Below, piece by piece: positions 1 through 41,452 of a DNA stretch of 41,452 nt. This DNA is from Candidatus Vogelbacteria bacterium. Its GTDB lineage: Bacteria; Patescibacteriota; Minisyncoccia; Phycocordibacterales; UBA12445. The notes below the pieces were generated by a model. The model was given only the letters and a program-made list of their open reading frames with translations, was not told the DNA's origin and did not search any database. The stretch spans positions 1 to 41,452 of the forward strand of contig JACQCV010000018.1 of assembly GCA_016201465.1 (NCBI GenBank), read 5' to 3'. How positions within the stretch are numbered: position 1 is the first letter of the stretch; the number at the start of each line of letters is the position of its first letter. The translations under genes were made by a program, and so were the position numbers.

Positions 1-156
1 CTCCGTCGTTGTTGCTTTGATACATCAGTTTATTTTATTTTACTAAGCTACGACCTAGAATCTAGACAAAACGGTTCAAAAATATGCAACCAAATTTTGA
101 CTCGACACTATACAATTAACTATACTACTCCAATGGTAAATTGTGGTCAACTATAT

Positions 157-162
157 TATAAT
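157..162 (+). promoter_or_regulatory. -10 box for leaderless hpf
   Basis: TATAAT lies exactly six bases before the ATG at 169, so transcription should begin at or next to the start codon. The same spacing recurs upstream of several other genes in the window. A second candidate promoter, TTGACT (97-102) with TATACT (121-126) at 18-bp spacing, lies further upstream. Confidence 0.6.
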
Positions 163-168
163 ACGAGC

Positions 169-531
169 ATGAATATTAATATCAAAGCAACAAATATCAC
201 CCTTCCTGGATCTATAAGAGAATATTTGGAAAAAAAAATTAAGAGTATTGAGAAGCTAGTTAAGGATAATGATGTAGATCTTATTAAGGTAGATGTGGAA
301 TTAGGTCGTTTAACAAATCACCACAGGAGCGGTGATATTTTTAGAGCAGAAGTTAATCTTCAGATTGGGCAAAATCTATTAAGGGCTGTTTGTGAGGAGT
401 CGGAGTTATCTGCTGCAATTGATATCGTAAAGGATGAAATTGTAAAAGAGATCAAGAGGTTAAAAGATAGGCTAAGAACCAAGATTATTGGCGGGGCCAG
501 GAAGATTAAAACAGAAAAGAAGAGTGCGTAA
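169..531 (+). CDS. hpf: ribosome hibernation-promoting factor (HPF/RaiA family)
   Basis: A 120-residue protein of the short HPF/YfiA type. These bind the 30S decoding region and silence ribosomes in stationary phase or starvation. The N-terminus (MNINIKATNITLP, then REYLEKKIKSIEK) and the middle strand EVNLQIGQNLLRA fit the family's beta-alpha-beta-beta-beta-alpha fold, followed by a basic Lys/Arg-rich tail (KDRLRTKIIGGARK). No long-HPF C-terminal dimerisation domain is present. I chose ATG 169 over a longer TTG-initiated reading from 97 because homology-like sequence starts here and a TATAAT box sits six bases upstream, which implies a leaderless mRNA. The 3' end overlaps the start of the CAP-domain gene. 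Family assignment is from sequence pattern; the role is known for the family. Confidence 0.88.
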   Translation: MNINIKATNITLPGSIREYLEKKIKSIEKLVKDNDVDLIKVDVELGRLTNHHRSGDIFRAEVNLQIGQNLLRAVCEESELSAAIDIVKDEIVKEIKRLKDRLRTKIIGGARKIKTEKKSA

Positions 532-1609
532 GAAATCCACAGTCTGCATTTATATATTTGTGATTCTGTTTACATATCTCGTTGGTGGGGATGTTGTTTT
601 TGCTAGTGTTAGTTTTCCGACTGGTGAGACAATAAAAATGGGAATGTCTGGGGCTTCGGTTGCTTCGCTTCAACAGTACTTGAGTGGTATTGGATTTTAC
701 TCGAAAGATATGATTACCGGTTATTTTGGTCCACTTACACAAAAAGCTGTTTGGTATTTTCAGAAATATAGCGGAATCGGGGCTACGGGGATAGTTGATC
801 AAAAGACTGATCAAAAGATTCGCGAGTCTTTGGTGGCTACTTCGTCGATTAATTCAGTGTCGGAGACAAATTTTTCAACTTCGACGGTTTCAATAAATGG
901 TAGTTCTACTCTGATTGGTTCTTCAACTACCACCTTAATGATTCATGGTGATTACCATATTCAAGAACGTCCAGACTATGACCTCCGGAGGCTGGCATTG
1001 CAAATACAAAATTTAATTAATGACAAGAGGGCAGAATTTAAACTCGATCCAGTTTCCTGGGACGAAGAACTTGTCGACGTCCCAAGAGAACATAGCATAG
1101 ACCAAGCAAAGGATAACATTGATCTGACGAATAGAAGTCTTGCCTGCAGTTATCCGATTATTCGTCACGAAGGTTTTACACCATATGGGTATTCATTAAA
1201 AGATAGACTTGCATCCAGGTATATTAGGTACAGATATGCTGGTGAAAATATTGCGATGGTCCCTTTGTCAAAAAATCTTCTTTATCTAAATCCGACTGAT
1301 AAGGAAATAGAGCCCTGTGATAAGGTGGATAAATTCGAGCCGGGGGAAGGTACAGAGGAAGAGAGGACTAAACTGTTTCGCGAAGTCCTCAATAAATCTG
1401 AGGAAGCAGTAAAGAAACTGGTCTCTGTCGTCTGGGTGAATAAGGAGTGGAGAACTGAAAAAGAACTTGCTGAAATGACAGTAGATGGCTGGATGAATTC
1501 TCCTGGGCATAGGGACAATATTTTAAGGCCGGAGTATAGTACTGCTGCGATTGGCATAGCAATAGTGAATGATTATATAATAATCACCCATGATTTTTTG
1601 GGATATTAA
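524..1609 (+). CDS. secreted peptidoglycan-binding / CAP (SCP-PR1) domain protein
   Basis: About 361 residues. The order is a basic N-terminus and hydrophobic signal segment (IYIFVILFTYLVGG), a PG_binding_1-like repeat (GMSGASVASLQQYLSGIGFY through GPLTQKAVWYFQKYSGI), a Ser/Thr linker, then a CAP domain with LINDKR, ENIA, WMNSPGHRDNIL and a C-terminal HDFLGY. It is likely exported and held at the cell wall; bacterial CAP proteins have varied and often unknown activity. GTG 524 overlaps the hpf stop codon (GTGCGTAA); a TTG at 488 would add twelve residues. The gene is probably translated from the same mRNA as hpf. A roughly 110-residue stretch between LDPVSWDEELVDVPREHS and ENIA is longer than in compact CAP domains. 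Confidence 0.8.
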   Translation: MRKKSTVCIYIFVILFTYLVGGDVVFASVSFPTGETIKMGMSGASVASLQQYLSGIGFYSKDMITGYFGPLTQKAVWYFQKYSGIGATGIVDQKTDQKIRESLVATSSINSVSETNFSTSTVSINGSSTLIGSSTTTLMIHGDYHIQERPDYDLRRLALQIQNLINDKRAEFKLDPVSWDEELVDVPREHSIDQAKDNIDLTNRSLACSYPIIRHEGFTPYGYSLKDRLASRYIRYRYAGENIAMVPLSKNLLYLNPTDKEIEPCDKVDKFEPGEGTEEERTKLFREVLNKSEEAVKKLVSVVWVNKEWRTEKELAEMTVDGWMNSPGHRDNILRPEYSTAAIGIAIVNDYIIITHDFLGY

Positions 1610-1631
1610 TTTTTTGTTTTTTCAGTATTTG

Positions 1632-1660
1632 AAAAAAGAGACGAAAATTTTCTCGTCTCT
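1632..1660 (-). terminator. terminator of the DnaQ-like gene
   Basis: Stem AGAGACGA (1637-1644) with TCGTCTCT (1653-1660). On the minus strand it is followed by six T, just after the stop codon at 1667. On the plus strand no T run follows. Confidence 0.8.
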
Positions 1661-1666
1661 GTGAAA

Positions 1667-2203
1667 CTAGTTGCTTACCAAGCGTTTGTAGATTTCGTAG
1701 GCGGTCATTGCCCCGTTAATAGCTCGATGAGGCATGGGCTCTTCAGTAATTCCCAGATGCTTGGCCACTTCGTTCATGTTAAATTTTTCAAGACCGGAAT
1801 TTCTAAGTTTCATCCAGGCCATTGTAAAAAGGTCAACGCGATGATAGTCCATTAAATTTCTGACTCCAGTTTTCTTGAGCCCTTCAAAAATAAATGACCA
1901 GTCAAATGTCACGTTGTGAGAGCAGAATATGGCATCTTTTGCTTTTTCTCCATACAACGACATGGCGGTTTGAAGTGCTAAAGCATTCAGCCATTCGGTT
2001 GTGTTGTAACCGTTGAGCTTTAGTGCAGATTCGGTAGCGGTCCCTAGATGTTCAGGGCTTATCTTCACATCAAGGGTATCAATGATTTCAAGCGTTTGCT
2101 GATTGACCAATATTAATCCGATTTCGACAATTTCATGAGTTGTTGGGTCCAGGCCGGTTGTCTCAACATCAGTAATGGCAATGGGCCTTTCAAGAATTTT
2201 CAT
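1667..2203 (-). CDS. DnaQ-like DEDDh 3'-5' exonuclease, third motif altered
   Basis: A 178-residue protein of the RNase T/DnaQ exonuclease fold, the family of polymerase III epsilon subunits and related nucleases. Exo I is DVETTGLD (D12, E14), Exo II is SHNVTFDW (N97, D101) and Exo III begins PHRA (H159). In the family the catalytic Asp lies five residues after that His; here the stretch reads HRAINGAM, so the position is G164. I checked this on the nucleotide sequence (codons AAC GGG GCA). The protein may be weakly active, use another ligand, or be a nucleic-acid-binding relic. It has a strong AAGGAGG site before ATG 2203 and its own TTGACA-17-TAATCT promoter, downstream of the unusual tRNA. 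Confidence 0.85.
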   Translation of the reverse strand: MKILERPIAITDVETTGLDPTTHEIVEIGLILVNQQTLEIIDTLDVKISPEHLGTATESALKLNGYNTTEWLNALALQTAMSLYGEKAKDAIFCSHNVTFDWSFIFEGLKKTGVRNLMDYHRVDLFTMAWMKLRNSGLEKFNMNEVAKHLGITEEPMPHRAINGAMTAYEIYKRLVSN

Positions 2204-2238
2204 TGGTTTGTCCTCCTTAATAAGTCGTTCTGATCTAA

Positions 2239-2267
2239 AGATTAGACTTGCTCGTGTTAAATGTCAA
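2239..2267 (-). promoter_or_regulatory. promoter of the DnaQ-like gene
   Basis: On the minus strand TTGACA (2262-2267) and TAATCT (2239-2244) are 17 bp apart, about 35 bp before the start codon. The region GATCTAAAGATT around the -10 is partly palindromic. Confidence 0.65.
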
Positions 2268-2321
2268 ATAAAAAAAGTCATCAGGGTAGTCTTTCGTAAT
2301 TATTGGTGTTTCTGTTCTGAG

Positions 2322-2414
2322 TCGGGGCGCCGGGATTTGAACCCGGAGTCTCATGAACCCGAATCGTGCACCTGCCTGCCGGCAGGCAGGTGTTACAGTT
2401 ACACTACCGCCCCG
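2322..2414 (-). tRNA. tRNA-Pro(CGG) with a palindromic insertion, possibly defective
   Basis: On the minus strand the acceptor halves CGGGGCG and CGCCCCG pair fully with discriminator A, which is typical of tRNA-Pro. The T-arm is CCGGG-TTCAAAT-CCCGG. The anticodon arm CACGA-TTCGGGT-TCATG gives anticodon CGG with T33 and G37, and has one C/A mismatch. The gene is 93 nt long. Between the D-stem (GTGT/ACAC) and the anticodon stem lies CCTGCCTGCCGGCAGGCAGG; without these 20 nt the length is 73, normal for a tRNA lacking CCA. The D-loop (AACTGTA) lacks the usual GG pair and there is an extra base before the D-arm. It could be an active tRNA with a hairpin insert, a spliced one, or a pseudogene. 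Confidence 0.72.
2369..2392. repeat. palindromic repeat element, copy 1 (inside tRNA-Pro)
   Basis: A perfect 24-nt palindrome, CA + CCTGCCTGCCGGCAGGCAGG + TG. The 20-nt core recurs exactly at 27996-28015. In one frame it encodes CLPAGR, a peptide I remember from spurious ORFs in CPR genomes. Confidence 0.85.
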
Positions 2415-2446
2415 ACTCAGAACAGAAACTATTAAAATATATGGAT

Positions 2447-2452
2447 AGTATA
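2447..2452 (-). promoter_or_regulatory. likely -10 box of tRNA-Pro
   Basis: TATACT on the minus strand, about 18 bp before the inverted repeat; a weak -35 (TTCTTA) lies 17 bp upstream. Just outside it is a perfect palindrome TTAACT-TTA-AGTTAA (2458-2472), placed between this promoter and the divergent plus-strand one. Confidence 0.4.
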
Positions 2453-2480
2453 GAGGATTAACTTTAAGTTAAGAAAGCCC

Positions 2481-2510
2481 TTGACAAGCAGTTAACCACA
2501 GTGGTAGGTT
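2481..2510 (+). promoter_or_regulatory. promoter of the small two-gene unit
   Basis: TTGACA (2481-2486) and TAGGTT (2505-2510) with an 18-bp spacer, about 50 bp before the GTG at 2561. Confidence 0.5.
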
Positions 2511-2560
2511 TATGTCGGAAACCAAAGGTTGTGGACATTGTAAAATACAGGAGGTGCTAT

Positions 2561-2740
2561 GTGTCTGGGAATGGAAATGAGCCTAATGGATCCGTAGTTC
2601 AGGTCGGGGTTGGGTTTGTGGAATGTTCTAACTGCAAGGGTTCCGGCCGGTCAAAGACTGGCAAGAGCCGATGTGGTCGTTGTCGTGGTAAAAAGAGGGT
2701 TCTTGCCGAAGTTCAAGAAACCTCAACAGAGAAAAAATAA
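2561..2740 (+). CDS. small DnaJ-type zinc-ribbon protein
   Basis: A 59-residue protein whose centre is CSNCKGSGRS followed by CGRCRGKKR, that is two CxxCxGxx units as in the zinc-finger region of DnaJ. They could bind one zinc. No J-domain or other domain is present, so a chaperone role is not implied; such free-standing ribbons may bind RNA or protein. I chose GTG 2561 because CAGGAGG lies six bases upstream; a GTG upstream at 2501 has no such site and gives a poor N-terminus. The next gene follows twelve bases after the stop, and that stop codon is part of the next ribosome binding site, so the two are one operon ended by the terminator at 2936. Confidence 0.7.
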   Translation: MSGNGNEPNGSVVQVGVGFVECSNCKGSGRSKTGKSRCGRCRGKKRVLAEVQETSTEKK

Positions 2741-2752
2741 GGAGGATGCCTT

Positions 2753-2929
2753 ATGGGTGCTAATTCATTTTGGGTTTGTTTCGCAATGTTTTTCTGTCCG
2801 GCCGCTGTCGCTACACATTCAATTGCTTTTGGGCTGGTGTCTGGATTTTTCGGTCTTTTTATTTCAGATATCAGTTTAACTCTGGAAAAGATTGCAAGCG
2901 AGCTCAAGGAGTTCAACAAAAACAAGTAG
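2753..2929 (+). CDS. small membrane protein, unknown function
   Basis: A 58-residue reading frame below the usual length cut-offs. It starts ATG 2753 with TAAGGAGG seven bases upstream and ends TAG 2927-2929. The first 40 residues are hydrophobic (WVCFAMFFCPAAVA, IAFGLVSGFFGLFI), enough for one long or two short membrane spans; the last 18 are a charged helix (TLEKIASELKEFNKNK). A Rho-independent terminator follows within ten bases. The strong ribosome site, spacing to the zinc-ribbon gene and the terminator support a real gene. I do not recognise the family. Confidence 0.65.
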   Translation: MGANSFWVCFAMFFCPAAVATHSIAFGLVSGFFGLFISDISLTLEKIASELKEFNKNK

Positions 2930-2935
2930 TGGTCG

Positions 2936-2968
2936 CCCTCTTTGACGATAAGTTGGAGAGGGTTTTTT
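2936..2968 (+). terminator. terminator of the small two-gene unit
   Basis: Stem CCCTCT (2936-2941) with AGAGGG (2957-2962), followed by six T. Confidence 0.8.
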
Positions 2969-3004
2969 GTATTTCAAAATTTGGTGTAAAATATGTGAGT
3001 AGGA

Positions 3005-5143
3005 ATGTTGTATTTAAAGAAAATTGAGTTACTTGGGTTTAAGTCTTTTGCTAAGAAAACAGAGCTCATTTTTAACGTGCCGATAACATCTATTGTTGGA
3101 CCAAACGGATCTGGAAAGTCTAATGTAGCCGAAGCTTTTAGGTGGGTGTTGGGGGAGCAATCGATGAAGTCCCTCCGAGGTAAAAGGGGAGAGGATTTGA
3201 TCTTCAATGGTTCGGCTGGAGCGCCAAAACAAAATCACGCGTATGTAACTTTAGTTTTTGATAATAAAGACAAAAAATTCAATATAGATTTTGATGAGGT
3301 TGCGATTTCAAGACATATATATAGAGATGGCTCAAATCAATATTTTATAAATGGCAGCCAAGTTAGGCTTAAGGATATTATAGAGCTTCTTTCAGTTGTG
3401 TCTCTTGGTGTTTCAAGTCATCATATAATTAGTCAGGGTGAGGCAGATAGAATTTTGAACGCAAATATTTATGAGCGCCGAGAGATGATAGAGGACGCCC
3501 TCGGTTTACGGGTCTATCAATACAAGAAGCACGAAAGTGAGCGGAAGTTAGAGAAAACGGAGGAAAATATTAAGCAGGTTGAATCTTTAAAACGAGAACT
3601 CGCGCCACATCTTAAATTTTTAAAGAAACAAGTTGAGCAGGTAGAGAAGGCTGAACAAATGAAGAGAGAGCTTTTTAATTTTTATGTTGAATATCTTTGG
3701 CGCGAAGAGCTATATTTGAAAAATTTTAGATCACAAATTGATAAGGAAAGAATGGGTCCAAGTGATGAGTTAAAAAAAGTAGAGGCTGAGTTGAACAGAT
3801 TAGCCGCGCTGCTCTCATCATCGAATGCCGAAGATAATGAAAAGTTTAATCGATTGCGCGATGTTGATAATAAATTGCAAGAAGTTCGAAGGAAAAAGGA
3901 CGAATTTTCACGTAGAATAGGAAGGCTTGAAGGAATGATAGAGGCCAATCCGATCAAAGAGATGATGGAAGAGCAAGCCAAGGCAGAGAACAAAACTTGC
4001 CCTTATTGCGGACAGACTATGCCCGTGAAGGAGATTGGTCAGCCAGACTCCGCATTTACTGCCAAAATTGAGGAGGAGATCAAGAGGCACCAGGCCGAAA
4101 AATTGGAGGCAGAGGAACAGCTAAAGACTTTGCAAATTAGGGAGTCCGAACTGGTCTCGGCTTATTCGAGTGTTAAAAGCGAGATTGATAAACACAAGGA
4201 TTCCCTGCGCGATTCTGAGCGAACTTTATATGGGTTGCGCGCAAAAAAAAGTGATCTACTGTCGGCTTTAAATTCCATTCATGCAAAAGAGGATAAATTT
4301 AATTATGAAGAAGGCGCATTCAATATGGAGCTCACTGAGTCGGCGGTATTGGTGGGTAGGGTAATTATTGATGAATATAAAAAATTTGTGTGGGAAGGCG
4401 TAGATCCGTTGCTCGAAGATCGTATGATTCAAGATGACAGGAGAAGAAAAATTGAGAGGATTAAGATCCGACTTGAAGATATGGGCGGTTCTGGCGAAGA
4501 GGTTATGAAAGAATTTAAAGAGACTGAGGAACGTGATAAATTTCTGGAAAAAGAGATCACAGATCTTTTACAAAGTGCTGAATCTCTGCGTACTGTCATG
4601 AAAGAACTTTCAGATAAGATTGATACTGAATTTAAGGCTGGGATCAATAAAATCAATATACAATTTAAGGAGTTCTTCATGCTCATGTTTGGTGGAGGGG
4701 AGGCTTCTCTTGTTTTACAAACTCCACCGAAGAAAGAAACAGAAGATGGGATGCCGGTCTTAGAATTAGAAGATGAGGAGAAGAAGCAGGATGGAATTGA
4801 TATCTCAGTGAGTTTACCAAGGAAGAGAGTTAAGGGGCTACAGATGCTTTCGGGCGGTGAGCGTGCACTCACATCCATTGCACTTTTATTTGCTGTGTCG
4901 CAAGTTAATCCGCCGCCATTTTTAATCTTGGATGAAACAGATGCTGCTCTTGATGAATCAAATTCAAGGAAGTATGGCGACATGATTGAAAATCTCTCAA
5001 AGCTCTCTCAACTTATTGTTGTGACTCACAATCGTGAGACTATGAGTAGGGCCAACGTGCTCTATGGTGTCACCATGGGCTCTGACGGTGTATCAAAATT
5101 GATATCTATAAAATTTGATGATGCTGTTGCGATAGCGAAATAG
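3005..5143 (+). CDS. half-length SMC-like ATPase with a central CxxC hook
   Basis: A 712-residue SMC-superfamily protein. The N-terminal head has LGFKSFAKKTEL and Walker A GPNGSGKS (32-39). The C-terminal head has the ABC signature LSGGER (615-620) and Walker B FLILDETDAALD (D643, E644). Between them are two coiled-coil arms of about 150 and 220 residues. At the exact middle is CPYCGQ (C332, C335), where bacterial SMC carries a globular hinge of about 150 residues. A central CxxC is the zinc hook known from Rad50/SbcC. Standard SMC is about 1150-1200 residues. The head sequences are SMC-like rather than SbcC-like. It probably acts in chromosome organisation or break repair; dimerisation through the hook is inference. 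Transcription starts just after the terminator at 2936. Confidence 0.85.
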   Translation: MLYLKKIELLGFKSFAKKTELIFNVPITSIVGPNGSGKSNVAEAFRWVLGEQSMKSLRGKRGEDLIFNGSAGAPKQNHAYVTLVFDNKDKKFNIDFDEVAISRHIYRDGSNQYFINGSQVRLKDIIELLSVVSLGVSSHHIISQGEADRILNANIYERREMIEDALGLRVYQYKKHESERKLEKTEENIKQVESLKRELAPHLKFLKKQVEQVEKAEQMKRELFNFYVEYLWREELYLKNFRSQIDKERMGPSDELKKVEAELNRLAALLSSSNAEDNEKFNRLRDVDNKLQEVRRKKDEFSRRIGRLEGMIEANPIKEMMEEQAKAENKTCPYCGQTMPVKEIGQPDSAFTAKIEEEIKRHQAEKLEAEEQLKTLQIRESELVSAYSSVKSEIDKHKDSLRDSERTLYGLRAKKSDLLSALNSIHAKEDKFNYEEGAFNMELTESAVLVGRVIIDEYKKFVWEGVDPLLEDRMIQDDRRRKIERIKIRLEDMGGSGEEVMKEFKETEERDKFLEKEITDLLQSAESLRTVMKELSDKIDTEFKAGINKINIQFKEFFMLMFGGGEASLVLQTPPKKETEDGMPVLELEDEEKKQDGIDISVSLPRKRVKGLQMLSGGERALTSIALLFAVSQVNPPPFLILDETDAALDESNSRKYGDMIENLSKLSQLIVVTHNRETMSRANVLYGVTMGSDGVSKLISIKFDDAVAIAK

Positions 5144-5156
5144 ATTTTTTCGAAAT

Positions 5157-5200
5157 TTAAAAATCCTCTCTGACTTATTGTCGGAGAGGATTTTGAGAGT
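5157..5200. terminator. bidirectional terminator
   Basis: Stem AATCCTCTC with GAGAGGATT, extended inward through TGAC/GTCG, flanked by A-rich bases on the left and TTTT on the right. It serves the convergent SMC gene and the four-gene minus operon. Confidence 0.8.
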
Positions 5201-5202
5201 TT

Positions 5203-5622
5203 TTATTTACTCCACTCTATGCCAATACCCCATTTTGTTTTGTCCGGCGTTTGGGCGACGCACGGCTTTAGGCCGGCGTCTTTGCATCTATTAAAAACAA
5301 TTTCGGCTACACCAGTCAATTCGTATTCTGTTATGCTAGTACTGAAGAGGTTGTTCATTACATCATCGAAGGGGAACGTGTTGCTGCGTAGTATGGATTT
5401 GGCGCGCATACCATGCGGCATGGATACCAGCCTCTTGGGCTTTGGTGCTTCGTCCAGATACATTACTGTTGTCGCGTTTCGTTTCTTCGTAATTGCCTCT
5501 GTAATTAGACCCGGAATTTTATCCGTGATTTCATCGGCCGCGGCCTGGTCCTCTTTTGTGGTTTTAGTCCTGGCCTCGTTGATGATTCGTTGCGTCCTCT
5601 CTCTTAGATCTGCGCTATTCAT
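5203..5622 (-). CDS. hypothetical soluble protein, last gene of a four-gene operon
   Basis: A 139-residue soluble protein that I do not recognise. The first 60 residues are charged and probably helical (LRERTQRIINEART, TKEDQAAADEITDKIP); the rest looks alpha/beta, with LTGVAEIVFNRCKDAGLKPCVAQTPDKT and GIGIEW at the end. No signal peptide or membrane span. ATG 5622 overlaps the TGA of the gene before it (ATGA) and has AGAGGAGG about eleven bases upstream, so translation is coupled. It is followed by a terminator. Its partners are membrane proteins, so it may be the cytoplasmic member of a membrane-associated system; that is inference from position only. Confidence 0.7.
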   Translation of the reverse strand: MNSADLRERTQRIINEARTKTTKEDQAAADEITDKIPGLITEAITKKRNATTVMYLDEAPKPKRLVSMPHGMRAKSILRSNTFPFDDVMNNLFSTSITEYELTGVAEIVFNRCKDAGLKPCVAQTPDKTKWGIGIEWSK

Positions 5623-5825
5623 TTCCGTGACGCCTCCTCTGACTTTTCTTTTTGTTCACACAAACACAGTATGAATGGTTCGATACAAAACAAAAATGCT
5701 GTAGAGAGAATGAAGGTTAGAAAACCCTTGAAACCACCAATGTCGTAGCTTATATTGATTGTGCAAAACCATAGTAATAGATAGATCAAGAGACTAATTA
5801 GATCAATATTTAGCCAAGCCTTCAC
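5619..5825 (-). CDS. small two-span membrane protein, unknown
   Basis: A 68-residue protein starting at GTG 5825, whose bases overlap the TGA of the preceding gene; AAGGAGG lies about ten bases upstream. Two hydrophobic segments (NIDLISLLIYLLLWFCTI and GFLTFILSTAFLFCIEPFILCL) are joined by a short loop and followed by a charged tail (EQKEKSEEASRK). The frame stays open upstream to 5978, but that part lies out of frame over another gene and has no ribosome site. The stop overlaps the next start. Function unknown. Confidence 0.65.
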   Translation of the reverse strand: MKAWLNIDLISLLIYLLLWFCTINISYDIGGFKGFLTFILSTAFLFCIEPFILCLCEQKEKSEEASRK

Positions 5826-6016
5826 TTTTTCGATGCCTCCTTGATATCCTGGATCTCCACAACTGATAGTGTTGTGAACAACATGATGCTGACCTTGCTG
5901 GACAGTGCCGGTTCCATGAAGAAGGAACCAATCAGGCTTCCCAGACAGAATGTTAAGAATAAGTACTTTTTGAGCCAAGATTCGGCCTCTGTAAGAACAT
6001 TGTTTAGGGTCTCCAT
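5822..6016 (-). CDS. small membrane protein, unknown
   Basis: A 64-residue protein with a short charged N-terminus (ETLNNVLTEAESWLKKY), a hydrophobic stretch (LFLTFCLGSLIGSFFMEP) and a second weaker one (VSIMLFTTLSVV), ending in a charged tail (IQDIKEASKK). AAGGAGAG stands before ATG 6016. It lies 30 bases after the 226-residue membrane protein and overlaps the next gene by four bases. The tails of this protein and the next (KEASKK and SEEASRK) look alike, which may mean an old duplication. Function unknown. Confidence 0.65.
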   Translation of the reverse strand: METLNNVLTEAESWLKKYLFLTFCLGSLIGSFFMEPALSSKVSIMLFTTLSVVEIQDIKEASKK

Positions 6017-6046
6017 ATTACTCTCCTTTATTTTAGTAGAAGTTGT

Positions 6047-6727
6047 TTACTTCTTGATCGGATCATTAACAGCAAACCTGGCCAGCTGTTCCTTCTTTTG
6101 TTGGTCCATATCTTCTAAAGCTATCTTCGTTACATCCGCTAGTGTTGTGTCCCAACATTTTGGTTGAGTCTTGGCGTATTTCCCCAGTTCCTTGAATTCA
6201 ACATAACTAATCACCACGAGCATTGCTCCAAGTAGTGCCAGTATCCAGGGCCAGACACCAGCAGCAACCGAACAAACCATTGCAAACGTCGTTATTGCTA
6301 GGATCGGAGAGATACTAAGACCGATTGCGAGTTTAGCTTCGCTGTAGAAGCGAGATTGTCGACGTGTCACAATATCGTTCACATAATCGTCTCCGCCACG
6401 ATAGCGATCACGCAGATTTCTACCGAGTGTCGAAAGTCCAAATATCCCAATCATAAGGGGCACGAAGAAAAATGTTCGATTGACTAATGTTCCCAGACAG
6501 AGGACTGTCATCGGTGTCGCACAATATAGTGCCAGCTCTCTAAGCGTGTATTTATCGACAAAAATTTTGAACCACTTGGTCGCGATAGGTGTGTCAAATG
6601 CGAGCATCATAATCAATGCTGGTAAGACTCTAAGTGTCTGCGACAATGGAGCGAATATTAGGAGCCAAAAAGCACAAAATCCAAACCAAGAAGCCGTCCA
6701 TTTATCCATCGGAAAATATTCCTTCAT
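6047..6727 (-). CDS. multi-span membrane protein, unknown, first gene of the operon
   Basis: A 226-residue protein with about four to six membrane spans: residues near 12-45 (WFGFCAFWLLIFAPLS, LPALIMMLAF), 65-100 (LALYCATPMTVLCLGTLV, FFFVPLMIGIFGLSTLG) and 130-175 (LAIGLSISPILAITTFAM, VWPWILALLGAMLVVISY). A basic loop (RNLRDRYRGGDDYVNDIVTRRQSRF) and a C-terminal soluble tail of about 50 residues are probably cytoplasmic. I do not recognise the family. It is led by a near-consensus promoter at 6797-6825 and a weak GAAGGAAAA ribosome site. Confidence 0.7.
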   Translation of the reverse strand: MKEYFPMDKWTASWFGFCAFWLLIFAPLSQTLRVLPALIMMLAFDTPIATKWFKIFVDKYTLRELALYCATPMTVLCLGTLVNRTFFFVPLMIGIFGLSTLGRNLRDRYRGGDDYVNDIVTRRQSRFYSEAKLAIGLSISPILAITTFAMVCSVAAGVWPWILALLGAMLVVISYVEFKELGKYAKTQPKCWDTTLADVTKIALEDMDQQKKEQLARFAVNDPIKK

Positions 6728-6796
6728 ATCAGTCTTTTCCTTCGGCCGTTATCCCAGGCCCGTTTAAACCATTTCAATGTTCCAGATTCAAGCGGA

Positions 6797-6825
6797 ATAT
6801 TACTGCTAATCTTTGATATTGTCAA
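6797..6825 (-). promoter_or_regulatory. strong promoter of the four-gene membrane operon
   Basis: TTGACA (6820-6825) and TAATAT (6797-6802) with a 17-bp spacer on the minus strand. The -35 box covers the last codons and stop of rnr. Confidence 0.8.
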
Positions 6826-8714
6826 ACGATCACGAAATCTATCGTACGGCGCTCGAGATTGACCTCGTGGAGTTTTATTTTTACTTCGTCACCGAGGCGG
6901 TAACGCTTCTTTGTGCGTTTGCCGACAAGCGCGAAATTCTTTTTATCAAAAACATAATAATCGTCCTTCATATTTCGGAGTGATACCATACCCTCAGAGA
7001 TTGTCTCTTTAGCTTCGACGAAAAATCCCCATTCGGTGACGCTTGTTATAACACCAGTATAAACAGTTCCAATCTTATCCATGTTGTACTCGATCTGTTT
7101 GTATTTGATCGAAGCCCACTCAGCCTCCATCGCCTTGCGTTCCATTTGTGATGAGTGCATGCAGAGTCTCTCGTATGGATTTTTATCTGGTGATTTGCCC
7201 CCCTCCAAATAATTATTAAGAAGTCTGTGAACCATTATGTCCGGATACCTACGAATTGGCGAGGTGAAATGTGTGTAGCATGGGAAGGCGAGACTGAAGT
7301 GACCAATATTTCTGGTGGTGTATATTGCCTTGGCCATTGAGCGTAAAATTGTTGATTGGACTAGTCTTTCTTCCGGTTTTGCGTCTGCCTGCATGATCAA
7401 GTTGTTTAGTTTTTTGGAACTTAGTAAATTATCTTTTTTATCAAATTTGTAGTTAAAGGTTCGTAGGAATTTTTTTAGTTCGGCTATCTTCTCTTGATTC
7501 GGCAAATCATGAATTCTGTATATGAAAGTATTTGATCCCGGCTTTTGACCGTGCCCCGCTTTATAAAAGACAAATTCTGCAACTTTCTTATTCGCCAGCA
7601 GCATAAACTCTTCGATTAGTTTATGTGAGTCAGTTGCAGTCATCTTAATTATTGCGATCGGCTTTCCTGTCGCATCTAGTTTGAATTTAACGTCGTTACT
7701 TTCAAAATCCATGGAGCCCTTGGCAAATCTTTCATCGCGCAATTTTTTTGCCAGTTTATTGATTTCAAGTAGTTCTTGTGAGAATTCTCCCTTACCCAGG
7801 TCAAGGATCTTGTCGACATCTTCATAGGTAAATCTTTTGTTGGAGTGAATTATTGTTTTGCCGAACCATTTATCAAGAACCTTTGCATTTTTATCCAAAA
7901 TAAATACAGCACTAAAAGTTAGCCTATCTTCATTTGGAACTAAACTACAAACTCCATTCGATAGAACTTCGGGAAGCATTGGGATCGTCCTGTCGACGAG
8001 GTAAACTGAAGTTGCTCTCTCTGCCGCCTCTTGGTCGAGTGCACTACCCGGCTGCACGAAGTATGATACGTCAGCGATATGTATGCCGATTTCGAATCGT
8101 CCATCACCTAGTTCTTTAAATGAAATGGCGTCATCGAAATCCTTTGCATCAGCGGGGTCGATTGTAAAAGTTAAGATATCTCTAAAATCTTTTCTATTTG
8201 ATATTTCTTTCTCGGAGATTTCTTGCTTTGATATTTCTTTGGCTTCGTGTTCGACACCTGTTGGAAAGTTATACTGAATTTTGTGCTCAAACATAATGGT
8301 GTGCATCTCTGTATTATTATCTCCTGCACGGCCAAGATTCTGAACAACTTTACCGGCAAGATCCTTCCAATTTGTAATCTCCACTATAACTCTGTCTCCA
8401 TCTTCAACTCTTGTTTCGGGAGTTTCTTCGATCAAGATGTCTGAATATACTTTGGTATCGTAAGGTTTAAGCCACATATAATTATGGTCGCTCTTAACTG
8501 TACCGGTGAACTGCTTTTTGGCGCGCTCTAATATTCTAACTACCTTTTTGCCATTTACCTCTACTTTGTCACCATTCAATGCCGTTGCAAGATCATCACT
8601 TTCGATAAATAGTTCATCTTCTCTTTTTACACTGTCCTCACGCAAAAAATATCCGCCCCTTTTTGAGGCGAGACTTAATCGGCCTACTAAATTTTGATTT
8701 TTATGTTTTAACAC
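6822..8714 (-). CDS. rnr: ribonuclease R (RNase II/VacB family)
   Basis: A 630-residue 3'-5' exoribonuclease that degrades structured RNA. An N-terminal OB/cold-shock region is followed by the RNB catalytic domain with IDPADAKDFDDAIS (D186, D192, D194, D195), the channel motif HFTSPIRRYPDIMVHR, and a C-terminal S1 domain (GTVYTGVITSVTEWGFFVEA). It is shorter than E. coli RNase R (about 800), missing the helix-turn-helix N-terminus and the basic tail. Start GTG 8714 has no proper ribosome site, but TTTAAT lies six bases upstream, so the mRNA may be leaderless. It is divergent from the cyclophilin gene with only 54 bp between them. Confidence 0.93.
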   Translation of the reverse strand: MLKHKNQNLVGRLSLASKRGGYFLREDSVKREDELFIESDDLATALNGDKVEVNGKKVVRILERAKKQFTGTVKSDHNYMWLKPYDTKVYSDILIEETPETRVEDGDRVIVEITNWKDLAGKVVQNLGRAGDNNTEMHTIMFEHKIQYNFPTGVEHEAKEISKQEISEKEISNRKDFRDILTFTIDPADAKDFDDAISFKELGDGRFEIGIHIADVSYFVQPGSALDQEAAERATSVYLVDRTIPMLPEVLSNGVCSLVPNEDRLTFSAVFILDKNAKVLDKWFGKTIIHSNKRFTYEDVDKILDLGKGEFSQELLEINKLAKKLRDERFAKGSMDFESNDVKFKLDATGKPIAIIKMTATDSHKLIEEFMLLANKKVAEFVFYKAGHGQKPGSNTFIYRIHDLPNQEKIAELKKFLRTFNYKFDKKDNLLSSKKLNNLIMQADAKPEERLVQSTILRSMAKAIYTTRNIGHFSLAFPCYTHFTSPIRRYPDIMVHRLLNNYLEGGKSPDKNPYERLCMHSSQMERKAMEAEWASIKYKQIEYNMDKIGTVYTGVITSVTEWGFFVEAKETISEGMVSLRNMKDDYYVFDKKNFALVGKRTKKRYRLGDEVKIKLHEVNLERRTIDFVIV

Positions 8715-8720
8715 CTTATA

Positions 8721-8726
8721 ATTAAA
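8721..8726 (-). promoter_or_regulatory. possible -10 box for leaderless rnr
   Basis: TTTAAT on the minus strand, six bases before GTG 8714, matching the spacing seen at other leaderless genes here. Confidence 0.35.
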
Positions 8727-8768
8727 TAAATAAGCTATTAACAGCTAAATATTATCACTTTTGAGAGT

Positions 8769-9443
8769 ATGAAACAAGATTATGGATTTTCGTTTTGGAT
8801 AGTTGTTATCGTTAGTTTGGGTTTTTTAATAGCATTTGGTTTTGCGTTATTTAAAATATTTAATATGACAGATGAAAATAAAGTACAAAATAGTACGTTA
8901 ATCACACCTGAAACTAAAGAGGTTGTGAAAGAGGAGACTGCCAATAACACAACGTCTAAGGCTAATGTGGTTGTAATTAAAACAAGTATGGGCAATGTCA
9001 AGTTAGAGCTTTATCCAGAGAAGGCGCCGCTCACGGTTGAAAATTTTTTGAAGCTATCCAAGTCTGCCTTTTACGAAGGTACGAAATTTCACAGAGTGAT
9101 CAAAGATTTTATGATTCAGGGTGGAGATCCAAATAGCAAGAATGCTGATTGGTCAACTCACGGTATGGGTGGTCCAGGGTATCAATTTAAAGATGAGATC
9201 AATGACATCAAGTTGGTTGCTGGTGTTTTGGCTATGGCTAACTCGGGACCAGATACAAATGGGAGTCAATTCTTCATTGTTACAGCTCCCGCAACTCCGT
9301 GGCTTGATGGCAGGCATACGGCCTTTGGGCGTGTTGTAGAGGGCATGGATGTCGTTCGTGCGATTGAGAACGTAGAAGTCGATCACGTCCGTGGTGATCA
9401 TCCGATCAAAGATATTGTGGTGGAGAAGGTCATCGCGGAGTAG
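8769..9443 (+). CDS. membrane-anchored cyclophilin-type peptidyl-prolyl isomerase
   Basis: A 224-residue protein with one N-terminal membrane anchor (residues 9-31, FWIVVIVSLGFLIAFGFALF), a 35-residue linker and a full cyclophilin domain from about 66. The active-site residues are present in FHRVIKDFMIQGGD (R109, F114, Q117), with NSGPDTNGSQFFI and WLDGRHTAFGRV further on. It catalyses proline cis-trans isomerisation and the anchor places it outside the membrane, so it should help fold exported proteins. GAGAG stands just before ATG 8769. It is divergent from rnr. Confidence 0.92.
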   Translation: MKQDYGFSFWIVVIVSLGFLIAFGFALFKIFNMTDENKVQNSTLITPETKEVVKEETANNTTSKANVVVIKTSMGNVKLELYPEKAPLTVENFLKLSKSAFYEGTKFHRVIKDFMIQGGDPNSKNADWSTHGMGGPGYQFKDEINDIKLVAGVLAMANSGPDTNGSQFFIVTAPATPWLDGRHTAFGRVVEGMDVVRAIENVEVDHVRGDHPIKDIVVEKVIAE

Positions 9444-9486
9444 TATTAAAGTGTAGTATATTTAGTTTAAGAGAGGAGGTGGTGTT

Positions 9487-9735
9487 GTGAAAACTAAGGT
9501 AGCTCGGGTTGTGGTTTGGTTTAAGGAAGGAACTACGGTTGATCAGATTAGAGATCTCTTTGCTGGGCTGCGTTCTAATGGAATTATTTTTCTACCGACA
9601 GGTGGTCTATCTATAGAGGGAGATCCTGAGATTGTCCCGAATGTTATAGTTCCTAATGGGGAAGAACAGTATTGGGTTGGTAAGCTTAGACTCAGCAATA
9701 TTGTAGAACGTGCAGAGGCCTACAAGGATATCTAG
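9487..9735 (+). CDS. small hypothetical protein
   Basis: An 82-residue soluble protein, likely alpha/beta (VARVVVWFKEGTTVDQIRDLFAGLR, then IIFLPTGGLSIEGDP, IVPNVIVPNGEEQYWVGKLRL). GTG 9487 follows GAGAGGAGG. It lies 43 bp after the cyclophilin gene and ends with a clear terminator, so it may be the second gene of that operon or a separate unit. I do not recognise the family. Confidence 0.68.
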   Translation: MKTKVARVVVWFKEGTTVDQIRDLFAGLRSNGIIFLPTGGLSIEGDPEIVPNVIVPNGEEQYWVGKLRLSNIVERAEAYKDI

Positions 9736-9746
9736 AGTCAAGTTCG

Positions 9747-9780
9747 GCCCGGTGTGATTTAGTTCGCGCCGGGCTTTTTT
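9747..9780 (+). terminator. Rho-independent terminator
   Basis: Stem GCCCGG (9747-9752) with CCGGGC (9769-9774), followed by six T. Confidence 0.85.
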
Positions 9781-9810
9781 CTATAAAAGTTTCGAAACAT
9801 AAAGAAAGAA

Positions 9811-9839
9811 TTGACATAGTTAGTCTTGTCTGGTAGTGT
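9811..9839 (+). promoter_or_regulatory. promoter of the 9904 gene
   Basis: TTGACA (9811-9816) and TAGTGT (9834-9839) with a 17-bp spacer; the leader is about 58 nt. Confidence 0.6.
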
Positions 9840-9903
9840 CATTAAAGTAAATAATTAGTACATTGATTTAATCGGCTTCGCAACTGCGAGGTGAGGAGGA
9901 TTA

Positions 9904-10353
9904 ATGAGCGATCAAGAAGTTTTGAGGAAGAGTATTGTCGATAAGATCAAGAAGGCTAATCCGTTGATGGAGATGTATATTAGCGACTCTTTGAGTAGTG
10001 GTTGGGTGGGCTACAATCCTGAAATGTATACAACGTCGGCGGTTTTAGAAGGTTCTGGTAAGTATCATGGCTGGCGTGATGAAGACAAGGCGTTCTACCA
10101 TATTCCTAGTTTTGGATTTAAGTTCACACTTACCAGAATGGTCAGCTCGCCTTGCACTTATGGGGATAGGGCAAGCAATATCGTGGCGATGAAATCGTCT
10201 GGTGTGCACACCATTGTGGATGATAATCGCCTGGGTGATGTCACGGTGAACTTGAGTCTTCCAGACAAGTTGAGTTTCTCGACGCGGTTCGTTCGGAAGA
10301 TAGGTTTGCTCCGTATAAAGTTGAAGCTGACCAGTTTCTTAAAGACAAGATGA
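9904..10353 (+). CDS. hypothetical protein, probable 5' part of a frameshifted gene
   Basis: A 149-residue frame starting ATG 9904 after GAGGAGG. I do not recognise the family. Up to about residue 122 (VTVNLSLPDK) the composition is normal; the last 25 residues (SFSTRFVRKIGLLRIKLKLTSF) lack acidic residues and look like an out-of-frame reading. Over the same bases, the frame of the next gene is open from 10239 and reads QVEFLDAVRSEDRFAPYKVE, which looks like genuine protein. The natural reading is one gene of about 317 residues (9904-10856) with a single base missing near 10268, or a sequencing error. Two coupled genes (ATGA at 10350) remain possible. Confidence 0.6.
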   Translation: MSDQEVLRKSIVDKIKKANPLMEMYISDSLSSGWVGYNPEMYTTSAVLEGSGKYHGWRDEDKAFYHIPSFGFKFTLTRMVSSPCTYGDRASNIVAMKSSGVHTIVDDNRLGDVTVNLSLPDKLSFSTRFVRKIGLLRIKLKLTSFLKTR

Positions 10354-10856
10354 AGTCTTGCTATTCTCTGACGATTGAGATCCGCGCTTCTCGCGACAGA
10401 ATTCATGTTGGAACATATGACGCTTCGAAGATTGATGTCGAGAATTTGATTTCTTCCTTTATTGACATCTTCAATCAAGGTTCACCAGCCCTAGACGATC
10501 TTAAATCACTTTATCAGGAAACTGATGTTGATGGCGTTCGGCTTTGGGTCGATAGAGGACTCCAGTCTCCAGCTTACTATGCGATGAGTCAGAAGCTTCG
10601 TCGCAAGATGCTCGACAAAGTGATCGAGATACTAAAAGTACATGGCGTAAAGTATCATAAGAATTGGGGGCCACTGGGCGGGTTCTTGGAATTGCTCGGA
10701 GAGTCGCTAGCTGAGGTCGGGCCTCTCATGGCAATCCCTGCGATGGTTATTTATCCTTTCTACTGGCTTAGAGAGAACTTGTTCAAGGAGAAGCGAAGAC
10801 AAGAACGGCTTGAGGAGTATAAGAAAGAGTTAGGGCGAAACGGTAAGTTGAAGTAG
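10350..10856 (+). CDS. hypothetical protein, probable 3' part of a frameshifted gene
   Basis: A 168-residue frame from ATG 10350, which overlaps the preceding stop by four bases and has no ribosome site of its own. It reads as an alpha/beta region (SLTIEIRASRDRIHVGTYDA), a helical region (KLRRKMLDKVIEILKVHGVKY), one hydrophobic segment (GPLMAIPAMVIYPFYWL) and a charged tail (KEKRRQERLEEYKKELGRN). The same frame is open upstream to 10239 with plausible coding sequence, so it is probably the remainder of the 9904 gene. The hydrophobic segment suggests membrane contact. No family recognised. Confidence 0.6.
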   Translation: MKSCYSLTIEIRASRDRIHVGTYDASKIDVENLISSFIDIFNQGSPALDDLKSLYQETDVDGVRLWVDRGLQSPAYYAMSQKLRRKMLDKVIEILKVHGVKYHKNWGPLGGFLELLGESLAEVGPLMAIPAMVIYPFYWLRENLFKEKRRQERLEEYKKELGRNGKLK

Positions 10857-10870
10857 GTTATTTAATTTGG

Positions 10871-10897
10871 CCACTATGCACGGCATGGTGGTTTTTT
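10871..10897 (+). terminator. Rho-independent terminator
   Basis: Stem CCACTATGC (10871-10879) with GCATGGTGG (10883-10891), one G/T pair, then six T. Confidence 0.85.
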
Positions 10898-10916
10898 AAT
10901 TTTTCATCGCTTTTGT

Positions 10917-10922
10917 TATAAT
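10917..10922 (+). promoter_or_regulatory. -10 box for a leaderless mRNA
   Basis: TATAAT exactly six bases before ATG 10929; no ribosome binding site is possible in between. Confidence 0.65.
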
Positions 10923-10928
10923 AAAACA

Positions 10929-11171
10929 ATGCAGAAAAAATTCACAGCTAGGGAAACTTTCGCGGAAATACAAAAATTAAAAGACAATGAGGACGCAGAT
11001 ATTTTAAAACTTTTAAACAAGGAAGGTGGGCCTATTAATGAGAGCCTAAGTCCAGAACTCAAAAAAACTTTACAAGGGTTGAAGAGAGCACACGACGAGG
11101 CAAAAGATCATACTGAAGTTCAAACAGCTTTGGATAAATTAAGAGAGAGAACATCTAAAAAGCCATATTAA
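10929..11171 (+). CDS. small charged helical protein, unknown
   Basis: An 80-residue, highly charged protein predicted to be mainly helical (FTARETFAEIQKLKDNEDAD, LSPELKKTLQGLKRAHDEAK, HTEVQTALDKLRER). No cysteines, signal or membrane span. It starts at ATG 10929, six bases after TATAAT, so the mRNA is probably leaderless. It stands alone between a terminator and a 200-bp spacer. Function unknown; helix-rich proteins of this size often bind proteins or nucleic acid, but nothing here shows which. Confidence 0.65.
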   Translation: MQKKFTARETFAEIQKLKDNEDADILKLLNKEGGPINESLSPELKKTLQGLKRAHDEAKDHTEVQTALDKLRERTSKKPY

Positions 11172-11373
11172 AAAAGACCTTGAGGATTCTCACGGCTTGC
11201 TCTTGATTGCTGTCATGAAACACATAGCAGCTTTTTGCTTGAAAGTTGAGAATTCTTAGAGATTTTTCTATTAACTAGACAAAATCTAGTTCAAGTGATA
11301 GAACTATTTAAGATTTAACAATATAGTACTGGTAATGTGAAGCTTAATATATGATGCGGGCAAGGAGGAAAAT
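11172..11373 (+). other. 202-bp spacer before the prolyl oligopeptidase
   Basis: I see no gene. It holds a perfect hairpin AACTAGA-caaaa-TCTAGTT (11273-11291), a possible operator or weak RNA stem, an AT-rich stretch with TATAGT near 11320, and a strong GCAAGGAGG ribosome site just before ATG 11374. Confidence 0.5.
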
Positions 11374-13434
11374 ATGATTAGCTATCCGAAAACAAGAAAG
11401 TGTGACACTGTCGACAACCTTCACGGCACGATAGTGCCTGATCCTTATCGATGGCTTGAAGATAAGAGCGGTGAAAAGGATATGTGGATCGAGGAGCAAG
11501 ATAACCTGACGCGAAGAGTGATCACCGAGGCAGCGCCATTTAGAGACCGACTCAGAGATAAGTTCATCTCAATGAGTAGGGTTGAGTCTATGGGCATGCC
11601 GATTACGAAATGCGGGAGGTATTTCTTTGGTAAACGGCAACCGAATCAGGAACTCGGAGTGGCGTATGTTCAAATGAAAAAGGATAGCCAGCCCGAGGTC
11701 CTTCTTGATCCGAATAGTTGGAGTGAAGATCACAAAGTCACTCTCGCTGGTTGGACTGTATCACCCAAAGGAAATTTTGTGGCGTATCGGGTGTCCTCTT
11801 CGGGAAATGATAAGGCGTGTATAAGGATCAAGGATGTTTGTACGAAGGATGACCTTATAGACTTTATTCCCGACGAATTATATCCGACGCTTTGTGATTG
11901 GGACAGGGAAGAGACTGGGTTTTGGTATCGGCGGCGATATTTGGATGTCGTTCCCGAAGGCGAAGAGAAGCAGCATCAGAAGGTCTTCTTTCATCGTTTG
12001 GGCGATGATTATCGAAACGATGAGATTGTTTTCAGTGAGAACGCGGATAAGCAGGACCTTCTTTATGTAAGTGTCTCGGACTGTAGCCGATATCTTTTTT
12101 ATTGGCATGTATTTTCTTCGCGCGGTGATGAGTCAAAAAGTCTTTATCTTTTCGATCGACAAAATCCTTCAAGAGGTTTGATACCAATTGTCGTTGAGAC
12201 AGAAGATGAGATCGATCCTGAGATCGAGGGTGGGTGGCTTTTTTGCAAGACAAATGTTAACGCCCCTCATGGTATGATCATGAAGGTTCGGTTGCCCGAT
12301 GTTATTAGCGGCAACTTTAGTTGGACGAAGATCGTACCCGAGTCGTCGACAAAGGTTATGACTGGTTACAGTATTGTTGAAGATGAACTGTACGTTGAAT
12401 ACATGGAGAACGTGAGTTCTAAAATCGAGATATTTGATTTCGATGGGACTCATTTGAGGGAACTCGCCTTGCCACCCTGTTCAACGTGGACAGGGATTAG
12501 TCACGAAAAGGGTAGCAATGAGATGTTCTATGGGTATTGCAACTTTTTTGTTCGCCACGATATCTTCCGAATGAATTTAGGCACAGGACAAACAAGCCTC
12601 TTTTATCGTCACAGTGGAGGTTTGGATCCAGAAAGATTTGAGGCTAATCAGGTGTGGTTCACATCTAAAGATGGAACAAGAGTGCCTATGTTTATAATCA
12701 ATAAGAAGGGCGTACCTCTTGATGGTAATCGGCCGACACTTCTGTATGGTTATGGAGGATTCAGAATATCCGAGGTCCCTGCATTCAGTTCAACCCGACT
12801 CCCACTTCTTGAGGCCGGTGGCGTGTATGCAATCGCGAATCTTCGAGGAGGATCAGAGTTCGGTGATGAGTGGTTCAAGAGTGGAATTCTCGAGAAGAAA
12901 CAGAATGTCTTTGATGATTTTATCGCAGCAGCGGAATTCTTGATTTCCGCAGGATACACTTCAACACAGAAGCTTGCGATCTATGGTTGGAGCAACGGAG
13001 GTCTTCTGACCAGTGCTTGCGTTCTTCAGCGACCCACTCTTTACAAGGCGGTTATTGTTGGAGCACCGGTTGCAGACATGATGAGGTACCATAAGTTCGA
13101 TGGCGGATACTATTGGGTTGATAATTATGGTAATCCAGAAAATCCGGAACATTTCCCATTTATGATCAAGTATAGTCCAGTTCACAATGTTAAGACTGGA
13201 GAGAGATATCCAGCAACATTGGTTGTTACCGCAGATGGAGATGATCGTACCCACCCTATGCATGCCTTTAAGTTTGGAGCCGCAATGCAGGAGGCTAACG
13301 CATCTTCTAATCCTGTACTTATGTTGATTGAGAGGAAGGCCGGTCACGGTGGTGCGGCCTCAGTGTCGAATTCTGCAGAGCAGAGCGCCGATATCTGGTC
13401 GTTCATCTTTTGGCAACTTGGTGTCGACTTCTAA
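11374..13434 (+). CDS. prolyl oligopeptidase (S9A serine peptidase)
   Basis: A 686-residue cytosolic-type prolyl oligopeptidase, which cuts short peptides after proline. The N-terminus has the family sequence DPYRWLEDKSGEKDMWIEEQ, followed by a beta-propeller region to about residue 430 and an alpha/beta hydrolase domain. The catalytic triad is visible: S540 in YGWSNGGLL, D623 in ADGDDRTHP and H658 in KAGHGG. The nucleophile context is GWSNGG where the family usually has GGSNGG. No signal peptide. It is likely to supply amino acids or turn over peptides. Compared with the core genes here its codons look more GC-rich, which could mean transfer. AAGGAGG precedes the start; a bidirectional terminator follows. 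Confidence 0.93.
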   Translation: MISYPKTRKCDTVDNLHGTIVPDPYRWLEDKSGEKDMWIEEQDNLTRRVITEAAPFRDRLRDKFISMSRVESMGMPITKCGRYFFGKRQPNQELGVAYVQMKKDSQPEVLLDPNSWSEDHKVTLAGWTVSPKGNFVAYRVSSSGNDKACIRIKDVCTKDDLIDFIPDELYPTLCDWDREETGFWYRRRYLDVVPEGEEKQHQKVFFHRLGDDYRNDEIVFSENADKQDLLYVSVSDCSRYLFYWHVFSSRGDESKSLYLFDRQNPSRGLIPIVVETEDEIDPEIEGGWLFCKTNVNAPHGMIMKVRLPDVISGNFSWTKIVPESSTKVMTGYSIVEDELYVEYMENVSSKIEIFDFDGTHLRELALPPCSTWTGISHEKGSNEMFYGYCNFFVRHDIFRMNLGTGQTSLFYRHSGGLDPERFEANQVWFTSKDGTRVPMFIINKKGVPLDGNRPTLLYGYGGFRISEVPAFSSTRLPLLEAGGVYAIANLRGGSEFGDEWFKSGILEKKQNVFDDFIAAAEFLISAGYTSTQKLAIYGWSNGGLLTSACVLQRPTLYKAVIVGAPVADMMRYHKFDGGYYWVDNYGNPENPEHFPFMIKYSPVHNVKTGERYPATLVVTADGDDRTHPMHAFKFGAAMQEANASSNPVLMLIERKAGHGGAASVSNSAEQSADIWSFIFWQLGVDF

Positions 13435-13442
13435 TATGTAAA

Positions 13443-13476
13443 AAACACCCTGGTCTTTTGGACCAGGGATTTTTTT
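13443..13476. terminator. bidirectional terminator
   Basis: Stem CCCTGGTC (13448-13455) with GACCAGGG (13461-13468); seven T follow on the plus strand and six on the minus strand. It separates two convergent genes. Confidence 0.88.
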
Positions 13477-13482
13477 GTGGTT

Positions 13483-13944
13483 TCAGATGAAGACCATCTT
13501 CATCTTGCCTAGGATTTTGATATCTTCTGCCAAAACTATACAATTGAAGCAGCCGGACATGTAGAAGTCGATGATCTCTTCGCTAGGATCGTATGTACCT
13601 TCCGAACTGAGTCGTCTAGCTGTAATGTGCCAGCCGTCAGGCCACGGATCTCTGGGGTTGGTGTCTCCACCGTCCATTCGAGCATCTTCGACGACAAACT
13701 TGGCAGAGCCACGGTTCTTGTCAAATCTGCCGAGCTCTATGGTGCGTTCCTTTGGTGGTATCCTGCCGGTTTTGGCTGTAATTGCGAGACGATCTTCCTC
13801 GGAGAGGCGATATCTCATGGGGTATCCGGTAGTTTTGCCGTCAACAGTAATCTCCTCTCGATTCTCGCTCGTTAGATAACCGTATGCGAACTTCGAGGAG
13901 GTGATTACGTCACCTTTAACAGGAAAACTATTTTTATTATTCAC
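13483..13944 (-). CDS. hypothetical protein
   Basis: A 153-residue soluble protein that I do not recognise. It is rich in charged residues and turns (YGYLTSENREEITVDGKTTGYP, RIPPKERTIELGRFDKNRGSAKF) with a C-terminal hydrophobic strand region (YMSGCFNCIVLAEDIKILGKMKMVFI). It contains PRDPWPDGWHITARRLSSEG, a Trp/Pro-rich stretch that might mark a fold core. GTG 13944 follows AAGGGAGA. It has a good promoter and an operator-like palindrome, so it is probably regulated, and stands alone between two terminators. Confidence 0.65.
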   Translation of the reverse strand: MNNKNSFPVKGDVITSSKFAYGYLTSENREEITVDGKTTGYPMRYRLSEEDRLAITAKTGRIPPKERTIELGRFDKNRGSAKFVVEDARMDGGDTNPRDPWPDGWHITARRLSSEGTYDPSEEIIDFYMSGCFNCIVLAEDIKILGKMKMVFI

Positions 13945-13981
13945 CGTTTTTCTCCCTTCATAACTTGTAAATGAACGTTAT

Positions 13982-13996
13982 TAACACTATGTGTTA
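13982..13996. promoter_or_regulatory. operator-like palindrome
   Basis: Perfect palindrome TAACAC-TAT-GTGTTA just downstream of the expected start site of the minus-strand promoter at 14008-14036, a usual place for a repressor site. Confidence 0.45.
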
Positions 13997-14007
13997 TATC
14001 TACACTA

Positions 14008-14036
14008 AGTATATACCACCTTGTTTTTATTGTTAA
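14008..14036 (-). promoter_or_regulatory. promoter of the 13944 gene
   Basis: Minus strand TTAACA (14031-14036) and TATACT (14008-14013) with a 17-bp spacer. Confidence 0.65.
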
Positions 14037-14062
14037 GGCTTTTTGATTAGCCAAACCTAAGT

Positions 14063-14068
14063 TATAAT
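14063..14068 (+). promoter_or_regulatory. -10 box for a leaderless mRNA
   Basis: TATAAT exactly six bases before ATG 14075. Confidence 0.65.
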
Positions 14069-14074
14069 TCACTC

Positions 14075-14719
14075 ATGAAAACGGTCTATTTCATTCGGCA
14101 TGGCGAGAGTGAAAGTAATACTGCTGGTGTGACATCGCAAATTCATTCACCATTAACCAAGAAGGGGAGAGAACAAGCTGAGTTTGCTGCCGAGAGAGCG
14201 AATAGGCTACCTGTCGACTTAATGATTTCAAGTACACAATCAAGAGCCAAAGAGACAGCGGTAATAATTTCTGAAAAGATTGGAAAACCGATTACGTTCT
14301 CCGATCTGTTTGTTGAAAGACGACGTCCGACTGAGATGCGCGGGTCGAAACCCGGTGATCCACATTGGGATAGAATTCAAAAGTTAGTTAAAACGAATTT
14401 TGATAATCCTGGAGTCCATATTTCGGATGAGGAAAATTTTCACGACCTAGTAACAAGGGCCAAAAAAGCGCTGGCCTTTTTGGAGGGTCAAAAAGAGGAA
14501 TCAATCCTTGTGGTTTCTCACGGATATTTTTTAAAAATTATCGCAAATTATATTTTTCTTGGTGACGATCTAACGGCCGCACAGTTTTTAAAAATTGGAT
14601 CAAAGATGGAAATGGAAAATACCGGCCTGACAGTTATTAGTCGAGGATTTGATAATTTTGATACCTCCGGCACTGGATGGAAGCTTTGGATACGGAACGA
14701 TCACGCGCATTTAGGATAA
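14075..14719 (+). CDS. histidine phosphatase family protein (phosphoglycerate-mutase-like)
   Basis: A 214-residue protein of the histidine phosphatase clan. The phospho-accepting motif is FIRHGESESN (R8, H9, E11); the second catalytic His is in VVSHGYFLK (H149). MISSTQSRAKETAVII is the usual helix after the first motif, and SPLTKKGREQAE also fits. The substrate is unknown: members act on phosphoglycerate, alpha-ribazole phosphate, nucleotides or proteins. The sequence around FVERRRPTEMRG does not point to a true glycolytic mutase. TATAAT six bases before ATG 14075 suggests a leaderless mRNA. Confidence 0.87.
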   Translation: MKTVYFIRHGESESNTAGVTSQIHSPLTKKGREQAEFAAERANRLPVDLMISSTQSRAKETAVIISEKIGKPITFSDLFVERRRPTEMRGSKPGDPHWDRIQKLVKTNFDNPGVHISDEENFHDLVTRAKKALAFLEGQKEESILVVSHGYFLKIIANYIFLGDDLTAAQFLKIGSKMEMENTGLTVISRGFDNFDTSGTGWKLWIRNDHAHLG

Positions 14720-14744
14720 AAAATATCCCGTCTAGTGGCGGGAT
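14719..14744 (-). terminator. terminator of the 15519 gene
   Basis: Stem ATCCCG (14725-14730) with CGGGAT (14739-14744). On the minus strand it is followed by ATTTTTTAT. On the plus strand only a weak T-rich stretch follows. Confidence 0.7.
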
Positions 14745-14760
14745 TGTCTTATTTGTATAT

Positions 14761-15519
14761 CTATTTTTCTGTTTGTGCGATTGCCCCAATGAGATGCTTG
14801 TCATTTTGTGTAATGACGTCAAGATCTATATTATGTTTAGCGACAAACTCTTCGACAGTTAGATCAGTCATGTGTTTGATGCTCCGACCAAAGTTACCAT
14901 AAAAATTTGTGCGATTGTCGTTAGTTGAACAACAACCTTCGCCTCCGAGACATCCATATGTGAATGTATCGCGTATATGACTAGCTGCGACATGCCGATA
15001 GTAAAAAAGTATTACAGTCGCGATCTGGTTTTGGAGAATACTATTGAGGTTGGCAAGGCCTTTGGATTTGTAAAGACTCCACAAAGCGCAGGCCTTTACA
15101 TCGACTCCCTTAACGCTATATCCATTCAAAACTCTATTTAAGGCATCATGAAGTTCTGCATTGTTTCTGACTTCTTTACCGCACAGCAAAGAACGAAGCA
15201 CACCCTCCACGGCATTAAATTCTCTCGTCGAGAGTGAACTAAATGCCTGTTCTGCCTCGTCACTTTTCCTAGCAAGCCGATCGTTTTCAAATTTTCGATC
15301 TGTTTCTAGTCTGTGTGTGAGAATGATATCTCTATGGTGAGTACGCTTCTTTGAAATGAAGTAGTTAGACACAAAGAAGGCAAGAAGCAGAAAGACACTT
15401 AATTTAAAGCAGGTTACTATTGCCAATAGAAATACTGAAAGCGGAAGTAAAAAGGAAGCGTAAAATAACCAAGACCAAAAAACTTCTTTTTCCTCAGCCT
15501 CACAAATATTATTTTCCAT
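14761..15519 (-). CDS. membrane-anchored hypothetical protein
   Basis: About 252 residues from ATG 15519, chosen because AGGAGG lies seven bases upstream; an upstream in-frame start at 15561 has no ribosome site. After a short acidic N-terminus (ENNICEAEEKEV) two membrane spans follow (WLFYASFLLPLSVFLLAIV and LSVFLLLAFFVSNYF), then a basic loop (SKKRTHHRD) and a cytoplasmic domain of about 190 residues. That domain starts with a helical stretch (LETDRKFENDRLARKSDEAEQAF) and includes a Cys/Gly-rich loop GCLGGEGCCS. I do not recognise it. It has its own TTGACA-17-TATCTT promoter. Confidence 0.68.
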   Translation of the reverse strand: MENNICEAEEKEVFWSWLFYASFLLPLSVFLLAIVTCFKLSVFLLLAFFVSNYFISKKRTHHRDIILTHRLETDRKFENDRLARKSDEAEQAFSSLSTREFNAVEGVLRSLLCGKEVRNNAELHDALNRVLNGYSVKGVDVKACALWSLYKSKGLANLNSILQNQIATVILFYYRHVAASHIRDTFTYGCLGGEGCCSTNDNRTNFYGNFGRSIKHMTDLTVEEFVAKHNIDLDVITQNDKHLIGAIAQTEK

Positions 15520-15573
15520 CCCTGACCTCCTACAAAAATTATTGAATGTAAACGTACACAAAGTTACTCGTAC

Positions 15574-15602
15574 AAGATAGCCTCAACATCTGTTTATGTC
15601 AA
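15574..15602 (-). promoter_or_regulatory. promoter of the 15519 gene
   Basis: Minus strand TTGACA (15597-15602) and TATCTT (15574-15579) with a 17-bp spacer, about 55 bp before the start. Confidence 0.65.
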
Positions 15603-15611
15603 TGGAGCAAG

Positions 15612-16604
15612 TTACTTGTAAGGTAGTTCGATTGTTACGGTCGTACCATAACCTAGTTTTGATTCCAAATTTATTTTACCATCGATGATTTTTTCAACAG
15701 CTTCTTTAATATAATATAGTCCCAAACCCGTACCTTTTTCACGCGTTGTCGCTCCTTTTGTGAAAATTTTTCCTGACATCTCAGGAAACATTCCTGGGCC
15801 GGTATCACTCACTGTTAATATGAAAGCCTCTTCATTCTTAGAGATAGAAACTTTTATCTGGCCAGCCTTGCCATTGAGCGCGTAAATAGAGTTACGCATA
15901 AGTTCTTTGATAATTTCGTAGACAATTCTTTCGTAAGGTAGGAATTCGTTCAAAATATTTTGCGGGATATCTACAGTGAGTTTTGTGTTTTTTGTTAACT
16001 GGTCAGGTAAGAAGTACCCGACACTTCCAAAATCTCTTTTTATCCCCTGGTCAAGTGAATTGTAGCCTCTTGTGCCATCTTCGTTAAGTTTGTCTTCACT
16101 ATTTTGCGAATCGTGTACAAATTGTTCGGGAAATTTAAGGAGGTAATCTTTTTTGTATCGCTCGTTATTTCGAAATTTTTCATTTGCATCTGTAATGCCT
16201 GTTAAACGTTTCAGAGATTTTTTTTCTTTTAGATCTAAGGCGATTAAGTCGAGTGTACAAAATATAGTGGCACTGAAATTCGATAAACTGTGTTTTAACA
16301 TACCGCCTAAAATTGCGACCACTGGACCATATTTAGCTTCCGAGTATACTTGATTTGTTAGTATCGCAAAGGATTGGTCAAAGTCGGACCCGAGAGATTG
16401 TCTGACAGAGTTTAACTCATTGTTGGTGAGTGCCCCCGATAGTACAAGTTCGTTGAGTTTATTAACGGCCTTACTGACACTTGTGACCAGTTGTTCGTGC
16501 ATTGGCAAGAGCTCATTCTCGACAAAGTCCCAGTATTCTTTAAACTGATCAAGGTTTTCTACTTGTTCTGTCCTAGGTTTGTTGGCCGCTTCGATGTTTT
16601 TCAT
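15612..16604 (-). CDS. soluble sensor histidine kinase
   Basis: A 330-residue kinase with no membrane span. A helical N-terminal half contains GMLKHSLSNFSATI, where H105 is the likely phosphorylated histidine. The HATPase domain follows with N box KELMRNSIYAL (N238), G1 box SDTGPGM (267-272) and G2 box GTGLGLYYI (291-299). There is no PAS, GAF or HAMP domain that I can see, so the signal is unknown and must come from inside the cell or from a partner. No response regulator gene is nearby. Its ATG lies seven bases after the NRAMP stop, so the two are an operon. A link between metal transport and this kinase is inference. Confidence 0.85.
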   Translation of the reverse strand: MKNIEAANKPRTEQVENLDQFKEYWDFVENELLPMHEQLVTSVSKAVNKLNELVLSGALTNNELNSVRQSLGSDFDQSFAILTNQVYSEAKYGPVVAILGGMLKHSLSNFSATIFCTLDLIALDLKEKKSLKRLTGITDANEKFRNNERYKKDYLLKFPEQFVHDSQNSEDKLNEDGTRGYNSLDQGIKRDFGSVGYFLPDQLTKNTKLTVDIPQNILNEFLPYERIVYEIIKELMRNSIYALNGKAGQIKVSISKNEEAFILTVSDTGPGMFPEMSGKIFTKGATTREKGTGLGLYYIKEAVEKIIDGKINLESKLGYGTTVTIELPYK

Positions 16605-16611
16605 ATATTAG

Positions 16612-17988
16612 TTAGAAGAGAAAGGAATAAATGGTGGCAATACCGGCGATAGTCATAACTATTGTAATAAGCCAGCCTAAGGCGTTTGTGAATGGATGAG
16701 ATCTATGTTCGCGCATTATATTTTCATTTCCATTTATCGAGACTACAAAGAATAAAATTATAGGTGCGACAAGACCGTTTAGTACCGCCGAATAGATAAG
16801 GCCCTTTATCGGGTCAAAATGGGCGAGATTGGCAACGAGTCCTATTATCATTGAAACGATTATGACTCCGTAGAATGCATACGCTTGATTTAATTTTCGG
16901 TATAGACCATGGCTCCAATTAAAACTTTCGGCAATTGCATAGGCAGTTGAGCCAGCAAGGACTGGTACTGCGAGTAACCCAGTGCCAATAATTCCGATTG
17001 CAAAGAAGAAGTAAGTGAATTCTCCGCCGAATGGTCGAATAGCCATCGCTGCTTGATCCGCAGACATTATTGACGTTATGCCGCTGGCATGTAGTGTCGC
17101 AGCTGATACAGCAATAATGAAAAACATAATGAGGTTTGAAAAGAACATCCCAGACCACACATCTACGTTCATTCGTTTCAGGAGGTGTGGATGAATATTT
17201 TCTCGGCGTTTTTGGATCGTTTTTTCACCTCTCAAAATTTTTTCTTCGACCTCTTGTGATGTTTGCCAAAAGAAAAGGTACGGTGAGATCGTTGTTCCTA
17301 ATACAGCACACAGTATAAAAATCTGATCTTTGGAAAAAGATATTGATGGAATAATTGTTGAGCGTAGCGCGCTGCCCCAGTCTAAATGTATTGCGAATGC
17401 AGTAAGTACATAAGAGAACAGTGCGATGGTTAAATATTTCAAAAAGCGCGAATAACGAGCATAGGTTGTGAATATCTGAAATAGCAAACTTCCGATGGCA
17501 AAGAAAATTACAAGGAAACTGAAGTTGAGTTTTGGGATTAGAAGTATAGTGCTTGCGGCCATCGCTCCGAGATCGGCAGCTATGTTTAGAGTATTTGTGA
17601 TAAAGAGCAGGATTGTTACAAAATAAAGTATTTTGTGGGAGAAATGTTCACGAATATTTGCTGCTAAACCCTGCCCTGTAACTAGACCTATTCTTGCACA
17701 CATACTTTGAACTATCGCCATAAAAGGAAAAGTGAATAACGAGAGCCACAAGAGTTGAAATCCATATTGAGATCCCGCCTGAGAATAAGTTGTGATTCCT
17801 GAAGGGTCATCGTCGGCAGCTCCGGCAATCAGCCCAGGGCCAAGGTTATCAAGATACTCCTCGACCACCTTGAATGGTTTCTTGTTTATGATTATATTTT
17901 TTTCCTTTTCGGCAACTTGGAGCGTCTTTTCGAGCACTTCTGCCGGAACTTCAAAAAATCTTTTTGTAATTTTTTTAAAATCGATCAT
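16612..17988 (-). CDS. NRAMP-family divalent metal transporter, variant metal site
   Basis: A 458-residue membrane protein with about eleven spans. The family's first metal motif (DPGN in span 1) appears here as DDDPSGITT (DPSG, 61-64). The second (MPH in span 6) appears as GTTISPYLFFW (SPY, 235-237). The Asp ligand is kept but the Asn, Met and His positions are replaced, so the ion may not be Mn2+ or Fe2+; related NRAMP branches are known to carry Mg2+, and the assignment here is open. ATG 17988 is preferred over a TTG at 18024 because CATAAT lies seven bases upstream (leaderless pattern). An N-terminal soluble stretch of about 45 residues precedes span 1. It is followed at once by the histidine kinase gene. 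Confidence 0.87.
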   Translation of the reverse strand: MIDFKKITKRFFEVPAEVLEKTLQVAEKEKNIIINKKPFKVVEEYLDNLGPGLIAGAADDDPSGITTYSQAGSQYGFQLLWLSLFTFPFMAIVQSMCARIGLVTGQGLAANIREHFSHKILYFVTILLFITNTLNIAADLGAMAASTILLIPKLNFSFLVIFFAIGSLLFQIFTTYARYSRFLKYLTIALFSYVLTAFAIHLDWGSALRSTIIPSISFSKDQIFILCAVLGTTISPYLFFWQTSQEVEEKILRGEKTIQKRRENIHPHLLKRMNVDVWSGMFFSNLIMFFIIAVSAATLHASGITSIMSADQAAMAIRPFGGEFTYFFFAIGIIGTGLLAVPVLAGSTAYAIAESFNWSHGLYRKLNQAYAFYGVIIVSMIIGLVANLAHFDPIKGLIYSAVLNGLVAPIILFFVVSINGNENIMREHRSHPFTNALGWLITIVMTIAGIATIYSFLF

Positions 17989-17995
17989 AGCCACT

Positions 17996-18001
17996 ATTAT
18001 G
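17996..18001 (-). promoter_or_regulatory. -10 box of the NRAMP/kinase operon
   Basis: CATAAT seven bases before ATG 17988; TTGTTG lies 17 bp upstream as a possible -35. Confidence 0.45.
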
Positions 18002-18034
18002 CGATAATTTTTTTTGATCAACAAGCTAAAATAT

Positions 18035-18060
18035 TAAAAAAGCCGAGGATAACTCGGCTT
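18035..18060 (-). terminator. terminator-like hairpin upstream of the NRAMP promoter
   Basis: Perfect stem AAGCCGAG (18040-18047) with CTCGGCTT (18053-18060); on the minus strand it runs into six T. No minus-strand gene ends here, so it either insulates the NRAMP promoter or ends an unseen transcript. Confidence 0.6.
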
Positions 18061-18066
18061 GTGGTC

Positions 18067-18094
18067 TGGACATTTCTTTGAAAAACTGTATAGT
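18067..18094 (+). promoter_or_regulatory. promoter of the 18135 gene
   Basis: TGGACA (18067-18072) and TATAGT (18089-18094) with a 16-bp spacer; the leader is about 35 nt. Confidence 0.55.
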
Positions 18095-18134
18095 GTTTTT
18101 ATAGATATGTTCTTTTAATAACAAGGAGGTTGGT

Positions 18135-18632
18135 ATGACGGTTGATCAAAGGGCTAAAGAGTTTGTTGCGGCGCAGAAGTCGCTTGTGCTGGCTACGGTT
18201 AACAAGCAGGGGAATCCGACAGTTAGTCATGCTCCATTTGTAAGAGACAATGGAAATCTTTATGTTTACACGAGCAAACTGTCTCGACATACAAATGATA
18301 TGTTTGAGTGCTCTAAGACAAGTGCCATGATCATTGAAGATGAGGTAGTGGCCACGAATGTTTTTGCGAGAAGGCGAATTACATTCTCTTGTGTTGTGGG
18401 GCCTGTATCGCCAAAGAGCGCAGAGTGGCGAGAGGTGATGGATTCTTTTAGTAAGACTTTTGGTGAGGCGTTTGAGCCGATGAGGTCTCTTGGCGATTTT
18501 ACACTATTTTGTCTCAATCCTTTTGAGGTTGTATATGTTGAGGGATTTGGCCGAGCCTTCCAGCTGGATAGAGGTCTTGGGTCTCCTGTTCATGTTAGAG
18601 GTACCGGTCCCGGAGCCAAAGAGCATAAGTAG
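18135..18632 (+). CDS. PNPOx-like split-barrel protein, resembles HugZ/HutZ heme-utilisation proteins
   Basis: A 165-residue FMN-binding split-barrel family protein. The N-terminus LVLATVNKQGNPTVSHAPFVRDNGNLYVYTSKLSRHTNDMF (residues about 18-58) follows the pyridoxamine-phosphate-oxidase-like pattern. Near the C-terminus PFEVVYVEGFGRAF resembles the conserved end of HugZ-type heme-degrading proteins (YVEGFGRA). I therefore favour a HugZ-like protein over a true pyridoxamine oxidase, but the C-terminal heme-ligand region differs or is absent, so the function is open. AAGGAGG precedes ATG 18135; a terminator follows directly. Confidence 0.75.
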   Translation: MTVDQRAKEFVAAQKSLVLATVNKQGNPTVSHAPFVRDNGNLYVYTSKLSRHTNDMFECSKTSAMIIEDEVVATNVFARRRITFSCVVGPVSPKSAEWREVMDSFSKTFGEAFEPMRSLGDFTLFCLNPFEVVYVEGFGRAFQLDRGLGSPVHVRGTGPGAKEHK

Positions 18633-18639
18633 TAAGTCG

Positions 18640-18662
18640 ATCTCCCGCAAGGGAGATTTTTT
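18640..18662 (+). terminator. Rho-independent terminator
   Basis: Stem ATCTCCC (18640-18646), loop GCAA, GGGAGAT (18651-18657), followed by T6. Confidence 0.9.
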
Positions 18663-18673
18663 GTGCGCGAAAT

Positions 18674-18701
18674 AAAAAACCGCCAGGTTTAAACCTGGCG
18701 G
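18674..18701 (-). terminator. terminator of the methyltransferase gene
   Basis: Stem CCGCCAGG (18680-18687) with CCTGGCGG (18694-18701); on the minus strand it is followed by six T. Confidence 0.9.
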
Positions 18702-18711
18702 GTGGTGGTGT

Positions 18712-19497
18712 CTACTTTGGCTTTTGCGCGGTCATGACCAACCGTCGCGAGTCGAAATCAAACTTTGAGCCATTAACATTGCCGAATAATTCTTGTGGGG
18801 CGAAACCGGCCGACTTAAGTATTCGAGATAGGTCTGCCGGGCAATAAATTTTAAGCTGTACCTCAGCGGATTCTTCGTTTCTTGTCGCGACCTCTTGGAA
18901 CGTATTTACTTCGTACTGAAAATTATTCCAGAAGTTGAAGGTGCGTTTTTGCAAGTAACGCTTCTGACCATCCGGTGACAACTTCCAATTATTCTCCTCA
19001 TAATTTTTGGCATACCCAAAAAGACTTACTGTATCGATCAAGACTTTTGCGTATGGCTTGAGTGCATGAAATAAAGATTTTAACGCGAAGGCGTCACCTT
19101 CGTCTCCTAGATAACCGAGTCCTGCCGTAAAGAGATTTATAGCAAAATCCGCTTGAACACTTGCTGGAGTTTCTCTGAAGTCGCAATGAACGGTTTCAAT
19201 CTGCACATCTTCTTTTTCCGCGTAAACTTTTGCCTGCTCCAAATACTCCGGGCAGAAGTCGAGTAGGGTGATCTTGTATCCACGCTTGGCGAGCGGAATA
19301 GAGTGACGACCCCAGCCGCCGCACCAGTCGAGAATATGCGCTCCCTTCTCTGGCTTAAGAATCTTTAGAATTCCATCAACCTCTCGCTCGGTTTGCTCCT
19401 CGCTAAAACTGCCCATGGCCTCATAAGCCTCTTTATAGAAGTTTCGTTTTCCACCAAAAAAAGAGTGAATCCAAGCCCTATCCTTATAATCCGACAT
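18712..19497 (-). CDS. SAM-dependent class I methyltransferase
   Basis: A 261-residue Rossmann-fold methyltransferase. Motif I is ILDWCGGWGRHSIPLA (D57, G60, G61, G63), followed by ITLLDFCPEYLEQA, where D79 should hold the ribose of SAM, and VHCDFRETP as motif III. The N-terminal WIHSFFGGKRNFYKEAYEAM and C-terminal barrel-like region (FQYEVNTFQEVATRNEESAEVQLKIYCPADLSRILKSAGF) resemble small-molecule methyltransferases of the Methyltransf_25/11 groups. The substrate cannot be read from the sequence. AAGGAGG precedes ATG 19497. It stands alone between a terminator and a long structured spacer. Confidence 0.83.
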   Translation of the reverse strand: MSDYKDRAWIHSFFGGKRNFYKEAYEAMGSFSEEQTEREVDGILKILKPEKGAHILDWCGGWGRHSIPLAKRGYKITLLDFCPEYLEQAKVYAEKEDVQIETVHCDFRETPASVQADFAINLFTAGLGYLGDEGDAFALKSLFHALKPYAKVLIDTVSLFGYAKNYEENNWKLSPDGQKRYLQKRTFNFWNNFQYEVNTFQEVATRNEESAEVQLKIYCPADLSRILKSAGFAPQELFGNVNGSKFDFDSRRLVMTAQKPK

Positions 19498-19542
19498 GCG
19501 TAACCTCCTTGTCTACCTCAGGCAGACTGTCAAAGAACTAAA

Positions 19543-19567
19543 AGTCCGTAGCGTTTTGCTACGGGCT
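19543..19567 (-). terminator. probable terminator of lysE-like gene
   Basis: Ten-pair stem AGTCCGTAGC (19543-19552) with GCTACGGGCT (19558-19567), one G/T pair, followed on the minus strand by TTTTAG. Confidence 0.6.
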
Positions 19568-19598
19568 TTAGACTCTATTGATTCAATTTTAGTTTTTT

Positions 19599-19699
19599 AA
19601 ATTTGAGGATAAAGTATAAAGCTTGTAGCAAAAATAGGTTCACAGACGTGAACCGCATGAAGACTATGAATTTTTGCAAAACTTTTATACATCAAATTT
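19599..19699. repeat. 101-bp imperfect inverted repeat, cruciform or structured RNA
   Basis: Four nested complementary blocks share one centre: AAATTTGA (19599) with TCAAATTT (19692), GTATAAA (19614) with TTTATAC (19684), GCAAAAAT (19628) with ATTTTTGC (19670), and GGTTCAC (19637) with GTGAACC (19648) around a 4-nt loop. It fills the spacer between the LysE-like and methyltransferase genes. Confidence 0.7.
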
Positions 19700-19724
19700 A
19701 GACTAGCATGGATATATTTGATTG

Positions 19725-20333
19725 TCAAGTTTTTGAAAGTCGCAGGATTCCGTATGCGATCAATAGACATCCAACAATTAGGTTTAGCGCTTGGATCAAT
19801 AGTAGTGGTACCGCGCTCTTAATTAGGGAAAATAAAACGACTGTTGCGCTCATGAATAAAAGCGTTGCTGATCCCGTACCTAGTCCAAAGATATACAGCT
19901 CACTTTGTGTGTAATTATATTCAAGTGCTTTGGCAGTAAATAAACTCGTGTAGAAAACGATAGTCATCGGGCTTGAAATTCCCATCAAGAAAACGGAAAC
20001 GAAACTTGTGAGAATATTTGAAGTATTGACCACTGCGATACTTGTGGCGCTCGCGCTTGTTAGGCCCTTAATAATTATCGCGCCGAAAATGATTAGGATT
20101 ATTGAGCTAATGGTGCCGAAGATTTTTTTAACCTTCACATGTTCAAGTAGTTTGCTGATTCCGAGAATCGACAGGGTTATGTAAGTACAATCAACTAGAG
20201 CGATGGCTAAAGCTCCAGCGAGCCCGTCAAGCGTCGTTCTCTGTAGTGTGAGGTTTAGGATAAAGAAAAACACTGGCCCTAGGGCAAGTTGTAGAAATAA
20301 ACCTGTCGTGAGTCCGTTTGCAAAAGTTTTCAT
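19725..20333 (-). CDS. LysE/RhtB-family exporter
   Basis: A 202-residue membrane protein with about six spans, of the LysE/RhtB amino-acid exporter family. The family's N-terminal sequence is visible as GLTTGLFLQLALGPVFFFILNLTLQR, and the fourth span region has FLMGISSPMTIVFYTSLF, like the family's LNPKA region. It should export a small metabolite, most likely an amino acid; the substrate is unknown. ATG 20333 is only ten bases after the 3' end of tRNA-Glu with no other promoter, so the gene appears to be expressed from the tRNA promoter and its mRNA freed by tRNA processing. There is no ribosome site in that gap. Confidence 0.8.
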   Translation of the reverse strand: MKTFANGLTTGLFLQLALGPVFFFILNLTLQRTTLDGLAGALAIALVDCTYITLSILGISKLLEHVKVKKIFGTISSIILIIFGAIIIKGLTSASATSIAVVNTSNILTSFVSVFLMGISSPMTIVFYTSLFTAKALEYNYTQSELYIFGLGTGSATLLFMSATVVLFSLIKSAVPLLLIQALNLIVGCLLIAYGILRLSKT

Positions 20334-20343
20334 TTTTTAGCCA

Positions 20344-20415
20344 TGACCCTACAGAGAGTCGAACTCTGCTTCTAAGCTTGAAAAGCTTATGTCCTAACCG
20401 ATAGACGATAGGGCC
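20344..20415 (-). tRNA. tRNA-Glu(TTC)
   Basis: Acceptor GGCCCTA with TAGGGTC, discriminator A; anticodon arm TAAGC-TTTTCAA-GCTTA gives anticodon TTC; T-arm GCAGAGTTCGACTCTCTGT region pairs. No CCA is encoded. The LysE-like gene starts ten bases downstream. Confidence 0.92.
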
Positions 20416-20433
20416 AATTCGTATGTAGTAAGG

Positions 20434-20463
20434 AGTATATAGTATCGAGAGTGGGATTGTCAA
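20434..20463 (-). promoter_or_regulatory. promoter of tRNA-Glu / lysE-like unit
   Basis: Minus strand TTGACA (20458-20463) and TATACT (20434-20439) with an 18-bp spacer. Its -35 box overlaps the -35 box of the divergent tRNA-Ser promoter. Confidence 0.65.
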
Positions 20464-20485
20464 AGAGATAAATTACTGTTACATT
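20457..20485 (+). promoter_or_regulatory. promoter of tRNA-Ser
   Basis: TTGTCA (20457-20462) and TACATT (20480-20485) with a 17-bp spacer, back to back with the tRNA-Glu promoter. Confidence 0.55.
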
Positions 20486-20509
20486 GTAGTGTATTCACAA
20501 ATAAATTAT

Positions 20510-20596
20510 GGAGGTGTGGGTGAGTGGTTGAAATCACCAGTTTCGAAAACTGGCATACCCGAAAGGGTATCGGAGGTTCGAATCCTCCCACCTCCG
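20510..20596 (+). tRNA. tRNA-Ser(CGA)
   Basis: Acceptor GGAGGTG with CACCTCC, discriminator G, which is typical for serine. Anticodon arm CCAGT-TTCGAAA-ACTGG gives anticodon CGA. The long variable arm ATACCCGAAAGGGTAT and T-arm GGAGG-TTCGAAT-CCTCC are regular. No CCA is encoded. Confidence 0.95.
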
Positions 20597-20647
20597 CCGT
20601 GCAAATGTAGATTATTAACGTTAGGGTTCGTGGGGCATTCACCACAT

Positions 20648-20665
20648 GTCCGGCGAATGCCGGAC
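20648..20665. repeat. GC-rich hairpin / REP-like palindrome
   Basis: Perfect stem GTCCGGC-GAAT-GCCGGAC, enclosed by a second pairing of GGGGCATTC (20634) with GAATCCCC (20666). It is far more GC-rich than its surroundings. It lies between tRNA-Ser and the next gene and has no T run. Confidence 0.65.
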
Positions 20666-20688
20666 GAATCCCCCCCCGAGGTTGAATT

Positions 20689-21261
20689 ATGAAAATTATC
20701 GAACGAAATAGATCGCGTATCATCATGCGAGACATGGGAGCTGCTATTGTTGGCCCCATTATTGGCGTTGTGTTTTTGTTTATTGCCCTGGGGGGAATTA
20801 ACTTTTTCTCACTCGGCGCAGGCGAGCAAATTCCGGTTTGGATGCGTTTCCTTATTGGCATATTTGGCTGTTTAGGGTTTTTTGGGCCAATTATTACCGT
20901 AAGCATTGATCGCGGTACGCAAACGATTTTAACGCGACGGCAACGCATTGTTTGGAAAACAGAAGAGTGTTACCCATGGTCTAGTGTTAAAGAGTTTGCT
21001 ATCCTAAAAGTGCTCGTTGGACAGAGAGGAGGCGCCAGGCCTGAGTTCTCTCTCTACTTAGTTCTTCATAATGGCGATTTTGTCAACATTGGGTTTAGTT
21101 CCCACGACTTTACAGCCGGGAACCTCGATGAGATCGGAAAAGAATTGAGCGCGTTTATGGGCGTGCCCTTCGTGGGGCCGCGGTGGATGACAGACGAGGA
21201 AAGTATTCGGCAGATGAAGCAATCGCGTCGTTGGATAACGAATCTCTTCGGGAAAAGATAG
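20689..21261 (+). CDS. membrane protein with two spans, unknown
   Basis: A 190-residue protein. A basic N-terminus (MKIIERNRSRIIMRD) leads into span 1 (GAAIVGPIIGVVFLFIALGG), a short loop, span 2 (FLIGIFGCLGFFGPIITVSI), then a soluble domain with alternating strands (TQTILTRRQRIVWKTEECYPWSSVKEFAIL, FSLYLVLHNGDFVNIGFS) and a helix (LDEIGKELSAFMGVPF). The layout resembles bacterial PH-like/DUF membrane proteins, where a strand-rich domain follows two spans, but I cannot name a family. GAGG stands 12 bases before ATG 20689; it may be transcribed from the tRNA-Ser promoter. Confidence 0.7.
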   Translation: MKIIERNRSRIIMRDMGAAIVGPIIGVVFLFIALGGINFFSLGAGEQIPVWMRFLIGIFGCLGFFGPIITVSIDRGTQTILTRRQRIVWKTEECYPWSSVKEFAILKVLVGQRGGARPEFSLYLVLHNGDFVNIGFSSHDFTAGNLDEIGKELSAFMGVPFVGPRWMTDEESIRQMKQSRRWITNLFGKR

Positions 21262-21390
21262 AGCGTACATCGGCTACAACTTCAAGTGCGTCGTATCTTC
21301 TCAAGCTTCGCCAAAATAAGTTCGAACTTTGTATAATACACACCGTAGATTTAGTATTTGTTCTTTGAATTTTTAAAGGAGGTTGGAAAA

Positions 21391-21717
21391 ATGAATGAAT
21401 TGTGTGATACGTGTAAAAATAGTATTGGAAATGATTTGACTTTGGTGACTATGTCTGATAAGGAAGTTCGCAGAGTATATACACTTTGTAGTAATCTCGA
21501 GTGTCGTTTAGTGCTTCTTAAGTTATTGTGTGAAATCACACAGAGAGAGATTGACGAAGTTAAGGCAAGGGCTGTAAGTCGAGCAGATTTGGAGAATGCA
21601 TCAGGAATTAAAAAACTTGCTCCTAACATTCTATCTCATCCGTGTAATGTTGTGCTTATCTTGGCCACAGGGGAGGCTATAATCGAGGGAAAGAAAGATA
21701 CCAAAAAGAAGGAATAA
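21391..21717 (+). CDS. small protein with two CxxC-type cysteine clusters
   Basis: A 108-residue protein starting ATG 21391 after AAAGGAGG; an in-frame ATG upstream (21358) lacks a site. Cysteine pairs CDTCKNS (residues 5-8) and CSNLEC, spaced about 26 residues, could bind one zinc. The middle is helical (LVLLKLLCEITQREIDEVKARAVSRADLENAS) and the end hydrophobic then basic (PCNVVLILATGEAIIEGKKDTKKKE). Function unknown. TATAAT at 21335-21340 is the likely -10. A terminator follows. Confidence 0.68.
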   Translation: MNELCDTCKNSIGNDLTLVTMSDKEVRRVYTLCSNLECRLVLLKLLCEITQREIDEVKARAVSRADLENASGIKKLAPNILSHPCNVVLILATGEAIIEGKKDTKKKE

Positions 21718-21758
21718 TTGTCTGGCCCAGAGAAGCCGGTGTCGTTAAAATATTTATG

Positions 21759-21787
21759 CTCTACGCAAAACACGCGTGGAGTTTTTT
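21759..21787 (+). terminator. Rho-independent terminator
   Basis: Stem CTCTACGC (21759-21766) with GCGTGGAG (21774-21781), one G/T pair, then six T. Confidence 0.85.
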
Positions 21788-21794
21788 GTTTTGG

Positions 21795-21822
21795 TTGATA
21801 TTTATCATGTATGGCATATACT
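21795..21822 (+). promoter_or_regulatory. promoter of the NAD-salvage operon
   Basis: TTGATA (21795-21800) and TATACT (21817-21822) with a 16-bp spacer; about 35 nt leader without an obvious ribosome site. Confidence 0.55.
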
Positions 21823-21864
21823 ATACTGGTATTTATTAAATCTGAGTAAAAGTCTCTAGCCACA

Positions 21865-29605: not shown

Positions 29606-29830
29606 ATGAAACAATACGAAGTTGTAGTAGATGATGGAACAGGTAATGAGTTTAAGGTCCAAATGAGTAAAGATAAACTTTCCAGAATGATTGCCGAGTC
29701 CATTCTTCAGGGAGTTCTGGCTTCGGCAGAAATTGAAGGTGAAGGGGTTGATTGTGTTCTTGCTGACGGCCCGGTTGTTTTGCCTGAGAAATTACTTCAA
29801 ACAAAAACGAAGGCAGGTGGACAAAGATGA
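29606..29830 (+). CDS. small hypothetical protein coupled to ADP-ribosylglycohydrolase
   Basis: A 74-residue protein from ATG 29606 after AAAGGAGA. It has a strand-like start (YEVVVDDGTGNEFKVQMSKDKL), a helix (SRMIAESILQGVLASAEIEGE) and a basic tail (LLQTKTKAGGQR). No recognised family. Its stop overlaps the next start (ATGA), so the two proteins are made together and could work together. It could be a partner, a target or a regulator of the hydrolase; nothing in the sequence decides. Confidence 0.65.
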   Translation: MKQYEVVVDDGTGNEFKVQMSKDKLSRMIAESILQGVLASAEIEGEGVDCVLADGPVVLPEKLLQTKTKAGGQR

Positions 29831-30810
29831 AATATCCAAATCCTAACATGTTGCTGTATATTGGTATTGGTGATGCATATGCAATGGCAACGGAATATAT
29901 TAAGTTGCCGCGGGATCAAGCACTTCTTAACGAGGTGTTGAAATTCGAAAAGTATCACCAGCATCCAACACATCTTGATGTCCTGCCTGGTTACTATACC
30001 GATGACACGGAGATGTCTGTGGCGAATGCCCTGGTGCTGATCGAGAATGAGCCACCCTACACGCCACTTATGTTTGCCAATGCCTGGGTGCGCGAGTTCG
30101 TTCGTGGTGGAATGCGTAAAGGATACTCAAGGAAGTTTCAAGAATTCCTTGAACGAACTAAGACCGGAGCGGAATTCCTGGCCAACGTCAATCCCAACTC
30201 AAACAAGAATGGTGCTGCTATGCGAGCTGTTCCATTTGGGGTTTTACGAACAGTGCCCGAAGTCTTGGAAGTTTCAACCATGCAAGCTAAGATTACGCAT
30301 AATACTCCAGAAGGACTATTTAGCGCTAGAGTTGTGGCGTTGATGAGTCACTATGCATTGTATGAAAAGCCTGCATCGTATTTGTTTGAGTCAAGCCTAA
30401 TCGGCACAAGAGACTATTGTTTGCTGAATCTTCCCAAAGAAGATCTTGAAAAATATGGATACATTTTTGACCTCAAAAATCATTGGGATACAGCAGTCGT
30501 CGGTAATGATAGGCAGTCGGTTGCCATTTCAACTGTTCATGCTGTGGTCTCTTTTATTGCCACTTACTCTCCGCCCAATCTTCGTCTACTTCTTAGTCGA
30601 ATAATAGAAATGGGTGGTGACACCGATTCTGTTGCCGCGATTGTATTAGGGCTTGTGGGTGGCAGAATGGAGGATGAGGTTCGTAGAATATGTAACAATA
30701 CATCTAGATTTCCAGATTTTATGGCCATCAACCTTGAACACGGGAATCCCAAAACTGGAGCAAAGTACTTGCTCGATGTTGGTACGCAGCTTATGGATAA
30801 GTTTAAGTAG
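29827..30810 (+). CDS. ADP-ribosylglycohydrolase family protein (ARH/DraG)
   Basis: A 327-residue protein of the ARH/DraG fold, dinuclear Mg enzymes that remove ADP-ribose from proteins, nucleic acids or small molecules. Visible metal-site motifs are IGDAYAMATEY near the N-terminus, YYTDDTEMSVA (TDDT, 58-61) and MGGDTDSVAAIVLG (D265, D267). All acidic ligands are present, so activity is likely. The substrate is unknown; the family includes removal of ADP-ribose from Arg, Ser or DNA, and hydrolases acting on other ribosyl compounds. It is co-expressed with the small upstream protein. No ADP-ribosyltransferase gene is seen in the window. Confidence 0.88.
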   Translation: MKYPNPNMLLYIGIGDAYAMATEYIKLPRDQALLNEVLKFEKYHQHPTHLDVLPGYYTDDTEMSVANALVLIENEPPYTPLMFANAWVREFVRGGMRKGYSRKFQEFLERTKTGAEFLANVNPNSNKNGAAMRAVPFGVLRTVPEVLEVSTMQAKITHNTPEGLFSARVVALMSHYALYEKPASYLFESSLIGTRDYCLLNLPKEDLEKYGYIFDLKNHWDTAVVGNDRQSVAISTVHAVVSFIATYSPPNLRLLLSRIIEMGGDTDSVAAIVLGLVGGRMEDEVRRICNNTSRFPDFMAINLEHGNPKTGAKYLLDVGTQLMDKFK

Positions 30811-30818
30811 TAATTTAG

Positions 30819-30853
30819 CCCTCGGTATGGTAATGCGCCGGGGGATTTTATTT
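30819..30853 (+). terminator. terminator of the ADP-ribosylglycohydrolase operon
   Basis: Stem CCCTCGG (30819-30825) with CCGGGGG (30838-30844), one G/T pair, followed by ATTTTATTTA. Confidence 0.65.
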
Positions 30854-31531
30854 ACTTTCTTTTCTACGGAGTACGAACAGCGTACTAAGTGATTGGTTTT
30901 TATCAATTTCCCAATTTTGTAGATACATTTCTGTTATCATTTTGAATAGTCGAGATCTGTCTTTTGCGCGGCTCGTTAAGTTGTAATGTTTTTTATGAAA
31001 GTCTTTTTTAAAAAGTTGTTCGTAAAGATCAAAAATTCTAAATCCTTTAAAGTCACGACGAAGCTCCTCCTCTGAGCGAATGTTGTTTGAAGACTCTAGT
31101 ATTTTATTAATGCAGTCATCTATCTCTTGTCTTGTATAGGACTGGGACGCTGGTTCTACAATAATATAGTTAATTTCTGGATCTTGAGAATAAATAGATT
31201 CTAGGAATCCTTCTACTGTTTTAATGATTTTTGATAGCGATTCTTCGTTTTGGTTAACGAGTGCATACTCGTATTCCTGTGTCTTAAATCCAAAACTATA
31301 TGAGTGCTCGCCACTATATTGATCCACATATAAGATATAATTTAAGTCATCGATCTTCTGTAATAGTCTTAAGTGTGCGGTTTTGCCTTCGGTGAAGTAA
31401 CGACTAATTATACCGTTTTTAAGCTCTGGTTGTTGTTGAAAATATCCTGGAGTCTCCACGTCATTGATTGGAAAAAACACAATTTTTTTCTTTTTGGAGT
31501 CCTCAGGCAATTTCAAGTTTTCACTTTTCAT
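30848..31531 (-). CDS. hypothetical protein
   Basis: A 227-residue soluble protein, unrecognised. Strand-like segments (KKIVFFPINDVETPGYF, LNYILYVDQYSGEHSYSFGF, INYIIVEPASQSY) alternate with charged helices (SLSKIIKTVEGFLESI, EELRRDFKGFRIFDLYEQLFKKDF). The C-terminus (RSRLFKMITEMYLQNWEIDKNQSLSTLFVLRRKES) has features of a small regulatory or nucleotide-handling domain, but I cannot name one. TATAAT, extended with TGC, lies six bases before ATG 31531, so the mRNA should be leaderless. Confidence 0.68.
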   Translation of the reverse strand: MKSENLKLPEDSKKKKIVFFPINDVETPGYFQQQPELKNGIISRYFTEGKTAHLRLLQKIDDLNYILYVDQYSGEHSYSFGFKTQEYEYALVNQNEESLSKIIKTVEGFLESIYSQDPEINYIIVEPASQSYTRQEIDDCINKILESSNNIRSEEELRRDFKGFRIFDLYEQLFKKDFHKKHYNLTSRAKDRSRLFKMITEMYLQNWEIDKNQSLSTLFVLRRKESK

Positions 31532-31537
31532 ATTTTT

Positions 31538-31546
31538 ATTATAGCA
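31538..31546 (-). promoter_or_regulatory. extended -10 box for a leaderless mRNA
   Basis: TGC-TATAAT on the minus strand, six bases before ATG 31531. Confidence 0.7.
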
Positions 31547-31584
31547 TATAACCTAAGTCATTAATTAGTTGTTATAAGGAACAT

Positions 31585-32871
31585 ATGAAAATAAGTGTAA
31601 TAGGAACAGGGTATGTGGGGCTTGTGACCGGTGTTTGTTTCGCCGAGCTCGGTGATGAAGTCTCGTGTATTGATATTGATAAGGAAAAAATTGAGAAATT
31701 AAAAAAGGGGATATCGCCAATATATGAGCCCGGAATTGAAAAGCTTTTAAAGAAGAATATAAATAATGGTAGGTTGAAATTTTTTAATAATACGAAAGAG
31801 GGGATAACAAAAGCAGAAGTTATCTTTATTGCTGTCGGCACTCCACCGAAGGACGATGGAACAGTTGAGACAAAGTACGTCGAGAGTGCGGCGGAGACTA
31901 TTGGACGAGCGCTTGACCACTTTGCAGTGATTGTTAACAAATCTACCGTGCCAATAGGAACAGGCGAAAGAGTGAAGGGGATCATATCTAAACATTGCAA
32001 ACAAAAGTTTGATGTCGTTTCAAATCCCGAATTCTTACGTGAAGGGCAAGCGTTGAATGATTTTATGAAACCGGATAGAGTGGTTATTGGTGTTGAGTCG
32101 GTGAAGGCACATGGGATTATGGCGCGGTTATATCGGCCGGTTAAAACAGAGGTGATGTTTACAAATCTTCGTACTGCGGAGATGATAAAGTATGCCTCGA
32201 ATGCATATATGGCCACTTCTATTTCTTTTATCAATAGCCTGGCGGAACTTTGCGAAAAAATCGGTGCGGATGTTCGTGATGTCGCACAGGGTATGAAGCT
32301 CGACAAAAGGGTAGGAAAGTATGCATTCTTAAATGCTGGTCCTGGTTATGGCGGATCCTGTTTTCCTAAGGATGTCAAAGGACTCCTCTCAATTGCCAGG
32401 CAAAAAGAAGTTGACCTACCGTTACTTAGAGTAGCTGAAGATATTAACAAACATCAGGGAGTGATCGTTTATGAAAAAGTTTTAAATCTTATCAAAAGAC
32501 TGAAAGGTAAAAAGATTGCAGTCTGGGGATTAGCATTTAAACCAGAAACTGACGATCTGAGAGAGTCACCAGCAGTTGAACTCATATCTAAATTATTGGC
32601 TGGGTCCGCGGAGGTTTCTTGTTTTGACTCAGTGGCGGAGAAAAACGGAAAGAAAATGTTTCCGACCGTTAATTTTGCTAAGGATCCGATTAAAATGCTA
32701 GATGGTGTAGACTGTTTGGTAATAATGACAGACTGGAAAAAATTTAAGGAAATCTCTTTAAAAGAAATAAATAAATTAATTGGAGTAGCAAACCTCGTGG
32801 ATACTAGAAATATTTACAATAAGGAAGAAGCCGTAGGGTTAGGTTTCAATTATGAGGGTATTGGCCAGTAA
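31585..32871 (+). CDS. UDP-glucose/GDP-mannose dehydrogenase family, probable UDP-glucose 6-dehydrogenase
   Basis: A 428-residue NAD-dependent sugar-nucleotide dehydrogenase that oxidises UDP-glucose to UDP-glucuronate for surface polysaccharide. The NAD motif is SVIGTGYVGLVTGVCFAELG at the N-terminus; GTPPKDDG, NPEFLREGQALNDF and the catalytic GPGYGGSCFPKDVKG (C259) follow, then the C-terminal UDP-binding domain with VWGLAFKPETDDLRESPA. The FLREG motif and spacing favour UDP-glucose dehydrogenase over the mannose enzyme. AAGGA precedes ATG 31585. It converges on ftsZ with one base between stops and no terminator. Confidence 0.9.
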   Translation: MKISVIGTGYVGLVTGVCFAELGDEVSCIDIDKEKIEKLKKGISPIYEPGIEKLLKKNINNGRLKFFNNTKEGITKAEVIFIAVGTPPKDDGTVETKYVESAAETIGRALDHFAVIVNKSTVPIGTGERVKGIISKHCKQKFDVVSNPEFLREGQALNDFMKPDRVVIGVESVKAHGIMARLYRPVKTEVMFTNLRTAEMIKYASNAYMATSISFINSLAELCEKIGADVRDVAQGMKLDKRVGKYAFLNAGPGYGGSCFPKDVKGLLSIARQKEVDLPLLRVAEDINKHQGVIVYEKVLNLIKRLKGKKIAVWGLAFKPETDDLRESPAVELISKLLAGSAEVSCFDSVAEKNGKKMFPTVNFAKDPIKMLDGVDCLVIMTDWKKFKEISLKEINKLIGVANLVDTRNIYNKEEAVGLGFNYEGIGQ

Positions 32872-32872
32872 A

Positions 32873-34051
32873 TTACTGTTTCTTTGATCTTCTAAGGAAA
32901 GCCGGGACTGATGACCAGTTTTCGTCATCTGATCCGCTGTCTATTTCTATTGTTTCTTCTAGAATGTTTTCCTTTTCATCTTTCTTGAAAGCCTTATTCT
33001 CCTGAGCAAACGTTTTTGGTTGCGAATTAGTTCCTAGTAATTCATCGGTTTTCGGTCTTGGGATTTGTTGTTGCCCACTACCAATCTTGAAGCTTTCATT
33101 TGGAAAACCGGTGGCAATTACAGTAACCTTAACTTCGTCTTTTTTAAGGTTGGCGTCTTTAATTGCACCGAAGATAACACGCGCGTCAGGATCAATTGAT
33201 TCGGTAATGACTTTCGCTGCTTCTTGTATCTCAAACATTGTCATATCATCACCACCGGCAATTGCAAACAAAACACCTCTGGCGCCTTCTATTGAAATAT
33301 CAAGTAGAGGAGAATTAATTGCTGCTCTGGCTGCCTCTTCGGCTCTATTTTCGCCCGAAGCTGAGCCGATTCCCATAAGTGCCGAGCCGGTGTTCTGCAT
33401 AACTGCTTTGATATCCGCGAAGTCGACGTTAATTATACCTGGGGTTGTGATTAAGTCTGAAATGCCCTCAACGGCTTGCCGCAATATCTCATCGCACATT
33501 GCAAACGCTGAAAGGCAGGTTGTGTTTTTGTCGATAACACCAAGGAGTCGATCGTTCGGTATTACAATCATTGCGTCAACCTCATTTCCTAGATTCATCA
33601 AACCTTCATTGGCGAGTCTCATCCTTTGTGCACCCTCAAAGAAAAATGGTTTGGTTACCACCGCAACAGTTAATGCACCCTGTTCTTTGGCAGTTTTGGC
33701 GATTATTGGTGCAGCACCAGTCCCTGTACCTCCGCCCATTCCACAAGCGATGAACACCATATCAGCTCCTTTCGTTATACCTTGTACTTCTTCAATGGTT
33801 TCTTCCGCTGCTCTTTTGCCGACTTCTGGGTTCATACCCGTGCCCAGTCCTCGAGTAAGATTTTTCCCAATATGAATTTTTTTAGCAGCTAAGGATTTAT
33901 GTAAATCCTGAGCGTCAGTGTTCATCGCAATGAATTCAACGCCGTTTACTTTCGAGTTCACCATGTGGTTAATAGCATTTCCACCTGAGCCGCCGACCCC
34001 GATTACTTTAATTCGAGCGAATGCTTCTATCTCTGGATTAATTTTGGGCAT
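32873..34051 (-). CDS. ftsZ: cell division protein FtsZ
   Basis: A 392-residue bacterial tubulin, the GTPase that forms the division ring. The nucleotide-binding signature is CGMGGGTGTGAAP (GGGTGTG at 106-112), with GVGGSGGNAINHM near the N-terminus and NVDFADIKAVMQ as the T7 synergy loop. After the core a 70-residue flexible linker ends in WSSVPAFLRRSKKQ, the conserved tail that binds FtsA and other partners. It lies 65 bp after ftsA and probably has its own promoter (TATAAT at 34095-34100) with an operator-like palindrome. Confidence 0.96.
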   Translation of the reverse strand: MPKINPEIEAFARIKVIGVGGSGGNAINHMVNSKVNGVEFIAMNTDAQDLHKSLAAKKIHIGKNLTRGLGTGMNPEVGKRAAEETIEEVQGITKGADMVFIACGMGGGTGTGAAPIIAKTAKEQGALTVAVVTKPFFFEGAQRMRLANEGLMNLGNEVDAMIVIPNDRLLGVIDKNTTCLSAFAMCDEILRQAVEGISDLITTPGIINVDFADIKAVMQNTGSALMGIGSASGENRAEEAARAAINSPLLDISIEGARGVLFAIAGGDDMTMFEIQEAAKVITESIDPDARVIFGAIKDANLKKDEVKVTVIATGFPNESFKIGSGQQQIPRPKTDELLGTNSQPKTFAQENKAFKKDEKENILEETIEIDSGSDDENWSSVPAFLRRSKKQ

Positions 34052-34063
34052 GGTATAAATTGG

Positions 34064-34079
34064 TTAGTGTTATCACTAA
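34064..34079. promoter_or_regulatory. operator-like palindrome before ftsZ
   Basis: Perfect palindrome TTAGTG-TTAT-CACTAA between a candidate -10 box (TATAAT, 34095-34100, minus strand) and ATG 34051; could be a repressor site or an mRNA hairpin. Confidence 0.4.
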
Positions 34080-34116
34080 AATATTTTGATATAGATTATA
34101 CTAGCAAAAGGAGAAA

Positions 34117-35310
34117 TTATGGCAAGAATTGACGAAGCCACTTTACTAGGTTGCTCTTTGTTTGCTTTACAAGTCGACTACCAGAAAACTCGTCTAAATC
34201 CTTACTTTCTCCAAGGGTTGAAAGGCCATAAGCTACTGCCCATGATGAATCTATATTTTTCTTAACAACGCGTGCTTCATTCGATTGATTAATAGGAATG
34301 GTTGAGAGAATGGATAATGGAGCAATTCTCGCCGGTAGGTTGAGGTACTGCCTTGCAAATGGCTCGACCTGATATTGGTTGGCGCCCCCTCCGATTAAAA
34401 TTATACCGGCAGGTAATAGTGAATTCTTTCCGATTTTTTTTAAGTGAGCTTCAATAAGGTCAAAAATGTCAGACAATCTTGCTTCAATAATATCTTCCAA
34501 TTTCTTTTTGCTGTATCCTTTATTTTCTTTTCCCATTTTAATTTCCTCTGCCTCTTCTATTGGGATCTTTAAACATAAGGCAATATCATTGGTTATGTCG
34601 GTTGAGCCTATCGAAAAAACCTTGAGTGATGTAGGAATTCCCTCTTCGAAAACAGCTATTGATACAGTTTCGGCGCCAATATCAGTTAGTATGCAGCCCG
34701 CTGTTTTTTGTATTTTTGAGAGTACAGCGTAAGATGCGGCTATGGGTGCTGGGATTATATTTTCAATAATTATACCAGCGCCTTCAACTATATTAATGAG
34801 ATCGTTTAAGTGTTGTTCAAGTGCTGTGATGAACAACGTTTTAACTTCTAAAATTTCACCCTTCATTCCATTGGGGCGACCTAAAATTTTTTTACCATCA
34901 AGTTTAAATTGTAGGGGTATATTTTGGATTATCTGACGATTAGATTGTTTCTTTAAGTTTGTAACGCTCGCCTCGATTACGCGTTTAACATCTAGATCAC
35001 CAACTTCTTGATCTGCTTTGGAAACAGCGATCCCTCCCTCGCTTACTGTGGACTCTAGGCTTATTCCTCCAATTGCTAAAAAAGCAGCACTGATTTTTTT
35101 TCCGGACATTCTTTCAGCATCCTTTATTGCCTCAGTAACAGTTTCTTTTGCTTCTTCCATGTCCACTATATAGCCATGTCGTAGTCCTCTAGATCTCTTT
35201 GAGGTCATACACAAAACACGAGGATCAGATTCTCCTTTGATTAATTCCGATACAATTATTCGGATCAAGGATGATCCAATATCGATGCCTGTGATTATTT
35301 TACTTCTCAC
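34117..35310 (-). CDS. ftsA: cell division protein FtsA
   Basis: A 397-residue actin-like protein that ties FtsZ filaments to the membrane. It has ITGIDIGSSLIRIIVSE (phosphate 1), the 1C domain region SAAFLAIGGISLES, CILTDIGAETVSIAVF (phosphate 2), IILIGGGANQ (adenosine motif) and a C-terminal amphipathic helix (NLVKWLRQFL) that binds membrane. Start GTG 35310 overlaps ybeY by eleven bases. Order rpsU-ybeY-ftsA-ftsZ shows coupling of translation and division genes. Confidence 0.95.
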   Translation of the reverse strand: MRSKIITGIDIGSSLIRIIVSELIKGESDPRVLCMTSKRSRGLRHGYIVDMEEAKETVTEAIKDAERMSGKKISAAFLAIGGISLESTVSEGGIAVSKADQEVGDLDVKRVIEASVTNLKKQSNRQIIQNIPLQFKLDGKKILGRPNGMKGEILEVKTLFITALEQHLNDLINIVEGAGIIIENIIPAPIAASYAVLSKIQKTAGCILTDIGAETVSIAVFEEGIPTSLKVFSIGSTDITNDIALCLKIPIEEAEEIKMGKENKGYSKKKLEDIIEARLSDIFDLIEAHLKKIGKNSLLPAGIILIGGGANQYQVEPFARQYLNLPARIAPLSILSTIPINQSNEARVVKKNIDSSWAVAYGLSTLGESKDLDEFSGSRLVKQTKSNLVKWLRQFLP

Positions 35311-35677
35311 TAAATTTTATCCTTATTTTTTCTTCCGCTGCTTCCATTCTACTACCATGGTCGAATCCTTTCAAATGCATAAGGCCGTGGATAAATATAT
35401 ACATAAGATAACTACTAACCTTTTGTCCTAGTACTACAGCTTCTTTTGATACAATATTCAAATCTATGAGGATTTCACCTTCGTTTTCTGAATAAGGGAA
35501 GCTAAGAATATTTGTAGGTTCATTTTTGCCGCGATACTTTTCATTAATCAGTTTTGATATTTTGTCACCAACAAAAACAAGACTAAGTTCATAGCCTTGT
35601 CCGAGCGCGAAATCCTTGATTTCTTGGAACAGAACTATAGGAATCCGCTTTCTTGTTTTATTTGCGATATGGAGCAT
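35300..35677 (-). CDS. ybeY: endoribonuclease YbeY (rRNA maturation)
   Basis: A 125-residue zinc-dependent endoribonuclease of 16S rRNA 3' processing and ribosome quality control. The metal motif HGLMHLKGFDH holds the three His ligands (pattern HGxLHLxGxDH). TNILSFPYSENEGEILIDLNI is the usual upstream core strand. It starts inside the 3' end of rpsU, overlapping by 20 bases, and ends inside the start of ftsA. Confidence 0.92.
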   Translation of the reverse strand: MLHIANKTRKRIPIVLFQEIKDFALGQGYELSLVFVGDKISKLINEKYRGKNEPTNILSFPYSENEGEILIDLNIVSKEAVVLGQKVSSYLMYIFIHGLMHLKGFDHGSRMEAAEEKIRIKFSEK

Positions 35678-35897
35678 CTTCGATCTTGCCGAGTCTTCTT
35701 AGTCTGTCGGTCTCCGTTCGTTTAGAGAGTCTTTTTAGGGCCTTCTTCTTTTTTACATATTCGGACTTCGCTCGCTCACTGTATCTCAGTGATTTTGCGC
35801 GCCTAATAATACCAGATTCCTGAACCCTTTTGGTGAATCTTCTGATCACGCTTGAGGTTGTCTCGTTATTATTTTTTGTTACTTCTACTTGAATCAT
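35658..35897 (-). CDS. rpsU: 30S ribosomal protein bS21
   Basis: A 79-residue, strongly basic protein with the bS21 pattern: IQVEVTKNNNETTSSVIRRFTKRVQESGIIRRAK followed by KKKKALKRLSKR. bS21 lies near the mRNA exit of the small subunit and helps start translation. It is slightly longer than the E. coli protein (71), with a C-terminal extension RLRRLGKIEDAPYRK. It is the first gene of the rpsU-ybeY-ftsA-ftsZ run; its start ATG 35897 has no clear ribosome site. Confidence 0.88.
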   Translation of the reverse strand: MIQVEVTKNNNETTSSVIRRFTKRVQESGIIRRAKSLRYSERAKSEYVKKKKALKRLSKRTETDRLRRLGKIEDAPYRK

Positions 35898-35957
35898 TAG
35901 TTATCTAGACTAACATAAAGGATTAATTATCGCAACTTACTTACGGGAAGGTGGGAT

Positions 35958-37322
35958 TTATTTTATTTTTTTTACATATTCTGTAAGCTTTTCGACCTTG
36001 ATTTCTTCCTGGGAGCGCGTATCCATATTGCGTACGATAACAGTACCATCGATCACCTCTTTCTGACCCATAATGATTGTAAATGGTATTTTCATTTTTT
36101 CTGCAGTGCCGAGTTGAGATGATAGACTATCTTTACTCAGTGATTGCATTACGGGTATACGAGCTTTTCGTAAAATTTCGATGATAGCTAGGCTCTGAAG
36201 TTTTGCACTGAATCCTAGCTGGATAAAAAAGATCTTAGGCTTCTTTAGAATTCTTGGGGCAAGCTCTTGGTTGAATCCTTCGGTCGAGATAACTCTGTCG
36301 ACACCAATGCCCACACCAATACCGGGAAGATCTTTTTTAAAACCCAACGTCTTGGCGAGATAATCATATCTCCCACCTCCAGCCAGTGCCAATAGGATTG
36401 GTTCTTCTGTTTTTGGACTCTCCTCGTTGTTTTTCTCGGTCTCGGTGTCTGTTTTTTTCTCCGTTGGCATAGCCTTAGCATTGATTTCGAAGACCGTTCT
36501 CGTGTAATAATCTAAACCCCTAACTAGATTACCGTCGATCGTATATTCAATTTTTAACGCTTCTAGATATTCTAAAACCTCCTTGAAGTGTTGTTTACAT
36601 GGATCACACAAGAAGCCAACGGATTGAGGGGCACCCTCTTTGATTGGTTTGCATTTTTCGTCTTTGCAATCGAGAAGTCTAAGTGGGTTATTCTTAACCC
36701 TAATTTTACAATCTTTACAAACCGCAGCTAGGTGCTTCTTGTAATAATTGGTAAGTTCCTTTCTGTAACCGTTTCGGCATGCTTTATCGCCAATGCTATT
36801 TATAGATAGTTGTAGATTATTGTGCCCAGCTTCCTCTAAGGTTGTCATTGCAACTTTAATGACAGTAGCGTCGGCTATACTCTTTTCGCTTCCTAAGATC
36901 TCGAGATCGAATTGCCTTAATTCTCTTAGTCGACCTTTTTGCGGTTTCTCGTGTCGATAGCATTGCCCATAGCTGTATAACATTACTGGTTGAGGCATGG
37001 TTTGCATGCCATTTTCGATATAAGCTCTAACGATGCCGGCAGTAAATTCCGGCCTAAGCGCTAGTGGTATACTTCCTGAACCGGTTTTAATTTCGTACAT
37101 TTCTTTTTGTACGATATCCGTGTCTGTTCCTATGCCTGAGGTGTACAATCGAGTCTCTTCCATGAGCGGGGTTTCAATCGGTTTAAATCCATAGTAAGTT
37201 GCCACTTCAGCGGCCTTTTCGAAGAAACCTTGGTAGTAGTAATACTCCTTTGCAACAATATCTCTCATTCCTTTGGGAGCTCTTGGAGGATCCAGTTTTA
37301 TGTTTTCTTTTTTCTGTGACAT
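35958..37322 (-). CDS. hisS: histidyl-tRNA synthetase
   Basis: A 454-residue class II synthetase. It has the N-terminal RAPKGMRDI, motif 2 YGQCYRHEKPQKGRLRELRQFD, the histidine motif LVRGLDYYTRTVFEI and motif 3 GIGVGIGVDRV, followed by an anticodon-binding domain (KIFFIQLGFSAKLQSL to the end). The insertion domain carries paired cysteines (CKDCK, LLDCKDEKC, FLCDPC), a likely zinc site. A hydrophilic insert of about 24 residues between ITYEIN-like core and LALAGGGRYDYL (TEKKTDTETEKNNEESPKTE) is unusual and presumably a loop. TAAAAT lies five bases before ATG 37322, hinting at a leaderless mRNA, although lepB ends upstream by only eight bases. Confidence 0.94.
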   Translation of the reverse strand: MSQKKENIKLDPPRAPKGMRDIVAKEYYYYQGFFEKAAEVATYYGFKPIETPLMEETRLYTSGIGTDTDIVQKEMYEIKTGSGSIPLALRPEFTAGIVRAYIENGMQTMPQPVMLYSYGQCYRHEKPQKGRLRELRQFDLEILGSEKSIADATVIKVAMTTLEEAGHNNLQLSINSIGDKACRNGYRKELTNYYKKHLAAVCKDCKIRVKNNPLRLLDCKDEKCKPIKEGAPQSVGFLCDPCKQHFKEVLEYLEALKIEYTIDGNLVRGLDYYTRTVFEINAKAMPTEKKTDTETEKNNEESPKTEEPILLALAGGGRYDYLAKTLGFKKDLPGIGVGIGVDRVISTEGFNQELAPRILKKPKIFFIQLGFSAKLQSLAIIEILRKARIPVMQSLSKDSLSSQLGTAEKMKIPFTIIMGQKEVIDGTVIVRNMDTRSQEEIKVEKLTEYVKKIK

Positions 37323-37327
37323 AAATT

Positions 37328-37333
37328 ATTTTA
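37328..37333 (-). promoter_or_regulatory. possible -10 box of hisS
   Basis: TAAAAT five bases before ATG 37322, overlapping the lepB stop; weaker than the other leaderless cases. Confidence 0.3.
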
Positions 37334-37966
37334 TTGATTTAACGATTTGAATTTTTCCACTGCACCCGGTGAAATTTCTGCCTGGCTAATTGGCAGGAGT
37401 CTCACAAGCACGTGGCCTGTTATAAATTTACTATCCAGTGGTCCCCATTCCCTAGAATCAGAACTTGCATTTCTATTATCTCCCATTACAAAGTATTCTT
37501 CCTTATTTAGCGCAATACTCATTGTTCTGTTTCCCCAACTTTTATCTATAATATAAGACTCGCCTAGGGCGAAGCCATCAGGATGTTTGGCGTTTTTGAT
37601 GATGATTTGATTATTATTTATCTCCACAGTTTCTCCCGGTAGACCGATTATTCTTTTTATAAAATATTTAGAGAGATCATAAGGATATTTGAATACAATA
37701 ACTTGACCTCGGTTTGGGGAGTTGAAGTAATAAGATAGCTCATCAACTATGAGGTATTCTCCGTCGTGAAATGTTGGCTTCATTGAACTGCCACTAACTA
37801 GAAATGGTTGTGCCACAAAAACTCTGATCGGTATGACTATGGTCAGAGACAGCAGTGTGAATTTTATAATGTCTTTAATGAACCCCCAGGTTGTAACTTC
37901 TTCCTCGTTAATAGTTATTGATTTTTCCTTACTTTCTAAGGGTGTTTCTTTTTTTTCTTCATTCAT
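37331..37966 (-). CDS. lepB: signal peptidase I
   Basis: A 211-residue membrane peptidase that removes signal peptides. The acidic N-terminus is followed by one span (IIKFTLLSLTIVIPIRVFV), the catalytic serine in VSGSSMKPTF (S61), the general-base lysine in YFIKRIIGLPGE (K104) and the box E sequence VMGDNRNASSDSREWG. Three in-frame starts lie close together; ATG 37966 is preferred since a TATAGT box just upstream leaves a short leader, while ATG 37975 would be three bases after that box. It precedes hisS by eight bases. Confidence 0.93.
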   Translation of the reverse strand: MNEEKKETPLESKEKSITINEEEVTTWGFIKDIIKFTLLSLTIVIPIRVFVAQPFLVSGSSMKPTFHDGEYLIVDELSYYFNSPNRGQVIVFKYPYDLSKYFIKRIIGLPGETVEINNNQIIIKNAKHPDGFALGESYIIDKSWGNRTMSIALNKEEYFVMGDNRNASSDSREWGPLDSKFITGHVLVRLLPISQAEISPGAVEKFKSLNQ

Positions 37967-37999
37967 TTGCCACATTTTACTATAAAAAATAGTCGAATG

Positions 38000-38036
38000 C
38001 AAATAATAAAAGGGAGAGCTTCTTGCTTCTCCCTTT
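38000..38036 (-). terminator. terminator of the deaminase fusion gene
   Basis: Stem AAAGGGAG (38009-38016) with CTCCCTTT (38029-38036); on the minus strand it is followed by TATTATTT. Confidence 0.75.
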
Positions 38037-38055
38037 GGTGCTGGTGTTTAATCTT

Positions 38056-39144
38056 CTATTTGGAACAAATTTTTAGTTTACCAATCTTATTGTAAAGATC
38101 TTCAAGCGTACTGTCATTGATCAAAGAGAAATCTGCACGTTCTGCGCAGACAAGAAGCTGTTGCTCATTTTTGTTGCCCTGTAGTTCTTTTTCCTCTAGT
38201 GTTTTAAATGTCTGAAGTGAGTTACCTTCTCCAATTTTACCTCTTGCCCTTGCCCTCTCGAATCTCAACTCAACTGGCGCGTCGACGAATACCATTTTAA
38301 ATTTTGGAAAGTTTCTTTTGAATTCATCAATTTCAGCTGGATTTCTGATGCTTGTGATGATGATATTGTGCGCGGCGCTACCGCGGATTCTCTCAAGTGT
38401 CCGGACAGCCAGTTCGTTAGGCAGAAATTTTTGGCGGAGTTCATTTCCTGCCGCAATTAGATTTTCGCGAGTGTGCGGCAGTCCTTTTTTTGTGAGCTCT
38501 GCCCTTATTTCATCAGACAGTGAATATGTCCTGAAACCGTAAGTTTGTTTTAAGTGGTCTGCGACAGTATCCTTACCTGACGCATTAGTACCTGTGACAC
38601 CAAGCACCGTTTCTATCGGTGCTTTTATAACATCCGAAATAAATTGTCTGTACGTAATCCCTGCTACATCGAGTAATCTTCGGGAGGCTATATAAGAATT
38701 TTCATCATGATGTTTATCGCATTCGAAGATGACTTCCTTTATGCCGACTTGGATTAAAGCTTTTGTACATTCATTGCACGGAAAGAGCGTGCAGTAAATT
38801 TTGCTTCCTTGAACTGAGCCGTTGGAGTTATACACAGCGTTTGCCTCGGCATGAACAACGTAAGCATATTTTGCATTTAGGAAGTCGTCACCGTCACACC
38901 ATGGGAAATCGTCATTTTCGATTCCTCTTGGGAACCCGTTATATCCTAAACCAAGAACAACATTATTTTGGTTTACGATCACGGCACCGGCTTGAGTCCT
39001 TGGATCTTTTGATCTTAAGGCAATAATTCTCGCCATACTCACGAAGCACTCGTCCCAGGTGAGTACAATATTTTCCTTGGTTTGTAGTTTTTTTTGCTCT
39101 TCGTTTTTTTGTAAACACGTTAGACAACGGCAGGCATTAACCAT
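38056..39144 (-). CDS. dCMP/cytidine deaminase-like domain fused to a P-loop kinase domain
   Basis: A 362-residue two-domain protein. Residues 1-13 form a small Cys cluster (ACRCLTCLQK). Residues about 30-165 are a zinc deaminase of the dCMP type: VVHAEANAV (H98, E100) and LFPCNEC (C123, C126), with QAGAVIV and GLGYNGFPRG typical of dCMP deaminases. Residues about 178-355 are a P-loop kinase-like domain with LGVTGTNASGKDTVADHL (Walker A), IIITSIRNPAEIDEF and VDAPVELRFERARARGK. The deaminase makes dUMP from dCMP; the kinase part could phosphorylate or sense a nucleotide. Known P-loop/deaminase fusions (yeast Dcd1-like, phage-defence AvcD) have the opposite order as I remember them. AAAGGAGA precedes ATG 39144. 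Confidence 0.85.
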   Translation of the reverse strand: MVNACRCLTCLQKNEEQKKLQTKENIVLTWDECFVSMARIIALRSKDPRTQAGAVIVNQNNVVLGLGYNGFPRGIENDDFPWCDGDDFLNAKYAYVVHAEANAVYNSNGSVQGSKIYCTLFPCNECTKALIQVGIKEVIFECDKHHDENSYIASRRLLDVAGITYRQFISDVIKAPIETVLGVTGTNASGKDTVADHLKQTYGFRTYSLSDEIRAELTKKGLPHTRENLIAAGNELRQKFLPNELAVRTLERIRGSAAHNIIITSIRNPAEIDEFKRNFPKFKMVFVDAPVELRFERARARGKIGEGNSLQTFKTLEEKELQGNKNEQQLLVCAERADFSLINDSTLEDLYNKIGKLKICSK

Positions 39145-39259
39145 GGCTTTCTCCTTTCAAGGATTAAATCTATTTCTAACAAAAAAGACTTTTCAAATAG
39201 ATACTAGATTAAATATAGGTAAAATGCAAAACAAATTTGAATGGCATTGCTGGGTATGA

Positions 39260-39265
39260 TATAAA
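39260..39265 (+). promoter_or_regulatory. -10 box for leaderless pth
   Basis: TATAAA six bases before ATG 39272; no ribosome site in between. Confidence 0.55.
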
Positions 39266-39271
39266 TATGGA

Positions 39272-39868
39272 ATGTCATATATTATCGCAGGCTTGGGAAA
39301 TCCCGGAGATGAATATGTAAATACTCGTCACAATACAGGGCGTGTGGTTCTAGATTTTATTAAAAATAGTAGCAATGCTGACTTTTCGGATTGGAAGGAA
39401 GATTCAAAAAATAGGGCGCTCGTTGTTTCAGGAAGGCTAGGTGATAAAAAAGTGATATTGGTAGAGCCGAATAATTTCATGAATAATTCCGGTTTGAGTT
39501 TTCGTAATTTAGTTATATCTAAAAAAGCTGCGGAAGAATTAGTTGTAATTCATGATGACCTCGATCTCCCAATCGGCAAATATAGAATTTCATTTAACCG
39601 CGGGCCAGGCGGTCACAATGGAGTTAAATCAATAATCAAGGCAATTAAAACCGAAGCTTTTGTCCGCATTCGAGTTGGCATTTCACCCGTGACTCCGTCT
39701 GGTAAACTGAAAAAGCCAGCGGGGGAGAAGGATGTCGAAAAACTAATTTTGGGTGAATTCAAAAAACCAGAACTTGAGCTTTTAAAAAAGAATTCAAAAA
39801 AAATCTCCGACGCGTTAATCTGCATGATAACCGAAGGTCGCGACAAGGCGATGAGTTTATATAATTAG
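39272..39868 (+). CDS. pth: peptidyl-tRNA hydrolase
   Basis: A 198-residue enzyme that frees peptides from peptidyl-tRNA after ribosome drop-off. Active-site features are N10 in IAGLGNPGDEY, H20 in NTRHNTGRVV, FMNNSG, the catalytic Asp in HDDLDLPIGK, and GPGGHNGVKSI. The lid region and the C-terminal helix are normal in length. It appears to be expressed from a leaderless mRNA (TATAAA six bases before the ATG). Confidence 0.95.
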   Translation: MSYIIAGLGNPGDEYVNTRHNTGRVVLDFIKNSSNADFSDWKEDSKNRALVVSGRLGDKKVILVEPNNFMNNSGLSFRNLVISKKAAEELVVIHDDLDLPIGKYRISFNRGPGGHNGVKSIIKAIKTEAFVRIRVGISPVTPSGKLKKPAGEKDVEKLILGEFKKPELELLKKNSKKISDALICMITEGRDKAMSLYN

Positions 39869-39895
39869 AATGGCTCTGGTCTTACGCTGTTCGCG

Positions 39896-39924
39896 TTGAC
39901 TTTGCAATAAACCGGTGGTAGTTT
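39896..39924 (+). promoter_or_regulatory. promoter and leader of the last gene
   Basis: TTGACT (39896-39901) and TAGTTT (39919-39924) with a 17-bp spacer. The 75-nt leader holds an imperfect hairpin with core CGGAA-TAG-TTCCG (39943-39955) flanked by GAC/GTC, then GAAGGGAG before ATG 40008. Confidence 0.55.
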
Positions 39925-40007
39925 TTTGCTTGGAGTGGACTGCGGAATAGTTCCGTGGTCATTGCCAATTTTTTCCTAAAACCTCTGAACGAGGAAGGGA
40001 GATCAAT

Positions 40008-41339
40008 ATGGTCTCGGATAAGTTTGTGGGTGGGATGTCTTTTTACCATAGTGACGGAATGGTCGCTGCCTGGAAGCAGGCAAAACGTTTTGCCGGTAGG
40101 GCCGGACGAATCGCTTCATTGCCTGATGTAATTGATGCTCGGCTTTCCACTAAGCCCGGGGCTGCTCCATGGGAGAGCTACTTTACCACAACGAGTGCTG
40201 AATATGTCGGAATTGGTCGGAATGGTAAGAAGACGCTAATTGTGGCGCATGGTATTGGTCCGATGTCGACTCTCGACGGAATCGTCGCTGCTTACAGGTA
40301 TCAGTTTGATGACCGTGAACGAAATATCAAAGGCGGACGGATCACGGAACAAGTGTTTCGAGATCTTGAAGATGGCAAGTATGGCGAGGTCAGCGTTGTT
40401 GATCTTGAGTCTTATTGCAAGCGCCATAAGTATCCATTTATACAAATATTGAGAGCTTCAGAGGCTATCACCGATCCAGTTATAAATGCGCGATACGGAA
40501 TTTTGGCTGGACAGTATGTAAAGGCTCATGCCGAATATGCACGCCAATGGCACCGCGAGCGGGCACTTACCAATCCAGAAAACAGATATGGAACACCAGT
40601 GGATGTTTTTGATTCCTATCTCGATCGTCGACGTAATCAGCACCTTCGGGACGGGTCTTCTGGCTCCGATCCATTTATTACCAGTGTGGGCTGCTCAACT
40701 GCCGTTTACTGGAGTGACGAGTGGAAGATTGATAATGGGCTGGCAGTCGCTAATCTTTTGTCTGTCGGCGGTTTGAGAACCACATCTTTCGAGGGTAATG
40801 AAGGATTGATTAACGAGGTTGGTATCCATAGCTGGTATGATGGAACGCGACTTGTGGCGACACGGACTATGGATAAGCTGCGGAAGATTCACGCGGGTGT
40901 CGATGCGCATGAAATATTGCACAAGCACTGGCAGGATTTCTTCAGGCCTGTTGCGAAACCATCAGAGATTGACTTTGTCCATCTGACAAAGATTGGGAAT
41001 AAGCTTTTCACTCTTTACCCGAAGGTCGGGGACGGAATGGACTCTTATGATCCAGAGTTTTTGGTGACTGAGGCTGTTCCGGTTCGCGGTCCAGACAGTT
41101 TCACTACTACAATTGGTGGGTATTATGGATTCTTCAAGTATGGAGAGAAAGAGGTTAAGGCGATTGCTCCACCGCACGCCAATGCATATCTCTTCACTGG
41201 TGAACCAACATTCTTGAGTGAAGATCACCATATTATCCCCATTAAATTTTATAAGGTCGAGGTTGATATCTCGAGGCGACTTATCAAGGCGTCGAAGATC
41301 GCTAATGACTTCGATACCCTGATGAAGTACGTTAAGTAA
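40008..41339 (+). CDS. large hypothetical protein
   Basis: A 443-residue soluble protein with no signal or membrane span, not recognised. The N-terminal 150 residues contain KKTLIVAHGIGPMSTLDGIVAAYRYQFDD, a strand-turn-helix that could be a ligand-binding loop, followed by GKYGEVSVVDLESYCKR and FIQILRASEAITDP. The middle is helical and charged (KAHAEYARQWHRERALTNPENRYG). The end has strands and Gly/Tyr-rich turns (TTTIGGYYGFFKYGEKEV, HIIPIKFYKVEVDIS). The overall pattern with conserved-looking His, Asp and Gly clusters suggests an enzyme. Strong ribosome site and promoter show it is a real gene. Its codon choice appears more GC-rich than that of the core genes, like the prolyl oligopeptidase. 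Confidence 0.7.
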   Translation: MVSDKFVGGMSFYHSDGMVAAWKQAKRFAGRAGRIASLPDVIDARLSTKPGAAPWESYFTTTSAEYVGIGRNGKKTLIVAHGIGPMSTLDGIVAAYRYQFDDRERNIKGGRITEQVFRDLEDGKYGEVSVVDLESYCKRHKYPFIQILRASEAITDPVINARYGILAGQYVKAHAEYARQWHRERALTNPENRYGTPVDVFDSYLDRRRNQHLRDGSSGSDPFITSVGCSTAVYWSDEWKIDNGLAVANLLSVGGLRTTSFEGNEGLINEVGIHSWYDGTRLVATRTMDKLRKIHAGVDAHEILHKHWQDFFRPVAKPSEIDFVHLTKIGNKLFTLYPKVGDGMDSYDPEFLVTEAVPVRGPDSFTTTIGGYYGFFKYGEKEVKAIAPPHANAYLFTGEPTFLSEDHHIIPIKFYKVEVDISRRLIKASKIANDFDTLMKYVK

Positions 41340-41401
41340 ATAATCACTTCCGTCATGGAGAAATCTGTGGTGGTTTTTTGTTGTCAGGAAATAACCCTTT
41401 A

Positions 41402-41420
41402 GTTACCCTTCAAGGGTGAC
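41402..41420. promoter_or_regulatory. palindrome near the window end
   Basis: GTTACCCTT-C-AAGGGTGAC, nine pairs with one G/T, in the spacer after the last gene; either a weak terminator stem or an operator of a gene outside the window. Confidence 0.35.
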
Positions 41421-41452
41421 ACTGTGGATAAATAATAATTAAGTTTCTCGAC

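Follow-up and report, generated by a model that had tools for sequence, protein, structure and literature searches.

The window (the whole stretch of DNA analysed here, 41,452 nt from a Candidatus Vogelbacteria bacterium) carries a tRNA-Pro(CGG) gene interrupted by a 20-nt palindrome (Table 1). Read on its own strand, the gene is CGGGGCGGTAGTGTAACTGTAACA-[CCTGCCTGCCGGCAGGCAGG]-TGCACGATTCGGGTTCATGAGACTCCGGGTTCAAATCCCGGCGCCCCGA with the insert in brackets, and CCA is not encoded. On the uncut locus, ARAGORN reported a tRNA-??? at 2321-2414 with a four-base 'ccgg' anticodon, and the Rfam tRNA score was 29.8 bits against a gathering cut-off of 29; in a cmscan of the locus with Rfam, only tRNA scored above gathering and no intron family was reported. 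When the 20-mer was deleted, ARAGORN called a standard tRNA-Pro(CGG) with a 73-nt body, as expected from the initial annotation, which had described a normal tRNA of this length once the core is removed. The perfect 24-nt palindrome and the exact 20-nt copy elsewhere in the window that it had listed are both present. With a purpose-built tRNA-Pro model, whose training set includes the window sequence with the insert taken out, the locus with its insert scored 62 bits and the tRNA-Pro of the congener (G001) 89.6 bits.

Table 1. Features of the interrupted tRNA-Pro(CGG) locus and the second palindrome copy (window coordinates)
Feature	Position	Strand	Details
tRNA-Pro(CGG) gene	2322-2414	minus	length 93 nt, or 73 nt once the insert is removed; anticodon 2359-2361
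Inserted palindrome core CCTGCCTGCCGGCAGGCAGG	2371-2390		20 nt; 24 nt palindromic with flanks (2369-2392); identical copies elsewhere
Extra base at acceptor stem/D-stem junction (8/9)	2407	minus	relative to relatives, from alignment
D-loop	2394-2400	minus	AACTGTA vs AACGGTA in relatives; U for G18 at 2397; from alignment
Anticodon arm region	2354-2366	minus	C29-A41 mismatch (2366 and 2354); from alignment
5' arm of 22-bp inverted repeat	2408-2429	minus	15-nt leader (2415-2429) and acceptor 5' strand
3' arm of 22-bp inverted repeat	2308-2329	minus	acceptor 3' strand, A73 and 14-nt trailer
Second exact palindrome copy	27996-28015		20 nt; gap between surrounding reading frames

Alignment with relatives, which are without the insert, places the empty site between A24 and T25, within the 3' strand of the D-stem, and not between the D-stem and the anticodon stem as initially annotated; taking out the 20 nt restores this site. 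The family member L002 (genome G004) reads ...GGTAACATACACGATTCGGGTTCGTG... (ACAT-A-CACGA) where the window reads ...TGTAACA[20]TGCACGATTCGGGTTCATG..., the first C of the palindrome can stand in for base 25, and no target duplication is visible at the 24|25 insertion. Judged by its length, the 24-nt palindrome is unusual to a moderate degree only: in 10 mononucleotide-shuffled versions of the window, the longest palindromes measured 14-20 nt. Chance is ruled out by the exact repeat and by the abundance of the 20-mer in other genomes, compared with 0 matches for a reversed-pattern control in the same sample of the phylum. Another perfect palindrome, of 22 nt (CCGCCAGGTTTAAACCTGGCGG), is located at 18680-18701 of the window.

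Since the 20-mer recurs at 27996 and has exact matches in 65 of the 287 sampled genomes of the phylum (0-23 copies per genome), CCTGCCTGCCGGCAGGCAGG is a dispersed palindromic repeat. The genome of the window contains two exact copies and one with 2 mismatches. At 20 loci (21 copies) drawn from the phylum-scan listing, one per genome and not at random, the palindrome was mostly intergenic, with some copies within open frames. One copy (L258:1501-1520) lies within an 840-codon open frame, as if tolerated by a protein gene, and another (L264) is close to a tRNA-Cys gene in what by eye appears to be a tRNA remnant. A tRNA remnant was considered for the copy at 27996 and rejected: it aligned with a best score of 34, no higher than that of random window segments, and ARAGORN finds no tRNA there once the palindrome is deleted. 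A literature search on the palindrome sequence returned no relevant report.

The same 20-mer also interrupts other tRNA genes. A scan of ~85,000 species genomes for the palindrome with a T-arm motif 3-33 nt downstream yielded 60 stretches with 64 matches, from Bacteroidota, Patescibacteria, Omnitrophota, Elusimicrobia, Ignavibacteria and Verrucomicrobia; because the T-arm was in the query, these counts show recurrence and not a preference for tRNA genes. By eye, most of the stretches are tRNA genes or tRNA copies and a few resemble chance. The insertion sites include the D-loop/D-stem junction (GGATA|GAGC), the anticodon loop (TTCTAA|GCTGG of Arg-TCT), position 26 and the vicinity of the T-loop, and three loci (L079, L108, L112) contain two palindromes each. 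Deletion of the 20-mer gave an ARAGORN tRNA call across the junction for 24 of the 64 matches, a few of them with the wrong isotype (e.g. L101, L102, L121). In the order to which the window belongs, such an interruption was found in only 2 of 397 genomes, that of the window and G066, whose matched stretch is identical to that of the Vogelbacteria record L120. On a viral contig (L313:2239-2330), an otherwise normal tRNA-Met(CAT) carries this 20-bp palindrome within the variable loop and is still called by ARAGORN. The earlier proposal that a mobile palindrome hit the tRNA is thus well supported by a dispersed family that interrupts other tRNA genes at other sites and leaves an intact tRNA upon deletion. 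Since an intact tRNA of the same isotype adjoins the interrupted copy in many of the 60 loci, a redundant copy is the usual victim there.

At 17 of the 60 loci, an upstream frame terminates with the C-terminal motif known from small GIY-YIG proteins, and four of five such C-terminal stretches compared with Pfam matched PF01541. In Bacteroidota, the order intact tRNA, GIY-YIG gene, palindrome-bearing remnant of the same tRNA is frequent. Small GIY-YIG genes adjoin tRNA genes at L072, L083, L090, L095, L099, L111, L116 and others, and a coordinate comparison in G002-G004 placed ~7 of 19 stand-alone GIY-YIG matches within ~160 nt of a tRNA. A literature search on GIY-YIG with tRNA genes in Bacteroidetes returned no relevant report. 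With their remnant after a small GIY-YIG gene and an intact same-isotype tRNA upstream, the Bacteroidota loci resemble GIY-YIG homing endonucleases near tRNA genes (phage T4-type SegB). The genome of the window, in contrast, has no GIY-YIG gene near the interrupted tRNA; its sole GIY-YIG match lies in a 424-codon open frame, presumably UvrC, and a GIY-YIG link was on this ground rejected as the cause at this locus. More broadly, tRNA genes might be a favoured landing place of the palindrome across several phyla, because small tRNA-linked GIY-YIG nucleases would cut tRNA genes and repair would leave palindromes or hairpins behind, and some of the resulting tRNAs, perhaps that of the window with its covarying leader-trailer helix, might still be made with an extra arm; we regard this proposal as speculative and rather doubtful.

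The body of the interrupted tRNA differs from its relatives in three further respects (Table 1). First, it has an extra base between the acceptor stem and the D-stem. Second, G18 of the D-loop is gone while G19 is kept, so that the GG pair, described initially as lacking, is only half lost. Third, the anticodon stem contains the mismatch that had been noted, identified here as C29-A41. The extra base, like the 22-bp inverted repeat described below, had escaped the initial annotation. Meanwhile, the acceptor stem, the T-arm and the anticodon loop are perfect. Among the features of a functional tRNA-Pro, C1-G72, A73, CGG in a 7-nt loop and a consensus T-arm are present; a cloverleaf with intact D-arm, anticodon stem and G18G19 is not, because the insert lies in the D-stem, G18 is lost, the anticodon stem has a C-A pair and a base is added. 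In the predicted fold of the RNA, the 10-bp palindrome hairpin recruits D-stem bases and no anticodon arm forms; even without the insert the predicted minimum-energy fold is not a cloverleaf, while L002 is predicted to fold as one, folding programs being weak evidence for tRNAs.

Whether the CGG isoacceptor is needed bears on the fate of the gene. The sole sampled congener (G001, 97% complete) carries a single strong tRNA-Pro, with anticodon UGG, and lacks a CGG counterpart; a strict pattern for tRNA-Pro(CGG) matched 86 of the 397 genomes in the order, indicating that this isoacceptor comes and goes. In the 74%-complete assembly of the window, neither a second intact tRNA-Pro(CGG) nor any other tRNA-Pro was found. 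The combination that had been proposed as the mark of a simple pseudogene, sister genomes without a trace of the element plus a second intact tRNA-Pro(CGG), is therefore seen only in its first half, the congener showing no remnant of the gene. The UGG gene of G001 sits in a cluster with Leu(CAG), Arg(TCG) and Gly(GCC); the window's assembly contains none of these four genes, and their joint absence suggests one assembly gap rather than loss. Since CCG makes up 85 of the 368 Pro codons in the long open frames of the window, a CGG isoacceptor would have work. A neighbouring exonuclease-like gene, sought in G001-G004 for synteny, gave no match at E 0.001, and the empty site was therefore not located in the family by this route.

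The gene is enclosed by the perfect 22-bp inverted repeat, which lengthens the acceptor stem by 15 bp. Among the tRNA-Pro(CGG) genes of the order, 15 of 87 (17%) reach a score of at least 7 for an extension of this kind, compared with 0.6% of mismatched leaders and trailers whose partners came from different genomes. In an alignment of 12 genes, that of the window included, both sides have changed in 13 of the 15 helix pairs, and the share of cells that pair is 95%, versus 70% when shuffled and 43-50% when slid; as the rows were picked for pairing, the comparison with mismatched partners is fairer. In most rows the helix starts at U-1:A73. Helices of roughly 12-16 bp were seen on tRNA-Pro(CGG) in the window, L015, L160, L186, L192, L194-L197 and L216-L218. 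Base pairing between the leader and the 3' RCCA end, which lengthens the acceptor stem, is reported to inhibit a binding step of bacterial RNase P, the formation of its catalytic complex (PMC9433436). The perfect pairing in the window argues against an old pseudogene. By eye, whole tRNA genes with flanking inverted repeats also appear to be nested in tRNAs of the same isotype (L064, L118, L186, L015, L232, L236, L217), with a tRNA-Met in a D-loop at L064 and L118, and a tRNA-Pro in the anticodon loop of a broken tRNA-Pro at L186, L015 and L236; a literature search on nested tRNA genes returned no relevant report.

Insertion of a dispersed palindrome as the origin of the interruption is well supported. 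The fuller reading that we prefer, and consider reasonably likely, is that a non-autonomous palindrome hit a dispensable tRNA-Pro(CGG) gene that is now decaying. A widespread 20-bp palindrome, moved in a non-autonomous fashion, would have inserted between positions 24 and 25 of an accessory gene, and the insertion could be tolerated if tRNA-Pro(UGG) reads CCG by wobble, which would make the CGG isoacceptor dispensable. In the RNA, the stable extra hairpin would compete with the D-stem and, combined with the other changes of the body, would probably render the tRNA useless in translation, leaving the gene to decay. Loss of function, raised initially as one possibility, is the likelier consequence because a CGG isoacceptor is missing from the congener, three other defects affect the body and the predicted fold is poor; the tRNA has thus probably lost its role in translation. 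Weighing against decay are the perfect acceptor stem, T-arm and anticodon loop, the fully paired leader-trailer helix, the absence of any other tRNA-Pro from the assembly and the share of CCG among the Pro codons.

Alternatively, the cell may still produce and use this tRNA, in which the palindrome would form an additional hairpin arm between D-stem and anticodon stem, its first C completing a GTGT/ACAC D-stem. The perfect acceptor stem, T-arm, anticodon loop and leader-trailer helix are consistent with this, as is the viral tRNA-Met, and inserts in tmRNA and RNase P RNA genes of Rickettsia have been described as possibly neutral (PMC2229807). However, the loss of G18, the extra base at 8/9, the C-A pair in the anticodon stem, the congener without the gene and the poor predicted fold make an extra arm unlikely, if still worth serious consideration. 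It is less probable that the locus is kept as a hairpin RNA, with the 22-bp leader-trailer and acceptor helix under selection and the tRNA body degenerating or otherwise used. The helix is perfect in the window and covaries in relatives while the body is defective, but in the relatives the tRNA-Pro genes enclosed by the helix look normal and some lie next to other tRNA genes, the congener is without the locus, and Rfam reports only tRNA.

Some bacterial 23S rRNAs have intervening sequences that are cut out, leaving pieces held by base pairs. Excision of the hairpin from the transcript by an RNase III-like enzyme, giving a two-piece tRNA held together in the same manner, would suit the predicted 10-bp hairpin of the insert; this is very unlikely, as 10 bp is short for RNase III and no bulge-helix-bulge or intron core is evident in the 20 nt. 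Misjoining of the palindrome into an intact tRNA during assembly is hardly credible: although the assembly has 44 contigs and two identical palindromes lie on the contig of the window, the join is base-exact, similar interruptions occur in many independent assemblies, and the other body defects would be left unexplained.

Turning back to the preferred reading, insertion into a gene now decaying, the nearest published precedent that we found is the Rickettsia palindromic elements (RPE), which are intergenic and also inside tmRNA and RNase P RNA genes (Delihas 2007, PMC2229807, citing Ogata et al. 2002). RPE are peptide-encoding units of 105-146 bp with 12-bp inverted repeats (PMC2229807). Like them, the repeat described here is small, dispersed, palindromic, without a gene of its own and found within RNA genes; unlike them, it consists of nothing but a perfect 20-bp palindrome, is unrelated in sequence, sits in tRNA and extends over several phyla, and with its 20-bp unit and relatives in Patescibacteria it falls outside the RPE. 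REP/BIME, ERIC, RUP and NEMIS are likewise short palindromes or inverted repeats scattered through bacterial DNA and probably mobilised in trans, REP/BIME by a REP-associated tyrosine transposase (RAYT), but have other sequences and lengths than CCTGCCTGCCGGCAGGCAGG; in the small-repeat review consulted (PMC2229807), tRNA insertion is not mentioned for them. Group I and archaeal-type tRNA introns also interrupt tRNA genes, but the present insert is 20 nt long in one predicted 10-bp hairpin, lies at 24/25 and not in the anticodon loop, and has no evident ribozyme or bulge-helix-bulge, which sets it apart from tRNA introns.

Small palindromes were known in stable RNA genes of Rickettsia, and here a 20-bp palindrome recurs in tRNA genes or their remnants in several phyla, part of these recurrent cases lying beside tRNA-linked GIY-YIG genes. 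The leader-trailer helix on pre-tRNA-Pro(CGG) provides a separate lead on tRNA maturation in Patescibacteria. The interrupted genes form a concrete set that can be counted, on which to study the movement of minimal palindromes and how a tRNA survives or dies from an extra arm.
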